64,000 nucleotides of DNA from Pseudooceanicola onchidii (GTDB taxonomy: Bacteria > Pseudomonadota > Alphaproteobacteria > Rhodobacterales > Rhodobacteraceae), in contig NZ_SPUW01000002.1 of NCBI RefSeq assembly GCF_004959925.1, positions 124,001 through 188,000 of the forward strand, written 5' to 3'. Each line of letters starts with the position of its first letter. Within the stretch, counting starts at the first letter, position 1. The position numbers were made by a program, and so were the translations under genes. Of this stretch, positions 1 through 64,000 are shown piece by piece. Under the pieces are notes generated by a model. That model searched no databases. It was not told the origin of the DNA and was given only the letters and a program-made list of their open reading frames with translations.

Positions 1-1480
1 GCAGGCGCGGCAGGTTTCGCTTGATCAGTTCAAGCAGATGGGTCGCCAGGATTTCGGTTGGCGTGACCATGGTGACACCCGACAACATCGCACGATCCTG
101 ATCGCCTTCCGGAATCCACCGCGCAGGCGCGCCATAGACCGGTTCGCTGACGTCCTCTCCGCTCGGGAGGGTGTTGCCGCCTTCGGGCAGCAGCGCCAGC
201 ACGTGATCCTGCTTGAGCGCGGCGCGCGCGACCTCGACCCCTTGCAGGCGGACAAGGTAAGTGCCTGTGGGCAAAGACGGATCGTCCGTCAGACGGATTT
301 CCGGAAGGATCAGCCCGAAATGGCTGGCCACGTGATTGCGCATGTTGGCGATCCGCGCATCAAGGCCCGTGCCGGGATCCAGCACCATGTCGACAAGGTC
401 CGGAGCGAATTCGACATGAATATCATCAAGATCCAGCAGATCACCGATCGGCCGATTGGCGGGGCGCGGGTCTTCGTCGGCTTCGACTTGGGTTTCTTCG
501 GGTCGATCCTGATCGCCCTTCCAGACCACCCAGGCGGCGCCCGCCAGGGTCAGGCCACCGGCCATGAACGGCAGAAATGGCAGACCGGGGACCAGTCCGA
601 ACAGCATCATGAGCACGGCGACAGTCGCCAAGGCTGCGGGATGCTTGCCCAGCTGCCCGACCAACGCCAGATCGGTGGCGCCTGTCGTGCCGCCTCGCGC
701 CAGCAACAGGGCGGAGGCGATGGAAATGATGACCGCGGGGATCTGCGTGACCAGACCGTCCCCGACCGTGAGAATTGCATAAGTTTCAAAGGCCTGACCC
801 ATAGGCATCCCATGCACGACAATCCCCATGATCAACCCCATGACCAGGTTCAGAAGCGTGATCAGCAGGCCGGCAACCGCATCGCCCTTCACGAATTTCG
901 AGGCACCATCGAGTGACCCGAAGAAGGTCGTTTCCTGCTGTTCCCGCTCGCGCCTCGCCTTCGCCTCGGCATGGTCGATGGCGCCTGCGGACATGTCGCT
1001 GTCGATCGCCAGCTGCTTGCCGGGCATGCCGTCCAGGGCGAAACGCGCGCCGACCTCGGCCATGCGTGCAGCGCCCTTGGTGATCACCATGAAGTTGACG
1101 ATCAGCAGGACACCGAAGACGACAAGACCCAGGAAGACGCTGCCACCCATGACGAAATTGGCAAATCCTTCAATGACATCCCCCGCCGCGCCCGTACCGG
1201 TGTGGCCCTGCCCGATGATCAGCTTGGTCGACGACACGTTCAGCGACAGGCGCAGCATCAGCGCCGCCAGCAGGATCGTCGGGAAGGCGCTGAAATCCAG
1301 TGGTCGGTCGATGAACAACGTCACGGTGAAGATCAGGATGGCCAAGGCAAAGCTGCCTGCCAGGCCGATGTCGAGCACGATCGCCGGCATGGGCAGGATC
1401 ATCATGACGATGATCGCCATGAGAGCGACGGCCAGTAGAACGGTCGGCTGGAAGAGCGCCGCGCGGGACAGGTTCGGCAT
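1..1480 (-). CDS. flhA: Flagellar biosynthesis protein FlhA (C-terminus cut by window edge)
   Basis: FlhA is the large membrane component of the flagellar type III export gate; its cytoplasmic domain receives chaperone-substrate complexes. About 493 N-terminal residues are visible, of roughly 690 usual for the family. They begin MPNLSRAALFQPTVLL and continue into a run of hydrophobic helices. The family signature MAEVGARFALDGMPGKQ lies at about residues 140-156, followed by further membrane helices and the start of the cytoplasmic domain. The ATG at 1480 is preceded by a GAGGTCTC-type ribosome site. It is the last visible gene of a leftward operon and starts 10 nt after the transglycosylase stop. 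The left part lies outside the window. Confidence 0.95.
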   Translation of the reverse strand, partial: MPNLSRAALFQPTVLLAVALMAIIVMMILPMPAIVLDIGLAGSFALAILIFTVTLFIDRPLDFSAFPTILLAALMLRLSLNVSSTKLIIGQGHTGTGAAGDVIEGFANFVMGGSVFLGLVVFGVLLIVNFMVITKGAARMAEVGARFALDGMPGKQLAIDSDMSAGAIDHAEAKARREREQQETTFFGSLDGASKFVKGDAVAGLLITLLNLVMGLIMGIVVHGMPMGQAFETYAILTVGDGLVTQIPAVIISIASALLLARGGTTGATDLALVGQLGKHPAALATVAVLMMLFGLVPGLPFLPFMAGGLTLAGAAWVVWKGDQDRPEETQVEADEDPRPANRPIGDLLDLDDIHVEFAPDLVDMVLDPGTGLDARIANMRNHVASHFGLILPEIRLTDDPSLPTGTYLVRLQGVEVARAALKQDHVLALLPEGGNTLPSGEDVSEPVYGAPARWIPEGDQDRAMLSGVTMVTPTEILATHLLELIKRNLPRL

Positions 1481-1490
1481 TCAGGAGACC

Positions 1491-2231
1491 TCAGAACATC
1501 GGGCGGCGCGCGGCCGTCCCGTTTGCCACGGGCATCAACGATCCGGGTGTGACGTGGCCGGACCCGCTTGCCAGCAAGGGATAGGTGTTGGGCTTCGGGG
1601 CCTGTGGCGCGGGTTGCGGGGTTGGCGTGATCTGATGGTCAGGCAGAAATCGCGAAAGCACATCGACGATTCTTGACCGATATCTGTCGGCGAGCGCATC
1701 GGTGCGGGAGTGATAGGCCCCCGTTGCCGTGGTCCAGTCGCCGAACTCCTCATGCAGCGATTTCAGGAAGCGGGCCGCGTAGTCGGCGTTGGCGAACGGG
1801 TCCAGCATGTGCTGGGCCGACGCGAAGGCCCGCCCGTGCCAAGCATAGTTGATCTGAAAACAACCGACGTCGAAATTCGTGACGCCCTGAGCGACCAGAT
1901 CCTGCACTCGGGCCGCCGCGTCATTCAGGGAAGAAAAGCGCTGTCCGCGCCCTTCGGCATTCAACGTCCACGGCCAGGCCGTGACATGGGGTTTGTGATA
2001 GCGCCCAGATTCCACTTCGGCCACTGCGCGCAACAGATCAACCGGTATCCCGTGGTCTGACGCCGCGGTTCGCGCGGTGTGGTCGCATAGGTCGTCGTCA
2101 GATTGGAACGCGGCGAAGGCATCAGCCGCCTGCGACACCCAAAGGCTCAGGCACAGAAGTGCCTTTGGAAATAATCCCGATACCCTGCCCCGGTGTGATC
2201 GGGGTCGCCGTTGGTGAATCATGTCGATCAT
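1491..2231 (-). CDS. Lytic transglycosylase SLT-domain protein, flagellum-associated
   Basis: A 246-residue exported protein with a lysozyme-like transglycosylase SLT fold. A basic N-terminus (about 1-23) precedes a hydrophobic signal segment (about 24-41). The catalytic Glu-Ser signature sits in AVAEVESGR (Glu74-Ser75), and GCFQINYAWHG (about 123-133) matches the conserved G-xx-Q-I-N/H motif. The C-terminal 40 residues are Pro-rich and probably unstructured. Such enzymes cleave the glycan strands of peptidoglycan; between motor genes and flhA the likely job is opening the wall for rod or stator assembly. The start may be Met1 or Met4. The domain call is firm; the flagellar role is inferred from position. 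Confidence 0.85.
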   Translation of the reverse strand: MIDMIHQRRPRSHRGRVSGLFPKALLCLSLWVSQAADAFAAFQSDDDLCDHTARTAASDHGIPVDLLRAVAEVESGRYHKPHVTAWPWTLNAEGRGQRFSSLNDAAARVQDLVAQGVTNFDVGCFQINYAWHGRAFASAQHMLDPFANADYAARFLKSLHEEFGDWTTATGAYHSRTDALADRYRSRIVDVLSRFLPDHQITPTPQPAPQAPKPNTYPLLASGSGHVTPGSLMPVANGTAARRPMF

Positions 2232-2329
2232 CCGCTTTCTGCAAGATGATCCTTTTTAACGTCCCAAGCATTTACGAATGGTAAGCACGTCGGCGAATTT
2301 GAACAGAGAAGCCAGAGGGTTGGCCTATG

Positions 2330-4579
2330 TCAGTTTGATGGAGGGACGGCCACCGAGTAGCGATCCAACAGTCCTTCCAGAGTAGACCGGGATGACACAC
2401 TATCCTGTAGAAGCCGTCGATTTCTAGCCAGCGGACCCTGTTCGGGACCTGTCGCGACCGCCTCATCCCGCAACAATGCGTCAAGCGCGGTGTCCAGATC
2501 ATCTCCGGATTCGGCAAGGCGCGACCATTCACCCGCCAACCAAGCCTGCCGGTTTGCTTCTTCGTCCATATTCAACCTCGCGAAGGCCTGACTCGCGTCC
2601 GCATGATCGCCCGCCATTGCCTTTGCCTTGGCCAGAAGTGCCATAGCCTCAGCGTCATCCAGCGTCCCCAAGGCCGCAATCGCTTGGAGCGGGCGCCCTT
2701 GTTCGATTGCTGCGCGCGCGCGCAACCGCGCATCATCCGAGGTCTGGTCTTCCGGTGCGATCCGGGAGAGTGCATCTTGCGTCAACTCCGGGAAACCGAG
2801 GGTCAGGAAACGTTCCGCAAGGGCACGTTTTGTCGGTGGCCCGAGAGCCTCAGGCCGATCCGTGATCTGCTGCATCGCAAGGCGCAGGAAAAGCACGTCG
2901 TCAAGTGAGGCGATGAGATACGTCGTTGCGCGATCACGGAGGTTTATCGCCTCAGGACCGAGTTGATCTTCAAGTTCGTGCTGATCGAGCAGTTGAAACG
3001 CGGTGTCGATCTGCCCTGCGCTGGCACGGGCGAGGATCTCCAGGCCGCGCAGGGTCTCGGCCAGCGGGGTTGATCGATATTGAAAGACGTAGGCTCCTAT
3101 CAGTTCCGCCAATTCGCTTGTGATGGGCGTCCCGGTGTCGAGGTCGTGATTGACCAGGGCGATCAGCGCCTCGGGTGAAGGCTCCCTGTCCTTTTCCGCA
3201 GCGTCTTCCAGCGTTTCTCGTCCGACCTCCGGGTCTCCGTGATCCAGTTCCATCTGGCCTTCGACAAGTTGCTGACGCTCATCGATCTCCGGTCCACTGC
3301 GATCGAGCACCCGCAGGATGGTGCGCGAAAGATCAGGTTTGCCGGAGGCGAGCAGGCGTTCGGCGACCAGCACGCCAAGATAGTCACGCACGGCAGCTGG
3401 CAGCGCGTTCAGCGTACGAAGGATGGCCTGTACGTTGGGATCCTCCAATGGGTCCAGTTGTTTGCTCGCCAAGAGAGACCAAAGCGCTGCGGAGGTATCG
3501 CAGTCGGCTTGATGGTTGAAAGGGGACGGATGCGGGTCGTGCCCATGATCCAAAATTCGGGCCATCGAGGCCAAGTTCGCGTAATCGACGCCCTTCGGGT
3601 CCAGCTTGAGGATCGCCATGGCCTCGGCCCCGAAACCGTAGGCGATGTAGAATCTGGCCATATCTCGGATGGCGGCTTTTTCGGTTCGGTCGAATTCACC
3701 GATCAACGCCGCACGGTGACGCCCCAAGCCCGTGGCAAACCCGTCTTCTCCGGCCCAACCCGCCAGGTCAAAATCGCTGTCGGGCAGGCAGCCAGCGCCA
3801 TCGGCTGTGAGTTTTGGCCTCTCGTGACCCGCGTTGATCATCGCGGAATGCGCAAGCGCACTGGGCGGCGCGTCGGGCTTCGGCACCGGGAGCGGCTCTG
3901 CTTTGCCCTCAACGGGCTTCGAGTCTTTCTTGGGCTCTGGCAGTGGCGGTTTAGGCGTCAGCAACCCTTGCGTCGACGCGCGCGCGACCTCCTCGAGTAT
4001 CCGGTTCTCGACTTCAGCCAAGCGTTTGCTGCGATCGAGAGACTCCTTGCGCGCCACGTCATCGGACGGAAGCGCCAAGGTTTCGGTGAGACGTCGTGCA
4101 TTCGCGATGGTTGCAGGGCGCGGCGCCAATGATGCGACCGGCGGCCCGACCACAAGACGTTCCAGCGGTGTCAGGTCCGCTGGCCGCTCAGGCGGGGTCA
4201 CGCGGTTTGTTTCGGGTCGAGCCGAACCATCCACGATGTCCAAGACAAGTGCATTGCCCACCAACGTTTCCGTTCGGAAGTAGCAGTCGCAGGCCATCTC
4301 CAAGGTCAATTTGCCCGGCGAAGCCCCGACGCGAATGTCCCCAAGCCGATCGCGCGCAATTCGATCGTAGACTGTCGAGAGGTCAAATGATTCAGGCGGC
4401 GTGGTGGCCAGGACGGCGGCTTGATCACTTTCGTCGAGCGTCCAGGCGGTGCCCTCGGGAAGATAAAATACCAACCGTGCGAAACCGTCGTGGCCACCCG
4501 ATCGCACGGTGACAGGCTGCGCCAAGGCGGACGACACGCCCGTCACCACCCACACCAAGATGAGCCAAAGCACCCTCAT
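2330..4579 (-). CDS. Exported helical-repeat protein of the flagellar stator operon, function unknown
   Basis: A 749-residue protein with a signal peptide (about residues 1-20, cleaved after SSALA). Residues about 21-120 look like a small beta-rich domain vaguely like AMIN, with a CDC motif. A Pro/Lys/Glu-rich linker (about 200-250) follows, then about 480 residues of alternating Ala/Leu-rich helices resembling TPR or Sel1-type repeats. Its ATG overlaps the motA stop by 4 nt (ATGA), so the two are translationally coupled. By position and export it may be a periplasmic motor or stator helper, analogous to rhizobial MotC, but I recognise no homology to MotC. A 98-bp gap with no clear terminator separates it from the transglycosylase downstream. 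Confidence 0.75.
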   Translation of the reverse strand: MRVLWLILVWVVTGVSSALAQPVTVRSGGHDGFARLVFYLPEGTAWTLDESDQAAVLATTPPESFDLSTVYDRIARDRLGDIRVGASPGKLTLEMACDCYFRTETLVGNALVLDIVDGSARPETNRVTPPERPADLTPLERLVVGPPVASLAPRPATIANARRLTETLALPSDDVARKESLDRSKRLAEVENRILEEVARASTQGLLTPKPPLPEPKKDSKPVEGKAEPLPVPKPDAPPSALAHSAMINAGHERPKLTADGAGCLPDSDFDLAGWAGEDGFATGLGRHRAALIGEFDRTEKAAIRDMARFYIAYGFGAEAMAILKLDPKGVDYANLASMARILDHGHDPHPSPFNHQADCDTSAALWSLLASKQLDPLEDPNVQAILRTLNALPAAVRDYLGVLVAERLLASGKPDLSRTILRVLDRSGPEIDERQQLVEGQMELDHGDPEVGRETLEDAAEKDREPSPEALIALVNHDLDTGTPITSELAELIGAYVFQYRSTPLAETLRGLEILARASAGQIDTAFQLLDQHELEDQLGPEAINLRDRATTYLIASLDDVLFLRLAMQQITDRPEALGPPTKRALAERFLTLGFPELTQDALSRIAPEDQTSDDARLRARAAIEQGRPLQAIAALGTLDDAEAMALLAKAKAMAGDHADASQAFARLNMDEEANRQAWLAGEWSRLAESGDDLDTALDALLRDEAVATGPEQGPLARNRRLLQDSVSSRSTLEGLLDRYSVAVPPSN

Positions 4580-5445
4580 GCGGCATCCTGCTTCACGGAT
4601 TTCAGCGCTTCTTCCAGGTCGGAGAAGCTGGGGCGGTGATGCGACGGCGTGTTCTGACGACCGACTTCTATGCAGATGTTGGTCGCGTGGTTGTGCAGGT
4701 TGGCGACAAGTACCTCACGGATAAGGTGATAGAAGTGACCGTCTTCCTCGACCACGGCTTTCACCTTGCCCGCGAAGGGCCCGACAAGACCGTAGGCCAG
4801 GAACACGCCCAGAAAGGTTCCCACAAGCGCGCCGCCAATCATTTTACCCAGCACTTCAGGTGGTTGGTCGATTGACCCCATGGTCTTGATGACGCCCAAA
4901 ACGGCCGCGACGATGCCCAAGGCGGGCAGCCCGTCGGCGACCGACTGCAACGCATGGCTGGTGTGCAGGGCGTGGTGAAGGTTCGCCTCCATCCGCTTGT
5001 CCAGCACCTCCTCTACCTGATGCGGATCATCGTAGTTCATCGAAGCGGACCGCATGGTGTCGCAGATCAGACCAACGGCTTCCTTGTCGCTCATGATCTT
5101 GGTGTATTTCGAGAAGATCGAGGACTCCTCGGGGTTCTCGATATGCTCTTCGATCGCGACAGGGTTCTGGCGGACCAGACGGATCAGTTCGAACAGCAGA
5201 CAGAGCAGTTCCTGGTAGTCCTGCGAGTGCCACTTGGGGCCCTTGAAGACCTTCCCGATGTCCTTGACCGTGTGCTTCACGGCAGACATGTCGTTGGCGA
5301 CGAAAAACGCGCCGACGGCCGCGCCGCCGATCATCATCATCTCGAACGGCAGAGCCTTGAGGATGATACCGAGTTTACCGCCGGCAAGGATATATCCGCC
5401 GAACACCATCACGAAGATGACGCCGATTCCGACAAATCCGATCAT
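4576..5445 (-). CDS. motA: Flagellar motor stator protein MotA
   Basis: MotA forms, with MotB, the proton-driven stator that turns the rotor. This 289-residue protein has the four expected membrane helices: two at the N-terminus (about 1-20 and 30-50) and two after the cytoplasmic loop (about 175-240). The conserved prolines appear in DGLPALGIVAAVLG and in GLVGPFAGK. The charged loop around RLVRQNPVAIEEH matches the FliG-contacting region. It lies in the leftward operon between the MotE-like gene and the exported repeat protein, while its partner motB is 10 kb away in another operon. Length is normal. Confidence 0.95.
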   Translation of the reverse strand: MIGFVGIGVIFVMVFGGYILAGGKLGIILKALPFEMMMIGGAAVGAFFVANDMSAVKHTVKDIGKVFKGPKWHSQDYQELLCLLFELIRLVRQNPVAIEEHIENPEESSIFSKYTKIMSDKEAVGLICDTMRSASMNYDDPHQVEEVLDKRMEANLHHALHTSHALQSVADGLPALGIVAAVLGVIKTMGSIDQPPEVLGKMIGGALVGTFLGVFLAYGLVGPFAGKVKAVVEEDGHFYHLIREVLVANLHNHATNICIEVGRQNTPSHHRPSFSDLEEALKSVKQDAA

Positions 5446-5517
5446 CGAGGGACGCTCCGTTGGGGACTCATGGGGCCATTCTGGGACGACAGTGGTAAAG
5501 AAAGGGTCATGCTGCGG

Positions 5518-6150
5518 TCAGTTTTTGGGAACATTCGCATTGCGACCGGCGAGGATCACGCTGACGGTATAGGCGGTTTCCGGGGTAAGCCCGGCCATGA
5601 CACCGGCGGCGGCGGCGGGCTGCATGCGGCCTAGGAATCCGGCTGCAAAGTCCGGATCCATCTGTTCGAAAAGCGCGGCCGCATCCTTGGGTTTCATGCT
5701 TTCATAGACAGCCGTCAGGCGGGATAGATCGTCTTCCGCTGCGGTGTCCGCGAGCGCGAGGGTCGCACGCAGGTCATCCTCGGCCTGGGACAATGCCGCG
5801 AGCTTGCGTTCGATTTCGCGATCCGCCACCGCAAGGGCCTGCATCCGGTCTTGCATCTGTGCCTCGCGCTGTTTCAACCGATCTTCGCGGTCACGGAAGG
5901 CTGTCAGCATCGCCGCAACGTCGGGTGCAGGATCGCAACTGGCGGGGTCCTGCGCGAGGGCGGCTTTCGGGTCAGGCTCACTCTCGGTCTCGGCAAGGTG
6001 GGCCGAATTCGTCACCGCGAAGGCGCGACCGGCGTCATCGCTCAACCTGACCGCAGCAGAGGAAATCAGGAGGAAGGCGACAAGCATCAGTGTGCCACGT
6101 GCCGGGCGTCGTCCGCTTGGACGCGCCGTCTTTTTCTTGAACACGCGCAT
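5518..6150 (-). CDS. MotE-like periplasmic/membrane-anchored protein (MgtE-N-like domain)
   Basis: A 210-residue protein with a strongly basic N-terminus (KKKTARPSGRRPARG) and one hydrophobic anchor or signal segment (about 20-38). A long charged coiled coil follows (about 80-140, REDRLKQREAQMQDRM region). The C-terminal domain (about 150-205, with MKPKDAAALFEQMDPDFAAG) resembles the MgtE N-terminal domain found in rhizobial MotE. MotE proteins chaperone MotC and help motor function. Placement directly upstream of motA fits such a role. The basic tail followed by a single hydrophobic segment suggests export to the periplasm with anchoring. Confidence 0.75.
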   Translation of the reverse strand: MRVFKKKTARPSGRRPARGTLMLVAFLLISSAAVRLSDDAGRAFAVTNSAHLAETESEPDPKAALAQDPASCDPAPDVAAMLTAFRDREDRLKQREAQMQDRMQALAVADREIERKLAALSQAEDDLRATLALADTAAEDDLSRLTAVYESMKPKDAAALFEQMDPDFAAGFLGRMQPAAAAGVMAGLTPETAYTVSVILAGRNANVPKN

Positions 6151-6153
6151 CGG

Positions 6154-6522
6154 TCAGCCGCCAGCGCCCGCGCGGCGTCGCGAGAAGATCAACGTATCGG
6201 GATCGGCCTCAGGTGGTTTGGGCGCGGCGCGTTCGGCATCCGGCAGATCGTGCAGCGAAGCAACCAGCAGTTCGAGCTTGCGCGCAGCATCTTCGGCCCG
6301 GGTCGTCAGCGCAGTCAGTGAGGCAGAGCTGTCCGTGGCCGTTTCCTGAGCGGCGGCCAGCGTCCGGGTCAGGTCGTCGACCTGGGCCGACAGCACCGCG
6401 ACGGCCCCGCCCACGCCGTTTTCAAGATCGTTGAAGCGTGTCAGGCGTTTGGCGAGGATAAAACAGTAGAACCCAGCCCCCAGAGCCCCGGCTACCAGAA
6501 GAATATCGGCGATAAAGTCCAT
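6154..6522 (-). CDS. Small single-pass membrane protein with coiled coil, unknown, flagellar operon
   Basis: A 122-residue protein with one membrane helix at residues about 5-24 (DILLVAGALGAGFYCFILAK). A heptad-like coil follows (about 33-90: NDLENGVGGAVAVLSAQVDD onward). The tail is Pro-rich and Arg-rich. I do not recognise a named family. It sits 9 nt after fliL and 3 nt before the MotE-like gene, so it is cotranscribed with motor genes. Being short, with a bitopic architecture next to FliL, it may be a stator-associated factor; the role is inferred from position only. Confidence 0.7.
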   Translation of the reverse strand: MDFIADILLVAGALGAGFYCFILAKRLTRFNDLENGVGGAVAVLSAQVDDLTRTLAAAQETATDSSASLTALTTRAEDAARKLELLVASLHDLPDAERAAPKPPEADPDTLIFSRRRAGAGG

Positions 6523-6531
6523 TGCGTCCTC

Positions 6532-7032
6532 TCAGTTCATCACGAATTCCATGACCAGCAGGTCGTTGACCTGCCCCGGCCCCGTCACCACCTGGATCCG
6601 CCGCAGCATCTGGGCCCGTAGACGGGTCAGGGCGGCAGGGTCTTCAAGATCGGCAACCTCGAGCGCGCGGAGGTAGGAGTTCAGAACATCCACCACGCGC
6701 GGCAGCAGGGTCGTCACCCCATCTTCCTTGCCTTTCGGCACCTCAAGATTCGCGCGGAATCGCAGGTGCCGATTGTCGGCCGCAGCGCCAAGCGAGATGG
6801 TCATCGGGTCAACCGCCACGAATTCAACCTCGGGGCCCGCGATGACCTCCTCCGGCTCTTCAGCCTCGGTGTCCTCGGCCGGGGCGCCAAACAGCATGCC
6901 GCTGTATATGGCGAAGAAACTGCCGCCCCCGCCGACCAAGGCCAGAACAAGGCCCAGGATCAGCGGCAACTTGGATTTCTTCTTCGGCGCGTCGTCTTCG
7001 CCTTCGATTTCTTCAGATACGTCTTCAGCCAT
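6532..7032 (-). CDS. fliL: Flagellar basal body-associated protein FliL
   Basis: FliL is a single-pass inner-membrane protein that surrounds and supports the MotAB stator. The 166 residues begin with an acidic and lysine-rich cytoplasmic stretch. A membrane helix follows at about 22-45 (LPLILGLVLALVGGGGSFFA), then an acidic linker and the periplasmic FliL domain. That domain has the typical end pattern (RAQMLRRIQVVTGPGQVNDL, then a hydrophobic strand). It is the first gene of the leftward operon and is divergent from fliF, with 124 bp between the starts. Confidence 0.92.
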   Translation of the reverse strand: MAEDVSEEIEGEDDAPKKKSKLPLILGLVLALVGGGGSFFAIYSGMLFGAPAEDTEAEEPEEVIAGPEVEFVAVDPMTISLGAAADNRHLRFRANLEVPKGKEDGVTTLLPRVVDVLNSYLRALEVADLEDPAALTRLRAQMLRRIQVVTGPGQVNDLLVMEFVMN

Positions 7033-7156
7033 CTTGGGTCCGGAGATTCTTTGCTTTCCTCCGGTATAACCCCTCAGGAACTAACCGATTGTTAAGGCCG
7101 ATCGGCGAAAACGACATCCACGGGGCGGTAGAAGATTGTCCTGACAGGAGGCGTTT
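7033..7156. promoter_or_regulatory. Divergent promoter region fliL / fliF
   Basis: This 124-bp gap separates the start of the leftward fliL-to-flhA operon from the start of the rightward fliF-fliH-fliN-fliP operon, so both promoters should lie here. The only clear element is the AGGAGG ribosome site at 7147-7152, 4 nt before the fliF GTG codon. I could not assign a sigma factor or master-regulator site with confidence. Confidence 0.5.
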
Positions 7157-8764
7157 GTGCAGCAGATAACAACACTGTGGACGGGTATGGATCCTCGGCG
7201 TCGAATCGTGACGGTTCTTTCGATGGTCGCCCTTCTCGTGACGGTCATGACGCTGACGCGGATGGCGACCCAGCCCGGGCTGGCGCTGCTCTATTCCGGT
7301 CTTGAAAGCGGCCAGGCAGGCGAAGTTGTCCGGTCGCTGGAACAGCGTGGCGTCCCGTACGAAGTGCGTGGCGGCGCGATCTACGTCGATGGGTCCCGCC
7401 GCGATGAACTGCGGATGACGCTGGCCAGCGAAGGGCTGCCGCGGAACAATTCCCAAGGCTACGAGCTGCTGGATACGCTGACCGGCTTTGGCACGACCTC
7501 GCAGATGTTCGACGCTGCGTATTGGCGCGCCAAGGAAGGCGAGCTGGCGCGCACCATCGCCTCCGGTCCACAGATCCAGGCGGCGCGGGTGCATATCGCC
7601 AACGTCGGTTCGAACCCCTTTCAGCGCGACCTGAAGCCGACGGCCTCGGTTTCCGTCACGGGGTCGGGCAGCCTGTCGTCTGGCCAGGTGCGGGCGCTGA
7701 AATTCCTTGTGGCGTCTGCGGTTGCGGGTCTTCGCCCCGAAGACGTCGCGATCATCGACAGCTCTGGCGAACTGCTGGCCGGGGATGCCGACGCGACGGC
7801 GGAAACGACCAGCGACGATCGTGCCGACAAACTGAGGGAACGTGTTCAGAGACTTCTGGAGGCGCGGGTCGGCTTTGGCAACGCCGTGGTCGAGGTCAGT
7901 GTCGACACCGTCACGGAGAGCGAATCGATCCGTCAGCGCACGTTCGATCCCGAAAGCCGCATCGCGATTTCCACCGAAACGGAAGAACGCACAGGTACGT
8001 CGCAAAACACCGCGAATGATGTGACCGTCGCGTCGAACCTGCCAGACGGCAACGCGGCCGGTGGCAACGAATCCTCGTCGCAATCGTCGGAAACGCGCGA
8101 GCGGGTGAATTACGAAGTCTCGGAAACGGAGAGAGAGGTCATCCGCGCCGCCGGGGCCGTGAAGCGGCTGACCGTCGCAGTGCTGGTCAACGGTCTGCCG
8201 GAAACCGACGGCGAGGGGGCTGCAATGGCCCCACGAGAGGACGCGGAACTCGCCGCGCTGCGCGATCTGGTAGCCTCGGCCGTCGGCTTTGACGAGGCGC
8301 GGGGTGATGTGATCACGATCAAATCCATGGTCTTCGAGGAAATCGTGCCCGAAGGCAGCCTTGCGACCAGCAGCTGGACCGACATGATTGCACTGGACGC
8401 CATGGCTTTGATCCAAATGGGAATCCTGGCACTTGTCGCAATCGCACTGGGTCTGTTCGTCGTCCGTCCGGTGCTACGTGCGCCATCCGCCGCGATGCCG
8501 ACGGGCCTGCCTGCGCCGGACCCCGACGGCACTTCTCCCGCGATCGGAGATGCGGCCCTGACCGGCGAAATCACCGAAGAGGATTTCAGCCTCCCGGATC
8601 TGCCGATCATCTCAAATTTCGACACCGCCGGGGTGCCGGGATTCGATGACAGCGACTCGTCCGACCCCGTCGACCGGCTGAAAGCCCTCATCGGCGAGCG
8701 GCGTGATGAAACGGTCGAGATCCTGCGCGGCTGGCTGGAAGACCGTGAGGAGACGGCAAGATGA
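7157..8764 (+). CDS. fliF: Flagellar MS-ring protein FliF
   Basis: FliF builds the MS ring in the inner membrane, the base of rotor and export gate. The 535 residues have a membrane helix near 17-37 and the ring-building motif and secretin-like domains through the periplasmic part. A second membrane helix lies around 420-440 (MALIQMGILALVAIALGLFV), before the FliG-binding C-tail. The start is GTG at 7157, fixed by a strong AGGAGG 4 nt upstream; the next ATG would remove the leading residues before the first helix. The ATGA overlap with fliH couples translation. Confidence 0.95.
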   Translation: MQQITTLWTGMDPRRRIVTVLSMVALLVTVMTLTRMATQPGLALLYSGLESGQAGEVVRSLEQRGVPYEVRGGAIYVDGSRRDELRMTLASEGLPRNNSQGYELLDTLTGFGTTSQMFDAAYWRAKEGELARTIASGPQIQAARVHIANVGSNPFQRDLKPTASVSVTGSGSLSSGQVRALKFLVASAVAGLRPEDVAIIDSSGELLAGDADATAETTSDDRADKLRERVQRLLEARVGFGNAVVEVSVDTVTESESIRQRTFDPESRIAISTETEERTGTSQNTANDVTVASNLPDGNAAGGNESSSQSSETRERVNYEVSETEREVIRAAGAVKRLTVAVLVNGLPETDGEGAAMAPREDAELAALRDLVASAVGFDEARGDVITIKSMVFEEIVPEGSLATSSWTDMIALDAMALIQMGILALVAIALGLFVVRPVLRAPSAAMPTGLPAPDPDGTSPAIGDAALTGEITEEDFSLPDLPIISNFDTAGVPGFDDSDSSDPVDRLKALIGERRDETVEILRGWLEDREETAR

Positions 8765-9354
8765 GCATCGCGCATCTGCTGGAGGATTTCGGATCGCCCC
8801 AGGCGGTCGCGACGCCGGCCCTGTCAGACGTAGACCTGGAGGGGTTGAAGCTGGAAGCCTTTGAAAACGGTTACAAAGCCGGATGGGAAGACGCTTTGAA
8901 AACCCGGGACGGAGAACAGGCGCAGATCTCGGGCGATTTCGCGCGGAACCTGCAGGACCTGTCGTTCACCTATCACGAAGCGCAGGCCCAAGTGATGCAG
9001 GCCATGGGATCGCTGCTGCAGGACATCGTGGACAAGGTCCTTCCCGAGGTCGTGCGCGACACCATGGGCACACGCCTGGTTGAACAATTGACCGAAATGG
9101 CGCGGGATCACGGATCGCAAACCATTGAAATCGTGACATCTCCTGCGGATCAGGCCGCTGTCGAAGCGCTGTTGGATCAGGACTTTGGCTTCCCGGTCAC
9201 GGCGCAGGCTGACGATACACTGGGTGAAGGGCAGGTGTTCCTGCGGATGGCGCAGGAGGAACGGCAGATCGACATGGAGTCGATGATGTCCGGCATCCGC
9301 CAAGCCGTGGCGGGGCTGATGGAAGAAAGTGAAAGGACGTTGAAGCATGGATAA
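8761..9354 (+). CDS. fliH: Flagellar assembly protein FliH-like
   Basis: FliH regulates the export ATPase FliI and docks it at the C ring. This 197-residue protein has the expected plan: a variable acidic N-terminus, a helical region with GYKAGWEDALKTRDGEQAQ (about 37-55), and a C-terminal alpha/beta domain resembling the peripheral stalk of F/V ATPases. It starts inside the fliF stop (ATGA) and overlaps the fliN start by 8 nt. The assignment rests on operon position plus fold-like pattern, because FliH sequences are poorly conserved. Confidence 0.8.
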   Translation: MSIAHLLEDFGSPQAVATPALSDVDLEGLKLEAFENGYKAGWEDALKTRDGEQAQISGDFARNLQDLSFTYHEAQAQVMQAMGSLLQDIVDKVLPEVVRDTMGTRLVEQLTEMARDHGSQTIEIVTSPADQAAVEALLDQDFGFPVTAQADDTLGEGQVFLRMAQEERQIDMESMMSGIRQAVAGLMEESERTLKHG

Positions 9355-9622
9355 TCCCGCTGGTGAGAAAGGGCATCCGTTTGCCTCGGTTCCGATCGAG
9401 ATCACGATTTCGGTCGGCAAGGCACGGCCGCTGATCCGCGACCTCCTCGCGATGGAGAACAATGCGGTCCTGCCCCTGGACCGACGGGTCGAAGATCCGG
9501 TTGAGCTCTATGTCGGGGATCGGCTGATCGCGCGCGGCGAACTGGAAGAGCTGGACGGCGCCCAGGCCGGACAGCTTGGCGTGCGTCTGACTGAAGTTGC
9601 CAACCTTCAGGACGGACTCTGA
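9347..9622 (+). CDS. fliN: Flagellar motor switch protein FliN
   Basis: FliN forms the lower rim of the C ring and helps control rotation direction and export. At 91 residues it is a minimal FliN that is almost entirely the SpoA domain. VPIEITISVGKARPLIRDLL (about 17-36) is the first strand-helix block, and VELYVGDRLIARGELEEL, GVRLTEV the last strands. There is no long N-terminal extension as in many enterobacterial FliN. It overlaps fliH by 8 nt and ends 4 nt before the chosen fliP start. Confidence 0.92.
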   Translation: MDNPAGEKGHPFASVPIEITISVGKARPLIRDLLAMENNAVLPLDRRVEDPVELYVGDRLIARGELEELDGAQAGQLGVRLTEVANLQDGL

Positions 9623-9626
9623 CCCC

Positions 9627-10361
9627 ATGACCCGTTCCGTTTGGATCGCCGCAATGACGGCGGGCTTGGTCATGGCCGCGGAATCCGTTGGCGCGCAAGA
9701 GCTGACATTGGACCTCGGCGACGGAGACTCTCTGACCGCACGTTCCGTTCAGCTGATCGCGTTGATCACGGTGCTATCGATCGCGCCGGGCTTGGCGATC
9801 ATGGTGACGTGCTTTCCTTTTGTGGTGACGGTTCTGTCGATCCTTCGGCAGGCCGTTGGATTGCAGCAATCACCGCCGAACATGCTGATCATCTCGCTGG
9901 CGCTGTTCCTCACCTATTTCGTGATGGAGCCGGTATTCCTGACCGCCTGGGCCAATGGCATCGGGCCCCTGGTCGAAGGGCAACTGACGGTTGAAGCCGC
10001 CTTGCCACCGACGCTTGAGCCGTTTCGCGAATTCATGGCGGGCCGCGTCGACGCAGAAACCTTCGAAACACTTGCGGCGCTGCGGCCTGACGGCGCCACC
10101 ATGAACCGGGGCGAGGACGCGCCGCTTTCCGTCCTGATCCCCAGCTTCATGCTGTCCGAGGTCGCCCGCGCCTTCCAGATCGGGTTTCTCGTCTACCTGC
10201 CGTTCCTGATCATCGACCTCGTCGTTTCGGCTGTGCTGATGTCGATGGGCATGATGATGGTGCCGCCGGCGATCGTTTCGATGCCGTTCAAACTGGCCTT
10301 TTTCGTCGTGGCAGACGGCTGGTCTCTGATCGCGGGCAGCCTGGTTCGCAGCTACTTCTAG
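9627..10361 (+). CDS. fliP: Flagellar export gate protein FliP
   Basis: FliP forms the core of the export gate with FliQ and FliR. Starting at ATG 9627, four bases after the fliN stop, gives 244 residues; an upstream in-frame ATG at 9597 lies inside fliN and is less likely. A cleavable signal peptide (about 1-22) is typical of FliP. Family signatures are PGLAIMVTCFPFVVTVLSIL and SVLIPSFMLSEVARAFQIGF, followed by two closing hydrophobic helices. It is the last gene of the rightward operon; no strong terminator follows. Confidence 0.95.
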   Translation: MTRSVWIAAMTAGLVMAAESVGAQELTLDLGDGDSLTARSVQLIALITVLSIAPGLAIMVTCFPFVVTVLSILRQAVGLQQSPPNMLIISLALFLTYFVMEPVFLTAWANGIGPLVEGQLTVEAALPPTLEPFREFMAGRVDAETFETLAALRPDGATMNRGEDAPLSVLIPSFMLSEVARAFQIGFLVYLPFLIIDLVVSAVLMSMGMMMVPPAIVSMPFKLAFFVVADGWSLIAGSLVRSYF

Positions 10362-10703
10362 TGACCCTCTTCGTCACCTGCACACCGGCCAGTGGAGCGA
10401 TCCATTGGGCGGCACTTCTATTGGCTTTGGAAGGGTGTCCGTTGCCAACGTGATCCTGCGTACACGTGGTACGCTGGGTTAAGACAACATTATCCGGCGA
10501 CGTTTGCCGGTCTTGGGATGACAAGACGTTCTGACCTTCCACGAGATCACCTGTGTGGCCATACTGTGGCGTATCGGCCATGGATACCGACGCGAGCCTC
10601 TGCGTGGCCAATGCACCTGGGTGCATCACTTCCGAAATTATGGCGCGCAAGAAAGGGCCGCCTGTTTGGCGACCCGACAACAGCTTGAATACTGAACCTT
10701 GCC
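10362..10703. other. 342-bp intergenic region between fliP and flgI, no gene seen
   Basis: This is the only gap longer than 300 bp. It separates two converging flagellar operons. Short open frames occur on both strands, but their translations have odd composition (Trp, His, Arg rich) and no ribosome site. It contains an inverted repeat GCGTAC-ACGTG-GTACGC at 10458-10474. GC content looks lower than in neighbouring genes. No convincing terminator hairpin with a T-run was found for either operon. Confidence 0.5.
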
Positions 10704-11804
10704 TTATCGTACGACGAACTCGGCATGCAGGGCCCCGGCAGCCTTGATGCTTTTCAGGATGTCGATCATGTCGCGCGGAGAGACGCCGAGGGCATTCAGG
10801 CCCGCAATGACTTCGGACAGCGACGTGCCTCCGGGCACCTCGGCAAGTCCGGTCCCCGGCTCTTCCTCGATCTCGGCGCGGGAGCGTGGGACGACGACCG
10901 TCTCACCCTCACTGAAGGGATTGGGCTGTATCACGATCGGTGCTTCCTCGATCCGCAATGTCAGATTGCCTTGTGACACGGCGACGCGACTGATGCGCAC
11001 GTCTTCACCCATCACGATCGTGCCTGACCGCTGATCGACCACCACACGTGCGCGCCGCTCCGGCGCGACGGTGATGTTTTCGATCCGGCCAAGGGCATGG
11101 GCCGGAGAGGGCAGTTTGGTGGCGGCGATATCCAGCCGGACCGTCCCGGCATCCAGCATCCGCGCAACGCCCCGGCCGAAGGTGCGGTTGATTGCTTGCT
11201 CGATACGGCCGGCGGTGGTGAAGTCCGGGGTGCGCAGGGCCAGCCGCAGCGTGCGCAGCGCATTGAGATCAAAGTCAATCTCACGCTCGACCCGGGCACC
11301 GGAAGGGATCACCCCTGCCGTTGGGACGCCTTGGGTAACGGTTGCGGCCTCCCCCTCGGCGGTGGCGCCTCCGGCGATGATGGTGCCTTGGGCGACGGCG
11401 TAGATCTGGCCATCTGCCGCGTTCAGCGGCGTCATGATCAATGTGCCGCCCAAAAGACTTTTGGCATCCCCGATGGCCGACACCGTCACGTCGATCTGGC
11501 TACCGGCGCGCGAAAACGGCGGCAGTTCGGCGGTGACGAAGACAGCCGCGACATTCTTGGGTCGAAATTGTTCGCCCGTGACGTTCACCCCAAGCCGTTC
11601 AAGGATATTCGACATGATTTCTTCGGTGAAAGGTGCGTTGCGGATCCCGTCGCCGGAGCCGTTGAGGCCCACCACGAGCCCGTAGCCGACAAGATCGTTG
11701 CCGCGCACACCATCGAATTCCACCAGATCCTTGATCCGGATCTGGTCGGCGGCGACGGGCAGGGACAGGACAATCAGCAGCGCGCTGAGCAGGGACCGGA
11801 TCAT
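10704..11804 (-). CDS. flgI: Flagellar P-ring protein FlgI
   Basis: FlgI forms the periplasmic P ring, the bushing for the rod. The 366 residues start with a signal peptide (about 1-19, ending PVAAD). The diagnostic FlgI block follows (DLVEFDGVRGNDLVGYGLVV), then GLNGSGDGIRNAPFT. The C-terminus GALHAEFVV is conserved in FlgI. It is the last gene of the leftward operon motB-flgE-flgK-flgL-flgI and overlaps flgL by 4 nt. FlgH (L ring) and FlgA are not in the window. Confidence 0.96.
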   Translation of the reverse strand: MIRSLLSALLIVLSLPVAADQIRIKDLVEFDGVRGNDLVGYGLVVGLNGSGDGIRNAPFTEEIMSNILERLGVNVTGEQFRPKNVAAVFVTAELPPFSRAGSQIDVTVSAIGDAKSLLGGTLIMTPLNAADGQIYAVAQGTIIAGGATAEGEAATVTQGVPTAGVIPSGARVEREIDFDLNALRTLRLALRTPDFTTAGRIEQAINRTFGRGVARMLDAGTVRLDIAATKLPSPAHALGRIENITVAPERRARVVVDQRSGTIVMGEDVRISRVAVSQGNLTLRIEEAPIVIQPNPFSEGETVVVPRSRAEIEEEPGTGLAEVPGGTSLSEVIAGLNALGVSPRDMIDILKSIKAAGALHAEFVVR

Positions 11805-12808
11805 GCCAGGTAATCCGTGAGCGAGAGACGGGACAGGCGTGCGGTTATCGTGTAGAGGCCTTCAAGCTGGAACTGCACATCCTCCAACCGGGTGACGGTT
11901 TCATAGGGGTCGACGGCCAGAAGCTCGGTCCGGGCGGTCTGGAACGACGTGCGTTCTGCCGATATCCGGGTCGCGCTTTCCTCGATCCGGGACTGGGCAT
12001 AGCCCAGATCCGCGCGGATCTGGGTCACGCCCGATTGCTCGAAGCTCAGGCCCTTGCCGGCAGCGTCGATCATCTGCTGACGCAGGTCGGCGGGAAAGAC
12101 GAGAACATCGTCGGCGGCCAGCGCGGCCAGCGCGGTGTGTTTCAACAGCGCTCGGGTCGAGGCATCATCGGCGCGCAGATCCAGATCCACGGTTTCACCG
12201 CGGCCGAGCGCAAATGGTGCCAGGGAGGTCGTCGAACCTTGATAGGTGACTGTTTCAAAACCGCCGCCCGGTCCGAACCAAGTGTCGAGCCGCGTCTGGA
12301 TGTCGGCGAGATCGGTCGCGCCCGCGAGTTCGGTCCGCAAGGCGGTGAGCATGGTGTCGGCGTTGGTCACCGGCGCCACATCGGTGTCGATGCCCGAGAA
12401 CAGGAACCGGCCGCCGATATTGGTGTTGAGCTTGCTGAGCATGACGTCCAGATCGCCCGCAGCCCTGTCCGAGATCGCGGTAATGATCGGCGCCATGTTG
12501 GATTGTGACGCTGTGATCAGATCGAGCCCGAGGTCGGATGCAACCTTCTGAAATCCTTCAAGCGCGTTCTGCATCGTATCGGTGAACAACCGCGCCTCGT
12601 TCGTGGCGCTGTCGTAACCTTCAAGCAGCGACAGGTTGCGTTCGACGTCGGCGAGATAGGAATAGCTTCCCGACAGGTGACGCGCGACATCGGAGGTCCG
12701 GCCGCTTGACAGTTCTTCGATCAGGGTACCCATCTGGGCCTTCAGATCGCCGTTCTGGCGGCGCAGCAGGTAGGATTGGGCGAGGTCGCCAATAGTGTTG
12801 ATCGACAT
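11801..12808 (-). CDS. flgL: Flagellar hook-associated protein FlgL
   Basis: FlgL (HAP3) is the second junction protein between hook and filament. The 335-residue protein has flagellin-like helical termini: an N-terminal D0/D1 part (SINTIGDLAQSYLLRRQNGD, then ELSSGRTSD) and a C-terminal coil (AQSRIEESATRISAERTSFQ). Flagellin itself shares these ends. The position directly after flgK and the absence of a high-expression isolated context favour FlgL. It starts 3 nt after flgK ends. Confidence 0.88.
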   Translation of the reverse strand: MSINTIGDLAQSYLLRRQNGDLKAQMGTLIEELSSGRTSDVARHLSGSYSYLADVERNLSLLEGYDSATNEARLFTDTMQNALEGFQKVASDLGLDLITASQSNMAPIITAISDRAAGDLDVMLSKLNTNIGGRFLFSGIDTDVAPVTNADTMLTALRTELAGATDLADIQTRLDTWFGPGGGFETVTYQGSTTSLAPFALGRGETVDLDLRADDASTRALLKHTALAALAADDVLVFPADLRQQMIDAAGKGLSFEQSGVTQIRADLGYAQSRIEESATRISAERTSFQTARTELLAVDPYETVTRLEDVQFQLEGLYTITARLSRLSLTDYLA

Positions 12809-12811
12809 GGA

Positions 12812-14266
12812 TCAGAGTCCCATGAGTATGTTGAGAAGATCGTCCATCGTCTGGATGACGCGGGCGTTGGCGGCATAGGCCTGTTCGACAAGCATCAGGC
12901 GCTGCATCTCGTCGTCGGTGTCGACACCATCGGCGAGAAAGCGTTCCTGCAGTTCGCTGTGACGCGTCTTGTCGTAGGCCATCGATTGTTCAGAGAGCTG
13001 GCGTTCCGTTCCGGCAAGAGACAGCAACGACGAGGACAGGCCTGAGGCGGTGATGCCGGCGGTGCCGAAACTGCCCGACGGCGGAATGCGACGTTCCGAC
13101 AGGACGGCGTTAAGGTCGTTCAACAGGCTGGAGTCGCCGGGTGATCCGGTGGTTGCGGCGCCCAGACCATCGCGCAGCCGCCAGGTCGCGCCGCCCTGCG
13201 CCGGGTCGACAAGGGCGTTGACCGAGATGCGGGCCGAAATGCCAACCTCGTCAGCCGCATTGAATGCGCCGCCGCCGTCGGTGAAGAGGCCGGGGTCGGT
13301 GGGGCCACGGGTTGCGTCCAGGCCGGACTGCTGGAACCGTTCCACCATATCCCGCGCGACGGTGTCCAGGCGCGACTGAGCTTCGACAGCCAGGTCGTCG
13401 CGGACGGAAAATAGCGCGGCCAGGCGCCCGCCGCCCAGGGCGCTGACGCCGCCGCTGGTCGCCACGGGGTTGCCGTTCAGCTCAAGCCCCGACAGCTGGC
13501 CGGCGTCGACCGTCTGGTAGGGCGTGATGATATTGGTGCGTGTAAAGCTCAGGTCTGCGGCTGTGCCGTCGACCAGAAAGGCGCCGCCGGGCGTCATCAG
13601 GGCCACCGCCCCGCCTTCGCGCTGAACCTCCCGTACAGGGACGTATTGCGCGATCTCGTCGATGACCTTCTGGCGGTGATCCATCAGGCCTGCCGTGTCG
13701 CCGCCGGTGTAGCGCGCGCGGGAAATGGCATCGTTCAGGTCGTCCACCTGCTTGGTCATCTCGTTGAGTCGGGTCACTGCGGCGTCGATCTCGGCGTCGG
13801 CTTCCTCGCGCAGCTTCTGGATACCGCCCGACGCGTCGTTGAATGTCGTGGCCAGCCGCTGCGACGCGGTCAATACCGCGCTGAGCCGTTCGGGAAGGTC
13901 GGGTCGGCTGGCAGCCGTGATCAGGGAATTCTCGAGGCTCACGACCTGCGCGGAGAGCGAGAAACTGTCTTCGGGCGTGCCGAGGATATCCTCCATCCTC
14001 GTGCGGAAGGTCGCGATGGTGTCGGAGTAATTCAGGTCGCTGTCGGCTGCGCGCAGGTCGTGGGTCAGTGCAGGGTCCGAATGGCGGGTGATCGCGGCCA
14101 CCTGCACCCCACCCGACGCCCCGGCGATGCGCGAGGTCAGTTCCACGTCCCGCCGCCCGTAGCCTTCCGTCATCGCATTGGCGACGTTGGAGGAGATCAC
14201 GTTCGCGGACCGCGACGAGGCGGTGAGGCCGGAGAGGGCGTTCGAGAGGGCGGCAGAGATGCTCAT
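12812..14266 (-). CDS. flgK: Flagellar hook-associated protein FlgK
   Basis: FlgK (HAP1) is the first junction protein at the hook tip. The 484 residues begin with the rod/hook-type motif ALSNALSGLTASSRSANVIS followed by the SNVANAMTEGYGRR box. They end with the conserved helical tail LMLVEQAYAANARVIQTMDD plus a hydrophobic finish. The middle D2 domain is variable. A GAAAGG ribosome site precedes the ATG. The 48-bp gap to flgE contains a GC-rich dyad (GGCGCC-CTA-GGCGCC on the coding strand) that could be a weak attenuator or RNA-processing hairpin. Confidence 0.95.
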   Translation of the reverse strand: MSISAALSNALSGLTASSRSANVISSNVANAMTEGYGRRDVELTSRIAGASGGVQVAAITRHSDPALTHDLRAADSDLNYSDTIATFRTRMEDILGTPEDSFSLSAQVVSLENSLITAASRPDLPERLSAVLTASQRLATTFNDASGGIQKLREEADAEIDAAVTRLNEMTKQVDDLNDAISRARYTGGDTAGLMDHRQKVIDEIAQYVPVREVQREGGAVALMTPGGAFLVDGTAADLSFTRTNIITPYQTVDAGQLSGLELNGNPVATSGGVSALGGGRLAALFSVRDDLAVEAQSRLDTVARDMVERFQQSGLDATRGPTDPGLFTDGGGAFNAADEVGISARISVNALVDPAQGGATWRLRDGLGAATTGSPGDSSLLNDLNAVLSERRIPPSGSFGTAGITASGLSSSLLSLAGTERQLSEQSMAYDKTRHSELQERFLADGVDTDDEMQRLMLVEQAYAANARVIQTMDDLLNILMGL

Positions 14267-14314
14267 GACCTGACCTTTCTGAAGGAAGGGGGGAGGCGCC
14301 TAGGGCGCCTGCCC

Positions 14315-15616
14315 TTAGCGCTTGATGTTCGTGGTTTCCTGCAGAATCTCATCCACCGTCTGGAACACCTTGGCGTTGGTCGAATAGGCGCGCTGCGTGC
14401 GGATCATGTCGGTCAGTTCCGCGGCCACGTCCGTTGCGGATTCCTCGCGCGCAAAGCTCACGATGTCGCCGGTCGGGCCGTCACCGGCATCCCAGAGGAA
14501 GAAGGCGCCGCTTTCCGGGCTGGGGCGATAGGTCTGGTGATCCATCGCGATCATGCCGTTGACGTTCGGCATGTCGGCCAGCGGGATCTGGTAGATGGTG
14601 CGCTTCACCCCGGTGTCGAAGTAGGCGTGGACAAAACCGTTCGCGTCCACCTCGACCTCGGTCATGTTGCCGACGGCCGATCCGTCCTTGCTGATCGACA
14701 ACGGCGCAAAGACGTCGGACAGCTGGCTTAGACCGCCGGTGCCACCGATCAGGCCGAGGTCGATTTCCATTGGCCCGGACTGGACGTTGACGATGATCTT
14801 GCCGGTCGCCGGGTCATAGGCGCCGCCGGTGGTTTCCGCCACGCTGGCCAGAGTGCCGCCGGCGGTCCGGCTGTCGGTGAAGGTCAGGGTATGTTCGCCG
14901 ATCAGCGCGCCGCCCTGGGCGCTGTCGGTGATCGTCATGGTCCATTCGTTCGACGCCCCCGTGGCCGGAATGGTCGGCGTGAAGTTGATGGTGACCGATT
15001 CGGATTTGCCCAGGTTGTCGAAATATTCGACCGACAGCTGCTGCGCGGTGCCGGTGGAGCCGGCCTCGGTCTCGGTCGCAGGCAGGTTGACGCCAAGGGT
15101 GATCGAGGTCGTCGGTTCACCCTGGAAGAGGTTCGGGTTGATCTGGACCGGTGCCAGCCCGTCGGATGTGTCGCGCGGCAGAAGCGGGATGGTGCCGTCG
15201 CTGTCAGCCGGCCAGCCCAGCAGCACAAGGCCGGATTCGGTGCGCAGATAGCCGTCTTCATCGGCGCGGAACGACCCGGTCGTGGTCAGCATCATGTCGT
15301 CGAAGGACCCGGTATTTTCCACCTGGTAGGCCGGGGCGACCGGGATCAGGCCGCGTCCGCGTACCGCGAGGTCGGTGGCGTTCGACGTCGTGACCAGCGG
15401 GCCGCGTTCATCGATCATCCGCATGGTGGTCGCCCGAACGCCACCGGCGGTATAGCCCCCCGCGTTTTCGCCGATCACCATCGAATGAAAGTCGGCCTCG
15501 ACCCGCTTGTAGCCGTAGGTGGACGAATTCGAGATATTGTCCGCAATCGTGCCCAGCCGCGTCGCATTGGTCTGCAGACCCGCGACACCGGCGTTGAGGG
15601 AGGAGGAAATGGTCAT
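14315..15616 (-). CDS. flgE: Flagellar hook protein FlgE
   Basis: FlgE polymerises into the hook, the universal joint of the flagellum. With the start at 15616 it has 433 residues, beginning MTISSSLNAGVAGLQTNATR. The box ISNSSTYGYKRVEADF shared by rod/hook proteins follows, and it ends in LTDMIRTQRAYSTNAKVFQT. The upstream in-frame ATG at 15643 has no ribosome site, whereas GAAAGG lies 7 nt before 15616. It is second in the leftward operon after motB, separated by about 100 bp. Confidence 0.93.
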   Translation of the reverse strand: MTISSSLNAGVAGLQTNATRLGTIADNISNSSTYGYKRVEADFHSMVIGENAGGYTAGGVRATTMRMIDERGPLVTTSNATDLAVRGRGLIPVAPAYQVENTGSFDDMMLTTTGSFRADEDGYLRTESGLVLLGWPADSDGTIPLLPRDTSDGLAPVQINPNLFQGEPTTSITLGVNLPATETEAGSTGTAQQLSVEYFDNLGKSESVTINFTPTIPATGASNEWTMTITDSAQGGALIGEHTLTFTDSRTAGGTLASVAETTGGAYDPATGKIIVNVQSGPMEIDLGLIGGTGGLSQLSDVFAPLSISKDGSAVGNMTEVEVDANGFVHAYFDTGVKRTIYQIPLADMPNVNGMIAMDHQTYRPSPESGAFFLWDAGDGPTGDIVSFAREESATDVAAELTDMIRTQRAYSTNAKVFQTVDEILQETTNIKR

Positions 15617-15718
15617 GTATACGCCTTTCTGCTGCACCGACATTTCGTCGGCTGCAGTTCTAGGCGCAGGGCCTTAAGATGGGCCTAACGGCTAAAATTC
15701 TCTGCGTTTCGACCCATC

Positions 15719-16567
15719 TCAGATGTTTTCCCTCAGGATGATGACCTCGAGCCGGTTGTTCCGTGCGGCCATCGGATTGCGCACCACCGGTTCACGATCG
15801 GCATGTCCGGTCAGCCGGGCGATCCGCCCCCCCTCCATGCCCTGCGCCTGAAGCAGCTCGCGGAAGGTATTGGCCCGCGCGGCCGAAGTTTCCCAGATGG
15901 CCGCGTTGGTCAGGACCACGGGGCGGGCCGCCAGGTGACCCTCGATCGCCAGCGGGTTGGCGACGATGCCCGTCACCCGCGTCAGGATGGCGGCGAGGTC
16001 TTCCAGCAGGGTGGTGGCCTTGGCCCCGGAGCCGTCGAACAGCGGCTCGCCCGGCAGATCGAACAGTTCGATCACCAGACCTTCGTCGGTGACGCGCGTC
16101 ACGATGTGCTTCTTCAGCCCTTCAGCCACGTCGCTTTCGCCCGACCGGCCGGCCAGCAGGGCATCCACCGCCTCAAGCATCTGCGCTTCGGCGGCGGCCT
16201 TTTCTTCGGCGTCAGCGTCGCTTCCGCTGCTGCCCCGCGCCTTGTCCTGTTCGGTCGCCCGCATCGAGGTCGCGCCGACACCGTTGCGGGCCATCGTGTC
16301 TTCCGAGAAGACGCTGTCGCCGCCCAGGGCCCCGTCGCCGCCCCCGGAAATCCGGTTGACCGGAATCGTCGGACTGAAGAAATCCGCGATGCCCTTGCGT
16401 TGCTTTTCCGTTGTCGCGTTCAGCAGCCACATCAGCAGGAAAAAGGCCATCATCGCCGTCACGAAGTCGGCATAGGCAACCTTCCAGGCGCCGCCGTGGT
16501 GTCCATCACCACCGACGACCTTTTTCCGCTTGATGATGACTGGCGCCGCATTTGACTGCGCGCTCAT
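15719..16567 (-). CDS. motB: Flagellar motor stator protein MotB
   Basis: MotB anchors the stator to peptidoglycan and carries the proton-binding aspartate. Starting at 16567 (preceded by GAGGTGAG) gives 282 residues; the upstream ATG at 16591 has no such site. A basic cytoplasmic tail (KRKKVVGGDG) leads to the membrane helix, where Asp34 in VAYADFVTAMMAFF is the proton carrier. The C-terminal OmpA/MotB domain (about 165-280) includes GHADREPVVRNPMAARNNRL. Its partner motA is in a separate operon. It is first in the leftward hook operon. Confidence 0.94.
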   Translation of the reverse strand: MSAQSNAAPVIIKRKKVVGGDGHHGGAWKVAYADFVTAMMAFFLLMWLLNATTEKQRKGIADFFSPTIPVNRISGGGDGALGGDSVFSEDTMARNGVGATSMRATEQDKARGSSGSDADAEEKAAAEAQMLEAVDALLAGRSGESDVAEGLKKHIVTRVTDEGLVIELFDLPGEPLFDGSGAKATTLLEDLAAILTRVTGIVANPLAIEGHLAARPVVLTNAAIWETSAARANTFRELLQAQGMEGGRIARLTGHADREPVVRNPMAARNNRLEVIILRENI

Positions 16568-16668
16568 CCACTCACCTCGTCTTTCACCCAAAATCAGGGA
16601 TAGGTCGAAGGTGTTAGCGCGGTGTTAAACAAGGCATTTGAAAAGACTGCACTTTCTGAAACACCGAC

Positions 16669-17685
16669 TCAAAGGCGGTAAACCTTCGCGGCGGTGTCGT
16701 GGAACAGCTTGGCCTTCTCGTCGTCGCTGGCGCCTGCGGTGATCCGCTTGAAGGTGTTCCAGACCACCGGATAGGACACGGCCCCCTTGTCGACGGGGAA
16801 GTTGCTTTCGAACATGCAGCGATCCGCGCCGAACAGCTCGATCGTCGTCTCGACATAGGGCCGCCAGAGCCGCGCGCATTCCCCAGACGACGGCGGCAGC
16901 GGTTCGAGGTGCAGGTCGAAGCCGTTGACGTCCATCGCAAGCCCGCCCATCTTCACATGGGCATTCGGACAGGTCGCCAGATCGGTCATGTGCCGCTTCC
17001 ATTCGGCAAAGACCTCGTCGCCCTTGCCGCGATAGGGCCCGATGCCAAGCGGTCCGCCAAAGTGATCGAGGATCATCGTGGTTTCGGGAAAGGCCCGCGC
17101 AAGGTCGGTGAAATCCGGGATCTGCGGGTGATAGAGCCAGCCGTCATAGCTCAGCCCATTTTCGGCAAGCTTGGCGAACCCCGCACGGAAGGCATCGTCG
17201 TACATCATCCGCAGCGGCGAATTCGGCACCGCGCCGGAAAAGGCGTCGCCGCCGCTGGCGGTGTAATGCCGGATGCCGCGCAACCGCCCCTTGGCCGCCT
17301 GCCTGTGCGCATCCAGAACCGGCTGCACACCGTCGCCCAGCATCAGGTTGGCGTGGGCCACGATGCCGGCACAGGCCACGATGTCGGGGTTCTTCTCGGC
17401 CGCATCCTCGGCGACTCCCACGGCGAATTCGGTCTCTCCGACCGGCCGCATCTCCTCGGGGCCGTCGGCGCGGTAGCCATAGCGGCACTGCACGAAGATC
17501 GATTTCCGGATGTTGTGGCCACTGGTCAGATCAGCCAGCAGTTCGTCCGCATAGTAGGGGCCAAGCCGGTCCCAGAGGTGATGATGCGGGTCAATGATAG
17601 GGAGGTCGGGATCCAGGATCTCCTCGCTCAGTTTCGCCAGCCAGGCCTCGTCCGTGTGGATATGCGTCGTCTTTTCGTATGTCAT
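16669..17685 (-). CDS. Amidohydrolase family protein (TIM-barrel metal-dependent hydrolase)
   Basis: A 338-residue cytoplasmic TIM-barrel hydrolase of the amidohydrolase-2 type (related to 2-pyrone-4,6-dicarboxylate lactonase and gamma-lactonases). The metal-binding motif LPIIDPHHHLWDRLG is at about residues 28-42. Further pieces are MILDHFGGP and CMFESNFPVDKG, where the catalytic Asp is usually found; here the block reads FESNFP. The start at 17685 is set by GGAGG 5 nt upstream; an in-frame ATG at 17715 lies before the palindrome and lacks a site. The gene stands alone, and the substrate is unknown. Confidence 0.85.
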   Translation of the reverse strand: MTYEKTTHIHTDEAWLAKLSEEILDPDLPIIDPHHHLWDRLGPYYADELLADLTSGHNIRKSIFVQCRYGYRADGPEEMRPVGETEFAVGVAEDAAEKNPDIVACAGIVAHANLMLGDGVQPVLDAHRQAAKGRLRGIRHYTASGGDAFSGAVPNSPLRMMYDDAFRAGFAKLAENGLSYDGWLYHPQIPDFTDLARAFPETTMILDHFGGPLGIGPYRGKGDEVFAEWKRHMTDLATCPNAHVKMGGLAMDVNGFDLHLEPLPPSSGECARLWRPYVETTIELFGADRCMFESNFPVDKGAVSYPVVWNTFKRITAGASDDEKAKLFHDTAAKVYRL

Positions 17686-17690
17686 GATGT

Positions 17691-17706
17691 CCTCCCTGCA
17701 GGGAGG
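17691..17706. repeat. Perfect 16-bp palindrome over the amidohydrolase ribosome site
   Basis: CCTCCCTGCAGGGAGG is a perfect palindrome at 17691-17706. On the coding (minus) strand its last bases GGGAGG are the ribosome-binding site of the amidohydrolase, 5 nt before the ATG. It could act as a DNA operator or as an RNA hairpin hiding the site. Confidence 0.8.
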
Positions 17707-17803
17707 ATACCGCAACGCGCCTTTCGTGGAAGAGTATTCCTACAGGCGGAAATGAAAAGGCGGGTTTCGCGGTCCCGGCGGCGAGGCATCGGCACCCCAC
17801 ACG

Positions 17804-17834
17804 AAAAAGGCCCGGGGTGTGCAGACCCCGGGCC
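17804..17834 (-). terminator. Rho-independent terminator after the dgc operon
   Basis: A perfect 10-bp stem GGCCCGGGGT / ACCCCGGGCC with a 6-nt loop spans 17809-17834. On the minus strand it is followed by TTTTT (17804-17808). It lies 24 nt after the aminotransferase stop and ends the leftward dgcN-dgcA-aminotransferase transcript. Confidence 0.9.
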
Positions 17835-17857
17835 ATGTCGTCGCACGTTGCGCGTAC

Positions 17858-18718
17858 TCAGATCGCCTTGGCGCGGCTTTCCTCGATGTAGATCTCGCGC
17901 AGGCGCAGGGCGATCCGGCCCGGCGTCCCCTCGCCCACGGTCGCACCGTCGATGCTCACCACCGGCTGCACGAAGGTCGTGGCCGAGGTGATGAAGGCCT
18001 CGTCCGCCTGCTGCGCCTCTTCGATGGTGAAGCCGCGTTCCTCGACCACCATCTGCGCCTCCTTGGCCAGCCGAAGAACGGCGGCGCGGGTGATCCCGTG
18101 CAGGATGTCGTTGGACAGCTGGCGGGTGATGATCTTGCCGTCCTTCACGATATAGGCGTTGTTCGAGGTCCCCTCGGTCACCTGACCGTCCTCGACCATC
18201 CAGGCATCATCGGCACCGGCGGCCTTGGCCATCATCTTGCCCATGGAGGGGTAGAGCAGCTGCACCGTCTTGATGTCCCGACGCGCCCACCTTTGATCCT
18301 CGATGGAAATCACGCTGATGCCCTTGGTCGCGGCCGGCGCGTTCGCCAGGTTCTTGACCTGGGTGAACAGCACAATGGTCGACGGCGTTTCCTCTGGGTC
18401 GGGGAAGGCAAAGTCGCGGTCCGCAGGGGCGCCACGGGTGATCTGAAGATAGATGCCGCCTTCGGTCAGGTCGTTACGCCGGACCAGTTCGCGATGGATC
18501 TCAAGCAGTTCGTCCATCGTCACGGGCGAGGCCATGTCCAGTTCGGTCAGCGACCGTTCCAGCCGCTTCGCATGACCGTCGAAATCGACCAGCTTGCCAT
18601 CCAGCACGCTCGTCACCTCGTAGACGCCATCGGCCATCAGGAACCCCCGGTCGAAGATCGAGATCTTCGCGTCGGCTTCGGGCAGGTACTCTCCGTTCAC
18701 GTAAACGGTGCGGGTCAT
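17858..18718 (-). CDS. dat: D-amino-acid transaminase (class IV PLP aminotransferase)
   Basis: A 286-residue fold-type IV aminotransferase of the D-alanine aminotransferase type. These enzymes interconvert D-amino acids and 2-oxo acids, classically D-Ala plus 2-oxoglutarate to pyruvate plus D-Glu. The PLP lysine is Lys150 in RRDIKTVQLLYP, and the phosphate-binding EGTSNNAYIV is at about 182-191. FDRGFLMADGVYEV (about 22-35) is the family N-terminal signature. An AAGGAG site precedes the ATG. It is the last gene of the dgcN-dgcA operon, 21 nt after dgcA, so it probably feeds or drains D-Glu. A branched-chain aminotransferase is the alternative. Confidence 0.88.
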   Translation of the reverse strand: MTRTVYVNGEYLPEADAKISIFDRGFLMADGVYEVTSVLDGKLVDFDGHAKRLERSLTELDMASPVTMDELLEIHRELVRRNDLTEGGIYLQITRGAPADRDFAFPDPEETPSTIVLFTQVKNLANAPAATKGISVISIEDQRWARRDIKTVQLLYPSMGKMMAKAAGADDAWMVEDGQVTEGTSNNAYIVKDGKIITRQLSNDILHGITRAAVLRLAKEAQMVVEERGFTIEEAQQADEAFITSATTFVQPVVSIDGATVGEGTPGRIALRLREIYIEESRAKAI

Positions 18719-18739
18719 CGGGGTCTCCTTGTCGGCAGG

Positions 18740-19720
18740 TCAGCCCCAGAGGGCGGGTTCGGACGGGTGCACGCCCCGGTCGTCGAACTTCAGGGCATGA
18801 TCGCGGTCTTGGGCCAGCAGAAGCGGTCCGTCAAGATCGGTGATCATCGCACCCTGCGCCACCAGAACCGCCGGGGCCATGGCCAGCGAAGACCCGACCA
18901 TGCAGCCGACCATGATGCGATAGCCTTCGGCCAGGGCGGCGTCGCGCAGGGCCAGCGCCTCGGTCAGCCCGCCGGTCTTGTCGAGCTTGATGTTCACCAC
19001 GTCGTACTTGCCCTTCAGCCCGGGCAGGCTGTCACGGTCATGGCAGCTTTCATCCGCGCAGACCGGAACGGGCCGCTCCATCCCGATCAGGGCCTCGTCC
19101 TCGCCCGCGGGCAGGGGTTGTTCGACCAGCGCCACGCCAAGTCGGACCAGATGCGGTGCCAGATCGGCATAGACCGCTGCTGACCAGCCTTCGTTGGCAT
19201 CGACGATGATACGCGAATTGGGCGCGCCGCGCCGGACGGCCTCAAGCCGCGCCATGTCGTCGGGCGTGCCCAGCTTGATCTTCAACAGGGGCCGATGCGC
19301 ATGTTTTCGGGCCGAGGCCTCCATGACATCCGGGTCCGCCAGCGACAGGGTAAAGGCCGTGATCTCCGGCCCGGGACGGTCCAGCCCTGCCAGCTCCCAC
19401 GCGCGCTTGCCCGCGCGCTTCGCTTCAAGATCCCACAGCGCGCAGTCCACCGCGTTCCGCGCCGCGCCCGCAGGCAACAGACCCGCCAGGTCGGATCGGT
19501 CGAACGACGACGGCAGGCCCGCGACCTCGGCCGTCACGCTTTCCAGCGTTTCCCCATAGCGCGCATAGGGCACGCATTCGCCCCAGCCCGTATGCGCACC
19601 GTCGGTCACACGCACGCTCAGCACATGCGCCTCCGTCCGGCTGCCGCGGCTGATGGTAAAGACCTCTGCCAAAGGAAATGTGTCCGCCGTGACCGAAAGC
19701 TCCACGCCCGTCCCCTTCAT
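18740..19720 (-). CDS. dgcA: N-acyl-D-glutamate racemase DgcA / dipeptide epimerase-like enolase-superfamily enzyme
   Basis: A 326-residue enolase-superfamily racemase of the Ala-Glu dipeptide epimerase group. Catalytic and metal residues are visible: Lys147/Lys149 in LLKIKLG, Asp174 in IIVDANEGW, Glu200 in LVEQPLP, Asp223 in CADES and Lys248 in NIKLDKTGG. In the described marine D-glutamate pathway DgcA racemises N-acetyl-D-Glu made by DgcN. The adjacency to a DUF1611 gene makes DgcA more likely than muropeptide epimerase YcjG. It lies 54 nt after dgcN and before the D-amino-acid transaminase. Confidence 0.85.
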   Translation of the reverse strand: MKGTGVELSVTADTFPLAEVFTISRGSRTEAHVLSVRVTDGAHTGWGECVPYARYGETLESVTAEVAGLPSSFDRSDLAGLLPAGAARNAVDCALWDLEAKRAGKRAWELAGLDRPGPEITAFTLSLADPDVMEASARKHAHRPLLKIKLGTPDDMARLEAVRRGAPNSRIIVDANEGWSAAVYADLAPHLVRLGVALVEQPLPAGEDEALIGMERPVPVCADESCHDRDSLPGLKGKYDVVNIKLDKTGGLTEALALRDAALAEGYRIMVGCMVGSSLAMAPAVLVAQGAMITDLDGPLLLAQDRDHALKFDDRGVHPSEPALWG

Positions 19721-19774
19721 CTTGCTGAAAATACTCCCGCCGGAGGCGCAGAGGCGCCCCCGACCGAAATCACG

Positions 19775-20779
19775 TTACCCGAGCGCCAGAAGCGCATCCA
19801 CCAGCTTCCCTGCGCCATAGCGGTAGGGGTCGGTGGCGGGCAGGCCCATGCGGTCCTCGACCTCGGCCAGGTAGGCCTTGGCGTCTTCGTCCGACATGTT
19901 CTGGGTGTTCACCGAAACGCCGATCACCTGGCAATCGGGGTTGGCCACACGCGCCAGCGGCAGGGCGGTGTCGCGCAGCGCCTCGAGCGAGGGCAGCGCA
20001 TAGCCGGGCAGGCCGCGCATATGTTCGCGCGTGGGTTCATGCGCCAGGACCAGCGCATCGGGCTGGCCGCCGTGGATCAGCGCCATGGTCACGCCGGAAT
20101 AGGACACGTGGAACAGGCTGCCCTGACCTTCGATGTGATCCCAGTGGTCGGCGTCGTTGTCGGGCGTCAGCCATTCGACCGAGCCTGCCATGAAATCGGC
20201 GATCACCGCATCCAGCGGCACGCCTTCGCCGGTCACCAGGATCCCGGTCTGGCCTGTCGCGCGGAACGAGGATTTCAGCCCGCGATCCTTCATCTCGCGA
20301 TCCATGCAGAGCGCGGTGTACATCTTGCCGACCGAACAGTCGGTGCCGACGGCCAGGCAACGCTTGCCGGTCCGCTTCTCTCCGTTCGCGATCGGGTATT
20401 TCACCGACGGGATGCGCACGTCGTGCAGCTGGCGGCCGGTCGCTTCGGCGACGGCCTTCAGTTCAGGCTCATCGCGCAGCAGGTTGTGCAGGCCCGAGGC
20501 CAGGTCAAAGCCTTCCTCCAGCGCCTCGACCAGCACCTTTTTCCACGCCTGGGAAATTACGCCGCCACGGTTGGCCACGCCGATCACCAGGGTTTTCGCA
20601 CCGGCGGCCTTGGCCTCGGCCAGGGTCATGTCGGGCAGGCCCATGTCGGCCTTGCAGCCCTCCATCCGGAACTGGCCGACCGCGTTGTCGGGACGCCAGT
20701 CGCGGATGCCTTGCGCCACTTTCGCAGCAAGCTTGTCCGGCGCATCGCCAAGAAACAGTAGATATGGGGTCTCGATCAT
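19775..20779 (-). CDS. dgcN: D-glutamate N-acetyltransferase DgcN (DUF1611)
   Basis: A 334-residue DUF1611 protein. It has an N-terminal Rossmann-like domain and a C-terminal P-loop domain. The P-loop-like stretch CLAVGTDCSVGKMYTALCMD is at about 144-163, followed by FRATGQTGILVTGEGVPLDA. DgcN acetylates D-Glu so that DgcA can invert it to N-acetyl-L-Glu. It is the first gene of the leftward operon with dgcA and the transaminase. The ATG at 20779 follows CGGAG. The annotation relies on the family plus the dgcA neighbour. Confidence 0.85.
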   Translation of the reverse strand: MIETPYLLFLGDAPDKLAAKVAQGIRDWRPDNAVGQFRMEGCKADMGLPDMTLAEAKAAGAKTLVIGVANRGGVISQAWKKVLVEALEEGFDLASGLHNLLRDEPELKAVAEATGRQLHDVRIPSVKYPIANGEKRTGKRCLAVGTDCSVGKMYTALCMDREMKDRGLKSSFRATGQTGILVTGEGVPLDAVIADFMAGSVEWLTPDNDADHWDHIEGQGSLFHVSYSGVTMALIHGGQPDALVLAHEPTREHMRGLPGYALPSLEALRDTALPLARVANPDCQVIGVSVNTQNMSDEDAKAYLAEVEDRMGLPATDPYRYGAGKLVDALLALG

Positions 20780-21041
20780 CGTTCGCTCCGTCGTTTGGGA
20801 CAGTCTGCCGCGATTCCCGAGGGAAGGCTTTGCTTTTCCGCAGCTGCGAAGGCCGTGGCCGGGAAAATATTCGACGCAATCACATCCTTGCGCGAAATTC
20901 TTGCGGATCGCGCAGGTCCAGCGCCCGATCCTGCGGAAGGTTAACAGCTTCGCCGCATCGCAATATCAGGTTGCCCTACCTCGCGTAATTTAATACCTGT
21001 CAGACCAGAAAAAACGAAATATCGTTACCCGAGGAGATGTC
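20780..21041. promoter_or_regulatory. Divergent promoter region dgcN / mcl1
   Basis: A 262-bp gap between divergent starts, clearly less GC-rich near mcl1. It holds a perfect dyad AACGA-AATA-TCGTT at 21013-21026, just upstream of the mcl1 ribosome site GAGGAG (21031-21036). A GCAA-N7-TTGC dyad lies further up, around 20959-20973. Either could be an operator. No transcript or gene was seen inside. Confidence 0.45.
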
Positions 21042-22004
21042 ATGTCCTTCCGCATCCAGCCGACTCCGCCCGCCCGTCCCAACCGTTGCCAGCTGTTTGG
21101 CCCGGGGTCGAACACCAAGCTGCCGCCGAAAATGGCGGCGTCTGCGGCGGATGTGATCAACCTCGACCTCGAAGACGCGGTGGCCCCCGACGACAAGCCG
21201 CAGGCGCGCAAGAACATCATCGAAGCCATTGGCGACATCGACTGGGGCAACAAGACCTTGTCGGTGCGGATCAACGGGCTCGACACGCCCTACTGGTATC
21301 GCGACGTGGTGGATCTGGTCGAACAGGCGGGCGAACGGCTCGACATGATCATGATCCCCAAGGTCGGCTGCGCGGCGGACATCTATGCCGTAGACGCGCT
21401 GATTTCCTCGATCGAGGCCGCCAAGGGGCGCAAGAAGCGCCTGAAGCTTGAGGTCATCATCGAATCCGCCGCCGGCATCGCGCATGTCGAAGAAATCGCG
21501 GCATCTTCTCCCCGGCTTGAGGCGATGAGCCTTGGTGCGGCCGACTTCGCGGCCTCCATGGGGATGCAGACGACCGGCATCGGTGGCACGCAAGAAGATT
21601 ACTACATGCTGCGCGAAAGTCAGAAGTACTGGTCCGACCCGTGGCATTGGGCCCAGACCGCCATCGTCGCGGCTTGCCGGACCCACGGTGTGCTGCCTGT
21701 CGACGGGCCGTTTGGCGATTTCTCGGATCCCGAAGGCTTCAAGGCGCAGGCGCTGCGGTCGGCGACGCTTGGCATGGTCGGCAAATGGGCGATCCATCCG
21801 AACCAGATCGCCCTGGCGAACGAGGTCTTCACCCCGCCCGAAGCCAAGGTGACCGAGGCGAAGGAAATCCTTGCCGCGATGGAAGAGGCGCAGCGCACCG
21901 GCGCCGGCGCGGTGGTCTACAAGGGCCGACTGGTCGACATCGCGTCGATCAAGCAAGCCGAGGTGATCGTCAAACAGGCCGAGCTTATCGCCTCCATGGC
22001 CTGA
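21042..22004 (+). CDS. mcl1: L-malyl-CoA / beta-methylmalyl-CoA lyase Mcl1
   Basis: Mcl1 reversibly cleaves malyl-CoA to acetyl-CoA plus glyoxylate, and beta-methylmalyl-CoA to propionyl-CoA plus glyoxylate. These are steps of the ethylmalonyl-CoA pathway used by Rhodobacterales for acetate assimilation. The 320 residues carry the HpcH/CitE barrel motifs: NLDLEDAVAPDDKPQARKN near 40, VIIESAAGI near 146 and MSLGAADFAASMGM near 166. The whole length matches the family (about 318). GAGGAG precedes the ATG. A strong terminator follows, so the gene is probably monocistronic. Confidence 0.93.
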   Translation: MSFRIQPTPPARPNRCQLFGPGSNTKLPPKMAASAADVINLDLEDAVAPDDKPQARKNIIEAIGDIDWGNKTLSVRINGLDTPYWYRDVVDLVEQAGERLDMIMIPKVGCAADIYAVDALISSIEAAKGRKKRLKLEVIIESAAGIAHVEEIAASSPRLEAMSLGAADFAASMGMQTTGIGGTQEDYYMLRESQKYWSDPWHWAQTAIVAACRTHGVLPVDGPFGDFSDPEGFKAQALRSATLGMVGKWAIHPNQIALANEVFTPPEAKVTEAKEILAAMEEAQRTGAGAVVYKGRLVDIASIKQAEVIVKQAELIASMA

Positions 22005-22027
22005 GCCTTCGGGCTGATGACACTGAC

Positions 22028-22054
22028 GCCCGCCGGTTCCCCGGCGGGCTTTTT
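22028..22054 (+). terminator. Rho-independent terminator of mcl1
   Basis: A 9-bp GC stem GCCCGCCGG / CCGGCGGGC with a TTCC loop, followed by TTTTT, 23 nt after the mcl1 stop. Confidence 0.93.
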
Positions 22055-22166
22055 CGTGGCGAGTGCGACCGCCAAAGATCACGACATTCTGACCCCTGCG
22101 CGCCCCTCTGCCCTTGGCAGCCCCCCATCACGGCTTAAAACAGGGGGACCACGACCGGAGAGAGAC

Positions 22167-22664
22167 ATGCGCATTCTGATCCCCTTCCTGCTTGCCACCC
22201 TGGCCGCCCTGCCACTGCGGGCCGAGATCGTCGAGAACGATGCGATGAAGGTGTTCGAAGGCAAATGGGTGCAATCCAAGGATCCGTCGCAGAACGGCAT
22301 CCTGATGTACCTGACGCAGGAACGGTCCGAGGTCGGTGAATATTTCTCGATCCGCTGCGATGCGGGCGCGCCGTCCGTACGGGTTGCCTTTCCCAAGCGG
22401 CGGTCGGGCAAGGATCTTGGCCTGATCGTCGACGGGACCGAGATGCGCGCGCCGTCCAGCTTTACCGGCCGCACCAAGGATCCGCATTTCGTGCGGGGCA
22501 ATATCTTTGGCTACAAGCTCGACTTTGCCGATGCTGCCGCGCGGGATGCCTTCCTGACCCGGATCGGGTCGGCGCGGATGCTGACCATCGAAGGCCAGAC
22601 CCTGCCGGTCGACCTGACGGGGGCGCAACAGGCGATCCGGGAACAGGCCGCCTATTGCCGCTGA
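22167..22664 (+). CDS. Exported protein of unknown function
   Basis: A 165-residue protein with a short signal peptide (about residues 1-18, ending LPLRA). The mature part contains FEGKWVQSKDPSQNGILMYL and two cysteines (one central, one at the C-terminus, AAYCR) that could form a disulphide in the periplasm. I recognise no family. The start at 22167 is preceded by GGAGAGAG; a frame opening at 22017 overlaps the mcl1 terminator and is not credible. It converges on the Lrp regulator with no gap between the stops. Confidence 0.7.
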   Translation: MRILIPFLLATLAALPLRAEIVENDAMKVFEGKWVQSKDPSQNGILMYLTQERSEVGEYFSIRCDAGAPSVRVAFPKRRSGKDLGLIVDGTEMRAPSSFTGRTKDPHFVRGNIFGYKLDFADAAARDAFLTRIGSARMLTIEGQTLPVDLTGAQQAIREQAAYCR

Positions 22665-23108
22665 TCAGGCACGGTCATCCTTGGGCGATGCCATGACGAC
22701 GTAAGAGGTGATGGCGCTGACCTGCGGGACGGTGCCCAGAACCTCGGTATGGAAGGCCTTGTAGGCGGCCAGATCCGCCGCCTCGATCCGCATCAGGTAT
22801 TCCCAGGATCCGGTGATGTTGTGGCATTCGACGACCTCGGGCGAATGGGCGATGGCGGCCTCGAAGGCCTCTTGCGCGGCCTTGGTGTGGGCGTTCAGGC
22901 CGACCGTGACATAGGCGGTGAAGCCGATGCCCTTCTTCACCGGATCCAGCACGGCGCGATAGCCGGTAATCACGCCCGACCGTTCAAGCTCCTGCACCCG
23001 GCGCAGGCAGGCCGAGGGCGACAGCCCCACCCGATCCGCCAGTTCGAGGTTCGAGATCCGGCCATTTCGGGTCAGTTCGCGCAATATCTTTCGGTTCAGA
23101 TCATCCAT
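22665..23108 (-). CDS. Lrp/AsnC family transcriptional regulator
   Basis: A 147-residue (ATG 23108) feast/famine regulator; a TTG nine bases upstream would add three residues. The N-terminal winged helix (about 1-60: LNRKILRELTRNGRISNLEL, then VGLSPSACLRRVQELE) is followed by the RAM ligand-binding domain (VECHNITGSWEYLMRIEAAD). Such proteins sense amino acids. It is divergent from a LysE/RhtB exporter with 100 bp between the starts, the common arrangement in which the Lrp protein controls the exporter. Confidence 0.9.
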   Translation of the reverse strand: MDDLNRKILRELTRNGRISNLELADRVGLSPSACLRRVQELERSGVITGYRAVLDPVKKGIGFTAYVTVGLNAHTKAAQEAFEAAIAHSPEVVECHNITGSWEYLMRIEAADLAAYKAFHTEVLGTVPQVSAITSYVVMASPKDDRA

Positions 23109-23208
23109 TGATGTCAATCATTGCTAAGTGCGGCCACATGTCGGCTGATTATGCAACCCTTCGCCGCTCTGCGCCACATAGGATTGCGTGACACCAAGGA
23201 CGATCCCC

Positions 23209-23805
23209 ATGACACCTGATATCCTCATCGCGCTGTTCCTCTTCTGCCTCGTCTCGACCCTGACCCCCGGGCCGAACAACCTGATGGTCATGGCCTCGGG
23301 CGCGAACTTCGGCTACCGCCGGACGCTGCCGCACATGCTGGGGATTGCCGTGGGGTTCGGCCTGATGACGGTGCTGGTCGGCCTTGGTCTGATGCAGGTG
23401 TTCGACCTGTTTCCCGTCACGCACACGATCCTGACCGTGGCGAGCACGGCCTATCTTCTGTGGCTGGCGTGGAAGATCGCAAATTCGACCGCCCCGGAGG
23501 GTGAGGTCGAGGCCAACGCCCGCCCCTTCACCTTCCTGCAGGCGGCCGCGTTCCAGTGGATCAATCCCAAGGCCTGGACGATGGCACTGTCGGCGATCAC
23601 CTTCTACGCGGCGGACCGCAGCCTTCTGGCGATCCTGGTCGTCGCGGCGATGTTCGCGGCCGTCTGCATCCCCTGCGTGTCGGTCTGGACGGTGCTTGGG
23701 CAGCAGATGCGGCGGTTCCTGACCAACCCCGCACGGTTGCGGATATTCAACTGGGGCATGGCGCTTCTGCTGGTCGCGTCACTGGCACCGGTCGTGTTCC
23801 ACTAG
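23209..23805 (+). CDS. LysE/RhtB family amino-acid exporter
   Basis: A 198-residue membrane protein with six predicted helices, ending in PVVFH. The family signature TLTPGPNNLMVMASGANFG lies at about residues 16-34, and QWINPKAWTMALSAI is the second conserved block. Members export amino acids or their analogues. The ATG at 23209 follows AAGGA by 8 nt; an in-frame GTG at 23188 is less likely. The neighbouring divergent Lrp gene is the probable regulator. The substrate cannot be read from sequence. Confidence 0.9.
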   Translation: MTPDILIALFLFCLVSTLTPGPNNLMVMASGANFGYRRTLPHMLGIAVGFGLMTVLVGLGLMQVFDLFPVTHTILTVASTAYLLWLAWKIANSTAPEGEVEANARPFTFLQAAAFQWINPKAWTMALSAITFYAADRSLLAILVVAAMFAAVCIPCVSVWTVLGQQMRRFLTNPARLRIFNWGMALLLVASLAPVVFH

Positions 23806-23816
23806 GCCATCCCCCC

Positions 23817-24428
23817 CTAGGTCAGCGGAACAACCGGCTGCCGCAGGATGGTGCGCAGCTTTGCCGGATCGGTGCGACGCGGGTCGGACAGGTAGATCTC
23901 GTGATGCGGCAGCCCAAAGGTCAGGCCCCGCTCTGGCATGATCCGGTCGTGCAATTGCGCCAGCACCGGGGCTTCATCGGCATAGGGCCCAATGTGCAGG
24001 CACTGCAGGCACAGGCCTTCGGCGATCTCTTCGATGCTGACGTCCGGCGCATCCGCGCCCAGCTTTGCCGCCGCCTTTGCGCGGGCCGCCGCAATCATCG
24101 CCTCGGTCACCGGAACCGGCAGTCGCAGCATGGCCTTCCACTGCCAGTCGGCCCGGCGTGCGGTGGTGAACGCACGGGGATCATCAGCCCACCACTGCGC
24201 CTCAAGCGGGGGCACGACATGGTCCCGGCCCGCGTCTTTCGCTGCGAACTTCAGCGGATAGGCATGGGCATACAGCGCCTGCGTCGCGGCGGCAAAGGCG
24301 GGGCCATCGGGATCACCGCGCCCCGTGGCAGTGAGATAGAGCATGGGCGGAACCGTGATCTCCTCCCACACTCCGTTTCGACCCGAATACAGGGCTTTTC
24401 CGGATTTCTTGACGTCCAGCTTGGTCAT
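23817..24428 (-). CDS. GyrI-like small-molecule-binding domain protein
   Basis: A 203-residue cytoplasmic protein of the stand-alone GyrI-like type (SHV-fold ligand-binding domain, related to SbmC/GyrI and to AraC/MerR effector domains). Visible pieces are MLYLTATGRGDPDGPAFAAA near 30 and CLQCLHIGPYADEAPVLAQL near 140. The C-terminus matches HHEIYLSDPRRTDPAKLRTI. It starts 4 nt after the stop of an AraC-GyrI gene, so the two are an operon and may bind the same class of compound. Confidence 0.85.
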   Translation of the reverse strand: MTKLDVKKSGKALYSGRNGVWEEITVPPMLYLTATGRGDPDGPAFAAATQALYAHAYPLKFAAKDAGRDHVVPPLEAQWWADDPRAFTTARRADWQWKAMLRLPVPVTEAMIAAARAKAAAKLGADAPDVSIEEIAEGLCLQCLHIGPYADEAPVLAQLHDRIMPERGLTFGLPHHEIYLSDPRRTDPAKLRTILRQPVVPLT

Positions 24429-24432
24429 GGCG

Positions 24433-25266
24433 TCACACCAGCGGCAGATGGATTTCGGTCAGCAGGTCTTCGGGCGCTGTGTCCATCGGGGTGTTAAGGT
24501 ATTTTTCATACGACGGCGCCTCTGCCGGGTCGCGCCCCGAGGACGGCAACCAGGTTCCGAACAGGTAGTCGTAGGCGGACGGCAGGTTGGCGTAGGGCCC
24601 GCGATAGGTCAAAACGGCCTGCGGTCCGCCGGGCAGATCACGAGATTCAAGGCCTTCGGGACAGGGTAGATCGGGGGCGACCTCAAAGGCGGCAAAGCTG
24701 CGCAGGTCCGGCTCGGCCACGACCGAGATGTCGTCGTAGAACACCGCGATCATGCCGCGTGTCTGCGGATAAAGACCCCGGGCGGCGATGGTGACGTCGA
24801 GACGGGAAAAGGCCTCGGATATCCTGAAATAGGCGCCCTGGTGTGGCAGGCCGATCAGGTGTCGGGCAGGCAGGTCCTGGATCTTGACGGGGTACATGGT
24901 CGCCGGGTCCTTCTTTTGCTTGACGAAAGGGGTCGGCACCCCCCGGGCGCGAAAGGCGATCGGGGTCATGCCATAGATCGACTGGAAGGCCCGGGCAAAG
25001 CTGTCGCGGTCATCATAGCCAACCTGCCGTGCGATCCGGTCGACGGGCGCGTCGGTCCGTGCCAGTTCACTGGCCGCGACATGCAGCCGGATCCGCCGGA
25101 CCGTCTGGGCACAGGTTTCGCCGGTCATGGCGCGGTAGACGCGGTGCCAGTGAAAGCGGCTCATCGCGGCAACATCGGCCAAGGCATCCAGCGACAGATC
25201 TCCGTCGAGGTTGGCGAAGATATGGTCGATGACGCGCAACAGGCGGGTTTCATAGCTGTTCGACAT
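24433..25266 (-). CDS. AraC family regulator with GyrI-like effector domain
   Basis: A 277-residue regulator. Two AraC helix-turn-helix motifs fill residues about 1-105 ([20 protein letters not shown] and [20 protein letters not shown]). A GyrI-like ligand domain follows at about 125-277. The MerR/BmrR-like plan suggests sensing of a hydrophobic cation or drug. The ATG at 25266 follows AGGAAAGG; the frame stays open far upstream only as a shadow of accA and ktrA. It is divergent from accA and is followed by a second GyrI-domain gene. Confidence 0.9.
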
Positions 25267-25377
25267 GGTGGGCCTTTCCTGAACCGGGACCTCGCACGGG
25301 ATCGTCCGGCAAATCTTGCGGAGTTGCAAAGCCCCCGGCCCATAGGCATATACCCCCCCAAGCCCGGAGGTATCCTG

Positions 25378-26376
25378 ATGTCCGAACCCAAATCCGACCG
25401 CCCCACGACCGAGCCGAGCAGCTATCTCGACTTCGAAAAGCCGCTGGCGGAAATCGAAGGCAAGGCGCGCGAGCTGCGGGCGATGGCCCGGCAGAACGAA
25501 GGCGTGGACATGGAAGACGAGGCCAAGGCGCTGGACGCCAAGGCCGCGACCATGCTGCGGGATCTGTACAAGTCTCTGACGCCATGGCGGAAATGCCAGG
25601 TCGCGCGTCACCCCGACCGGCCGCATTGCCGCGACTACATCGACGCGCTGTTCCAGGAATTCACCCCGCTGGCGGGCGACCGGAACTTTGCCGACGACCT
25701 GGCGGTGATGGGCGGGCTGGCCCGGTTCAACGACCAGCCGGTGATGGTGATCGGCCATGAGAAGGGCAATGACACGAAAAGCCGGATCGAACGCAATTTC
25801 GGCATGGCGCGCCCCGAAGGCTACCGCAAGGCCGTGCGCCTGATGGAGATGGCGGACAAGTTCAACCTGCCCGTGATCACCATCGTCGATACGCCCGGCG
25901 CCTATCCCGGCAAGGGCGCGGAAGAACGCGGCCAGTCCGAGGCGATCGCCCGCTCGACCGAGAAATGCCTGCAGATCGGCGTTCCGCTGGTGTCGGTGGT
26001 GATCGGCGAAGGCGGTTCCGGCGGGGCTGTGGCCTTTGCCACGGCGAACCGCGTCGCGATGATGGAGCATTCGGTCTATTCGGTCATCACGCCCGAGGGC
26101 TGCGCCTCGATCCTGTGGAAGGATTCGGAAAAGATGCGCGAAGCGGCCGAGGCGATGCGCCTGACCGCGCAGAACCTGCTGGACCTGGGCGTGATCGACC
26201 GCATCATCCCCGAACCGCTTGGCGGCGCGCACCGCGACCGCAAGGCGTCGTACGACGCGGTCGGCAAGGCGATCGGCACCATGCTGGGCGAGGTCACCGG
26301 TCATTCCCGCGACAAGCTGATCAAGGATCGGCGCGGCAAGTTCCTGTCGATGGGATCCAAGGGTCTGGCCGCCTGA
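25378..26376 (+). CDS. accA: Acetyl-CoA carboxylase carboxyltransferase subunit alpha
   Basis: AccA pairs with AccD to transfer the carboxyl group from biotin to acetyl-CoA, the first step of fatty acid synthesis. The 332 residues include the AccA N-terminal helix pair ([20 protein letters not shown]), [20 protein letters not shown] and the oxyanion loop [19 protein letters not shown]. The ATG at 25378 follows GGAGG by 7 nt; the frame is open further left, but without a start signal. The length is a little above the usual 320. It is divergent from the AraC-GyrI gene. Confidence 0.96.
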
Positions 26377-26445
26377 TCGGCGGCTGACCCCTTGACGCCC
26401 CTGCACTTCACCCCACCATGCCCGACTTGGGCATAGGGGGCGGAC

Positions 26446-27108
26446 ATGCGCCACAACCGACGTAACTTCGCAGTCATCGGCCTTGGAAATTTCGGCGGCA
26501 CCGTCGCGTCGGAACTGGTGCGATACGGCAAGTTCGTGATCGGCATCGACCGCGACGAGAAGATCGTGTCGAACTTTGCCGAAGAGCTGAGCCAGGCGCT
26601 GATCCTTGACAGTCGCGACGAACAGGCCCTGCGGGAAGCCGGGGTCGGCGAATGCGATGCGGCGCTGATCTCGATGGGTGAAGACCTGGAAAGTTCGGTG
26701 CTGACGGCCATCAACCTCAAGATGATCGGGGTCGAACTGGTCTGGGCCAAGGCGGTGAACCGGGCGCACCACCGCATCCTGTCCAAGCTGGGCGTCGACC
26801 GCGTGTTCCACCCCGAAGAGGAAATGGGTCGCCACGTTGCGCAGGTGATGAACAACCAGTTCGTGCGCGACTATGTCAGCCTGGGCAACGGCAGCCACGT
26901 CTTCTATCTGCAGGCGCCCGAGGAACTGGACGGCAAGCGCCTGACCGAGCTGAACCTGAAGGACAAGCACGACATCCGCTGCCTGGGCGTGATGCGCGGA
27001 ACCGAGTTTCTGTGCGATGCCTCGGGCGATTGCACGCTGGCGCCGGGGGACCGGCTGATCGTGCTGGGCACCCGTCTGAATTTCGGTGCCTTCGCGGATT
27101 CGATCTGA
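26446..27108 (+). CDS. ktrA: Potassium uptake regulatory subunit KtrA/TrkA-type (RCK)
   Basis: A 220-residue cytoplasmic RCK protein that gates a Ktr/Trk potassium channel. The Rossmann nucleotide loop FAVIGLGNFGGTVASELV (about 8-25) is followed by the acidic strand end GIDRDEK. The C-terminal RCK_C domain (about 140-220) ends GDRLIVLGTRLNF. It is 4 nt upstream of the channel gene, so one operon encodes both parts. The single-RCK length points to KtrA rather than the double-length TrkA. Confidence 0.92.
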   Translation: MRHNRRNFAVIGLGNFGGTVASELVRYGKFVIGIDRDEKIVSNFAEELSQALILDSRDEQALREAGVGECDAALISMGEDLESSVLTAINLKMIGVELVWAKAVNRAHHRILSKLGVDRVFHPEEEMGRHVAQVMNNQFVRDYVSLGNGSHVFYLQAPEELDGKRLTELNLKDKHDIRCLGVMRGTEFLCDASGDCTLAPGDRLIVLGTRLNFGAFADSI

Positions 27109-27112
27109 TCCC

Positions 27113-28456
27113 ATGTCACTGGACCGGATGCTGAAACGGATCGCGCGGTTCACCCGGATGCCCGCGCCCGAGATGCTGGCGCTGGCCTATGCCGGGTTCA
27201 TCCTGGCGGGCACCCTGCTGTTGATGACGCCCTGGGCCACGACGCGGCCGATCAGCTGGATGGATGCCATCTTCACCTCGACCTCGGCGGTGACGGTCAC
27301 GGGGCTTGCTGTGCTGGACACCGGGACCGACCTGACCTTCTTCGGGCAATGCGTCGTTCTGGTGTTGATCCAGCTGGGCGGGCTGGGGCTGATGACCTTT
27401 GCCGTGCTGCTACTGGCGGCGCTTGGCGTGTCGGTCGGCCTGCCGCAGCGCGTGGTGCTGCGCGAAGAACTGGGGCAGTCGTCGCTGCATGACCTGATGC
27501 GCCTTGCGTCGCTGGTGTTCCGCGTCGCGCTGGTCTGCGAGGCGGGCGGCGTCCTGATCCTGTCGGTGCCCTTCATCCGGGACTATGGGGTTGCCGAGGG
27601 CCTTTGGGCGGCGCTGTTCCACACGGTGTCGGCCTTCAACAACGCGGGGTTCTCGCTCTGGTCCGACAGCCTGATGCGGTATGTCGACGATCCGCTGGTG
27701 ATCCTGCCGATCTCGGCCCTGTTCATCGTCGGCGGCATCGGCTTCATCGTCATCGGCGACCTTTGGGAACATCGCAAATGGCGGCCGCTGTCGCTGCATT
27801 CCAAGCTGATGCTGGTCGGCACGCTTGGACTGATCCTATGGGGGTGGGTGTCGATCGCGGTGCTTGAATGGCACAATCCCCGCACGCTTGGCGATCTGAG
27901 CTTCGGCGGCAAGATCCTGGGGTCGTTCTTCCAGGGGGTCAGCCCGCGCACCGCCGGGTTCAATTCGGTCGATATCGGCGGGCTGCACGATTCCACCTCG
28001 CTGATCGTGATCCTGCTGATGCTGGTCGGGGGCGGGTCGACCTCGACCGCCGGGGGGATCAAGGTCACCAGCTTCTTCGTGCTGCTTCTGACCATCGTCG
28101 CCTTTTTCCGGCGCCGCACGAACCTGCGGATCTACAACCGGTCGATCGGCTTCGAATCCGTCTTCCGGGTGATGGCGTTGACGGCGGTGTCGATGCTGAT
28201 CGTGCTGTCGGGGATCTTCATCGTCTCGATCTCGCACGACGGGGAAATCTTCGATCTGATCTTCGAGGTCGCATCGGCCTTCGGCACCACCGGCCTGTCG
28301 CGCGGATCGACCGGAGAGTTGGACACCACAGGCCGCATCGTGCTGATCCTGATCATGTTCATCGGCCGCGTCGGTCCGCTGACACTGGGCTTTCTGCTGG
28401 CCACCCGCATGGTGCCGCGCGTCCGCTACCCCGAAGCGCAGGTGTTCCTGGGCTAG
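27113..28456 (+). CDS. ktrB: TrkH/KtrB family potassium channel subunit
   Basis: A 447-residue integral membrane protein made of four M1-P-M2 repeats. All four selectivity-filter loops are visible: TSTSAVTVTGLAVLD, HTVSAFNNAGFSLW, QGVSPRTAGFNSVD and ASAFGTTGLSRGS. The flexible gate GGGSTSTAGGIKVTSF, typical of TrkH/KtrB, follows the third. It imports potassium (often Na+-coupled in Ktr) under control of the preceding RCK protein. The start at 27113 lies 4 nt after ktrA; an upstream ATG at 27086 is inside ktrA. Confidence 0.93.
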   Translation: MSLDRMLKRIARFTRMPAPEMLALAYAGFILAGTLLLMTPWATTRPISWMDAIFTSTSAVTVTGLAVLDTGTDLTFFGQCVVLVLIQLGGLGLMTFAVLLLAALGVSVGLPQRVVLREELGQSSLHDLMRLASLVFRVALVCEAGGVLILSVPFIRDYGVAEGLWAALFHTVSAFNNAGFSLWSDSLMRYVDDPLVILPISALFIVGGIGFIVIGDLWEHRKWRPLSLHSKLMLVGTLGLILWGWVSIAVLEWHNPRTLGDLSFGGKILGSFFQGVSPRTAGFNSVDIGGLHDSTSLIVILLMLVGGGSTSTAGGIKVTSFFVLLLTIVAFFRRRTNLRIYNRSIGFESVFRVMALTAVSMLIVLSGIFIVSISHDGEIFDLIFEVASAFGTTGLSRGSTGELDTTGRIVLILIMFIGRVGPLTLGFLLATRMVPRVRYPEAQVFLG

Positions 28457-28472
28457 GACTGACGCGCGACCC

Positions 28473-29120
28473 TCACGTCTGCAGCATCCGCAGGCCCTGC
28501 GTCACGTCCGACCGCACCGCAAGCCGCAGGCCCGGTTCGTCGCCCGCCTTCAGCGCAGCTATGATAAGCCTATGGAAATGCGGGGATTCCTTGCGGTGGA
28601 GTCGCCCGTAGAGCTTGCGCATCGTCGGCCCCAGCTGCAGCCAGACGGTTTCCGCCATAGCCAGCATCGCGGGCGCCTGGGCGCGCAGGTACAGCGTGCG
28701 GTGGAATTCCAGATTGGTCCGGATATAGCCGACGGCATCGTGGCGCTCGACCACTTCCGAGATCGTGGAGTTGATCGTCTGAAGCCGGTCGATCAGCGCG
28801 ATGTGGGCCCGGGGCAGCGCGCGCGAGGCCAGCTCGACCTCAAGCAGGGCCCGCAGGGCGGCCAGTTCCTCGATCCGTTCATTGGTGATCTCGGGCGTCG
28901 AGACCCGACCCGAAGCCGACAGGGTCAGTGCGCCTTCGGCGACCAGCCGCCGGATCGCTTCGCGTGCGGGGGTCATCGAGACTCCGAATTCCTTGCCGAT
29001 GCCGCGCAGTGTCAGAGATTCGCCCGGCGGAATCTCTCCGTGCATGATGCGGGTCCGCAGACCGCGATAGACGCGTTCATGGGCGGCGGGCGAGGGATCG
29101 GGACGGGTCTGGATCAACAT
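28473..29120 (-). CDS. GntR family transcriptional regulator (FadR/FCD type)
   Basis: A 215-residue regulator. The N-terminal winged helix (about 17-80) contains LRTRIMHGEIPPGESLTL and GVSMTPAREAIRRLVAEGAL. The FCD effector domain (about 90-215) contains NLEFHRTLYLRAQAPAMLAM, with metal-ligand-type His. The ATG at 29120 is chosen; a TTG at 29156 would add 12 residues without a better ribosome site. It is convergent with ktrB and not adjacent to an obvious target operon, so its ligand is unknown. Confidence 0.85.
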   Translation of the reverse strand: MLIQTRPDPSPAAHERVYRGLRTRIMHGEIPPGESLTLRGIGKEFGVSMTPAREAIRRLVAEGALTLSASGRVSTPEITNERIEELAALRALLEVELASRALPRAHIALIDRLQTINSTISEVVERHDAVGYIRTNLEFHRTLYLRAQAPAMLAMAETVWLQLGPTMRKLYGRLHRKESPHFHRLIIAALKAGDEPGLRLAVRSDVTQGLRMLQT

Positions 29121-29162
29121 GCATGGTTTTGTGATCACATCCACGCGCAAGGTCAAGATGCC

Positions 29163-29858
29163 TCAGCTGGGATCAAACCTGATGCGGTGCAGTCCGGTGC
29201 CGTCGCTGCGCAGCCAGTTGCGCTGCGCCTTGTAGGGGCCGTGGATCTTTTCCACCTGCGCCCAGAAGCGGTCGGAATGGTTCATTTCAGCCAGATGCGC
29301 GACCTCGTGGGCGGCGACATAGGCCAGCACCTCGGGCGGGGCCATGATCAGCCGCCAAGAATACGACAGCGATCCATCCGATGCACAGCTGCCCCATCTC
29401 GACCGCGTGTCGCGCAGGGTGATGCGGGTGTAGTTGCGCCCCAACCGCGCGGCGTAAAGGTCCGAGGCCGACGCCAGCCGATCCCGGGCCAGGGTCTTGA
29501 GATAACCGGACAATCGCGCGGGCAGACGGTCGGGATCGCCGGGCACCAGAATGCGGTCAGCGTCGATCCGCACCGACCGGCCCGCGCCGGGCGCGATGGT
29601 CAGCGCGCGCCCTTCGACGGGGATCACCGCGCCATGGGCCACGAGGGTGACATCGCCGTGGCGCATCGCGTTGCGCCGCAGCCAGTCGGCCTTTTCCGCC
29701 GCAAAGGCCAGACCTGCCTTTTCCGTGACGCCACGGGGCAGGGTCAGCGTCACGCGCCCGTCCAGCGCCGAGACGCGCAGGGAAATCCGCCGCGCCCGAC
29801 CCGACCTTTTGAGATTGATTTCCACCGGGGGGTTGCCCGGCAGGACATGCTGGCCCAT
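29163..29858 (-). CDS. YgjP-like (SprT/DUF45) zinc metallopeptidase
   Basis: A 231-residue protein of the YgjP/DUF45 family. The zinc motif HEVAHLAEMNHSDRFWAQ gives HExxH plus the third His, as in SprT-like enzymes. Upstream is the typical RDTRSRWGSCASDGSLSYSW block. No signal peptide or membrane segment is seen. The frame opens 36 codons earlier, but that part overlaps non-conserved sequence; the ATG at 29858 matches the usual N-terminus of the family. The substrate is unknown. Confidence 0.87.
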   Translation of the reverse strand: MGQHVLPGNPPVEINLKRSGRARRISLRVSALDGRVTLTLPRGVTEKAGLAFAAEKADWLRRNAMRHGDVTLVAHGAVIPVEGRALTIAPGAGRSVRIDADRILVPGDPDRLPARLSGYLKTLARDRLASASDLYAARLGRNYTRITLRDTRSRWGSCASDGSLSYSWRLIMAPPEVLAYVAAHEVAHLAEMNHSDRFWAQVEKIHGPYKAQRNWLRSDGTGLHRIRFDPS

Positions 29859-29992
29859 ATCTGCCCCATCATCCGCGAGGCCACCCGCCTGCGCCGCTTC
29901 GGGCGTCAGGCCGAAAGCCTTTGACACCCACTGATGCTTATGGCAGGGGACGCGGATCGTCGGCAAGAGATGTCATCTGAAAGGGAACACAC

Positions 29993-30310
29993 ATGCCCAA
30001 GGAAGAATGGGGTACAAAGCGCGTTTGCCCCACCACCGGCAAACGGTTCTACGACCTCAACCAGTCCCCGATCGTCAGCCCCTACACGGGCGAGGTGGTC
30101 GAGTTTGACGAGACCAAGAACCGCATGATCGCCGCGGACGCGGAAGATGCGGCCAGCAAGAAGGCCAAAGAGGCCGACGACGAAGATGTCGTGCTGGACG
30201 ATGATGATGTCGACGTGGATATCGACGACGATCTGCTGGAAGAAGACGACGATGACGACAACGTCTCGCTCGACGAACTGGCGGACGTTGCGGACAACGA
30301 CGACGACTGA
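29993..30310 (+). CDS. FYDLN acid domain protein (TIGR02300 type)
   Basis: A 105-residue alphaproteobacterial protein. The N-terminal part, KEEWGTKRVCPTTGKRFYDL (about 3-22), has a Cys and the FYDLN signature. From about residue 60 it is almost pure Asp/Glu. The function is unknown; the acidic tail suggests nucleic-acid mimicry, metal binding or chaperone-like contacts. It stands alone between the metallopeptidase and tRNA-Ala. Confidence 0.93.
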   Translation: MPKEEWGTKRVCPTTGKRFYDLNQSPIVSPYTGEVVEFDETKNRMIAADAEDAASKKAKEADDEDVVLDDDDVDVDIDDDLLEEDDDDDNVSLDELADVADNDDD

Positions 30311-30416
30311 GTCAGGGCCTGATCTGGGGGCCAACGGGGCGCATGGATTTTTCGCTTGATCCGCCCCCCGCCTTCCCCTAGACAGCGCCGCACGGGTCAA
30401 ATCACTCGTGCACTAC

Positions 30417-30492
<76 letters not shown>

Positions 30493-30515
30493 AATCCCTT
30501 TCGGGATTTCGACCA

Positions 30516-30543
30516 AAAGGCCGCCTTCGGGCGGCCTTTGTCG
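30516..30543 (+). terminator. Terminator after tRNA-Ala
   Basis: A perfect 10-bp stem AAAGGCCGCC / GGCGGCCTTT with a TTCG loop lies 24 nt after the tRNA. A smaller AAATCCC-TTTC-GGGATTT hairpin (30492-30509) precedes it. This is a strong intrinsic terminator for the tRNA transcript. Confidence 0.85.
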
Positions 30544-30720
30544 TTTCAGGGCCCCTTGTCGTGCTGTGCTCACTCAGCCCACGGGCAGGCATTTATCCAC
30601 CTCACATTCATCCATCGATTTCACAGAAAAGGTCAGGAATACCCTAGTTGCCCTTACGTCACCTCCGGATACCCTGAGATGGCCACGACGTGGCAATCAC
30701 CTAAAAATTTGGAGAGAGTT

Positions 30721-31365
30721 ATGAAGACAATTTTGATTTCGAGTCTCGCGCTGGCGATAACTGCCGGCGCGGCCACGGCTGCTTCGTTCACACTTTACAA
30801 TGATCGAAGCACATATGAGACGGCCGTCAGCGCCATGGTTACCGGGCCGACGTTCTTCCTCGATTTCAACGATCCGAATGGCGACAACTATCCGGGTGTG
30901 GACGGGGATTTTCCGGACCAAGTCAATTTCAATACGATCGGCGCGACCAACCCTGCACTTGTGAACATCAACAACTACATCGGCGACACCGGTGATCCCT
31001 CGACCGTCAATAACGTGGGCATACTTGAAGGGGTGCTTTACCGAGACACCATCGCAATGGGCTTTAAAATCCTGAGCGGCTCCATTGAAGGCGCAGAGTT
31101 GTACGACTCGTCAGGAACTTCATTGGGTCAGGCTCTGCAGTTCACGTCGTTCGACTTTATCGGGATCATCTCGGACACGGCGTTCACGCGATTCAACTTG
31201 CTTCCGAATATCTTTGGACCATCAACCTCCGTCGCGGGTGGATACGACCGCGTCTTCATTGATGACTTTACAGCAACCGCATCGCCGGTCCCCCTTCCGG
31301 CAAGCGTCCTCCTGCTGGGCGCGGCAGTGGGCGGTCTGGGCTTTGTGCGGCGCCGCCAAAGCTGA
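30721..31365 (+). CDS. VPLPA-CTERM sorting-domain secreted protein
   Basis: A 214-residue exported protein. The signal peptide is residues about 1-20 (ending ATAA), and the mature domain is rich in Asn, Asp, Gly, Thr and Phe without Cys. The C-terminus has the exosortase sorting signal: VPLPASVLLLGAAVGGLGF, then RRR. VPLPA-CTERM proteins of Rhodobacterales are handled by an exosortase (XrtD type) and are thought to go to the surface or matrix. No exosortase is in the window. GGAGAGAG precedes the ATG. Codon use and GC are lower than in neighbours, hinting at a different evolutionary history. Confidence 0.9.
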   Translation: MKTILISSLALAITAGAATAASFTLYNDRSTYETAVSAMVTGPTFFLDFNDPNGDNYPGVDGDFPDQVNFNTIGATNPALVNINNYIGDTGDPSTVNNVGILEGVLYRDTIAMGFKILSGSIEGAELYDSSGTSLGQALQFTSFDFIGIISDTAFTRFNLLPNIFGPSTSVAGGYDRVFIDDFTATASPVPLPASVLLLGAAVGGLGFVRRRQS

Positions 31366-31385
31366 TTGAGTTCAGTCAGTGGATT

Positions 31386-31416
31386 GGGGCGTCGGTCCGT
31401 TGTCCGGCGCCCCTTT
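31386..31416 (+). terminator. Terminator after the VPLPA-CTERM gene
   Basis: A 10-bp stem GGGGCGTCGG / CCGGCGCCCC (one G-T pair) with an 8-nt loop and a following TTT, 20 nt after the stop. Confidence 0.75.
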
Positions 31417-31520
31417 AGCGCCAGCGACCTCTGTTTTGACCTCTTGCCAGTTCGATCCCGTGGCCGGGCCTTCCGACGCTTTCCTGTCGCCTGTGGCCGC
31501 GATTCCGGCTAGGCAGCGGC

Positions 31521-32630
31521 ATGACCACCGACAGCTTCGACATTTTCCTCGTCTGCAACCCCGGGCTTGAGCCTGTCCTGAAGGACGAGGCCGCGGCGGC
31601 GGGATTCGCCGGTGCCAAGGCTGTGTCGGGCGGGGTCGAGATCTCTGGCACCTGGTCCGACGTCTGGCGGGCCAACCTGGATCTGCGGGGCGCGACGCGG
31701 GTGCTTGTGCGGATCGGCGGGTTCCCGGCGGTGCATCTTGCGCAGCTCGACAAGCGGTCGCGCAAGTTTCCCTGGGGCGACGTGCTGCGCCCGGACGTTC
31801 CGGTCAGCGTTGAGGCGACCTGCAAGGGATCCAAGATCTATCACGACCGCGCGGCGGCGCAGCGGGTTGCGACGGCGATCGCCGAGGAACTGGGCGCGCC
31901 GGTCACCAAGGATGCCAAGCTGCGCGTGATGGTGCGGATCGAGGACAACCTGGTGACCTTCAGCCTCGATACCACGGGCGAGTCGCTGCACAAGCGCGGG
32001 CACAAGGCGGCGGTCGGCAAGGCGCCGATGCGCGAAACGCTGGCCGCGCTTTTCCTGCGACAGTGCGGGTTCACGGGGTCCGAAACGGTGGTGGATCCGA
32101 TGTGCGGGTCCGGGACCTTCCCGATCGAGGCGGCGGAAATCGCGCTTGGGATGCAGCCGGGGCGGTCGCGGCGGTTCGCCTTCGAGGATCTCGCAAGCTT
32201 TGATGCGGATGCCTTTGCCGCGCTGCGTCGGGACACCAAAACAGACACTGATCTGCGGTTTTATGGCTTTGACCGGGACGACGGCGCCGTGGCCAACAGC
32301 CAGAAGAATGCCGAACGTGCCGGGGTGGCCGACTACTGCACCTTTGCCCGCGCGCCGATCAGCGACCTGATGCCGCCCGAGGGCGCGCCGGGCCTCGTCA
32401 TGATCAACCCGCCCTATGGCGGGCGGATCGGTAATCGCAAGATGCTGTTCGCCCTGCACGGTACCATGGGCGAGGTTCTGATGACCCGTTTCAGCGGCTG
32501 GCGCGTGGGCATCATCACCGACGACGGCGGGCTGGCCAAGGCGACCGGGCTGCCATTTCTGCCGACTGGGCGGGCGGTGGATCACGGCGGGCTGAAGGTC
32601 AAACTCTACCGCACCGATCCCCTGCCCTAG
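31521..32630 (+). CDS. THUMP-domain class I SAM-dependent RNA methyltransferase (RlmL-N/YcbY-like)
   Basis: A 369-residue enzyme. The N-terminal THUMP RNA-binding domain covers about 1-160, and a Rossmann methyltransferase domain follows. The SAM site VVDPMCGSGTFPIEAAEIAL is near 193-212, and the N6-type catalytic loop is MINPPYGGRIG near 294. Relatives methylate guanine-N2 in 23S rRNA or tRNA. The exact target base cannot be read here. Its stop shares CTAG with the convergent gamma-glutamyltransferase gene. Confidence 0.88.
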   Translation: MTTDSFDIFLVCNPGLEPVLKDEAAAAGFAGAKAVSGGVEISGTWSDVWRANLDLRGATRVLVRIGGFPAVHLAQLDKRSRKFPWGDVLRPDVPVSVEATCKGSKIYHDRAAAQRVATAIAEELGAPVTKDAKLRVMVRIEDNLVTFSLDTTGESLHKRGHKAAVGKAPMRETLAALFLRQCGFTGSETVVDPMCGSGTFPIEAAEIALGMQPGRSRRFAFEDLASFDADAFAALRRDTKTDTDLRFYGFDRDDGAVANSQKNAERAGVADYCTFARAPISDLMPPEGAPGLVMINPPYGGRIGNRKMLFALHGTMGEVLMTRFSGWRVGIITDDGGLAKATGLPFLPTGRAVDHGGLKVKLYRTDPLP

Positions 32631-34180
32631 ACGTCGTCTTCGCTGATCGCATCGGCCCAGGGCGACATGACCTCGGTACAGCCGGAATTCCGGCCGTTCA
32701 CCCGCCGCACGGCCGATGGACAGGCCCAGGCAAAGGGATAGACCGCATTCGGGCGCACCTGCGTGTCATGCTGCGCGGCCAGCGTGTCGAGCGTGCCTTG
32801 GGGTAGTGCGGCATCGGCGATCAGCGTGTCGCCCGCGATGTCGATGCGGGGGTGGTGAAAGGCGTCTTCCAGCGTCAGGCCCGCGTCCGTCATCATCGTC
32901 GACAGCTGCGCCACCGCGCCCAGGATCTTGCGCCCGCCAGACGCCCCGACGGCAAACCCGCCGGTTTCGTCCCTGACAATCGCCGGGCAGATGTTCATCA
33001 GGCAGGGCTGCCCGGGAGCGAGGGAGTTCGGCTTGCCCGGTTCCGGGTCGAACCACATGATGCCGTTGTTCATCGGGATGCCGGTCGATTGCGACAGCAC
33101 GCGCGACCCGAATATCGACAATAGGGTCTGCGTCACGGCGACCATGTTGCCCTCGCGGTCCACGACCGAGAAATGGGTGGTGCAGCCCGGGCTTGTGTGG
33201 GTTTCGCCATCGTGGCCCATGGTGGCGAGGCGGTGGTCATAGGCCGCCTTCAGCGCGGCGGCCATGGCGGGCATGTCCGGGGTCGCACTGACGGGCAGAC
33301 GGTCGAAATAATCGGCAAGGTTCGGGCCGGCGGTCAGGCCGGGCGTTGTGTACACGGTCGCGCCGCCACGGGCGATGCTGACCGGTTCAAAGACCCCCGC
33401 GCGGTAATCGGCGAGGTCCTGCAACGACAGGCTGCCGCCCTTGCCCTGCACATCCGACACCAGCGCGCGGGCAATGTCGCCTTCGTAGAAATCGCGGGCG
33501 CCGTGGGATGCCAGCCGCTCCAGCGTGGCGGCCATGCCCGAGAAATCGAGGTGCTGCTGCCCGCTGGCCGTCCAGCCGCCGATCTTGGGCCAGGTGCCCT
33601 CGTCGAGGAAAATCTTTGCCAGGTCGGGGTCCTGCGCGATCAGCCGGGCCGAGGATGTCGTCAGCAGCGCGGAATACCAGTCGGCGAGCGGGCCTTCCTT
33701 GGCCATGGCGATCGCCGGCTCCAGCAAATCGGCCCAGGGCATGGTGGCGAACCGCTGATGCGCGGCCTCCATCCCGGCGACATGGCCCGGGACGGCGATG
33801 GCGGTGGCGCCGTGGACGTTGCGGTCGTCCTTGACGGCGGGCCAGGGGAAGAGGTCGGACACCCGGCCCTGCCCGGTCAGCGGATAGTCCGCGACATCCA
33901 GCGCCGCCGGAGACCGCATCCCGAAGTTCAGCGCATAGGCACGCTGTTCCTTTTCACGCCAGATCACCATGGCGCCGCCGCCGCCCGGGCCGCTCATCCA
34001 CGGCTCGACCACGCCCAGCACAAAGGCCGTGGCGATGGCCGCGTCGATGGCATCACCCCCGGCCTTCAGCACCTCGGCCCCCGCCCGGGCCGCGCGGCTG
34101 TGCTGGGAGGCGACGACACCCGATTGCGTCTCTGTTACGCGCTTCCGGGTCTCTTGCGTCGTCGAGAAGTTGGTCAGCAT
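32627..34180 (-). CDS. Gamma-glutamyltransferase family protein
   Basis: A 517-residue Ntn-hydrolase of the GGT family, which is autocleaved before a threonine and moves gamma-glutamyl groups or hydrolyses related amides. The nucleophile block PGCTTHFSVVDREGN places Thr334 at the new N-terminus of the small subunit. SGPGGGGAMVIW near 63-74 and ASGGRKILGAV near 428 are the conserved glycine loops. No signal peptide is seen, so it is probably cytosolic, unlike the E. coli enzyme. It overlaps the upstream FAD oxidoreductase gene by one base (TGATG), so they form one operon. Substrate may be a small acyl amide rather than glutathione. Confidence 0.88.
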   Translation of the reverse strand: MLTNFSTTQETRKRVTETQSGVVASQHSRAARAGAEVLKAGGDAIDAAIATAFVLGVVEPWMSGPGGGGAMVIWREKEQRAYALNFGMRSPAALDVADYPLTGQGRVSDLFPWPAVKDDRNVHGATAIAVPGHVAGMEAAHQRFATMPWADLLEPAIAMAKEGPLADWYSALLTTSSARLIAQDPDLAKIFLDEGTWPKIGGWTASGQQHLDFSGMAATLERLASHGARDFYEGDIARALVSDVQGKGGSLSLQDLADYRAGVFEPVSIARGGATVYTTPGLTAGPNLADYFDRLPVSATPDMPAMAAALKAAYDHRLATMGHDGETHTSPGCTTHFSVVDREGNMVAVTQTLLSIFGSRVLSQSTGIPMNNGIMWFDPEPGKPNSLAPGQPCLMNICPAIVRDETGGFAVGASGGRKILGAVAQLSTMMTDAGLTLEDAFHHPRIDIAGDTLIADAALPQGTLDTLAAQHDTQVRPNAVYPFAWACPSAVRRVNGRNSGCTEVMSPWADAISEDDV

Positions 34181-35592
34181 CAGCTTGCCCCCCCTGCGGG
34201 CACGAGCTTGCCCGGGTTCATGATTCCGTTCGGATCCAGTGCCGCCTTGATCGCGCGCATCGCCGCCAGCGCGGCCGGGTCCTTGCGCCGGATCATCGAG
34301 CTGAGCTTGGCCGTGCCGATCCCGTGTTCGGCGCTGAACGATCCGCCCAGGGTCAGCACGATATCCTCGACCCGTTCCATGATCCGCTCCTTGAGCTCAT
34401 CAGACCCGGTGGTCGGGAAGACGGTGTAATGCACGTTGCCGTCGCCAAGGTGCGACACCACAGAGGTCGAGGCGCCCGGGTCGACCTCCTGCAGGGCGGC
34501 ATCGGCGCGGGTCAGGAAGGTTTCGACCTTGTCCAGCGGCACGGCGACGTCATTGGTCAGGCGCGCACCCCGGCTATAGGCGATTTCGGCGGCAGCCTCG
34601 CGGCGGGCCCACATGTCCTTCCGCTGCGCTTCGGTGCGCGCGACGATGGCGTCGTCGATCAGACCGTCTTCCAGATAGCGGACAAGGATTTCCTCAAGGT
34701 GGCTGACGATCGGGATCTCGCCGGTGTCATCGGGAGCGCAATCCTTGGGGGCCAGCGCGCCGACCTCGATCAGGATGTTGACTGGATGCGGGCCGTCGAA
34801 GGGGGCCTTGTGCGCCGGGTTCAGGGCGACGTGATCGTCGATGTAGCTTTGCGGCATGTATTCGAAGGCCTCGACCTGCCCGCCGGTTTCGCGCTGAATT
34901 TCATTCAGCAGCGGCAGGGCGTCGGACAGGTTCTGCATGCCGACCATCGCGGTGGCATAGGCCCCGGGCTTGGGATGCAGTTTCAACGTCGCGGCGGTGA
35001 TGATGCCAAGCGTTCCTTCCGACCCGATCAACAGGTGGCGCAGGTCGTAGCCCGAGTTGTTCTTGTGCAGGCCGCTCATCAGGTCGACGATCTCTCCGGT
35101 CGGCAGCACGGCTTCGATCCCGAGGACAAGATCCCGGGTGTTGCCGTAGCGCAGGACGTTCGACCCCCCGGCATTGGTGCCCAGGAACCCGCCGACACGG
35201 GCCGACCCCTTGGCCCCGAAGCTGAGAGGGAAGACAAGGTTCCGGGCATCCGCCGCATCGTGGATGTCCGACAGGATCGCCCCGGCTTCGACCACGGCCA
35301 GCTGCGCCTCGGCGCGAATCTCGCGGATCTTCGACATGCGTTCGAAGGACAGGATCACCGCCTCTCCGATCGCACCGCCGCACAGGCCGGTGCGACCGCC
35401 GACGGGGATCACCGGGAAAGGCGTGGCATTGGCCAGCTTCACCACCTCCGAGACCTCCTGCGTGGTCGCGGGCCGGACCACAGCAATTGGCGTGGCTTCA
35501 CGCTGTCCCGAAATATCAACGGCATAGGATGCGGTATCCGCGCCGGTCAGCACGTTGGCGGCGCCGACTATGGCCCGAAGCTGGTCGATCAT
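34180..35592 (-). CDS. FAD-binding oxidoreductase, GlcD/D-2-hydroxyacid dehydrogenase type
   Basis: A 470-residue flavoenzyme of the PCMH/vanillyl-alcohol oxidase fold, with FAD-oxidase C-terminal domain. The FAD loop is VIPVGGRTGLCGGAIGEAVI, then VGGFLGTNAGGSNVLRYG. In the C-terminal part VSHLGDGNVHYTVFP, FSAEHGIGTAKLS and LDPNGIMNPGKLVP are diagnostic of glycolate, D-lactate and D-2-hydroxyglutarate dehydrogenases. The ATG follows GGAG about 8 nt upstream. It is the first gene of an operon with a GGT-like gene. The substrate is a 2-hydroxyacid, otherwise unresolved. Confidence 0.9.
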   Translation of the reverse strand: MIDQLRAIVGAANVLTGADTASYAVDISGQREATPIAVVRPATTQEVSEVVKLANATPFPVIPVGGRTGLCGGAIGEAVILSFERMSKIREIRAEAQLAVVEAGAILSDIHDAADARNLVFPLSFGAKGSARVGGFLGTNAGGSNVLRYGNTRDLVLGIEAVLPTGEIVDLMSGLHKNNSGYDLRHLLIGSEGTLGIITAATLKLHPKPGAYATAMVGMQNLSDALPLLNEIQRETGGQVEAFEYMPQSYIDDHVALNPAHKAPFDGPHPVNILIEVGALAPKDCAPDDTGEIPIVSHLEEILVRYLEDGLIDDAIVARTEAQRKDMWARREAAAEIAYSRGARLTNDVAVPLDKVETFLTRADAALQEVDPGASTSVVSHLGDGNVHYTVFPTTGSDELKERIMERVEDIVLTLGGSFSAEHGIGTAKLSSMIRRKDPAALAAMRAIKAALDPNGIMNPGKLVPAGGAS

Positions 35593-35720
35593 CTGGCTCT
35601 CCTCACAAGCGGGGGGATCATGCGCCGGGGCCAGCGGAAGGACAAGGGAGGCATCCTGTCGGAAAACCGGGGTTTTCCCGCTTGACCTGTCTTCGTGCTT
35701 GGCCTAAACGGCCCCGGTCT

Positions 35721-35797
35721 GGCGGAGTAGCTCAGTTGGTTAGAGCAGCGGAATCATAATCCGCGTGTCGGGGGTTCAAGTCCCTCCTCCGCTACCA
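35721..35797 (+). tRNA. tRNA-Met (CAU), elongator
   Basis: A 77-nt cloverleaf from GGCGGAGTAGCTCAGTTGG to the encoded CCA at 35795-35797. The anticodon stem GCGGA/TCCGC closes loop ATCATAA, anticodon CAT. The first acceptor pair is G-U. The body resembles elongator tRNA-Met rather than initiator (no CGGG start and no three G-C anticodon-stem pairs). A lysidine tRNA-Ile2 is the less likely alternative. Confidence 0.92.
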
Positions 35798-35826
35798 GAT
35801 CCCCCCCTAAAACCGAAGATCCCGGA

Positions 35827-37341
35827 TCAGCCCGCGAACCTGTCCTTGTAGGCGTCGCGCAGGATGTTCTTCTGCACCTTGCCCATGGTGTTGCGGGGCA
35901 GTTCGTCGACGATCACCAGATCGCGCGGGTGCTTGAACCGGGCCAGCGTGGTGCGGACGGCCTGCATCATGGTGTCGGTGTCGGGGGTTTCACCGGGGGC
36001 GGCCACGAGGACACCAAGGACGGTTTCGCCGAAATCGGGATGCGGCACGCCGATCACCGCGCTTTCCAGCACGCCGGGCTGGTCGTCCAGCACCAGTTCG
36101 ATTTCCTTGGGATAGATGTTGTACCCGCCCGAGATGATCAGATCCTTGTTGCGCCCGACGATGTGGACATAGCCATCGGCATCGATGCGCCCCAGATCGC
36201 CGGTGATGAAGAACCCGTCCGCGCGCAGTTCGGCGGCGGTCTTCTCGGGCATCTGCCAATAGCCCTTGAAGACGTTCGGACCGCGCACCTCGATCTGGCC
36301 GATCTCGCCCTGTGGCAGCGCGGCCCCGGTGTCTGGATCGGTGATCTTGAGCTCGACCCCCGGCAGCGGAAAGCCAACCGTCCCGGCCCGCCGTTCGCCG
36401 TCGTAGGGGTTCGAGGTGTTCATGTTGGTTTCGGTCATCCCGTAGCGTTCCAGGATGCGATGGCCGGTGCGGTCTTCGAACTGGACGTGGGTTTCCGCCA
36501 GCAGGGGGGCCGACCCCGACACGAAGAGCCGCATGTGCCCCGTCAGATCGCGGGTAAAGCGGTCGTCGCCCAGAAGGCGGGTGTAGAATGTGGGCACACC
36601 CATCATCGCGGTGGCGTCCCGCATCCGGTCGATCATGACGTCGAGGTCGAATTTCGGCAGGAAGATCATGCTGCTGCCCGCGGCAAGCGTGATGTTCGTC
36701 GCGACGAAAAGCCCATGCGTGTGGAAGATCGGCAAGGCATGCAGCAGCACGTCCTGGGAGGTGAACCGCCATTCCTTCACCAGCGTCTGGGCGTTCGACA
36801 GCAGGTTGTCCTGCGTCAGCATCGCCCCCTTCGACCGGCCCGTTGTGCCGGATGTATAAAGAAAGGCCGCAAGATCATCACCCGTCCGGTCGACCGTGTC
36901 GAAGGTCGCGGGCTGGGTCTGCGCCTGGTCGGTCAACGACCCGCCGCCGTCGGCGTTCAGCGTTTCGATCCGGGCCCCCAGATCCGTCGCGATCGGCGAC
37001 AGGGCGTCCTTGCTGCGGGCGTCGCAGACGATCAGGGACGCGCCGCTGTTTTCGATGAAATACCGCAGCTCCTCGACCGTGTAGGCGGTGTTGAGAGGCA
37101 GGAACACCAGACCGGCCTGCGCGCAGGCGGCGTAAAGCGCCAGCGCCTGCGGGGATTTCTCGACCTGAACGGCGACGCGATCGCCTGCGGCAAGGCCCAG
37201 CCCGGTCATCACGTTGGCGATGCGGGCACCCATGGCCAGGAAGTCGGCGTAAGACACGGTGCCGCCGTCGGGCAGATGCAGGAAGGGGGCGGTCTTGCCC
37301 TGGTGGCCACCGAAAAGCGTGTCGTAAAGGGGGTTCGCCAT
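35827..37341 (-). CDS. matB: Malonyl-CoA synthetase MatB-type acyl-CoA ligase
   Basis: A 504-residue AMP-forming ligase that joins malonate to CoA with ATP. The P-loop-like AMP motif FLYTSGTTGRSKGAMLTQDN is near residues 163-182, YGMTETNMNTSNPY near 305, and ITGDLGRIDADGYVHIVGR plus the catalytic-lysine end ELPRNTMGKVQKNILRD at the C-terminus. The ATG at 37341 is followed by MANPLYDTLFGGHQGK, the usual MatB start; the frame is open upstream into matA only by chance. It is last in the matPQM-matA-matB operon. Confidence 0.93.
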   Translation of the reverse strand: MANPLYDTLFGGHQGKTAPFLHLPDGGTVSYADFLAMGARIANVMTGLGLAAGDRVAVQVEKSPQALALYAACAQAGLVFLPLNTAYTVEELRYFIENSGASLIVCDARSKDALSPIATDLGARIETLNADGGGSLTDQAQTQPATFDTVDRTGDDLAAFLYTSGTTGRSKGAMLTQDNLLSNAQTLVKEWRFTSQDVLLHALPIFHTHGLFVATNITLAAGSSMIFLPKFDLDVMIDRMRDATAMMGVPTFYTRLLGDDRFTRDLTGHMRLFVSGSAPLLAETHVQFEDRTGHRILERYGMTETNMNTSNPYDGERRAGTVGFPLPGVELKITDPDTGAALPQGEIGQIEVRGPNVFKGYWQMPEKTAAELRADGFFITGDLGRIDADGYVHIVGRNKDLIISGGYNIYPKEIELVLDDQPGVLESAVIGVPHPDFGETVLGVLVAAPGETPDTDTMMQAVRTTLARFKHPRDLVIVDELPRNTMGKVQKNILRDAYKDRFAG

Positions 37342-37345
37342 GGGG

Positions 37346-38602
37346 TTACCTTTCTTCTGCGGCGGGCCGTGCGGCCGCCTGTGCCAGCGTCTTGACGGCA
37401 GGTGTCGCGACGACCTCGTGCGTGGTGGCAAAGTTGTCGTGGGTCTCTTCCACGCGGGGCAGGTCATAGAGGTAGTTGACCATCGTGCCGCCCGACTGCG
37501 CGCGTCCCTTGTCCGAGGTATCGGCCTCGGCGTGGACGGCGTGAACGATGGCGCCGTTGCCCAGATGGAACCGCGCAACCGGGTCGAACGGCAGGCCGCC
37601 GCGCCCCTTCGCGTTCAGCAGGTAATGCGCGGCCTGCGCCTTCATCGCCTCGGCGTCGGTCGGGTCGTGGGCGATGCCCTCCTGCTCAAGCCAGCGGGTC
37701 AGCGCGGGGATCGGCGACAGGGTGACGAAGGTTGAAAGGCCGGGCAGTTCGGCCGACAGGTCACTTGCCACCTGCTTGATCAGCGAATTCCCGAACGAGA
37801 TGCTGGCAAGCCCCGCCTGGCAGTTCGAGATCGAATAAAAAACGGCCGTATCGGCTTCGGCGGCGGGCATGGCCTGGCGATCTTCGGCCAGCAGCGCCTG
37901 CACCGACCCGGGAATGCCCTTGGTCAGCGCGACCTCGACAAAGATCAGGGGTTCGTCGGGCATCGAGGGGTGGAAGAAGGCAAAGCATCGCCGGTCCGAC
38001 GGTTCAAGCCTGCGGCGCAGGTCGGACCAGTCGTCGATGGCGTGGACGGCTTCGTAGCGGGTGATCTTTTCCAGGATATGCGCCGGGCTTTCCCAGTTGA
38101 TCGGACGCAGCACAAGAAAGCCGCGATTGAACCACGAGGCAAAGAGATGCCGGAAATCAAGGTCCAGCGCGGCCAGTTCGGGTTCCTTCACACCCAGCCT
38201 CAGCAGATCCGCCCGCATGTTCACCAATGCCCCGGTCGCGCCGGGGACGCGGTTGAGGCGGCGGATCAGTTCCTGCCTGCGGGGTTCGGCGGCCTCGGCG
38301 AAGGCGCGATAGCTGGCCTTGGATGGCGCGCGTTCATAGTCGTCCAGGGTGGACCGAACGGCCTCGGGGTCGATGTTCATGGCTGTCGCGATGAACCGGA
38401 AGAACTCCAGCTTCTCGTCATCCGGCAAGCCATCGAAGCGCGACAGGATCTCTTTCGCCAGGGCCAGCCCGGTCATTTCCCCGTCGGACCCGACCAGATC
38501 CGTCGCCATTTCCGTCAGCGGACGGCCGTCCGGGGCCATGGGCGTGTCGCGGCGATAACGCCGTTCGAACACGGTCGACAAAAGATCGGCAAGGATGGTC
38601 AT
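37346..38602 (-). CDS. matA: Malonyl-CoA decarboxylase
   Basis: A 418-residue malonyl-CoA decarboxylase, turning malonyl-CoA into acetyl-CoA and CO2. The N-terminal helical domain covers about 1-120. The catalytic GNAT-like domain contains HPSMPDEPLIFVEVALTKGI, TAVFYSISNCQAGLASISFG (catalytic Ser region) and the ending MVNYLYDLPRVEETHDNFAT. Its ATG overlaps the TRAP large-permease stop (ATGA), and it ends 4 nt before matB. Together they convert imported malonate into acetyl-CoA. Confidence 0.94.
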   Translation of the reverse strand: MTILADLLSTVFERRYRRDTPMAPDGRPLTEMATDLVGSDGEMTGLALAKEILSRFDGLPDDEKLEFFRFIATAMNIDPEAVRSTLDDYERAPSKASYRAFAEAAEPRRQELIRRLNRVPGATGALVNMRADLLRLGVKEPELAALDLDFRHLFASWFNRGFLVLRPINWESPAHILEKITRYEAVHAIDDWSDLRRRLEPSDRRCFAFFHPSMPDEPLIFVEVALTKGIPGSVQALLAEDRQAMPAAEADTAVFYSISNCQAGLASISFGNSLIKQVASDLSAELPGLSTFVTLSPIPALTRWLEQEGIAHDPTDAEAMKAQAAHYLLNAKGRGGLPFDPVARFHLGNGAIVHAVHAEADTSDKGRAQSGGTMVNYLYDLPRVEETHDNFATTHEVVATPAVKTLAQAAARPAAEER

Positions 38603-39915
38603 ATCGCGGTCCCCATGACGACATTCGGCAGCCAGGTGGCCAGCCCCGGGAAGAGGCAGAGCAGGATGATCGCCACCACCATGCAGGCCACGAAGGGCAG
38701 CGATCCCATCAGGATTGTCTTGAGCGAGATGTCCGGCGCGATGCCGTTGATGACATAGAGGTTCAGCCCGACCGGAGGCGAGATCAGTCCGATTTCCATG
38801 TTGATGGTCAGCACGACGGCGAACCAGATCGGATCGAACCCGGCGGTGGTGATGATCGGCAGCAGGATGGGTGCCGCCATCAGGATCACCGCAACGGGAG
38901 GCAGGAAGAACCCGGCGATCAGCAGGAAGATGTTCACCGCCCCCATCAGAACCCACCTGTTCACGTCCAGCGTGCCGATCCATTCGGCAATGGCCTGGGT
39001 GATGAACAGCGACGACAGCATGTAGGAAAAGACCCCCGCCGCCGCGATGATGAACAGGATCATCACCGATTCCTTGGTGCTGTCGCGCAGCACGGTCCAG
39101 ATCGCGCGGGGATGCCACAGCTTGTAGATCACGATGGCGATCACCAGGCAGAGCAGCGCACCGACCGCCGCCGTCTCGGACGGCGTCGCGATGCCGCCGT
39201 ACATGGCATAAAGAACGCCCAGGATGATCGCGAGGAAAGGCAGGACGCGCGGCAGGATCTCGAACCGTTCGGCCCAGGTGTAGCTGCCCGACCCAAGGCG
39301 CGTCGCGTCCCCGGATTTCCATGTCGAATAAAGCGACCAGGCCATGAACAGCCCGACCAGCAGAAGGCCCGGAATGACCCCCGCCAGGAACAGCCGCCCG
39401 ATCGAGGTTTCGGTCGCGATGCCGTAGACGATCATGGTGACCGACGGCGGGATCAGGATCCCGAGGGTGCCGCCCGCCGCAATCGACCCGGCGGCGACGC
39501 CATCGGGATAGCCGCGCTTGCGCATTTCGGGGATGCCCATCTTGCCGATGGCCGCGCAGGTCGCGGGCGAGGATCCCGACATCGCTGCAAACAGCGCGCA
39601 GGCCCCGAGGTTCGAGATGACGAGGCCGCCGGGGATGCGTGTCAGCCAGCGTTCCAGCGCCTCGTAGAGGTCAGCACCAGCCCGGGTCGAGGCGATCGAG
39701 GCGCCCATGATGATGAACATCGGGATCGACAGCAGCGCGAAGTTGTCGAGCTTGCCAAAGAAGATCTCGGGCATGAGTTCAAGCGATCGCGGGCCGTCGA
39801 AGATGATCAGGAACCCGGCGGATACGATCAGCAGGCCCATGGCCACCGAGACGCCGGAAAAAAGCACAAGGATGGTGGCGATGGCAACGATGCCACCGAG
39901 AAGAAGCGGATCCAT
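38599..39915 (-). CDS. matM: TRAP transporter large permease (DctM-type), malonate operon
   Basis: A 438-residue DctM-family membrane protein with about 12 hydrophobic helices. It is the substrate-moving part of a Na+-driven TRAP transporter. Family pieces are GSSPATCAAIGKMGIPEMRK with GILIPPSVTMIVYGIATETS, and GLISPPVGLNLYVINGIAPD. It is 5 nt after the small permease and overlaps malonyl-CoA decarboxylase, so malonate is the likely cargo, as in the Rhodobacter MatPQM system. Confidence 0.93.
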   Translation of the reverse strand: MDPLLLGGIVAIATILVLFSGVSVAMGLLIVSAGFLIIFDGPRSLELMPEIFFGKLDNFALLSIPMFIIMGASIASTRAGADLYEALERWLTRIPGGLVISNLGACALFAAMSGSSPATCAAIGKMGIPEMRKRGYPDGVAAGSIAAGGTLGILIPPSVTMIVYGIATETSIGRLFLAGVIPGLLLVGLFMAWSLYSTWKSGDATRLGSGSYTWAERFEILPRVLPFLAIILGVLYAMYGGIATPSETAAVGALLCLVIAIVIYKLWHPRAIWTVLRDSTKESVMILFIIAAAGVFSYMLSSLFITQAIAEWIGTLDVNRWVLMGAVNIFLLIAGFFLPPVAVILMAAPILLPIITTAGFDPIWFAVVLTINMEIGLISPPVGLNLYVINGIAPDISLKTILMGSLPFVACMVVAIILLCLFPGLATWLPNVVMGTAI

Positions 39916-39920
39916 TGCGG

Positions 39921-40463
39921 TTACTCCAGCCCGAAGGGTTTATCGACGCCGATCAGCACGGCAACGAGGTCGGCGATCAGCTGTAGCAGCAGAAGGCCAA
40001 AGCCGACCGGGATAGACAGGTAAGGAATCCAAAGCCTTACGCCCCAGACCGTGTCGGATTTCCAGCCACGTTCAAAGGCGAAGTGCCAGTAGTCGTAGCC
40101 ATAGAACAGCATCACCCCGACGATGGCGATCGACAGGACCGATGTCAGGATCGCCATGAAGAACCGGGCACGCGGGGCAAGCGACAGCGGGATCAGGTCG
40201 ACGTTCACATGGCCGCGCAGGCGCTGCACGTAGGGAAGACCCACCAGCGTGGCGCCGATCACCAGGTAGATCACCGCCTCGGTCTGCCAGATCGTCGATC
40301 CGTTCAGCACGAAGCGCACGATGATCATCTGGCAGGTGATCGCGACGGCCGCGACGATCATGGCCGCCGAACACCATCCGGCCAGGGTGGAAAGGCCCGC
40401 GACGATGCGCAGAAAGGGGTTGTTCCCGGTATGGGACGCAACGGCGGAACTGTGGCCAGCCAC
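39921..40463 (-). CDS. matQ: TRAP transporter small permease (DctQ-type)
   Basis: A 180-residue membrane protein with four hydrophobic helices, the small DctQ subunit. Conserved elements are QMIIVRFVLNGSTIWQTEAV near 45-65 and GHVNVDLIPL. The start codon is GTG at 40463, set by AGGAGG six bases upstream. It lies between the binding protein (70 nt away) and the large permease (5 nt away). Confidence 0.92.
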   Translation of the reverse strand: MAGHSSAVASHTGNNPFLRIVAGLSTLAGWCSAAMIVAAVAITCQMIIVRFVLNGSTIWQTEAVIYLVIGATLVGLPYVQRLRGHVNVDLIPLSLAPRARFFMAILTSVLSIAIVGVMLFYGYDYWHFAFERGWKSDTVWGVRLWIPYLSIPVGFGLLLLQLIADLVAVLIGVDKPFGLE

Positions 40464-40532
40464 GGACGCCTCCTGTCAGTTTGGGGAATTTGAAAGGGCG
40501 GGACGGGCGCAGGCCCATCCCGCCGGGTCAGG

Positions 40533-41519
40533 TCATTCGACCGACAGTGCAAGGTCGAGCAGTTCCTGCCCGTCCGCGACCTCTTCTACGAAGGCCTTGT
40601 ACGAGGTTTCCTTGGCCAGCGTGCGCCATTCCTCGAATTCCTCGGCGCTCATCGTGGCGATTTCCACGCCTGCGTCGCGGAACACCTGCTCGGATTCGGC
40701 GTCCTGCTTCTTGGCTTCTTCCAGATAGAAGGCCTCGGCCTTTTCGGCGCCTTTCAGAAGCGCTGCCTGCTGCTCTTCGGTCAGCCCGTCGAAGGTGGAT
40801 TTGTTCATCAGCAGCGGCTGGTACATGAACCAAAGCGCCACGTCGCCGGCCGGGGTATAGCACGCGACCTGTTCGTAGATCCGGTAGGACACGAAGGACG
40901 AGGACGAGGTGTTTGCCGCCTGCAGAACGCCGGTCTGCATCGCGTTGTAGATCTCGGACGAGGCCATGGAGGCGATGGAGGCGCCGGCACCGGCCAGCAT
41001 CTGCTCGAAGGATTTGCCGGCCGCGCGGGTCTGAAGACCGTCAACGTCGGAAGGCGAGGTGATGCACTTGTCCTTGCCCGCGAAACCGCCCGCAAGGTAG
41101 CCGTGCACCAGCACCATCACGTCGTCCGCCGCCATCTTTTCTTCCAGCTTCTCCATGAAGGGGGAATTCGACAGGCGCGCGGCATGGTCGTGGTTTTTCA
41201 CGAGACCGGGCATCAGGGTCAGGTTGTAGGCGGGCTGCTGGCCACCGGCGTAGGACAACGGCAGGACGGTCATGTCCAGCTGTCCACGGCTGAGCGGCTT
41301 GTACTGTTCGCGCGGCTTGAACAGGGACTTGGACCCGAAGATCTTGATCTCGAGATCGACATCGGCGGCGGCGACTTCATCGGCGACGATCTGGGCGACC
41401 TGATGGCGGACGTCCTTGTTGGACCACTGGTGTGACAGGCGCAGTTCGGTGGCATTCGCAACCGTCCCGGCGGCGGCCAGCGCACAGACTGCGACCGCGG
41501 TTTTCAGCAACGTTTTCAT
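40533..41519 (-). CDS. matP: TRAP transporter substrate-binding protein (DctP-type)
   Basis: A 328-residue periplasmic binding protein. The signal peptide is residues 1-23 (KTLLKTAVAVCALAAAGTVA, ending ANA). The DctP fold shows GLKTRAAGKSFEQMLAG-like GLQTRAAGKSFEQMLAGAGA, where Arg is the conserved carboxylate-binding residue of TRAP receptors. FDGLTEEQQAALLKGAEKAE is near the C-terminus. GGAGG lies 6 nt before ATG 41519; the ATG at 41558 is upstream of that site. It is first in the malonate operon. Confidence 0.93.
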   Translation of the reverse strand: MKTLLKTAVAVCALAAAGTVANATELRLSHQWSNKDVRHQVAQIVADEVAAADVDLEIKIFGSKSLFKPREQYKPLSRGQLDMTVLPLSYAGGQQPAYNLTLMPGLVKNHDHAARLSNSPFMEKLEEKMAADDVMVLVHGYLAGGFAGKDKCITSPSDVDGLQTRAAGKSFEQMLAGAGASIASMASSEIYNAMQTGVLQAANTSSSSFVSYRIYEQVACYTPAGDVALWFMYQPLLMNKSTFDGLTEEQQAALLKGAEKAEAFYLEEAKKQDAESEQVFRDAGVEIATMSAEEFEEWRTLAKETSYKAFVEEVADGQELLDLALSVE

Positions 41520-41598
41520 TTTTTCCTCCCAAAGATATGGCCGGGCAGGCCCGGTCATGTGGTCAGACCATCACATCGTGTTTTTTATGTCAAATATT

Positions 41599-41608
41599 TT
41601 GTATACAA
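41599..41608. promoter_or_regulatory. GntR operator 1, TTGTATACAA
   Basis: A perfect 10-bp palindrome TTGTATACAA upstream of the TRAP operon's putative -35 box. Its core GTATAC recurs 41 bp away, four helical turns, in operator 2. GntR/FCD regulators bind such short GT-TAC type palindromes. Confidence 0.75.
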
Positions 41609-41639
41609 GAATTGTGTTGTTGAGAGCAAAACCCTTCTG

Positions 41640-41649
41640 CTGTATACAA
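41640..41649. promoter_or_regulatory. GntR operator 2 over the regulator's -10 box
   Basis: CTGTATACAA contains the palindromic TGTATACA core at 41641-41648. It overlaps the predicted -10 (TATACA) of the regulator gene, consistent with autorepression. Confidence 0.7.
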
Positions 41650-41654
41650 AGTTT

Positions 41655-42311
41655 ATGGAACAGAGACGCGCAGATACGATCGCCGAAGAGCTTGAGGAGC
41701 GGATTTTCGACGGCACCTTCGCCAATGGCGACCGGCTTGACGAAGTGCGTCTGGCCGACCAGTTCGGTGTGTCGCGCACCCCTCTGCGCGAGGCCCTGCA
41801 ACGCTTGTCCCGGTCGGGTCTTGTCGAGCTGATCCCGCGACGCGGGGCCTTTGTCCGGCAACCCGGTCCGGTCGAACTGCTTGAGCTGTTCGAAGCCATG
41901 GCCGAGATCGAAGGTGTCTGTGGTCGGCTGGCCTCAAAGCGGATCACCGACGCGGCGCTGGCCGATCTGCATGACGCGAACCGGCGCTGCATGGCCGCGA
42001 TCGAAGCGCAGGATCCCGATGCCTATTATCGGGAAAACGAACGCTTCCACATGATCATCTACCAGCAGTCGGGCAACAGCTTCCTTGCCGGAGAAGCGCA
42101 GGCCTTGCACCGGCGGCTGAAGCCCTTCCGGCGTCACCAGCTGCGCCTACGGGGGCGTATGGCCCAGTCGATGCGCGAACACGAAGCCATCGTCGAGGCG
42201 CTGGAACAGGGGCAGGCGGATGTCGCGATGCAGGCGCTGCGCGCGCATGTGGCGATTCAGGTGGAACACGTGCACAGCCTGATGGCCAGCCTGAAAAGCG
42301 CCGCCGAATAG
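41655..42311 (+). CDS. matR: GntR family regulator, probable malonate regulator MatR
   Basis: A 218-residue GntR/FCD regulator. The winged helix (about 5-70) has LEERIFDGTFANGDRLDEVR and FGVSRTPLREALQRLSRSGL. The FCD domain (about 75-210) has YYRENERFHMIIYQQSGNSF, with Asp/His metal-ligand-type residues. It is divergent from the malonate operon, the arrangement seen for MatR elsewhere. The ATG at 41655 has no ribosome site, and the predicted transcript start is at or next to it, so the mRNA may be leaderless. Confidence 0.88.
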   Translation: MEQRRADTIAEELEERIFDGTFANGDRLDEVRLADQFGVSRTPLREALQRLSRSGLVELIPRRGAFVRQPGPVELLELFEAMAEIEGVCGRLASKRITDAALADLHDANRRCMAAIEAQDPDAYYRENERFHMIIYQQSGNSFLAGEAQALHRRLKPFRRHQLRLRGRMAQSMREHEAIVEALEQGQADVAMQALRAHVAIQVEHVHSLMASLKSAAE

Positions 42312-42326
42312 GCCGACGCGCGGGGC

Positions 42327-43121
42327 CTATTGCGCCCGTGCCAGCACCGCCTGTGCGCGCTTGATGACCGGGGCGTCGACCATCGCGCCGTCCAGCTTGA
42401 CCGCCGATCCGCCTTGGGCTGCGGCCTCCATCACCCGGCGGGCCCAGGCCAGTTCTGCGTCACCGGGCGCAAAGCCGCGACGCGCCGGGACGATCTGCGC
42501 CGGATGGATCAGAAGCTTGCCGCCGAACCCCATCCCAAGGCCGTGTTGCGCATCGCCTTCGATCGTCGCCTCGCCGTTCAGATCTGTCGTCACCCCATCC
42601 CAGGGCGCCCCCTGCCCTGCCAGCCGCGCGGCCAGCACAAGCGTTGACCGGGCATGGGCCAGCGCCTGCCTGTCGTGGGCGATGCCAAGGTCGGCGGCAT
42701 AGTCGATCGACCCGAAGGCGATATGCGCGCTGGCCTTCGCGACCTCGACCGCGTTGTGCAGCCCGAGGGCGGTTTCGATCAGCGCGATGACGGGCAGGCC
42801 CGTGGCATGGGCCACGGACTGGCAGATCACGGGGTCCTCGGCCTTGGGCAGCATGATCGCCAGCAGCGGCAGGTCGGCGCAGGCCCTCAGGTCGGCCGCG
42901 TGCCAGTCCGTCCCGGCCGCGTTGATCCGCAGAATGACCGGCACCGGCGGGGTCGTGCCCTTCAGGGCCGCAACCACCTGATCGCGGGCGGTTGCCTTCT
43001 GGTCCGGGGCGACGGCGTCTTCCAGATCGACGATGACCGCATCCGCACCCGAAGCTGCGGCCTTGTCGAACCGGTCCATCCGCAGGCCGGGCAGAAATAG
43101 GGGGAATGCGATCTTGTCCAT
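42327..43121 (-). CDS. HpcH/HpaI-family CoA-ester lyase (CitE-like)
   Basis: A 264-residue TIM-barrel lyase of the CitE type, smaller than Mcl1. Motifs are AVIVDLEDAVAPDQKATARD near 29-48, VIALIETALGLHNAVEVAKA near 110 and HIAFGSIDYAADLGIAHD near 131. Glu and Asp of IET and GSIDYA bind Mg2+. Relatives cleave citryl-, malyl- or citramalyl-CoA. Beside a CaiB transferase, a dehydrogenase and an HTD2-type hydratase, (S)-citramalyl-CoA lyase (giving acetyl-CoA plus pyruvate) is the best guess. It converges on matR and diverges from the transferase. Confidence 0.85.
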   Translation of the reverse strand: MDKIAFPLFLPGLRMDRFDKAAASGADAVIVDLEDAVAPDQKATARDQVVAALKGTTPPVPVILRINAAGTDWHAADLRACADLPLLAIMLPKAEDPVICQSVAHATGLPVIALIETALGLHNAVEVAKASAHIAFGSIDYAADLGIAHDRQALAHARSTLVLAARLAGQGAPWDGVTTDLNGEATIEGDAQHGLGMGFGGKLLIHPAQIVPARRGFAPGDAELAWARRVMEAAAQGGSAVKLDGAMVDAPVIKRAQAVLARAQ

Positions 43122-43328
43122 GGGAAGCCTTTCCTGATGTCCCGGTCAGATCACGGCGGGTGCCAGCCGTCCAATAGCCATTCCCGAAAGGCGCCATAGA
43201 CGGTTACGATAGCTGGCGGGTCAGACCACGTCTGTTATTCGATTTTCCGATACCCGTCTTCGGCATGTCGTATTTCCCGATGACCAGCGTTTCGTGCTCT
43301 AAGACCGCAAAGACAGAAAGGACCCCCC
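43122..43328. promoter_or_regulatory. Divergent promoter region of CitE-like lyase and CoA-transferase
   Basis: A 207-bp gap between divergent starts. An imperfect dyad TATTCGATTTTCCGATA at 43236-43252 includes a T-N11-A spacing, the loose pattern of LysR-type binding sites, and could be the target of the LysR protein encoded at the far end of the cluster. GAAAGGA precedes the transferase ATG. Confidence 0.35.
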
Positions 43329-44459
43329 ATGCCCGGAGACCTGAGCGGACTGCTTGTCGTGTCCATCGAACAGGCCGTCGCCGCCCCCTACCTGACCGGC
43401 CGCCTTGCCGAAGCCGGGGCGCGCGTCATCAAGATCGAACGCGCCGAAGGGGATTTTGCCCGCGAATACGACCACCTCGTCCACGGGGAGAGCGCGTATT
43501 TCGTCTGGCTGAACCGGGGCAAGGAATCGGTCTGCCTGGACCTGCGGGAGGATGCGGATCGGGCGGTTCTGGACGGAATGCTCGGGTCGGCCGATGTCTT
43601 CGTGCAGAACCTTGCGCCCGGTGCCATCGACCGGCTGGGCTACGGGATGGAAAAGCTGCGCGAGACCTATCCGCGGCTGATCACCGTGTCGATTTCGGGC
43701 TACGGGGACGAAGGGCCCTATGCCAGGCTCAAGGCCTATGACCTTCTGGTGCAGGCGGAAAGCGGGCTGTCGTCGATCACCGGCAACGACGCCGGGTCGG
43801 CCCGGGTCGGCGTGTCGGTCTGCGACATCGCCTGCGGGATGACGGCCCATCAGGCGGTGCTTCAGGCACTGATCGGGCGCGGCGTGACTGGTAAGGGGCG
43901 GCATATCTCGGTGTCGCTGTTCCACGCGCTGGCGGACTGGATGAACGTGCCCTACCTGCAGTACGCCTATGGCGGCAAGGAACCCGCCCGCAACGGGCTG
44001 AGCCATCCGACCATCGCGCCCTACGGCGCCTTCCCCGGATCGGACGGGAAAGAGGTTCTTCTGTCTATTCAGAACGAACGGGAATGGGTGAAATTCTGTG
44101 ACGGCGTGCTGAACCGCCCCGAGATCGCCACCGACCCCCGGTTTGACAGCAACTCTAATCGCGTCGCCAACCGGACGGCGCTGGATGCGCTGATCACCGA
44201 CATCTTCGCCGCGATGACCCGCGACGACCTGTCGGCGCTGATGCACGAGGTCGGCATCGCCAATGGCCGCGTCAGCACGATGGAGGATCTGGCGAACCAC
44301 CCCCAGAACCGGCTGGTCGAGGTCGACACGCCGACCGGCCCGGTGCGTCTTCTGGCGCCCGGTGCCGTCGTTGATGGCGCCGTGCCGGACTTCGGCCCCG
44401 TCCCCGCCCTTGGCCAACACACCGACGCAGTGCGCGCAGAATTCACCGCGACCCGCTGA
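43329..44459 (+). CDS. CaiB/BaiF family CoA-transferase
   Basis: A 376-residue family III CoA-transferase. It moves CoA between acyl groups through an aspartyl anhydride. Family motifs are VVSIEQAVAAPYLTGRLAEA (about 11-30) with GARVIKIERAEGDFAREYD, then WLNRGKESVCLDLREDADR. VGVSVCDIACGMTAHQAVLQ (about 159-178) carries the catalytic Asp. It opens a rightward operon with an acyl-CoA dehydrogenase and a hydratase. The expected cargo is a C5-dicarboxylate such as mesaconate, itaconate or methylsuccinate; this is inference from neighbours. Confidence 0.9.
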   Translation: MPGDLSGLLVVSIEQAVAAPYLTGRLAEAGARVIKIERAEGDFAREYDHLVHGESAYFVWLNRGKESVCLDLREDADRAVLDGMLGSADVFVQNLAPGAIDRLGYGMEKLRETYPRLITVSISGYGDEGPYARLKAYDLLVQAESGLSSITGNDAGSARVGVSVCDIACGMTAHQAVLQALIGRGVTGKGRHISVSLFHALADWMNVPYLQYAYGGKEPARNGLSHPTIAPYGAFPGSDGKEVLLSIQNEREWVKFCDGVLNRPEIATDPRFDSNSNRVANRTALDALITDIFAAMTRDDLSALMHEVGIANGRVSTMEDLANHPQNRLVEVDTPTGPVRLLAPGAVVDGAVPDFGPVPALGQHTDAVRAEFTATR

Positions 44460-44482
44460 CCCCATTTCGAAAGGATCCCCAG

Positions 44483-45649
44483 ATGCTTCCCACCAGCGCC
44501 TCGACCGACCATGACGAACTGCGCGACGCCCTGCGCGCGCTATGCAACGAATTTCCCGGCGACTATCACCGCACCCATGCCCGCAACGAAACCTATCCGG
44601 CCGAATTCATCGACGCGCTGACCCGCGACGGCTGGCTGGCCGCGATGATCCCGGAAGAGTTCGGCGGCGCGGGGCTGGGCCTGACCGAGGCCTCGATCGT
44701 GATGGAGGAGATCAACCGCTGCGGTGGCAATGCGGGCCACTGCCACGGGCAGATGTACAACATGGGCACCCTGCTGCGGCATGGATCGGACGCCCAGAAG
44801 GCCAAGTACCTGCCGGGCATCGCCAGCGGCGCGCTGCGCCTGCAGTCCATGGCCGTGACCGAACCGACGACCGGCACCGACACCACCAAGATCAAGACCG
44901 TCGCGAAGAAGCAGGGCGACCGCTATGTGGTGAACGGCCAGAAGGTCTGGATCAGCCGGATCGAACATTCGGACCTGATGATCCTGCTGGCCCGGACCAC
45001 GCCGCTGGACGAGGTGAAGCGCAAGTCGCTTGGCATGTCGATCTTCATCGTCGACCTCAAGCAGGCGATCGGCAACGGGATGGAGATCAAGCCGATCCGC
45101 AACATGGTGGGTCACGAGACCTACGAGGTCTTTTTCGACAACCTCGAGATCCCCGAAGAGAACCTGATCGGCGAAGAAGGCTATGGCTTCCGGTACATTC
45201 TGGACGGGCTGAATGCCGAACGCACGCTGATCGCGGCGGAATGCATCGGGGACGGCTACTGGTTCGTCGAAAAGGCCTCGACCTACGTCGGCGAACGCAC
45301 GGTCTTTGGCCGTCCGATCGGCCAGAACCAGGGCGTGCAATTCCCGATCGCAAAGTCCTACGTCAACATCGAAGCCGCCAACCTGATGCGGTTCGAAGCC
45401 TGCCGCAGGTTCGATGCGCATGAAGACTGCGGCGCGCAGGCGAACATGGCCAAGATGCTGGCGGCGGATGCCTCGTGGGAGGCCGCGAATGCCTGCCTGC
45501 AAAGCCATGGCGGCTTCGGCTTTGCCGAGGAGTACGACATCGAACGCAAGTTCCGCGAAACGCGGCTGTACCAGGTGGCGCCGATTTCGACCAACCTGAT
45601 CCTCAGCTATGTTGCCGAACACGTGCTGGGCATGCCCCGGTCGTTCTGA
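44483..45649 (+). CDS. Acyl-CoA dehydrogenase family protein, Glu on helix G
   Basis: A 388-residue FAD enzyme of the acyl-CoA dehydrogenase family. FAD and substrate motifs are QSMAVTEPTTGTDTTKIKTV, the C-terminal QSHGGFGFAEEYDIERKFRE and the arginine-rich tail. At the usual catalytic position (YEGT in medium-chain enzymes) it reads YQVAP (363-367), without Glu. A Glu is present in DGLNAERTLIA (Glu246), the place used by isovaleryl-CoA dehydrogenase. This suggests a branched substrate. It lies 23 nt after the transferase and 20 nt before the hydratase. Confidence 0.9.
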   Translation: MLPTSASTDHDELRDALRALCNEFPGDYHRTHARNETYPAEFIDALTRDGWLAAMIPEEFGGAGLGLTEASIVMEEINRCGGNAGHCHGQMYNMGTLLRHGSDAQKAKYLPGIASGALRLQSMAVTEPTTGTDTTKIKTVAKKQGDRYVVNGQKVWISRIEHSDLMILLARTTPLDEVKRKSLGMSIFIVDLKQAIGNGMEIKPIRNMVGHETYEVFFDNLEIPEENLIGEEGYGFRYILDGLNAERTLIAAECIGDGYWFVEKASTYVGERTVFGRPIGQNQGVQFPIAKSYVNIEAANLMRFEACRRFDAHEDCGAQANMAKMLAADASWEAANACLQSHGGFGFAEEYDIERKFRETRLYQVAPISTNLILSYVAEHVLGMPRSF

Positions 45650-45669
45650 CCGGGCCGGAGGACAGGATC

Positions 45670-46494
45670 ATGAGCAGTTTCGACGACTGGATCGGACGCA
45701 CCCGCAGCGCCACCGACACGATCACCGACCGGCTGGCGCGGGAATTCCGCGTCACCATCGGCGGGATGCACTGTAACGGGCCGGATGCGCCGGGCCTGCA
45801 GTGGATCCTGGCACCCGACATCTATCCGGCCGAGGACCTGGGCCGCGATGCCCATCCAAGGCTGGGTCTGGTGGTGCCGGACCTGGGTTTGCCACGGCGC
45901 ATGTGGGCCGGCGGGTCGATCACCTGGCATGGCGGCATCCGCGAAGGCGATACGGTGACCCGCGACACCACGGTGCGCGACATCACGTTCAAGGACGGCC
46001 GGACCGGGCGGCTTGGGTTCGTCACGCTGGATCATCGCTATCTGGTCGGCGGCGCCCTGCGCGTCGAGGAAGTGCACGACATCGTCTATCGCGAGGACCC
46101 CGATCCATCGGCGCCCACACCGGTGCCCCCGAAGGCCGAGCCATGGGAGGGGGCCGAGGTGCGCCGGGCCACGCCGGACGCGACCCTGCTGTTCCGCTAT
46201 TCGGCGATGACCTTCAACGGGCACCGCATCCATTACGATCACGACTATGCCACGCAGGTCGAAGGCTATGCCGGGCTGGTTGTGCACGGGCCGATCCAGT
46301 CGACCTGGATGCAGCACCTGGCGACCGACATGCTGGGCCAGGTGCCGGGCGCGTTCCGCTATCGCGGCCTGTCGCCCCTGACCGTCGGCACCCCCGTTGC
46401 GGTCGAAGCGCGCAGGACCGACACTGGTCTTGATCTGCGGGTGCGCGACCTGACGCGTGACGTGGTCACGATGGCGGCAACGGCGCAGGCGTAA
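45670..46494 (+). CDS. HTD2/FAS1-like hotdog dehydratase, probable mesaconyl-C4-CoA hydratase type
   Basis: A 274-residue double-hotdog protein of the FAS1-like dehydratase group that includes mesaconyl-C4-CoA hydratase. The N-terminal half contains MWAGGSITWHGGIREGDTVT. The C-terminal hotdog carries FRYSAMTFNGHRIHYDHDYA, with the catalytic Tyr/Asn/His of the MaoC-type HTD2 motif, then LVVHGPIQSTWMQHL. The start at 45670 follows GGAGGACAG; the frame is open upstream inside the dehydrogenase gene. It overlaps the convergent LysR gene by 29 nt. Confidence 0.85.
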   Translation: MSSFDDWIGRTRSATDTITDRLAREFRVTIGGMHCNGPDAPGLQWILAPDIYPAEDLGRDAHPRLGLVVPDLGLPRRMWAGGSITWHGGIREGDTVTRDTTVRDITFKDGRTGRLGFVTLDHRYLVGGALRVEEVHDIVYREDPDPSAPTPVPPKAEPWEGAEVRRATPDATLLFRYSAMTFNGHRIHYDHDYATQVEGYAGLVVHGPIQSTWMQHLATDMLGQVPGAFRYRGLSPLTVGTPVAVEARRTDTGLDLRVRDLTRDVVTMAATAQA

Positions 46495-47440
46495 GCGTGG
46501 CGGGATCGAAGGCCAGGCGGCCTTCCCAGATCCCGCGCCCGACCAGATCGGCGGCGACCTTCAGCGTCAGCGCCTCGATCGCGGCACAGGCGCGGGACTG
46601 CGCGACGCGGGGATTGCGGACAAGGTAGACGGGGCGCGAAATCACCGGGTCGACGATCGGGGCCTTCAGCAGGCGGCCGCTTTCCACGAAGTCGTGGCAG
46701 GCGGCCGGGGCGAAGATGGAAAACCCCGATCCGCGCGCGACCAGTTCCTTGATCTGGGTCATGGCATCAAGTTCGGTCACCACGTTCAACGCGATCCCGT
46801 TCGACTGCGCCGCGCGTTCGATGATCCGCCGCAGCCCGTGGCTTTCGCCGGGCAGCACCAGCTCGATCCGTTCCAGATCCCGCAGCGGCACGGGTGTGCC
46901 GGGGTCGGTCTTCAAGGGCCAGGCGTCGGGGGCCGAGAAGAAGTAAAGCTCTTCGTCCATCACGTGGGTGGACAGGAAATGCTCGGCGCCTTGCAGGTTG
47001 TAGAGCAGCCCGATCTCGACCGTTTCATCTTCGACCCAGGTCTTGATGAACCCGCTCATCGCCTCGCTGGCGCGCAGGCGGACGCGGGGCAGATCGACCC
47101 GGACGGTTTCGGCCAGCGGCACCGACATGACCATCGACGAGGATGGCGGCATACCGAACCGTACGGTGCCCGAGACCTCGGCCGACAGTTCCTTCATCTC
47201 GGACATGCAGCGGGTCATCATTGCCGAGATATCCTGCGCATGCCCCAGCAGGACCCGGCCTTCGGGGGTCAGTGACGATCCGCGTGGCGATCGGACGACC
47301 AGTTTCAGGCCCAGTTCGTCCTCCATGTTCGACAGGTGCTGCGACAACGAGGGCTGGGCCAGGTTCAGCTTCTGCGCGGCCTCGGACAGCGACCCGGACT
47401 GGGCAATGGCGATGATGTAGCGCAGCTGGCGAATATCCAT
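46466..47440 (-). CDS. LysR family transcriptional regulator
   Basis: A 324-residue LysR regulator. The N-terminal helix-turn-helix is MDIRQLRYIIAIAQSGSLSE, AAQKLNLAQPSLSQHLSNME (about 1-58). The substrate-binding domain (about 90-300) follows with SGTVRFGMPPSSSMVMSVPL. Its 3' end overlaps the 3' end of the hydratase gene by 29 nt on the opposite strand. It is the probable regulator of the CoA-ester cluster; the effector would be a CoA ester or its acid. Confidence 0.92.
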   Translation of the reverse strand: MDIRQLRYIIAIAQSGSLSEAAQKLNLAQPSLSQHLSNMEDELGLKLVVRSPRGSSLTPEGRVLLGHAQDISAMMTRCMSEMKELSAEVSGTVRFGMPPSSSMVMSVPLAETVRVDLPRVRLRASEAMSGFIKTWVEDETVEIGLLYNLQGAEHFLSTHVMDEELYFFSAPDAWPLKTDPGTPVPLRDLERIELVLPGESHGLRRIIERAAQSNGIALNVVTELDAMTQIKELVARGSGFSIFAPAACHDFVESGRLLKAPIVDPVISRPVYLVRNPRVAQSRACAAIEALTLKVAADLVGRGIWEGRLAFDPATLTPAPLPPS

Positions 47441-47509
47441 GGGCCATCCTTCGGGCGGGGCGCGCCGCCGGAGCGCGCCGGGTCGACCCGGTATCGGCGG
47501 CGCAGGGCG

Positions 47510-50500
47510 TCACGTCAATGCGCGACGCCCCGAGAGCCTGCGCACCAGTACGAAACAGGCCGGGATCACGAAGACGCCGATAAAGGTGGCCGCCGCCATG
47601 CCGCCCAGCACCGCGATGCCGATGGCGTTCTGCGCATTGGCCCCCGCCCCGGTCGCCAGCGCCAGTGGCAGAACCCCCATCATGAAGGCGAACGACGTCA
47701 TCAGGATCGGTCGCAGGCGCATGCGCGCGGCCTCGATCGCGGCGTCCAGGGTGCTGCGGCCCCGCTGTTCCAGATCGCGGGCAAATTCGACGATCAGGAT
47801 CGCGTTCTTGGCGGCCAGGCCGATGGTCGTCAGGATGCCCACCTTGAAATAGACGTCGTTCGACTGCCCGAAGAGCCAGGCGAAGGCAAAGGCCCCGGCG
47901 ACACCGACGGGCACCGACAGCATCACGGCAAAGGGGATCGACCAGCTTTCGTAAAGCGCGGCGAGCGACAGGAAGACCACCAGCGCCGACAGGGCATAGA
48001 GGTAGGGCGCCTGGTTGCCGGATTGCTGTTCCTGGAACGATAGGCCGGTCCAGGCCACGCCGTACCCGCCCTCCAGATCGGCGGCCAGCGCAGCGATGGC
48101 CTCCATCGCCTCACCCGAGGACGTGCCGGGCGCCGGGCTGCCCGAGATCGAGATCGCGTTCACCCCGTCGATCCGCGCCAGAGAGGGGGTGGAGGACACC
48201 CAGTAGGTTTCCATGAAGGACGCGAAGCTGACCATTTCGCCGCTGTTGTTGATGGCGAACCATGTCTCGATGTCCTCGGGCTGCATCCGGTATTCGGCCT
48301 CGGCCTGCACGATCACGGGGCGCAGCGATCCGTTCATGTCGAAATCGTTGACGCTGGACCCGGCAAAGATCGTCGACAGGATGCTGTTCACGCTCGACAC
48401 GCTGACGCCGAAGCTTTCGGCCTTCTGCTGATCGATATCGATGCGCAGCACGGCTTCGCTGTCGGTGCCGCGGGCGCGAACGTTGGACAGGCGCGCATCG
48501 CCCCCGGCAGCGGACTCGAGCTGGACGGCAGCCTCGCGCAAAGCCTCTTGCCCGGTGCCGCCGTAATCGACGAGGTACATGGAAAAGCCCGAGGTGTTGC
48601 CGAGCCCGGGGATCGCGGGCGGCTGGCTGAACATCACGCGCCCGGCGCGCAGGTTCCCGAACCTGGCCGTGGCCCGCGCAGCGACCGCCGAGGCGGACAG
48701 ATCCGCATCCTTGCGGTCGTCGAAGTCGCGCATCTTGACGAAGACCATGGCGGTGTTCTGACCCGACCCGCCGAAGCCGAAGCCAAGCGTGGCAAAGGTG
48801 CTTTCGACGGCTTCGGATTCCTCGGTGATCAGGTAGTCCTTGATCTGATCCACGACCTGCGCGGTCTGCGCCGTGGTCGACCCTTCGGACAGGTTGACCA
48901 TGGCCATCAGCACGCCCTGGTCTTCCTGCGGCAGGAAAGACGACGAGATCCGGGAATAGATCCCGCCCGCGCCGACGACCAGCCCGACGATCACCGCCAT
49001 CGCGATCAGCGGACGGCGCGACAGGCGGCCGACCGTGTTTTCATAACCGTTGGTCAGCCGGGCGAAGCCGGCGTTGAACCAGCGGGCCGGGGCGATCTGG
49101 CTGCCATGCCCGGTGCGGCGCAACATCGATGCGGTCAGCGCCGGCGTCAGGATCAGCGCGACCAGCGCCGACAGCACCATGGCCGAGATGATGGTGACCG
49201 AGAACTGGCGATAGATCACGCCGGTCGAGCCGCCGAAAAAGGCCATCGGCAGGAAGACCGCCGACAGCACCAGCGCGATGCCGATGACGGCCCCGGTGAT
49301 CTGGCGCATCCCCTTTTCGGTGGCGGGCAGCGGATCAAGCCCGTCTTCCTCCATCACGCGTTCGACGTTTTCGACCACGACGATCGCATCGTCCACCAGA
49401 AGGCCGATGGCCAGCACCATGGCGAACATGGTGAGCGTATTGATCGAATAACCCAGCACCGCGAGCGTCGCGAAGGTGCCTGCCAGAACGACCGGCACCG
49501 CGATGATCGGGATCAGCGTGGCGCGCCAGCTTTGCAGGAAGATCAGGATGACGAAGAAGACCAGAACTACCGCCTCGATCAGCGTGTGATAGACCTTTTC
49601 GATCGACAGTTCGACGAAGGGCGAGGTGTCGTAGGCATAGCGGATCGTCAGCCCCTCGGGGAGTGAGGGTTCAAGTTCGGTCAGGGTTGCGCGCACGGCC
49701 TCGGCGGTGTCGACGGCATTGGCGCCGGTCGCAAGGTTGATGCCGAACCCGGCCGCATTGGCGCTGTCAAAGCTGGAATCGCCGCCATAACTTTCCTGCC
49801 CGATCTCGATCCGCGCGACGTCACCCAGAAGCACCTGGCTGCCGTCCTCCTCGGACCTGAGCAGGATGTTCTGGAAATCCTCGACCCCGGTCAGCTGGCT
49901 TTGCGCGGTGATCGTGGCGGTGAACTGCTGGCCCGCCACCACAGGCATTTCGCCAAGGGATCCGACCGACACGGTGGTGTTCTGCGCCCGGATCGCATCG
50001 GTCACGTCCGACGGCGTCAGCTGGAATTCATACAGCGACAGCGGATCAAGCCAGACCCGAAGCGCATAGCCGGACCCGAAGATGTTCAGCCCGCCGACCC
50101 CTTCGGTCCGCTGCACCGGTCCCGACACCTGGTTGTCAAGGATATCGCCCAGCTGGATGGTCGAATACCGCCCGTCTTCCGACACGATCGCGCCGACCAT
50201 GAGGATCGACGAACTGGACCGCGACACCGACACGCCCGAGGACTGCACCGCGTCGGGAAGCCGCCCTTCGACCTGGCTGACCTTGGACTGCACGTTGTTC
50301 TGTGCGTCCACCGGATCGATGCTTTCATCGAACGTGAGAGAGATCGACGACGACCCCTCGCGCGAGGTGCTTTCCATGTACAGCACGCCGTCCAGCCCGG
50401 TCATCGCGTCCTCGATCACCGAGGTGACCGAATTCTCGACCGCCGAGGCCGTGGCGCCGGAATAGCTTGCGCTGACCCGGATCGTCGTGGGCGCGATGTC

Positions 50501-50608
50501 GGGGTATTGCGACACCGGAAGCTGGGTGAAGGAAAACGCGCCGGCCAGCATGGCGACGATGGCAAGAACCCAGGCGAAGATGGGCCGGTGGATGAAAAAC
50601 TGGGCCAT
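47510..50608 (-). CDS. RND multidrug efflux permease (AcrB/MexB, HAE1 type)
   Basis: A 1032-residue inner-membrane pump that uses the proton gradient to expel hydrophobic compounds through a tripartite channel. Twelve helices and two large periplasmic loops are seen. The N-terminal MAQFFIHRPIFAWVLAIVAM is typical, and the proton-relay Asp pair is in GLLVDDAIVVVENVERVMEE. The C-terminal QRGRSTLDAAIEAARMRLRP and the block with LATGAGANAQNAIGIAVLGG fit HAE1. It is 3 nt after the adaptor gene. No outer-membrane TolC-type gene is nearby. Confidence 0.95.
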   Translation of the reverse strand: MAQFFIHRPIFAWVLAIVAMLAGAFSFTQLPVSQYPDIAPTTIRVSASYSGATASAVENSVTSVIEDAMTGLDGVLYMESTSREGSSSISLTFDESIDPVDAQNNVQSKVSQVEGRLPDAVQSSGVSVSRSSSSILMVGAIVSEDGRYSTIQLGDILDNQVSGPVQRTEGVGGLNIFGSGYALRVWLDPLSLYEFQLTPSDVTDAIRAQNTTVSVGSLGEMPVVAGQQFTATITAQSQLTGVEDFQNILLRSEEDGSQVLLGDVARIEIGQESYGGDSSFDSANAAGFGINLATGANAVDTAEAVRATLTELEPSLPEGLTIRYAYDTSPFVELSIEKVYHTLIEAVVLVFFVILIFLQSWRATLIPIIAVPVVLAGTFATLAVLGYSINTLTMFAMVLAIGLLVDDAIVVVENVERVMEEDGLDPLPATEKGMRQITGAVIGIALVLSAVFLPMAFFGGSTGVIYRQFSVTIISAMVLSALVALILTPALTASMLRRTGHGSQIAPARWFNAGFARLTNGYENTVGRLSRRPLIAMAVIVGLVVGAGGIYSRISSSFLPQEDQGVLMAMVNLSEGSTTAQTAQVVDQIKDYLITEESEAVESTFATLGFGFGGSGQNTAMVFVKMRDFDDRKDADLSASAVAARATARFGNLRAGRVMFSQPPAIPGLGNTSGFSMYLVDYGGTGQEALREAAVQLESAAGGDARLSNVRARGTDSEAVLRIDIDQQKAESFGVSVSSVNSILSTIFAGSSVNDFDMNGSLRPVIVQAEAEYRMQPEDIETWFAINNSGEMVSFASFMETYWVSSTPSLARIDGVNAISISGSPAPGTSSGEAMEAIAALAADLEGGYGVAWTGLSFQEQQSGNQAPYLYALSALVVFLSLAALYESWSIPFAVMLSVPVGVAGAFAFAWLFGQSNDVYFKVGILTTIGLAAKNAILIVEFARDLEQRGRSTLDAAIEAARMRLRPILMTSFAFMMGVLPLALATGAGANAQNAIGIAVLGGMAAATFIGVFVIPACFVLVRRLSGRRALT

Positions 50609-50611
50609 GGG

Positions 50612-51916
50612 TCAGTCCTGCCCGCCGGACGCCGCGTCTTCGACCACGCCCTCGGCGTTGATCGTGACCGGCACGGGATTGATCTGCGCGCCATCCGCGA
50701 GGTTGGTCAGCCCGTCCACGATCAGCTGATCACCGATCTCGACCCCGCCAGTGGTGATCCAGGCGTTCTGGTAGGTGCCGGAATAGTCCAGCGTGACCTG
50801 CCGGGCCGTGCCGTCGCGCGCGACAAAGGCGGTCAGGCTGCCGTCGGACTGCCGTTCGGTGCCGCGTTGCGGAACAAGGATCGCGGTCTGCTGGCCGATG
50901 GTGATGCCGACGCGCAGGAACTGGCCGGGGATGATCAGGCTGTCGGGGTTGTCGAACTGAAACCGCAGCGCGATGCTTCCCGTGGTCGTCGACACCTGCC
51001 GCGACGGGCTGACGAAGGTGCCCGTGCCTTCATAGGTTTCACCGTTTTCCAGCGTCAGCGTGGCCTGAAGATTGTCGCCGGGCTGCATCGTCCCGCCCCG
51101 GATGCGCGACCGCACCCGCAACATCCGGGCCGAGCTTTCCGAGACATCGACAAAGATCGGATCCATCGCCGTGACCGAGGTCAGGGCGTCCGTCTGGTTG
51201 GCCGTCACGATGGCCCCGACCGATACCGCGCTGACCTCGGCCATGCCGGCAATGGGGCTGCGGATTTCGACCCGGTTCAGGTCCAGTTGCGCGGTCTGAA
51301 GCGCGGCCTCGGCGCTGGACAGGCTGGCCTGTGCCTGCGCCAGGGTCGACCGCGCCGTCTGCAGATCCGAGGTCGTGACCCCCGTGCCTTCCAGTCGCGC
51401 ATAGCGGTCGACCGTGGCCCGCGCGGTATCGACCGCCACGGCGGCACCATCGCGTTCCGCCTGTGCAGCGGCCAACGCGGCCTCGTAGGTGTCGGCCTCA
51501 AGCCGGAACAGCACATCGCCGACTTCGACCGCGACGCCGGGCTGATAGGTGATCTCCTCGACCATGCCGTTGACGCGCGGGCGGATGGCCGTCTGGGCAG
51601 AGGCCACGGCGCGGCCGGGAAGCGTGACCGAAAAGGGAACCTCTGCCTCCTCAAGCGTGACGACACCAACATCCGTGACCCGACCAGCGGCACCGGGCAT
51701 CGGCTGCGCGGTCAAGGGCGTGGCAAGCAAGATCAATGGGATAAGAACGGTCGAAAGGGGTCGGCGGGGAATACGGGGGATCAACGGTAAAGGCCTCAAC
51801 TGCGGGTCGGTTACGGTATGAGATACGCCCCCATCCCGCCATTCCGTCGGGTGAAAAATGCAAATGCGGCACTGCAGCGTCGACGGGTCCGCGCCTTTGC
51901 TTCGCACCTGCAGCAT
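50612..51916 (-). CDS. RND efflux periplasmic adaptor (MexA/AcrA type)
   Basis: A membrane-fusion protein linking the pump to an outer-membrane channel. The 434-residue reading includes a doubtful N-terminus. The likely export signal is RRPLSTVLIPLILLATPLTA at about residues 51-70, so the true start may be further in, for example a TTG at 51799 (395 residues). The lipoyl halves (RPRVNGMVEEITYQPGVAVE and RVEIRSPIAGMAEVSAVSVG) flank a coiled hairpin, and the beta-barrel domain follows. It is the first gene of the pump operon. No ribosome site marks any start clearly. Confidence 0.88.
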   Translation of the reverse strand: MLQVRSKGADPSTLQCRICIFHPTEWRDGGVSHTVTDPQLRPLPLIPRIPRRPLSTVLIPLILLATPLTAQPMPGAAGRVTDVGVVTLEEAEVPFSVTLPGRAVASAQTAIRPRVNGMVEEITYQPGVAVEVGDVLFRLEADTYEAALAAAQAERDGAAVAVDTARATVDRYARLEGTGVTTSDLQTARSTLAQAQASLSSAEAALQTAQLDLNRVEIRSPIAGMAEVSAVSVGAIVTANQTDALTSVTAMDPIFVDVSESSARMLRVRSRIRGGTMQPGDNLQATLTLENGETYEGTGTFVSPSRQVSTTTGSIALRFQFDNPDSLIIPGQFLRVGITIGQQTAILVPQRGTERQSDGSLTAFVARDGTARQVTLDYSGTYQNAWITTGGVEIGDQLIVDGLTNLADGAQINPVPVTINAEGVVEDAASGGQD

Positions 51917-51978
51917 TCGCAGGCATCAGCTGGGGTCGTCACCGATCCCCGCGCAGGCAGGTCATGATCCACAGCTAT

Positions 51979-51997
51979 TGACTATTTTTATCAGGTA
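51979..51997 (+). promoter_or_regulatory. Iron-block operator copy C, upstream of the exb/tonB operon
   Basis: TGACTATTTTTATCAGGTA matches 14 of 19 positions of the copy at 57100-57118. It also has the TGA-N9-TCA form known for RirA iron-responsive operators of rhizobia. It lies 66 nt before the first gene of the exbB operon, and with the preceding T it forms TTGACT, a possible -35. Confidence 0.65.
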
Positions 51998-52063
51998 TTC
52001 GACAACCTTCGCGACCGCGGCACAGCCCGCGACCCGGATTCCCAGAGGCGAAAGGTGGACAAG

Positions 52064-52492
52064 ATGCGGAAAAGGCTGACTTCGATGATGGCGGGGACGG
52101 CGATGATCCTGTCCTCCGCCCCCCTGGCCGCCCAGGATCAGACACCGCACATGTCGGTCGAACTGAACGCCGCGCAGCCGCAGGATGACGCCTGCAAGCT
52201 GTCGTTCCTGGTGCAAAGCACGCACGAGGCCGCGATCACCAAGGTGGTCTATGAGACGGTGATCTTCGATGCCTCGGGTCAGGTGAACCGGCTGACGCTC
52301 TTTGATTTCGGCGCGCTGCCGCCGGGCCGCCCGCGCGTGCGGCAGTTCGTCATTCCCGCGACCGCCTGTGACGGGATCGGGCAGATCCTGTTCAACGGGG
52401 CACAGACCTGTGACGGCGCGGGCCTGCCCGAGGGCGCCTGTTCCACCGGGCTTGAGCTTAAGACCCGCACCGAGATCGAGGTGATCGGATGA
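52064..52492 (+). CDS. Exported protein of unknown function in the exb/tonB operon
   Basis: A 142-residue protein beginning MRKRLTSMMAGTAMILSSAP. The signal peptide is about 1-23 (ending PLAAQ). The mature domain has four cysteines and reads like a small beta-rich periplasmic protein, with KVVYETVIFDASGQVNRLTL near the middle. The ATG at 52064 follows AAGGTGG by 5 nt; a GTG at 52055 is the alternative. It overlaps exbB by 4 nt, so it is part of the TonB-energising operon. I do not recognise the family; its constant link to exbB suggests a helper of iron or heme uptake. Confidence 0.75.
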   Translation: MRKRLTSMMAGTAMILSSAPLAAQDQTPHMSVELNAAQPQDDACKLSFLVQSTHEAAITKVVYETVIFDASGQVNRLTLFDFGALPPGRPRVRQFVIPATACDGIGQILFNGAQTCDGAGLPEGACSTGLELKTRTEIEVIG

Positions 52493-53139
52493 CCGCCGTT
52501 CTGGACCTGATCCGCCGCATCGCCGACATCGGCGGCCCTGTCGTCATGATCCTGCTGGCCGTGTCGGTGATCACCCTGGCCGTGGTGCTTTACAAGATCT
52601 GGCAATTCACCGCCGCCGGCGTCGGGCGTCACCGCGCGCTGTCGCAGGCGGTCGCGGCCTGGGATGCCGGTGACCGGGCGATCGCCCGCGAGGCCCTGTC
52701 GCGGTCGACCAGCTATCTCGCCCCGGTTGTCGATCAGGCGTTTTCGTCCGGCCCCGGCGCGACCGAACGGCTCGAGGCCGAGGCCGAGATGCGCTTTGCC
52801 AAGCTGGAACGCGGGCTGCGCTATCTGGACAGTGTCGCGCAGTTGGCCCCGCTGCTGGGTCTCTTCGGGACGGTTCTGGGCATGATCGAAGCGTTCCAGG
52901 CGTTGCAGGATGCCGGGTCGCAGGTCGATCCGTCGATCCTTGCCGGCGGTATCTGGGTGGCGCTTCTGACCACGGCGGTCGGGCTGGTGGTGGCCATGCC
53001 GACGGCGGTGGTCCTGTCGTGGTTCGAAGGCCGGATGGACAGCGAACGCGTGCTGGCCGGGCGCGCGATCCAGACGGTGCTGCAACCGCGCGGATCTGCC
53101 CCCGTCGGCGCGCCGGAAGGTGTGCCCGCCCATGCGTAA
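52489..53139 (+). CDS. exbB: TonB-system proton channel ExbB
   Basis: A 216-residue MotA/TolQ/ExbB-family protein with three membrane helices: one near 17-38 (GPVVMILLAVSVITLAVVLY) and two in the second half. AQLAPLLGLFGTVLGMIEAF (about 118-137) is the signature, and GIWVALLTTAVGLVVAMPTA carries the conserved Thr of the proton path. ExbB pentamers surround ExbD and energise TonB. It lacks the long N-terminal periplasmic extension of some ExbB. It overlaps exbD by 8 nt. Confidence 0.93.
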   Translation: MTAVLDLIRRIADIGGPVVMILLAVSVITLAVVLYKIWQFTAAGVGRHRALSQAVAAWDAGDRAIAREALSRSTSYLAPVVDQAFSSGPGATERLEAEAEMRFAKLERGLRYLDSVAQLAPLLGLFGTVLGMIEAFQALQDAGSQVDPSILAGGIWVALLTTAVGLVVAMPTAVVLSWFEGRMDSERVLAGRAIQTVLQPRGSAPVGAPEGVPAHA

Positions 53140-53518
53140 GGCCAAGAGGGCATCGCGGCTGTCGATGACGTCCCTGATCGACGTCATCTTCCTGCTGCTG
53201 CTCTTCTTCATGCTGACCTCGACCTTCTCGAAATTCTCCGAGGTCGAGCTGATGGCGGCCGGATCCTCCGTGGGCGCATCCTCGGACCGTCCGCCGCTGT
53301 TCCTGCGCCTGTCGCCTGAGGCGCTGAACCTCAACGGTCGCGACCTGGCGGTCGAGGGGCTGGCCGAGGCGCTTGGCCCGGAAGCCGACGTCGACAGCCC
53401 GCGGTCGCTGATCGTGGCACTGGCGCCCGAAGTCACCGCGCAGCGGCTGACCGACCTGCTGGTGGTGCTGCGCGGCGTGCCGGGCGTGACGCCGATGGTT
53501 CTGGGGGGCGGAACGTGA
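53132..53518 (+). CDS. exbD: TonB-system protein ExbD (first copy, with proton Asp)
   Basis: A 128-residue ExbD. The basic tail MRKAKRASR leads to a single membrane helix with the essential Asp17 in LSMTSLIDVIFLLLLFFM, and a periplasmic domain ends LRGVPGVTPMVLGG. The ATG at 53132 lies in the exbB end and follows GGAAGG; an in-frame ATG at 53120 is less likely. It is directly followed by a second ExbD-like gene, overlapping by 4 nt. Confidence 0.93.
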   Translation: MRKAKRASRLSMTSLIDVIFLLLLFFMLTSTFSKFSEVELMAAGSSVGASSDRPPLFLRLSPEALNLNGRDLAVEGLAEALGPEADVDSPRSLIVALAPEVTAQRLTDLLVVLRGVPGVTPMVLGGGT

Positions 53519-53904
53519 AGCGCAAACGCGAAAGATCGAAACGCGAACCGACCATTGCGCTGATCAACATCGTCTTCCTGATGCTGGTGTTCTTCATGGT
53601 CGCCGGATCGCTGGCGCCGCCCTTGGACAAGGATCTGGCACTGGTCGACACCCGCGATCTGGACGGCGTCGCGCCGCCCGATGCGCTGGTCGTGCATCCC
53701 GATGGACGGCTCAGCTATCGCGGTGAGGCGATCGTGGACGCGGCGGCCTATCTTGCCGGGTCAGACGGGGACGCCGAGACCAAGGTCGCGCGGATTGTGC
53801 CCGACCGGAACCTGCCCGCCGGTCAGCTGGTCGCGCTGGCCCGCGATCTGCGGGTGGCCGGTGCGACCTCGGTCCTGATTGTCACGGAACGGGGGCTGGA
53901 ATGA
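53515..53904 (+). CDS. Second ExbD-like protein with Asn in place of the proton Asp
   Basis: A 129-residue ExbD-family protein with the same layout as its neighbour: basic tail MKRKRERSKREP, one membrane helix and a periplasmic domain. In the helix it reads IALINIVFLMLVFF, so Asn18 stands where ExbD carries the proton-binding Asp (codon AAC at 53566-53568). It starts with GTG within the exbD stop and overlaps tonB by 4 nt. It may pair with the first ExbD in a mixed dimer. The ExbD call is clear; the functional effect is inferred. Confidence 0.88.
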   Translation: MKRKRERSKREPTIALINIVFLMLVFFMVAGSLAPPLDKDLALVDTRDLDGVAPPDALVVHPDGRLSYRGEAIVDAAAYLAGSDGDAETKVARIVPDRNLPAGQLVALARDLRVAGATSVLIVTERGLE

Positions 53905-54941
53905 TCGCGTCGTCAAAACCGCTCAAGATCCTGGCGCTGGTCGCCGCCGGCGTGATGCACACCGCCGTGGCCGTCGCGCTGATCCGGGACGAGCCCGTGC
54001 TGGTCGAAGGCATGGCCGGCGGTCAAGAAGCGCAGATCGGGTCCAGCTTTGCCGACATGGCGGCAGGCACGATGACGCCCGAGCCGGTCGAGGACACCAC
54101 CGAGGTCGTGGAGCCGGAGGAGGTCGAGACGGCCGAGATCGAGCCGGTCGACACGCCCGAGCCCGAGTTCAGTGAAGCAGACCCCGTCGAGGCCGACCTC
54201 GCGGAAGCGGAGACGCCTGACACCGCAGAACAGCCGACCCCGACCGACACCCCCGTGGTGCCGGAGCAGATGGCCGCGCTGGTGCCCGAGGTGCCCGACG
54301 GCGCGCTGGCCCCGGTGCCGGACATCGCGCAGCCCGAGGTGGCCGAACCCGAGCCGTTGACGCCCGAGGTGCTTGAAGCCGCGAAACCCGAGATCACGGA
54401 AACCGCCCCGGTGACAGAGCCTGTTGAGACCCTGCAGGCGCAGACGGACGTTCCGGTGACGGAAATGTCCAAGCGGCCGGTCATGCGCGATCCGGCGATG
54501 GAAACGCCGATCAAGCGGGCCGAGGCGCCGAAGCCCAAGCCGAATCCCAAACCCGTGGCCAAGAAGGCCCCGCAGGGCAACGCCCAGCAAAACGCGCGGG
54601 CCGGGTCGACGACCGGATCGCAGACCGCGACCGCCAAGGCCCAGGGTGTGGCCAAGGGCAAGGCGACCGAGTCCGGCAATGCGGCCGTCAGCAACTATCC
54701 CGGCCAGGTGCAGCGCAAGCTGGCGCGGGTGCGCAAACCGTCGATGAACCGGCGTGGCACGGCCTGGGTGGCCTTTTCGATCAACGCCTCAGGCGGGCTT
54801 GGCGGGGTGTCGGTCAGCAAGTCGTCCGGTGATGCCCGCATCGATCAGGCCGCACTGAAGATGGTGCAGCGCGCCGCACCCTTCCCCCGCCCCCCCGCAG
54901 GGGCGCAACGCCGCTTTTCGGTGCCGATCCAGTTCCGCTGA
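53901..54941 (+). CDS. tonB: Energy transducer TonB
   Basis: A 346-residue TonB. The N-terminal membrane anchor (about 8-26, LKILALVAAGVMHTAVAVAL) includes the His expected in TonB. A long acidic and Pro-rich rod of EP/ET repeats (about 55-170) and a basic Lys-Pro stretch (about 205-225) follow. The C-terminal domain ends AAPFPRPPAGAQRRFSVPIQ. TonB carries energy from ExbBD to outer-membrane receptors. It is the last gene of the operon; a two-way terminator follows. Confidence 0.94.
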   Translation: MIASSKPLKILALVAAGVMHTAVAVALIRDEPVLVEGMAGGQEAQIGSSFADMAAGTMTPEPVEDTTEVVEPEEVETAEIEPVDTPEPEFSEADPVEADLAEAETPDTAEQPTPTDTPVVPEQMAALVPEVPDGALAPVPDIAQPEVAEPEPLTPEVLEAAKPEITETAPVTEPVETLQAQTDVPVTEMSKRPVMRDPAMETPIKRAEAPKPKPNPKPVAKKAPQGNAQQNARAGSTTGSQTATAKAQGVAKGKATESGNAAVSNYPGQVQRKLARVRKPSMNRRGTAWVAFSINASGGLGGVSVSKSSGDARIDQAALKMVQRAAPFPRPPAGAQRRFSVPIQFR

Positions 54942-54964
54942 TCCAACAATGGCAATGACATGAA

Positions 54965-54992
54965 AAAACCGCGCCCCGATAGGCGCGGTTTT
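54965..54992. terminator. Two-way terminator between tonB and the TonB-dependent receptor
   Basis: An 11-bp stem AAAACCGCGCC / GGCGCGGTTTT with a 6-nt loop. It has T-runs on both strands and lies between the convergent tonB and receptor genes. Confidence 0.9.
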
Positions 54993-55039
54993 GCTTTGCA
55001 AGGTGTAGTCCGGGGGGCGCATTGGCCCCCCGGCCCGGA

Positions 55040-57013
55040 TCAGAACCGCATCGTCGCCATGATCCCGAAGGACCGGCCCGGTTCTGTCAGCGGAACCACG
55101 TTGGCAAAACCGACACCGTCGTTGCCGCGACCCGAATAGGTTTCGTCAAAGACGTTCTTGATGTCGAACCGCACTTCAAGGTTCTTGACCGCCTTGGGCT
55201 TGTAGGTGGCCCAGAGGTTCACGACCTCGTACCCCGGCAGCGCCGAATAGGGCGCCCCTAGAGAGGCGGGGGCATCGTTCTTCAGCGCGATCTCGGCGGT
55301 GCCGCCGATGCGGATCTCCTCGGTCACGTCATAGGCGCCCGAAAGGCCGATGATGTGGCCGACCGGACGGCCGACATAGTAGCCGGTGGTCGGCGTGGTC
55401 GATCCGTTGGTCTTGACGTCGGCGTAGGTCCAGTTCGCCTCGAAATACCCGCGCGACGCGGTATGGCGCATCGACAGGTCGACACCCTGAGAGGTGATGG
55501 TGTTGACGCTGGCCGCCGCCGTGAAGGGATCGTCCGCCCCGGTGATTTCCGTGTGGAACAGTGCCCCGGCCAAGGTCAGCGGACCCTGTTCGAACCGCAG
55601 GCCGATCCGGGCATTGTTGGCGCGGCTGGTCGTCGGGGTTGCATAGGTGGCAAAGCTGTTGGTCAGCACGCCGCCCCGCAGCTGCTGGAGGTTGATGAGC
55701 GAAGCTTCGTTCAGCTCGTACCCGCCCCAGACCGAGGCCGCCCCGACGTTCAGCGTCAGCTGGTCGGACAGGATCACGTCGGCCGAGGCATTGGCGCTCA
55801 GCCCGCTGTCGCTCCACTTCTGGCCGGTCGGGCTGGTGAAGGTCTGGCTGTCGGCGCGGAAACCGTAAGATAGCGACAGGCGGTCGCCGACATCCTGCCG
55901 CATCTGGGCATAGACGCCGATACTTTGGACCTTTTCGCTGTTGACCGAGGCATAGGTGTTCGCCGTGGTGCCGACCGGACCGATCGGCGTGGCTTCGTCG
56001 ACAAAGAAATCGACACCCGCCGTCAGGACACCGCTGCCGACGTAGAAGTCGTTTTCGATCTTGCCGGACAGGCTGGTGTTGCGGCCCTTCACGGTGCCGA
56101 CGTCGACATATTGTTCGTTGAAGGCGAGCTGAATCGTGGGCGTAAGGGCGCCGTCGGGGTTTTCGTCGCTGTAGGTCAGCGCATAGCTGGTGCGTTCCGT
56201 CACGGCCATCAGATAGGTCGTGGGCCGCCCGGGCACGGCTTCGAAGTCGGGCCGGGCAAAGCCGCCCTGGAACGGCCGCATCCCCTTGTCCGAGATATTC
56301 TCGGCCGAGAATTCGATCCGCTTGCCGCTGTCCGAGGTGTAGGCGAACTTGCCGAAATAATCCGTCAGCTCGGGTTCCGTCCCGCCGATGGTCTTGCCCG
56401 AGCCATCGACGTAATCGTCACCGGTCTGGTGCGAATAGCCCAGCAGGTATTCGAAGCCGCCCTGCAGGCCGAAGACGGCCAGGTTGCGCCGGAAGCCGTT
56501 GCCGTTGGAATTGTAGGCAAGCGAGGCGACACCGCCGAAGGTATTGCCATCTTCCAGAAGGTCGGCGGCATCCTTGGTTTCATAGGCGATCACACCGGCC
56601 AGCGCGCCGGGACCCGCATCGGCCGGGGCAAGGCCCGAACTGACCTGCACCTGTTTCAGCAGGTAAGGGTCGATCGGCACGTTGCCGGTGTGATGGAAGG
56701 CGCCCTTGTTCTGGCGCGCGCCGTCGATGGTGACGGCCAGGTTGCTTTCCTCGATCCCGTGCACCATCACCTTCTGCGCCACAACGGCACCGCCGGTGGC
56801 CAGGATTTCGGACTGGCCCGCGAAAAGTTCGTCAGCCGAGGCGGCGTTGCGTTCCGCCATTTCCTCTTCCGAGATGACGGTGTTGCCAAGCGCGTCCTGC
56901 GCGGCATCGCTTTCGACGCGGATGGTATCCAGTTGAACGACGTCCTGCGCCTGGACGAGCGGCGCGTAAAACGCCGCCCCCGCCAGCAGGATCGCCTTGC
57001 GAGAGAGTGTCAT
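55040..57013 (-). CDS. TonB-dependent outer-membrane receptor (siderophore/iron-chelate type)
   Basis: A 657-residue receptor. The signal peptide is about 1-22 (ending VQAQ), with a TonB box-like DVVQLDTIRVESD next. The plug domain contains LATGGAVVAQKVMVHGIEES and TIDGARQNKGAFHHTGNVPI. A 22-strand beta-barrel ends in the Phe terminus (GIMATMRF). It faces the tonB operon and lies beside an iron-chelate ABC transporter, so an iron complex is the likely cargo. Heme, catecholate or hydroxamate specificity cannot be read directly. Confidence 0.92.
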   Translation of the reverse strand: MTLSRKAILLAGAAFYAPLVQAQDVVQLDTIRVESDAAQDALGNTVISEEEMAERNAASADELFAGQSEILATGGAVVAQKVMVHGIEESNLAVTIDGARQNKGAFHHTGNVPIDPYLLKQVQVSSGLAPADAGPGALAGVIAYETKDAADLLEDGNTFGGVASLAYNSNGNGFRRNLAVFGLQGGFEYLLGYSHQTGDDYVDGSGKTIGGTEPELTDYFGKFAYTSDSGKRIEFSAENISDKGMRPFQGGFARPDFEAVPGRPTTYLMAVTERTSYALTYSDENPDGALTPTIQLAFNEQYVDVGTVKGRNTSLSGKIENDFYVGSGVLTAGVDFFVDEATPIGPVGTTANTYASVNSEKVQSIGVYAQMRQDVGDRLSLSYGFRADSQTFTSPTGQKWSDSGLSANASADVILSDQLTLNVGAASVWGGYELNEASLINLQQLRGGVLTNSFATYATPTTSRANNARIGLRFEQGPLTLAGALFHTEITGADDPFTAAASVNTITSQGVDLSMRHTASRGYFEANWTYADVKTNGSTTPTTGYYVGRPVGHIIGLSGAYDVTEEIRIGGTAEIALKNDAPASLGAPYSALPGYEVVNLWATYKPKAVKNLEVRFDIKNVFDETYSGRGNDGVGFANVVPLTEPGRSFGIMATMRF

Positions 57014-57128
57014 GTCCCATTCCCCAAATATCTAACGTTCATGCTTGCTGAACGCTCGAGGGGTGGGCGCATGGCTGGCTAACAGGGTTGGCGATATTTT
57101 ACCTTAGTAAATTTGTCAATTTACCCGG
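57014..57128 (-). promoter_or_regulatory. Receptor promoter with operator array
   Basis: On the minus strand TTGACA (57114-57119) and TATCGC (57091-57096) are 17 bp apart, a plausible promoter. The spacer is filled by the dyad TTTAC-CTTA-GTAAA (57098-57111). It overlaps a second dyad, GTAAATT-TGTC-AATTTAC (57107-57124), so three half-sites are 9-13 bp apart. Between promoter and ATG there is a further inverted repeat, CGTTCA-N7-TGAACG (57036-57054). The layout fits repression of the receptor gene. Confidence 0.7.
57100..57118 (-). promoter_or_regulatory. Iron-block operator copy A, receptor promoter
   Basis: Minus strand TGACAAATTTACTAAGGTA. It lies inside the receptor's -35/-10 region and shares TTTACTAAGGTA with copy B at 60783-60801 and AGGTA plus TGAC with copy C at 51979-51997. 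Confidence 0.7.
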
Positions 57129-57881
57129 CTAGACCACCACGTAAGGACGGCCTTGCAGCGTCTCGACCGTTGCAGATGTGCCGAACACATCGCGCAATAA
57201 GGCCTCGGTCACGATCTGGGCCGGCTGACCCTGCGCGGCGATGCGACCGTCTTTCAGCACGACTAGGCGGTCGGCGAACCCGGTGGCATAGTTGATGTCG
57301 TGCAGCACGATGACGACCGTCCGGCCATCGCGATCGGCCATGTCGCGCACCAGCCCCATCAGGTCACGCGCCGCCGCGATGTCGAGGTTGTTCAGCGGTT
57401 CATCCAGCAGCAGGTACGGCGTGTCCTGCGCATAGGCCATGGCGACGAAGGCGCGTTGCCTCTGCCCGCCCGAGATCTCGTCGAGGAACCGGTGGCGCAG
57501 GGCCAGAAGATCGAACCGGGTCAGCGCCTGTTCAACGTGGTCGCGATCGATCGCACCGGGACGGCCGCGATGCCAGGGATAGCGCCCGAATGACACCAGA
57601 TCCGCAACGCTAAGCCGGGCCGACACATGGGTCGACTGCGCCATGACGGCGAGGGTCCGGGCAAGATCCCGGTCGCTGGTCCGGCCGACCTCCTGCCCGC
57701 CGACGGTGATGCGTCCGGCCTGGATCTTCTGCAGTCGCGCGATCAGGGACAGCAGGGTCGACTTGCCGGCCCCGTTCGGCCCGATCAAAGCCGTCACGCC
57801 CCCTTCGGGAAGAGTCAGATCGATGTCATGCAGGATCGGGCTGCCGCCGATGGCGTGGCTCAGGCCTTCGATGCGGATCAT
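57129..57881 (-). CDS. Iron-chelate ABC transporter ATP-binding protein
   Basis: A 250-residue ABC ATPase of the FecE/YclP type. Walker A is LIGPNGAGKSTLLSLIARL (about 32-50), the signature is EISGGQRQRAFVAMAYAQDT (about 132-151), and Walker B is YLLLDEPLNNLDIAAA. It powers import of an iron-siderophore through the two upstream permeases. Its ATG overlaps the preceding permease stop by 4 nt. It is last of the SBP-permease-permease-ATPase operon. Confidence 0.93.
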   Translation of the reverse strand: MIRIEGLSHAIGGSPILHDIDLTLPEGGVTALIGPNGAGKSTLLSLIARLQKIQAGRITVGGQEVGRTSDRDLARTLAVMAQSTHVSARLSVADLVSFGRYPWHRGRPGAIDRDHVEQALTRFDLLALRHRFLDEISGGQRQRAFVAMAYAQDTPYLLLDEPLNNLDIAAARDLMGLVRDMADRDGRTVVIVLHDINYATGFADRLVVLKDGRIAAQGQPAQIVTEALLRDVFGTSATVETLQGRPYVVV

Positions 57882-58843
57882 GCGGCTCTCCGTTTCAGCA
57901 GGAGGTAAAGGAACACCGCGCCGCCGATCAGCTCGATGACGACGGTCAGGGGCGTGGCCAGGTCCAGCAGACGCTCCATCACCAGCTGACCGCCGATCAG
58001 GATGATGCCGCCGATCAGCGCGGCGCAGGGCAGCAGGATGGCGTGGCGGTGCGTCGGTGTGACCATGTGGGCAAAGGCCGTCACGATCAGGCCGAAGAAA
58101 CTGGCCGGTCCGAAACCGCCCGACGACAGCGGCCCGGCCAGCGACGTCGCCGCAGCCACCAGCAGACAGATCGTCAGCAGGGCCAGCCGGTGCAGAGACG
58201 CGGGGGGTTCGCCAAGGCCCGTCGCGGCCTCCTGCCCCAGGGACAGCACGTCAAGGCGGTGCCGCAGGTGCCAGGCAAGACCCGTGCCGACGATCACCGC
58301 CACGGCTGACACCGCCAGAAGCACGCCGTCGATCTGGGTGAACCGGGCAAAGGACAGCGACTGCACCGTCTGGAATTCATTCGGGTCGATCAGCCGCTGC
58401 AGAAATTCGGTGATCGCGCGGATCAGCAGGCCGATCACGATCCCGGTCAGCACAAGCCGCACCATGTCACCCCGCGCCAGCCGCATCAGCACGCCGAACA
58501 GCACCAGCCCAAGCGCCGTCATTGCCGTCAGGTTCAGCGCGAAAAGCACCCCGGGCGACAGGGCGGAAAACCCGACCGAGCCGAGCGTATGCACCAGGGC
58601 CGTCAGCACGAAGACATACAGGGCATCGAACCCCATCAGGGACGGCGTCAGGATCCGGTTGCCGGTGATCGTCTGGAACAGCACCGTGGCCACGGCGATC
58701 GCCACACCCACCAGCATCAGCGCGGCCAGTTTCGTCAGCCGGTAGGGCAGGATGAACGCGACCGGCCCCTTGAGGTCGATCAGGATATAGGCCGCCGCGC
58801 TTAGCGCCAGCAGGAGGGCCAGGGCGATCAGGCGTCTAGGCAC
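57878..58843 (-). CDS. Iron-chelate ABC transporter permease 2 (FecCD family)
   Basis: A 321-residue FecCD-type permease with about nine to ten helices. Family pieces are TGNRILTPSLMGFDALYVFV and GPLSSGGFGPASFFGLIVTA near 235-254, then HMVTPTHRHAILLPCAALIG. The start is GTG at 58843, preceded by GGGGGCGGA. It overlaps the first permease gene by 8 nt. It pairs with that permease to form the import channel. Confidence 0.92.
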   Translation of the reverse strand: MPRRLIALALLLALSAAAYILIDLKGPVAFILPYRLTKLAALMLVGVAIAVATVLFQTITGNRILTPSLMGFDALYVFVLTALVHTLGSVGFSALSPGVLFALNLTAMTALGLVLFGVLMRLARGDMVRLVLTGIVIGLLIRAITEFLQRLIDPNEFQTVQSLSFARFTQIDGVLLAVSAVAVIVGTGLAWHLRHRLDVLSLGQEAATGLGEPPASLHRLALLTICLLVAAATSLAGPLSSGGFGPASFFGLIVTAFAHMVTPTHRHAILLPCAALIGGIILIGGQLVMERLLDLATPLTVVIELIGGAVFLYLLLKRRAA

Positions 58844-59780
58844 GGGTCCGCCCCCGGTTCAGCATCACCACGAATGCCGTCGCCCCGATGACCGCGATCG
58901 TCGTGGCCACCGGCACTTCGTAGGGCGCGCGGATGACCCGGCCCAGGATGTCCGCCGCCAGCACCAGGATCGCCCCGGCCAGGGCGGTCAGCGGCAGGGC
59001 ACGCCGCAGGTTGTCCCCGGCCAGACGCGCAACAAGATTGGGCACCACCAGCCCGACGAAGGGGATCGCACCAAGGGTCACCACGATCATCGCCGTCACG
59101 ACGGAAATCGCCGCCACCGCCGCCGCCGTCACCAGCCCGACGTTCAACCCAAGGGCGCGGGCGGCGTCTTCGCCAAGGCTCAGCAGGCTCAGCCGGTCCG
59201 CGATCAGATAGGTCGCGCCCGAGGCCACAGCGCCGATCCACAGCAGTTCGTAGCGCCCCCGCAGCACGCCCGACAGCTCTCCGGTCAGCCAGGTGCCGAG
59301 AAACTGCATCATGTTGCCCTGGTAGGCCACGAAGGTCACGACCGCGCCGATCACGCCGCCATAGACAAGGGCAACCAGCGGCACCAGAAGCGGCTGGGTC
59401 GGCGGCAGGGGCCGGATCAGCGCCATCAGCCCAAGGCTGCCTGCCAACGCACAGAGCGCCGCAGCCGCCATCTTCACCCCAATCGCCGCACCCGGCAGCA
59501 CCAGCGTGCACAGCAAAACGCCAAGCGCCGCGCTTTGCCCCGCGCCCGCAGTCATGGGTTCGATGAACCGGTTGCGCGCCAGCACCTGCATCACCTGCCC
59601 GGACATGGCCAGCCCGACCCCGGCCAGTACCGCCGCGACCGTGCGCGGCAGGCGGCTTTCCAGCATCAGCGCGCGTCCCTCGGGTGTCAGAAACAGATCG
59701 GCCAGCGACTGGTCCGCCGCCCCGATGGCCAGCGACAGAAGCCACAGACCGGACAGAAGGGCAGCGCCCGCGAGACGCAC
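58836..59780 (-). CDS. Iron-chelate ABC transporter permease 1 (FecCD family)
   Basis: A 314-residue FecCD-type permease. RLPRTVAAVLAGVGLAMSGQ near 43-62 is the conserved N-terminal block, with VLARNRFIEPMTAGAGQSAA after it. ALGLNVGLVTAAAVAAISVV and TLGAIPFVGLVVPNLVARLA near 236-255 are the transport-domain blocks. The GTG start at 59780 directly abuts the stop of the binding-protein gene, so translation is probably coupled. Confidence 0.92.
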   Translation of the reverse strand: MRLAGAALLSGLWLLSLAIGAADQSLADLFLTPEGRALMLESRLPRTVAAVLAGVGLAMSGQVMQVLARNRFIEPMTAGAGQSAALGVLLCTLVLPGAAIGVKMAAAALCALAGSLGLMALIRPLPPTQPLLVPLVALVYGGVIGAVVTFVAYQGNMMQFLGTWLTGELSGVLRGRYELLWIGAVASGATYLIADRLSLLSLGEDAARALGLNVGLVTAAAVAAISVVTAMIVVTLGAIPFVGLVVPNLVARLAGDNLRRALPLTALAGAILVLAADILGRVIRAPYEVPVATTIAVIGATAFVVMLNRGRTRA

Positions 59781-60689
59781 CTATCTGTCCCCGGCCAGAC
59801 CTTCCGACACCTCGTCAATCGTCCGGTTCAGAGACTGAATTCCGCCGGTTGAGATATAGAGTTCAGCCGGGGAAAGATAGATGATGCGCCCCGCCTTGGC
59901 CGCGCGCGTGTCCTGAACCAGCGGCGTGTCCAGCGTGGCCCGCGCCGCCTGATCCCCGCCGCCGATGGCCGCCGCACGGTCCACGACCAGCAGCGTTTCA
60001 GGATCGGCCTCGGCGATGTATTCAAACGACACCGCCTCTCCGTGCCGGTTCTCGGCGATGCCCTGCACGGCCTGGCCGAACCCGACCTCGGTATGAAGCC
60101 AGCCAAAGCGGCTGTCGGGGCCGAAGACCGACAGCTTCGGCCCGTTGGTCATCAGGATCAGCGCGTCGCCCCCCGTCGACTCGACCCGCGCGCGCAGATC
60201 GGCCAGCTTCGCGTCCAGCGCGTCCGACAGGGCGGCCGCCTCATCGACCTTCCCCAGCATCTGTCCAAAGGCCTCAAGTCGCGCCTTGCCGTCGGCAAGG
60301 GCGTCCGTCCCGACGCTCATGTCCGCCACCGGGGCGATGCGCGACAGGGCATCGGCCATGGCGGCCGACCGGGGGCCGACGACGATGACATCAGGGGCCA
60401 GCGCGGCGATGGCCTCCATGTCCGGCTCGAAGAAGCTCCCCACTTTCGCGGCACCGGCGACCTGCGGCAGGTAATCGACATAAAGCGGCGCGACGACCCC
60501 GGTCGGAATCACCCCCAGGGCAGTGATCGTGTCGATGGCCGAGACATCCAGCGCAACGATGCGCTCGGGCCGGTTTTCCAGGGTCATGTCGCCGGTCGCG
60601 GTGGCGAAGGTGACCGGATCGGCCAGCACCGGCGCGGCCAGACCAAGGGACAGAAGACAGGCGGAAAACAGGCGGCGCGACAGCGGCAT
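59781..60689 (-). CDS. Siderophore ABC transporter substrate-binding protein (FatB/YclQ-like)
   Basis: A 302-residue periplasmic binding protein of the FepB/FatB helical-backbone class. The signal peptide is about 1-23 (ending APVLA). TLENRPERIVALDVSAIDTI near 34-53 and AALAPDVIVVGPRSAAMADA near 92-111 are family blocks, and RIIYLSPAELYISTGGIQSL is near the end. It is first in the operon, about 94 nt from the shared operator. The ligand is probably a catecholate-type chelate or heme-like compound; sequence alone cannot decide. Confidence 0.92.
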   Translation of the reverse strand: MPLSRRLFSACLLSLGLAAPVLADPVTFATATGDMTLENRPERIVALDVSAIDTITALGVIPTGVVAPLYVDYLPQVAGAAKVGSFFEPDMEAIAALAPDVIVVGPRSAAMADALSRIAPVADMSVGTDALADGKARLEAFGQMLGKVDEAAALSDALDAKLADLRARVESTGGDALILMTNGPKLSVFGPDSRFGWLHTEVGFGQAVQGIAENRHGEAVSFEYIAEADPETLLVVDRAAAIGGGDQAARATLDTPLVQDTRAAKAGRIIYLSPAELYISTGGIQSLNRTIDEVSEGLAGDR

Positions 60690-60816
60690 GAACGGACCTC
60701 GGGGTCATGTGTTTCTGGCTGACGCGACGGCGCTGGCTGGTCATCCGGTGCTTAACCTCTTGTCAAATATGGGTCAACAAAATACCTTAGTAAAAGAATC
60801 AGAAAGGAAGTTCCCG
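60690..60816. promoter_or_regulatory. Divergent promoter region of the ABC operon and DUF2218-hemP
   Basis: Rightward, TTGTCA (60760-60765) and TACCTT (60783-60788) are 17 bp apart. Leftward, TTTACT (60789-60794, minus strand) and CATATT (60766-60771, minus strand) are also 17 bp apart. The shared operator copy B at 60783-60801 overlaps the rightward -10 and the leftward -35, so one regulator could control both. GAAAGGAAG precedes the DUF2218 ATG. Confidence 0.65.
60783..60801 (-). promoter_or_regulatory. Iron-block operator copy B
   Basis: Minus strand TGATTCTTTTACTAAGGTA. Its last 12 bases TTTACTAAGGTA are identical to copy A in the receptor promoter. Confidence 0.7.
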
Positions 60817-61101
60817 ATGGTCACCGCCTCGACCAGGTTCGAAACGCCGAACGCGTCGAAATACCTTCAGTCCCTGTGCAAGCATTTCGCGCACAAGGTT
60901 TCCGTCAGCTACGACGCGGTCCAGGGCCGGGCGGATCTGCCGCCGGGTCCGGCGGTTCTGCAGGCCGACGACACCGGGCTGAACATCGAGGTCAGCGGCG
61001 CGGACGTGCAAAGCCTGATGCGCGCCAAGTTCATCATCGAGGATCACCTGCTGCGTTTTGCATTTCGCGAAGAACCGGAGGCCCTGCAATGGAGCGCGTA
61101 G
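60817..61101 (+). CDS. DUF2218 domain protein, iron-associated
   Basis: A 94-residue cytoplasmic protein of the DUF2218 family. Residues about 8-40 (RFETPNASKYLQSLCKHFAH) form a helix with Cys and two His, and IEVSGADVQSLMRAKFIIED plus HLLRFAFREE follow. The family often sits next to siderophore and heme uptake genes; the biochemical role is unknown, though His/Cys could bind heme or iron. The ATG at 60817 follows AAAGGAAG. Its 3' end overlaps hemP by 13 nt in another frame. Confidence 0.88.
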   Translation: MVTASTRFETPNASKYLQSLCKHFAHKVSVSYDAVQGRADLPPGPAVLQADDTGLNIEVSGADVQSLMRAKFIIEDHLLRFAFREEPEALQWSA

Positions 61102-61256
61102 TTCGAGAAGTCCGTCGGGATCCTGACCTGGCCCGGATCCCCCAGTATCGCGCCAAGGACCTGACCGGAGACGGAAAACAGGCTGAAATCGAATTGGACG
61201 GCAAGGTCTATTCCCTGCGGATCACCCGCGCCGGAAAGCTGATCCTGACCAAGTGA
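61089..61256 (+). CDS. hemP: Hemin uptake protein HemP
   Basis: A 55-residue HemP-family protein. The C-terminal signature ELDGKVYSLRITRAGKLILT is complete. In other bacteria HemP is an iron-regulated factor needed for induction of heme uptake genes. Its ATG lies in the last 13 nt of the DUF2218 gene, so translation is coupled. It is small but well supported by the family motif. Confidence 0.9.
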   Translation: MERVVREVRRDPDLARIPQYRAKDLTGDGKQAEIELDGKVYSLRITRAGKLILTK

Positions 61257-61291
61257 TCGCGGTCAGTCGGGTGTCGCCCCCTTGCGGGCGC

Positions 61292-61313
61292 GGGGCCCCT
61301 TGGGGTCCCTTTC
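61292..61313 (+). terminator. Weak terminator after hemP
   Basis: A 7-bp stem GGGGCCC / GGGTCCC with a CTTG loop and a following TTT, 36 nt after the hemP stop. Confidence 0.5.
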
Positions 61314-61376
61314 GATTCGGGCTGGCATCGGGCCGTGCTGCGTGACTAGGGTCGGGCAAAGGATGCCGGACCCAAG

Positions 61377-62654
61377 ATGAGCCTAGCCCAAAGCAACCTC
61401 TGGACCCGTACCGCGCCCGATCTGGATCGTGGCGCCGATGCCCCGTCGCGCGACCGCTATGATCTGCTGGCCATCGGCGGCGGGTTCACCGGCTTGTCGG
61501 CGGCGCTCCATGCCGCGCGGGCCGGGGCGTCGGTGCTGGTGGTCGAGGCGCGCCAGATCGGGTTCGGCGGGTCGGGACGCAACGTCGGTCTTGTGAACGC
61601 GGGTCTGTGGTTGCCGCCGGGCGCGGTGGCGGACCGGCTGGGCGCGGATCGGGCCGCGCGGCTGACCGGGGCGCTGGCCGACGGCCCGGCGCTGGTCTTC
61701 GATCTGATCGAGACGCTGCAGATCCCCTGTGACGCCGTCCGGCAAGGCACCCTGCATTGCGCCCATTCCGCCGCCGGGATGCAGGCGCTGGCGGATCGGC
61801 ACCGGCAGCTGATCGCAAGCGGCGCGCCCGTCACCTTGCTCGAGGCCGGTGCGGCGCGCGCACGGGTCGGGTCGGATGCCGTCCATGGCGCGCTGTTCGA
61901 TCCGCGTGCCGGCACCATCCAGCCGCTCGCCTATGCCCGGGGACTGGCCCGCGCCGCCCGGTCCGCCGGGGCCGAGATCGTGGAAGGCCTGCGGGCCGAA
62001 GATGTCGCCCATACAGGCACGAACTGGCGGATCAGGGTCGAAGATCGCGTGATCGAAGGCGCGGCGCTGATCGAGGCGACGAACGGCTACACCACCATGC
62101 CGTACCGGTTCGCGCCACTGTCTTTTTTCCAGATGGCGACCGATCCATTGCCCGCCGATCTGGCCGCGACGATCCTGCCGGGGGGCGAAGGGTGCTGGGA
62201 CACGGCGCTGGTCATGACCTCGTTCCGGCGCGATGCCGAGGGGCGGATGATCGTCGGCGCGATCGGGTCCTTGGATCACGCGCTGTCCGGCCTCCATCGC
62301 CTGTGGGCGCAGCGCAAGATGGCGCGGCTTTTCCCGCAGCTGACCGGTGTGCCGCTGCGCCACGGCTGGTGCGGCACCATCGCCAACACGGCCGACCACC
62401 TGCCCCGGATCCTGCGGCTGGGCCCGAACGGATATGCCGCCTTTGGCTATTCCGGGCGCGGCATCGGCACCGGCACCGTCTTTGGCAAGGCGCTGGCGGA
62501 TTGCGTGCTGGGCGGCGGCGAGTCGCGCCTGCCGCTGGACCCCGTCGATAACCACCGCGATCCCGCGACCCGGCTGCGCGGGCTGTGGTACGAGGCGGGC
62601 GCCCTGGCCGCCCATGCCGCCGGGGCAATGCGGCCCTTGCCCCGGCTGGCCTAG
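61377..62654 (+). CDS. FAD-dependent amine/imino-acid oxidoreductase (DadA/PuuB/AmaA-like)
   Basis: A 425-residue flavoprotein of the D-amino-acid-oxidase group. The FAD-binding loop LLAIGGGFTGLSAALHAARA is near 30-49, followed by RQIGFGGSGRNVGLVNAGLW near 59-78. The C-terminal ending FGYSGRGIGTGTVFGKALAD is typical of PuuB and L-pipecolate oxidase AmaA. Placed 90 nt before an ALDH7-type dehydrogenase, an AmaA-like role (pipecolate to piperideine-6-carboxylate) is attractive. Gamma-glutamylputrescine oxidase is the alternative. Confidence 0.88.
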   Translation: MSLAQSNLWTRTAPDLDRGADAPSRDRYDLLAIGGGFTGLSAALHAARAGASVLVVEARQIGFGGSGRNVGLVNAGLWLPPGAVADRLGADRAARLTGALADGPALVFDLIETLQIPCDAVRQGTLHCAHSAAGMQALADRHRQLIASGAPVTLLEAGAARARVGSDAVHGALFDPRAGTIQPLAYARGLARAARSAGAEIVEGLRAEDVAHTGTNWRIRVEDRVIEGAALIEATNGYTTMPYRFAPLSFFQMATDPLPADLAATILPGGEGCWDTALVMTSFRRDAEGRMIVGAIGSLDHALSGLHRLWAQRKMARLFPQLTGVPLRHGWCGTIANTADHLPRILRLGPNGYAAFGYSGRGIGTGTVFGKALADCVLGGGESRLPLDPVDNHRDPATRLRGLWYEAGALAAHAAGAMRPLPRLA

Positions 62655-62701
62655 ACTGTCGCTGCGCCCCGGCGTTAGGGTCGCGTCAAAGCCCCCTTGG
62701 G

Positions 62702-62734
62702 CCCCAGACAGACCCCAGACAGACCCCAGACAGA
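62702..62734. repeat. Three perfect 11-bp tandem repeats
   Basis: CCCCAGACAGA is repeated three times without change in the gap between the FAD oxidoreductase and the ALDH gene, ending 10 nt before the ALDH ATG. The third copy runs into the ribosome-site region CGGAGC. The unit length is close to one DNA turn. Confidence 0.9.
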
Positions 62735-62744
62735 CGGAGCAACC

Positions 62745-64000
62745 ATGACCCTTGCCGACCTGACCCGCGACACGATGACCGCCTGCGGCGTGACCAGCGA
62801 CCTTGCCCATTCCGGCGGGATGGAGGTGGTCTCTCCGGTCACCGGAAAGGTCGTGGCGACGCTGGCGACCGACGACGCCAAGGCGACCGAAGCCGCCATC
62901 GCCCGCGCCCGCACCGCGTTCAAGGCGTGGCGGATGGTGCCCGCACCGCGCCGGGGCGAACTGGTCCGGCTGTTTGCCGAAGAGCTGCGCAAGTCGAAGG
63001 AAGACCTGGGCCGGATGGTCAGCATCGAGGCGGGCAAGTCCCCCTCCGAAGGGCTGGGCGAAGTGCAGGAGATGATCGACATCTGCGATTTTGCCGTCGG
63101 CCTGTCGCGGCAGCTTTATGGCCTGACCATCGCCACGGAACGCCCCGGCCACCGGATGATGGAAACCTGGCACCCGCTTGGCGTCGTCGGCATCATCACC
63201 GCCTTCAACTTCCCCTGCGCGCCCTGGTGCTGGAATTCGGCGCTGGCGCTTGTCTGCGGCGACCCGGTGATCTGGAAACCGTCGGAAAAGACGCCGCTGA
63301 CCGCGCTGGCCTGCCAGGCGGTGCTGGACCGCGCACTGGCCCGCTTTGGGGACGCACCCGAGGGACTGAGCCAGGTTCTGGTCGGCGGGCCTGATGTGGG
63401 CGCGGCGCTTGTGGACAGCGAAGATGTGGCCCTGATCAGCGCAACAGGGTCGACCCGCATGGGCCGCATCGTCGGACCAAAGGTCGCGGCGCGGTTCGGC
63501 AAGTGCATTCTTGAACTGGGCGGGAACAACGCGGGTATCGTCTGCCCGTCCGCCGATCTGGACATGGCGCTGCGGGCGATTGCCTTCGGGGCCATGGGCA
63601 CCGCCGGGCAGCGCTGTACCACCATGCGGCGGCTTTTCGTGCATGCGGACGTCTACGACCAGATCGTGCCCGCGCTGAAAAAGGCCTATGCCAGCGTCAC
63701 AGTCGGCAACCCGCTCGAATCGGACGCACTGGTCGGGCCGCTGATTGACAAGGCGGCGTTCGACGGCATGGGCGCGGCGCTCGACGAAGCCAGGGCGCTT
63801 GGCGGTACCGTGCAGGGCGGCGAACGGGCCGAGGTCGCGGGCGACGGGTATTACGCCCACCCGGCGATCGTCGAGATGCCGGTGCACGACGGCCCGGTGC
63901 TGCGCGAAACCTTTGCGCCGATCCTCTACGTGATGAAATACACCGATTTCGACACTGTTCTGGACGATCACAACGCGGTCGGGGGCGGGCTGTCGTCGTC
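62745..64000 (+). CDS. ALDH7-type aldehyde dehydrogenase (piperideine-6-carboxylate dehydrogenase-like), cut at window edge
   Basis: The first 418 residues of an aldehyde dehydrogenase of usual length near 500. The ALDH7/antiquitin group shows in ITAFNFPCAPWCWNSALALV and VCGDPVIWKPSEKTPLTALA near 151-190. The catalytic Cys291 is in GTAGQRCTT, and Glu257 in CILELGGNNAGIV is the general base. Family members oxidise alpha-aminoadipic semialdehyde (P6C), a step in lysine and pipecolate catabolism, often next to an AmaA-type oxidase as here. The start at 62745 follows GGAGC. The C-terminus is outside the window. Confidence 0.92.
   Translation, partial: MTLADLTRDTMTACGVTSDLAHSGGMEVVSPVTGKVVATLATDDAKATEAAIARARTAFKAWRMVPAPRRGELVRLFAEELRKSKEDLGRMVSIEAGKSPSEGLGEVQEMIDICDFAVGLSRQLYGLTIATERPGHRMMETWHPLGVVGIITAFNFPCAPWCWNSALALVCGDPVIWKPSEKTPLTALACQAVLDRALARFGDAPEGLSQVLVGGPDVGAALVDSEDVALISATGSTRMGRIVGPKVAARFGKCILELGGNNAGIVCPSADLDMALRAIAFGAMGTAGQRCTTMRRLFVHADVYDQIVPALKKAYASVTVGNPLESDALVGPLIDKAAFDGMGAALDEARALGGTVQGGERAEVAGDGYYAHPAIVEMPVHDGPVLRETFAPILYVMKYTDFDTVLDDHNAVGGGLSS

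Follow-up and report, generated by a model that had tools for sequence, protein, structure and literature searches.

The stretch of Pseudooceanicola onchidii DNA analysed here, 64,000 nucleotides in full length and referred to as the window, contains a block of iron-uptake genes comprising a TonB energising operon, a TonB-dependent receptor gene, an ABC importer operon and a DUF2218-hemP pair:

52055..52492, + strand: first gene of the exb operon, 145 aa, exported-looking start, no Pfam match (alternative ATG at 52064)
52489..53139, + strand: exbB (PF01618)
53120..53518, + strand: exbD, first copy (PF02472)
53515..53904, + strand: exbD, second copy (PF02472)
53901..54941, + strand: tonB (PF03544)
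55040..57013, - strand: TonB-dependent receptor, nearest to haem/haemoglobin receptor models, below their cut-offs
57129..57881, - strand: ABC transporter ATPase, best NCBIfam models of ferric dicitrate and haem types, below cut-offs
57878..58843, - strand: second ABC permease, FecCD (PF01032)
58836..59780, - strand: first ABC permease, FecCD (PF01032)
59781..60689, - strand: periplasmic iron-binding-type binding protein (SBP), first gene of the ABC operon (PF01497)
60817..61101, + strand: DUF2218 protein (PF09981); a literature search on DUF2218 with hemP gave no DUF2218 among the matches listed
61089..61256, + strand: hemP-like small protein, named after the initial annotation; NCBIfam hypothetical-protein family, below cut-off

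The initial annotation had described one 19-mer in three promoters of this block, and all three copies are confirmed in the letters, with their positions and strands:

51979..51997, + strand: putative operator of the exb-tonB operon (25-bp type-1-like form 51974-51998)
57100..57118, - strand: putative operator of the TonB-dependent receptor (25-bp form 57099-57123)
60783..60801, - strand: putative operator between the ABC operon and DUF2218-hemP (25-bp form 60782-60806)

The sites share the pattern TGANNNNTTTNNTNAGGTA, which with at most one mismatch finds these three alone in the window and nothing in 100 dinucleotide shuffles of it, and which, without mismatch, again occurs at the three sites only across all 3,671,680 bases of the genome (none for a reversed-pattern control), although these counts overstate significance since the pattern was derived from the three sites themselves. 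The palindrome is imperfect, the best stretches being 53-78% self-complementary. The distances of 66-93 nt to the gene starts hold as well, with 66 nt for exb (from ATG 52064; 57 nt if the first gene begins at GTG 52055 instead), 86 nt for the receptor and 93 nt for the ABC operon, and the third site furthermore precedes the start codon of DUF2218 (60817, + strand) by 15 nt, which the initial annotation does not mention. The notion of one operator common to all three promoters is supported by the held-out motif tests given below.

Predicted promoter boxes place the sites as follows:

57114..57119, - strand: receptor promoter -35 (TTGACA), common to the left half of the operator
57091..57096, - strand: receptor promoter -10 (TATCGC), read from the sequence
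60772..60777, - strand: ABC operon -35 (TTGACC), 5 nt from the operator
60749..60754, - strand: ABC operon -10 (TAAGCA), read from the sequence
60760..60765, + strand: DUF2218-hemP -35 (TTGTCA), spacing of 17 to the -10, by eye
60783..60788, + strand: DUF2218-hemP -10 (TACCTT), within an operator half-site; relatives compared

The receptor operator overlies the predicted -35 and spacer, and a TTGAC[A/T]-N17-TA hexamer arrangement is found at the receptor promoter of P. onchidii and six close orthologues. The 5-nt gap between operator and ABC -35 recurs in 18 of 27 SBP upstream regions, that of P. onchidii included, and the GGTA(T) flank on the right-hand side of the site is retained in many SBP orthologues. 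Aiming the third site at the ABC genes alone, as the initial annotation does, is incomplete, since the likely DUF2218-hemP -10 is covered. The third site probably serves both the ABC operon and the DUF2218-hemP promoters, judging from this layout.

A motif learned with random seeds from 51 upstream regions, with the three promoters of P. onchidii itself held out, has columns reading approximately ATANYTGASTAAAANRRTCA and recovers the ABC/DUF2218 site at 32.3 bits, the exb site at 30.3 bits and the receptor site at 26.7 bits. The exbB class consisted of the 10 best of 30 loci (L060-L069), the other 20 being less similar exbB copies, and rows scoring below 15 bits were retained in the counts (SBP rows L052 and L054-L057, exbB rows L062, L065 and L067-L069, receptor rows L098, L099, L104 and L106). 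Some receptor matches start within the gene, so those upstream windows are partly coding. Several simpler designs were rejected: a matrix built from nothing but the three P. onchidii sites discriminated too weakly, giving 53 hits over 441,450 bases from relatives compared with 18-52 for ten column-shuffled controls, a motif trained on SBP upstream regions captured conserved DUF2218 coding sequence, and one trained on receptor regions shifted its register to take in the -10. With both of these motifs the cross-class test failed: the SBP-trained one exceeded the 98th control percentile in none of 9 exbB and none of 16 receptor regions, the receptor-trained one in 8 of 26 SBP and 5 of 9 exbB regions. 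In the design finally used, SBP regions were cut down to 215 nt and only P. onchidii sites belonging to the training classes served as seeds. When one class at a time was left out in this manner, the sites came up at the same places, and the receptor site scored 21.4 bits (equalled by 0/320 shuffles), the ABC site 17.0 bits (2/520) and the exb site 28.7 bits (0/180), with 7/16 receptor, 13/26 SBP and 5/9 exbB regions of relatives falling below the 99th shuffle percentile.

Among relatives (21 of 23 named loci scored, L015 and L032 being left out) the sites are well kept within the genus and also occur in some other Rhodobacterales, but they are patchy beyond the genus, and the motif finds no site in the scored promoters of Roseovarius, Phaeobacter-type and Roseobacter loci. 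The condition that the initial annotation had set for refuting its reading thus has a mixed outcome, with conservation in the genus and some other Rhodobacterales but no site found in others. In four Rhizobium loci the motif likewise locates no site ahead of the receptor gene; their receptor windows were largely coding in a first scoring and were rescored from the furthest start. Motif scoring of these loci covered the receptor region only; their DUF2218 and SBP regions were scanned for TGA-N9-TCA only, giving two overlapping matches in one locus (L027) and none in the other three.

Scanning the whole P. onchidii genome, by patterns instead of a weight matrix, gave 66 matches to a degenerate pattern and 31 to its reversed control, which makes roughly half of the 66 background. 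Genes preceded by a candidate site encode an SBP_bac-type binding protein, a TonB receptor and a di-haem oxidoreductase; a further candidate lies between the gene for a different TonB receptor and that for a siderophore-interacting protein. A single iron regulon, as first suggested for the block, is in agreement with the shared operator and these further candidates, but the regulators proposed for it are not supported.

The three sites are very probably IscR operators, instances of the published Iron-Rhodo-box that would be switched by the Fe-S cluster state of IscR, a reading drawn from the motif and from analogy to R. sphaeroides. According to PMC4618611, R. sphaeroides without IscR has raised exbBD-tonB, hemP, afuA and siderophore-interacting protein, and both the iscR promoter and that of hemP are bound by its IscR. 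The P3 box of R. sphaeroides, bound by IscR in a gel shift as given in the available text of PMC6956336, scores 19.5 of a possible 25.2 with our motif in the best register, which 0 of 200,000 random 15-mers reach, this being one box. The motif columns furthermore agree with the type-1 consensus for E. coli IscR quoted in PMC3899308, to which the exb site matches in 19/25 positions and the receptor and ABC/DUF2218 sites in 18/25 each; the consensus is not decisive alone, since values of 19/25 and 18/25 are also reached at two further positions of the window. By the learned motif, two type-1 sites from Pseudomonas receive -17.4 and -6.3. IscR is present in 35 of 36 family genomes searched, and the P. 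onchidii protein has a single cysteine like that of R. sphaeroides; Cys140 is found in all 30 IscR sequences examined, 22 of them without any further cysteine. Five DNA-contact residues of E. coli IscR are named in the accessible part of PMC11475020, and P. onchidii IscR keeps Tyr41, Glu43, Gln44 and Arg59 with Ser40 replaced by Pro, these contacts being defined on a type-2 and not a type-1 site. The iscR promoter of P. onchidii itself has TTGAC-N8-TCA and a motif score of only 5.3 bits; among iscR upstream regions, TTGAC-N8-TC occurs in 24/30 versus 5/600 shuffles, and 7/30 exceed the 99th shuffle percentile by the motif. A literature search on 7ZPN and D. shibae IscR structure yielded nothing useful.

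The initial annotation had instead named RirA, Irr or Fur/Mur as reader, which is not supported: their patterns fit one, none and one of the three sites, respectively, and IscR fits better. It was correct that the first site is TGA-N9-TCA and the other two TGA-N9-TAA, but a strict RirA reading was rejected, as TGA-N9-TCA fits one site of three and the window has 25 occurrences of it per strand. A Rhodobacterales form of RirA, namely a RirA/NsrR-like Rrf2 protein (L004) reading the sites alone or with IscR, seems improbable. The best NCBIfam model of L004 is indeed RirA (135 bits, under the 193 cut-off), close matches exist in most genus genomes searched, and the protein carries a cysteine cluster, which we take to be of the kind found in cluster-binding Rrf2 proteins. 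However, its nearest solved structure is NsrR, its recognition helix lacks by eye the Tyr-x-Glu-Gln of IscR, and TGA-N9-TCA, fitting the exb site, is broken in the other two. Furthermore, candidate sites are kept in a 99% complete genome (G034) that has IscR but, at E 1e-15, nothing matching L004, as well as in two others (G002 and G012) that have IscR and L004 matches only 36-37% identical. In D. shibae, RirA and IscR have been suggested as joint controllers of hemB2, but loss of RirA did not derepress the identified iron-metabolism proteins, save IscA and an MntR homologue, as far as the available text of PMC8007024 goes.

An identity of the sites as Irr or Fur/Mur boxes has almost negligible probability, even though Irr and a Fur/Mur-type protein are both encoded in the genome. 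The Irr box (ICE) TTAGAA-N3-TTCTAA, in the form taken from iscR upstream regions, was rejected with 0/3 sites, and the P. onchidii genome has a separate box of this Irr type both ahead of iscR and next to a dps-like gene, so that Irr has its own sequence there. The loose alpha-proteobacterial Fur/Mur pattern TG(C/A)-N-A-N8-CA(A/T), as it appears in the accessible part of PMC9409073, was likewise rejected, fitting one site on one strand and not the other two, with 8 occurrences per strand in the window. It is also very unlikely that the shared letters are mere promoter elements (-35/-10 with AT-rich spacers) and no operator, for while a predicted -35 does lie within the receptor site and a predicted -10 within the ABC/DUF2218 site, one sequence recurs despite differing placement, inside the receptor promoter and upstream of the ABC -35, and the scores of the three sites are seldom reached by shuffled controls.

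For the preferred IscR reading, DNA binding, repression by the cluster-bearing form and the response to iron are taken over from R. sphaeroides. By this analogy cluster-bearing IscR, an Rrf2-type Fe-S cluster sensor, would act as repressor when iron is plentiful, lying over the -35 and spacer at the receptor and over the -10 at DUF2218-hemP, and adjoining the -35 at the ABC operon. When iron is short the cluster would be lost and repression would end, whereupon exb-tonB, the receptor, the ABC importer and DUF2218-hemP would be turned on jointly. R. sphaeroides IscR needs the cluster in order to repress, whereas its binding to DNA as such does not depend on it; IscR leaving the DNA is therefore not implied. 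A rather doubtful extension is a two-way switch, in which cluster-IscR would cover the DUF2218-hemP -10 and cluster-less IscR, 5 nt from the -35, would activate the ABC operon; the TAA of this half-site, in place of TCA, would in that case be retained for its second role as the DUF2218-hemP -10 (TACCTT).

The Iron-Rhodo-box of Rhodobacteraceae goes back to Rodionov 2006, as cited in the available part of Remes 2015 (PMC4618611), and our assignment is best read as made by its description in that later paper and by target genes, not by logo letters. As there described, the Iron-Rhodo-box/IscR regulon has in common with the present sites an approximately 19-bp palindromic-type site before iron uptake genes, over or near -35/-10 boxes, a single-cysteine IscR, and targets including exbBD-tonB, hemP, a binding protein and a siderophore-interacting protein, but the P. 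onchidii receptor and ABC importer are unmatched to the R. sphaeroides genes it names, and no description of the divergent ABC-DUF2218 arrangement was found in its accessible text. The E. coli IscR type-1 site, going by the consensus quoted in PMC3899308, shares the half-site and flank pattern, whereas E. coli IscR uses three cysteines and one histidine. The rhizobial RirA operator, to which the available text of Remes 2015 likens the Iron-Rhodo-box, resembles one site of three in TGA-N9-TCA and differs from the two TGA-N9-TAA sites and in the GGTA(T) flank kept in many SBP orthologues. The haem/siderophore-type receptor, importer, TonB energiser and DUF2218-hemP of the genus are placed in one probable IscR regulon, adding a worked case of an iron-sulfur assembly regulator as general iron switch, with a testable geometry of one operator for two promoters. 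The shared switch is a further example of a type already described in related bacteria, and the known picture of IscR iron control is unchanged.

The three 19-mers described in the initial annotation were found in the window at the following places:

51979-51997 (+), site before the exb-tonB operon
57100-57118 (-), site before the gene of a TonB-dependent receptor
60783-60801 (-), site between the ABC operon and the divergent pair DUF2218-hemP

The pattern common to them has exactly three matches in the whole P. onchidii genome and none when reversed, and since it was derived from these same sites, independent evidence was called for. Orthologues of exbB, the receptor and the SBP (the periplasmic iron-binding-type protein encoded by the first gene of the ABC operon) were searched in 60 genomes, P. 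onchidii and 59 others, and a motif was learned from the upstream regions of 27 SBP loci, 17 receptor loci and 10 out of 30 fetched exbB loci, with the three P. onchidii regions held out. Learning began from 60 random seeds; the six best were refined, and those displayed represent one motif in different registers or strands. This motif, which we summarise from its columns as ATANYTGASTAAAANRRTCA, reaches at least 15 bits in 37/51 training regions (21/26 SBP, 4/9 exbB and 12/16 receptor, in-sample and hence optimistic figures), and it scores the held-out sites at 32.3 bits (ABC/DUF2218), 30.3 bits (exb) and 26.7 bits (receptor), falling exactly on the 19-mers first proposed. Furthermore, each site is recovered when its own promoter class is left out of training, the receptor site at 21.4 bits (0/320 shuffles as high), the ABC site at 17.0 bits (2/520) and the exb site at 28.7 bits (0/180), and 9 of 16 receptor, 13 of 26 SBP and 4 of 9 exbB regions of the relatives then exceed the 99th percentile of shuffles. 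An earlier version of this cross-class test failed across promoter classes because training caught coding sequence or a shifted register. The held-out and class-left-out scores support the notion of a single regulon, and we conclude that one operator is common to the three promoters and is conserved in many relatives, though not in all.

The limits of this conservation emerge from 38 regions, drawn from 21 out of 23 named loci, each scored against 50 shuffles. Four of them are reached by no shuffle: the SBP/DUF2218 region of Vannielia, the receptor region of Pseudophaeobacter leonis and both regions of Citreimonas. The Citreimonas receptor is start-dependent (14.3 bits and 1/50 shuffles from the ATG, none from the furthest start). 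A Sulfitobacter locus (L031) scores 16.7 bits, with 1/50 shuffles as high, or 0/50 from the furthest start codon, from which a Pseudoruegeria locus (L028) was likewise rescored at 13.4 bits (0/50), while the exbB region of L021 is weak at 5.6 bits (1/50). Motif scoring gave no site in the Vannielia receptor and exbB regions, no clear site upstream of the receptor in four Rhizobium loci, and no clear site in any region scored from the Roseovarius, Phaeobacter-type and Roseobacter loci (L012-L014, L016-L020, L022). The expected conservation between orthologous promoters holds for many relatives and was not found in the scored regions of the latter three groups. Since the loci L012-L014 and L016-L022 of these groups retain the receptor and ABC genes without a clear operator at the scored promoters, the regulator or the site may differ there.

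The operator of the receptor overlaps a predicted TTGACA -35 element and spacer, and a TTGAC[A/T]-N17-TA hexamer arrangement is kept in P. onchidii and six close orthologues; the receptor regular expression is matched by 8/17 regions, in L098 probably by chance. The ABC operator ends exactly 5 nt ahead of a TTGAC[C/G]-N17-hexamer in 18 of 27 SBP regions, P. onchidii included, an arrangement not matched in the remaining nine. On the opposite strand, 15 of these 18 regions, counted by eye, have a TTG-starting hexamer 17 nt before a TACCTT-like hexamer within the operator (TACCTT itself in 11/18); the regular expression placed P. onchidii and L049 in a different register, and these two were read by eye. 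Given this hexamer, the ABC-operon site probably also covers the predicted DUF2218-hemP -10, and such an overlap could explain why that half-site carries TAA in place of TCA. In a second receptor type (L100-L106) the promoters share a palindrome, ATGCA-CT-TGCAT, immediately before the candidate site, and it is also present in L104 and L106, where the motif scored no site. The first gene of the exb operon (52055-52492, +) encodes a 145-aa protein without Pfam match, and reading frames similar to it, as judged by eye, stand ahead of exbB in several relatives.

A degenerate form of the pattern, allowing up to three mismatches, matches the whole genome 66 times and its reversed control 31 times, so about half of the matches are background. 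Matrix scoring was applied to the 66 pattern matches, of which 17 reach at least 14 bits; these form 16 places, as C2:913720 and C2:913725 overlap. Gene context was read for 13 of the 16 places, of which three are the window sites and four more precede iron-type genes; the other three of the 16 are C2:280121, C5:50242 and C3:590536.

Candidate sites elsewhere in the P. onchidii genome (contig and position; score; context)
C2:195394; 23.7 bits; before another TonB receptor
C3:294429; 23.4 bits; before a di-haem oxidoreductase
C3:270711; 20.1 bits; at a TonB receptor/siderophore-interacting protein pair, with a second match at C3:270658 (12.7 bits)
C3:726406; 14.6 bits; before an SBP_bac-type, AfuA-like binding protein (likeness by eye)
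C1:795372 (locus L143, 1973-2544); 21.9 bits; a complex I chain 3 gene (nuoA type) follows 187 nt downstream
C3:293943; 17.8 bits; by a dps-like gene, adjoining an Irr-type box
C2:538036 (locus L141, 1249-2056); 28.8 bits; genes of unknown function downstream or nearby
C2:913720 (locus L137); 24.3 bits; likewise genes of unknown function downstream or nearby, with DUF808 close by
C1:367818; inside a GmrSD-type gene, no evident iron link
C3:291028; no evident iron link
C2:759862; below 14 bits; before a LysR-type gene

From the match at C1:795372, the iron-sulfur-rich complex I may belong to the regulon. The match at C2:538036 is the third-best of the 66 scored, with small genes downstream, among them a 164-aa one that has no match in Pfam. 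That in L137 is two-stranded (24.3 and 20.8 bits) and lies between kinase-like and DUF808 genes with no evident iron link.

As to the regulator, the initial annotation had considered a form of the RirA or Fur/Irr site. The genome encodes a Fur/Mur-type protein, adjoining a ZnuA-family metal-binding gene, as well as Irr (above its cut-off), but none of the three operators fits an Irr-type box. Such a box, unlike the operator in sequence, is found upstream of iscR and beside the dps-like gene; as TTAGAA-N3-TTCTAA it occurs upstream of iscR in 24/30 regions, roughly 27 nt downstream of where a candidate IscR site starts, and one copy adjoins the dps-like ferritin-family gene (locus L139, near 4930). 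Two Rrf2 proteins exceed the family cut-off. One (L004; 1495-1956, +) is RirA/NsrR-like, in that the RirA model fits it best, though below cut-off, and that among solved structures it is nearest to NsrR; it is encoded despite the statement in Remes 2015 (PMC4618611) that Rhodobacteraceae are without a RirA homologue. L004-like proteins are patchier among genomes than IscR: G034, at 99% completeness, carries IscR together with a 23.2-bit site and gives no L004 match at E 1e-15, and G002 and G012 have sites and L004 matches only 36-37% identical. Genome G003 has sites with neither protein matched, an absence that is unusable because the assembly is in 340 contigs.

The other Rrf2 protein is IscR with a single cysteine, has 7zpn as its closest solved relative by sequence, and its gene is followed by an aminotransferase class-V gene at the iscS position. 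Of 36 genomes of the family that were searched, 35 have IscR, and Cys140 is present in 30/30 IscR sequences examined (46 genomes gave a match and 30 were fetched), without other cysteine in 22 and with a second in eight. The P. onchidii iscR promoter itself scores weakly (5.3 bits) and 7/30 iscR upstream regions exceed the 99th percentile of shuffles; TTGAC-N8-TC is found in 24/30 of them versus 5/600 shuffles.

The learned motif is similar to the type-1 consensus of E. coli IscR, given as ATASYYGACTRWWWYAGTCRRSTAT in PMC3899308. Of the 25 consensus positions the three sites match 19, 18 and 18, but the window has two unrelated places with 19 and 18 matches, so the match alone proves little. 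Stronger support for IscR comes from the R. sphaeroides P3 box, shown to bind IscR in gel shift (PMC6956336), which at its best register scores 19.5 of a possible 25.2, reached by 0/200,000 random 15-mers. Two Pseudomonas type-1 sites score poorly (-17.4 and -6.3), which argues that the motif is a lineage form. Remes et al. (PMC4618611) describe the Iron-Rhodo-box, a 19-bp palindrome ahead of Rhodobacteraceae iron genes whose prediction they credit to Rodionov 2006. They report that IscR binds at the promoters of iscR and hemP, that an iscR mutant has raised levels of, among others, exbBD-tonB, hemP, afuA and the gene of a siderophore-interacting protein, and that the cluster is required for repression though not for binding. 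Control of tonB-exbBD by IscR was also predicted in a network study (PMC4344238). By sequence and regulator present, the operator is best filed as a candidate IscR/Iron-Rhodo-box site, with IscR binding and iron response predicted at all three places. The three sites are best read as a further instance of an already known kind of operator.
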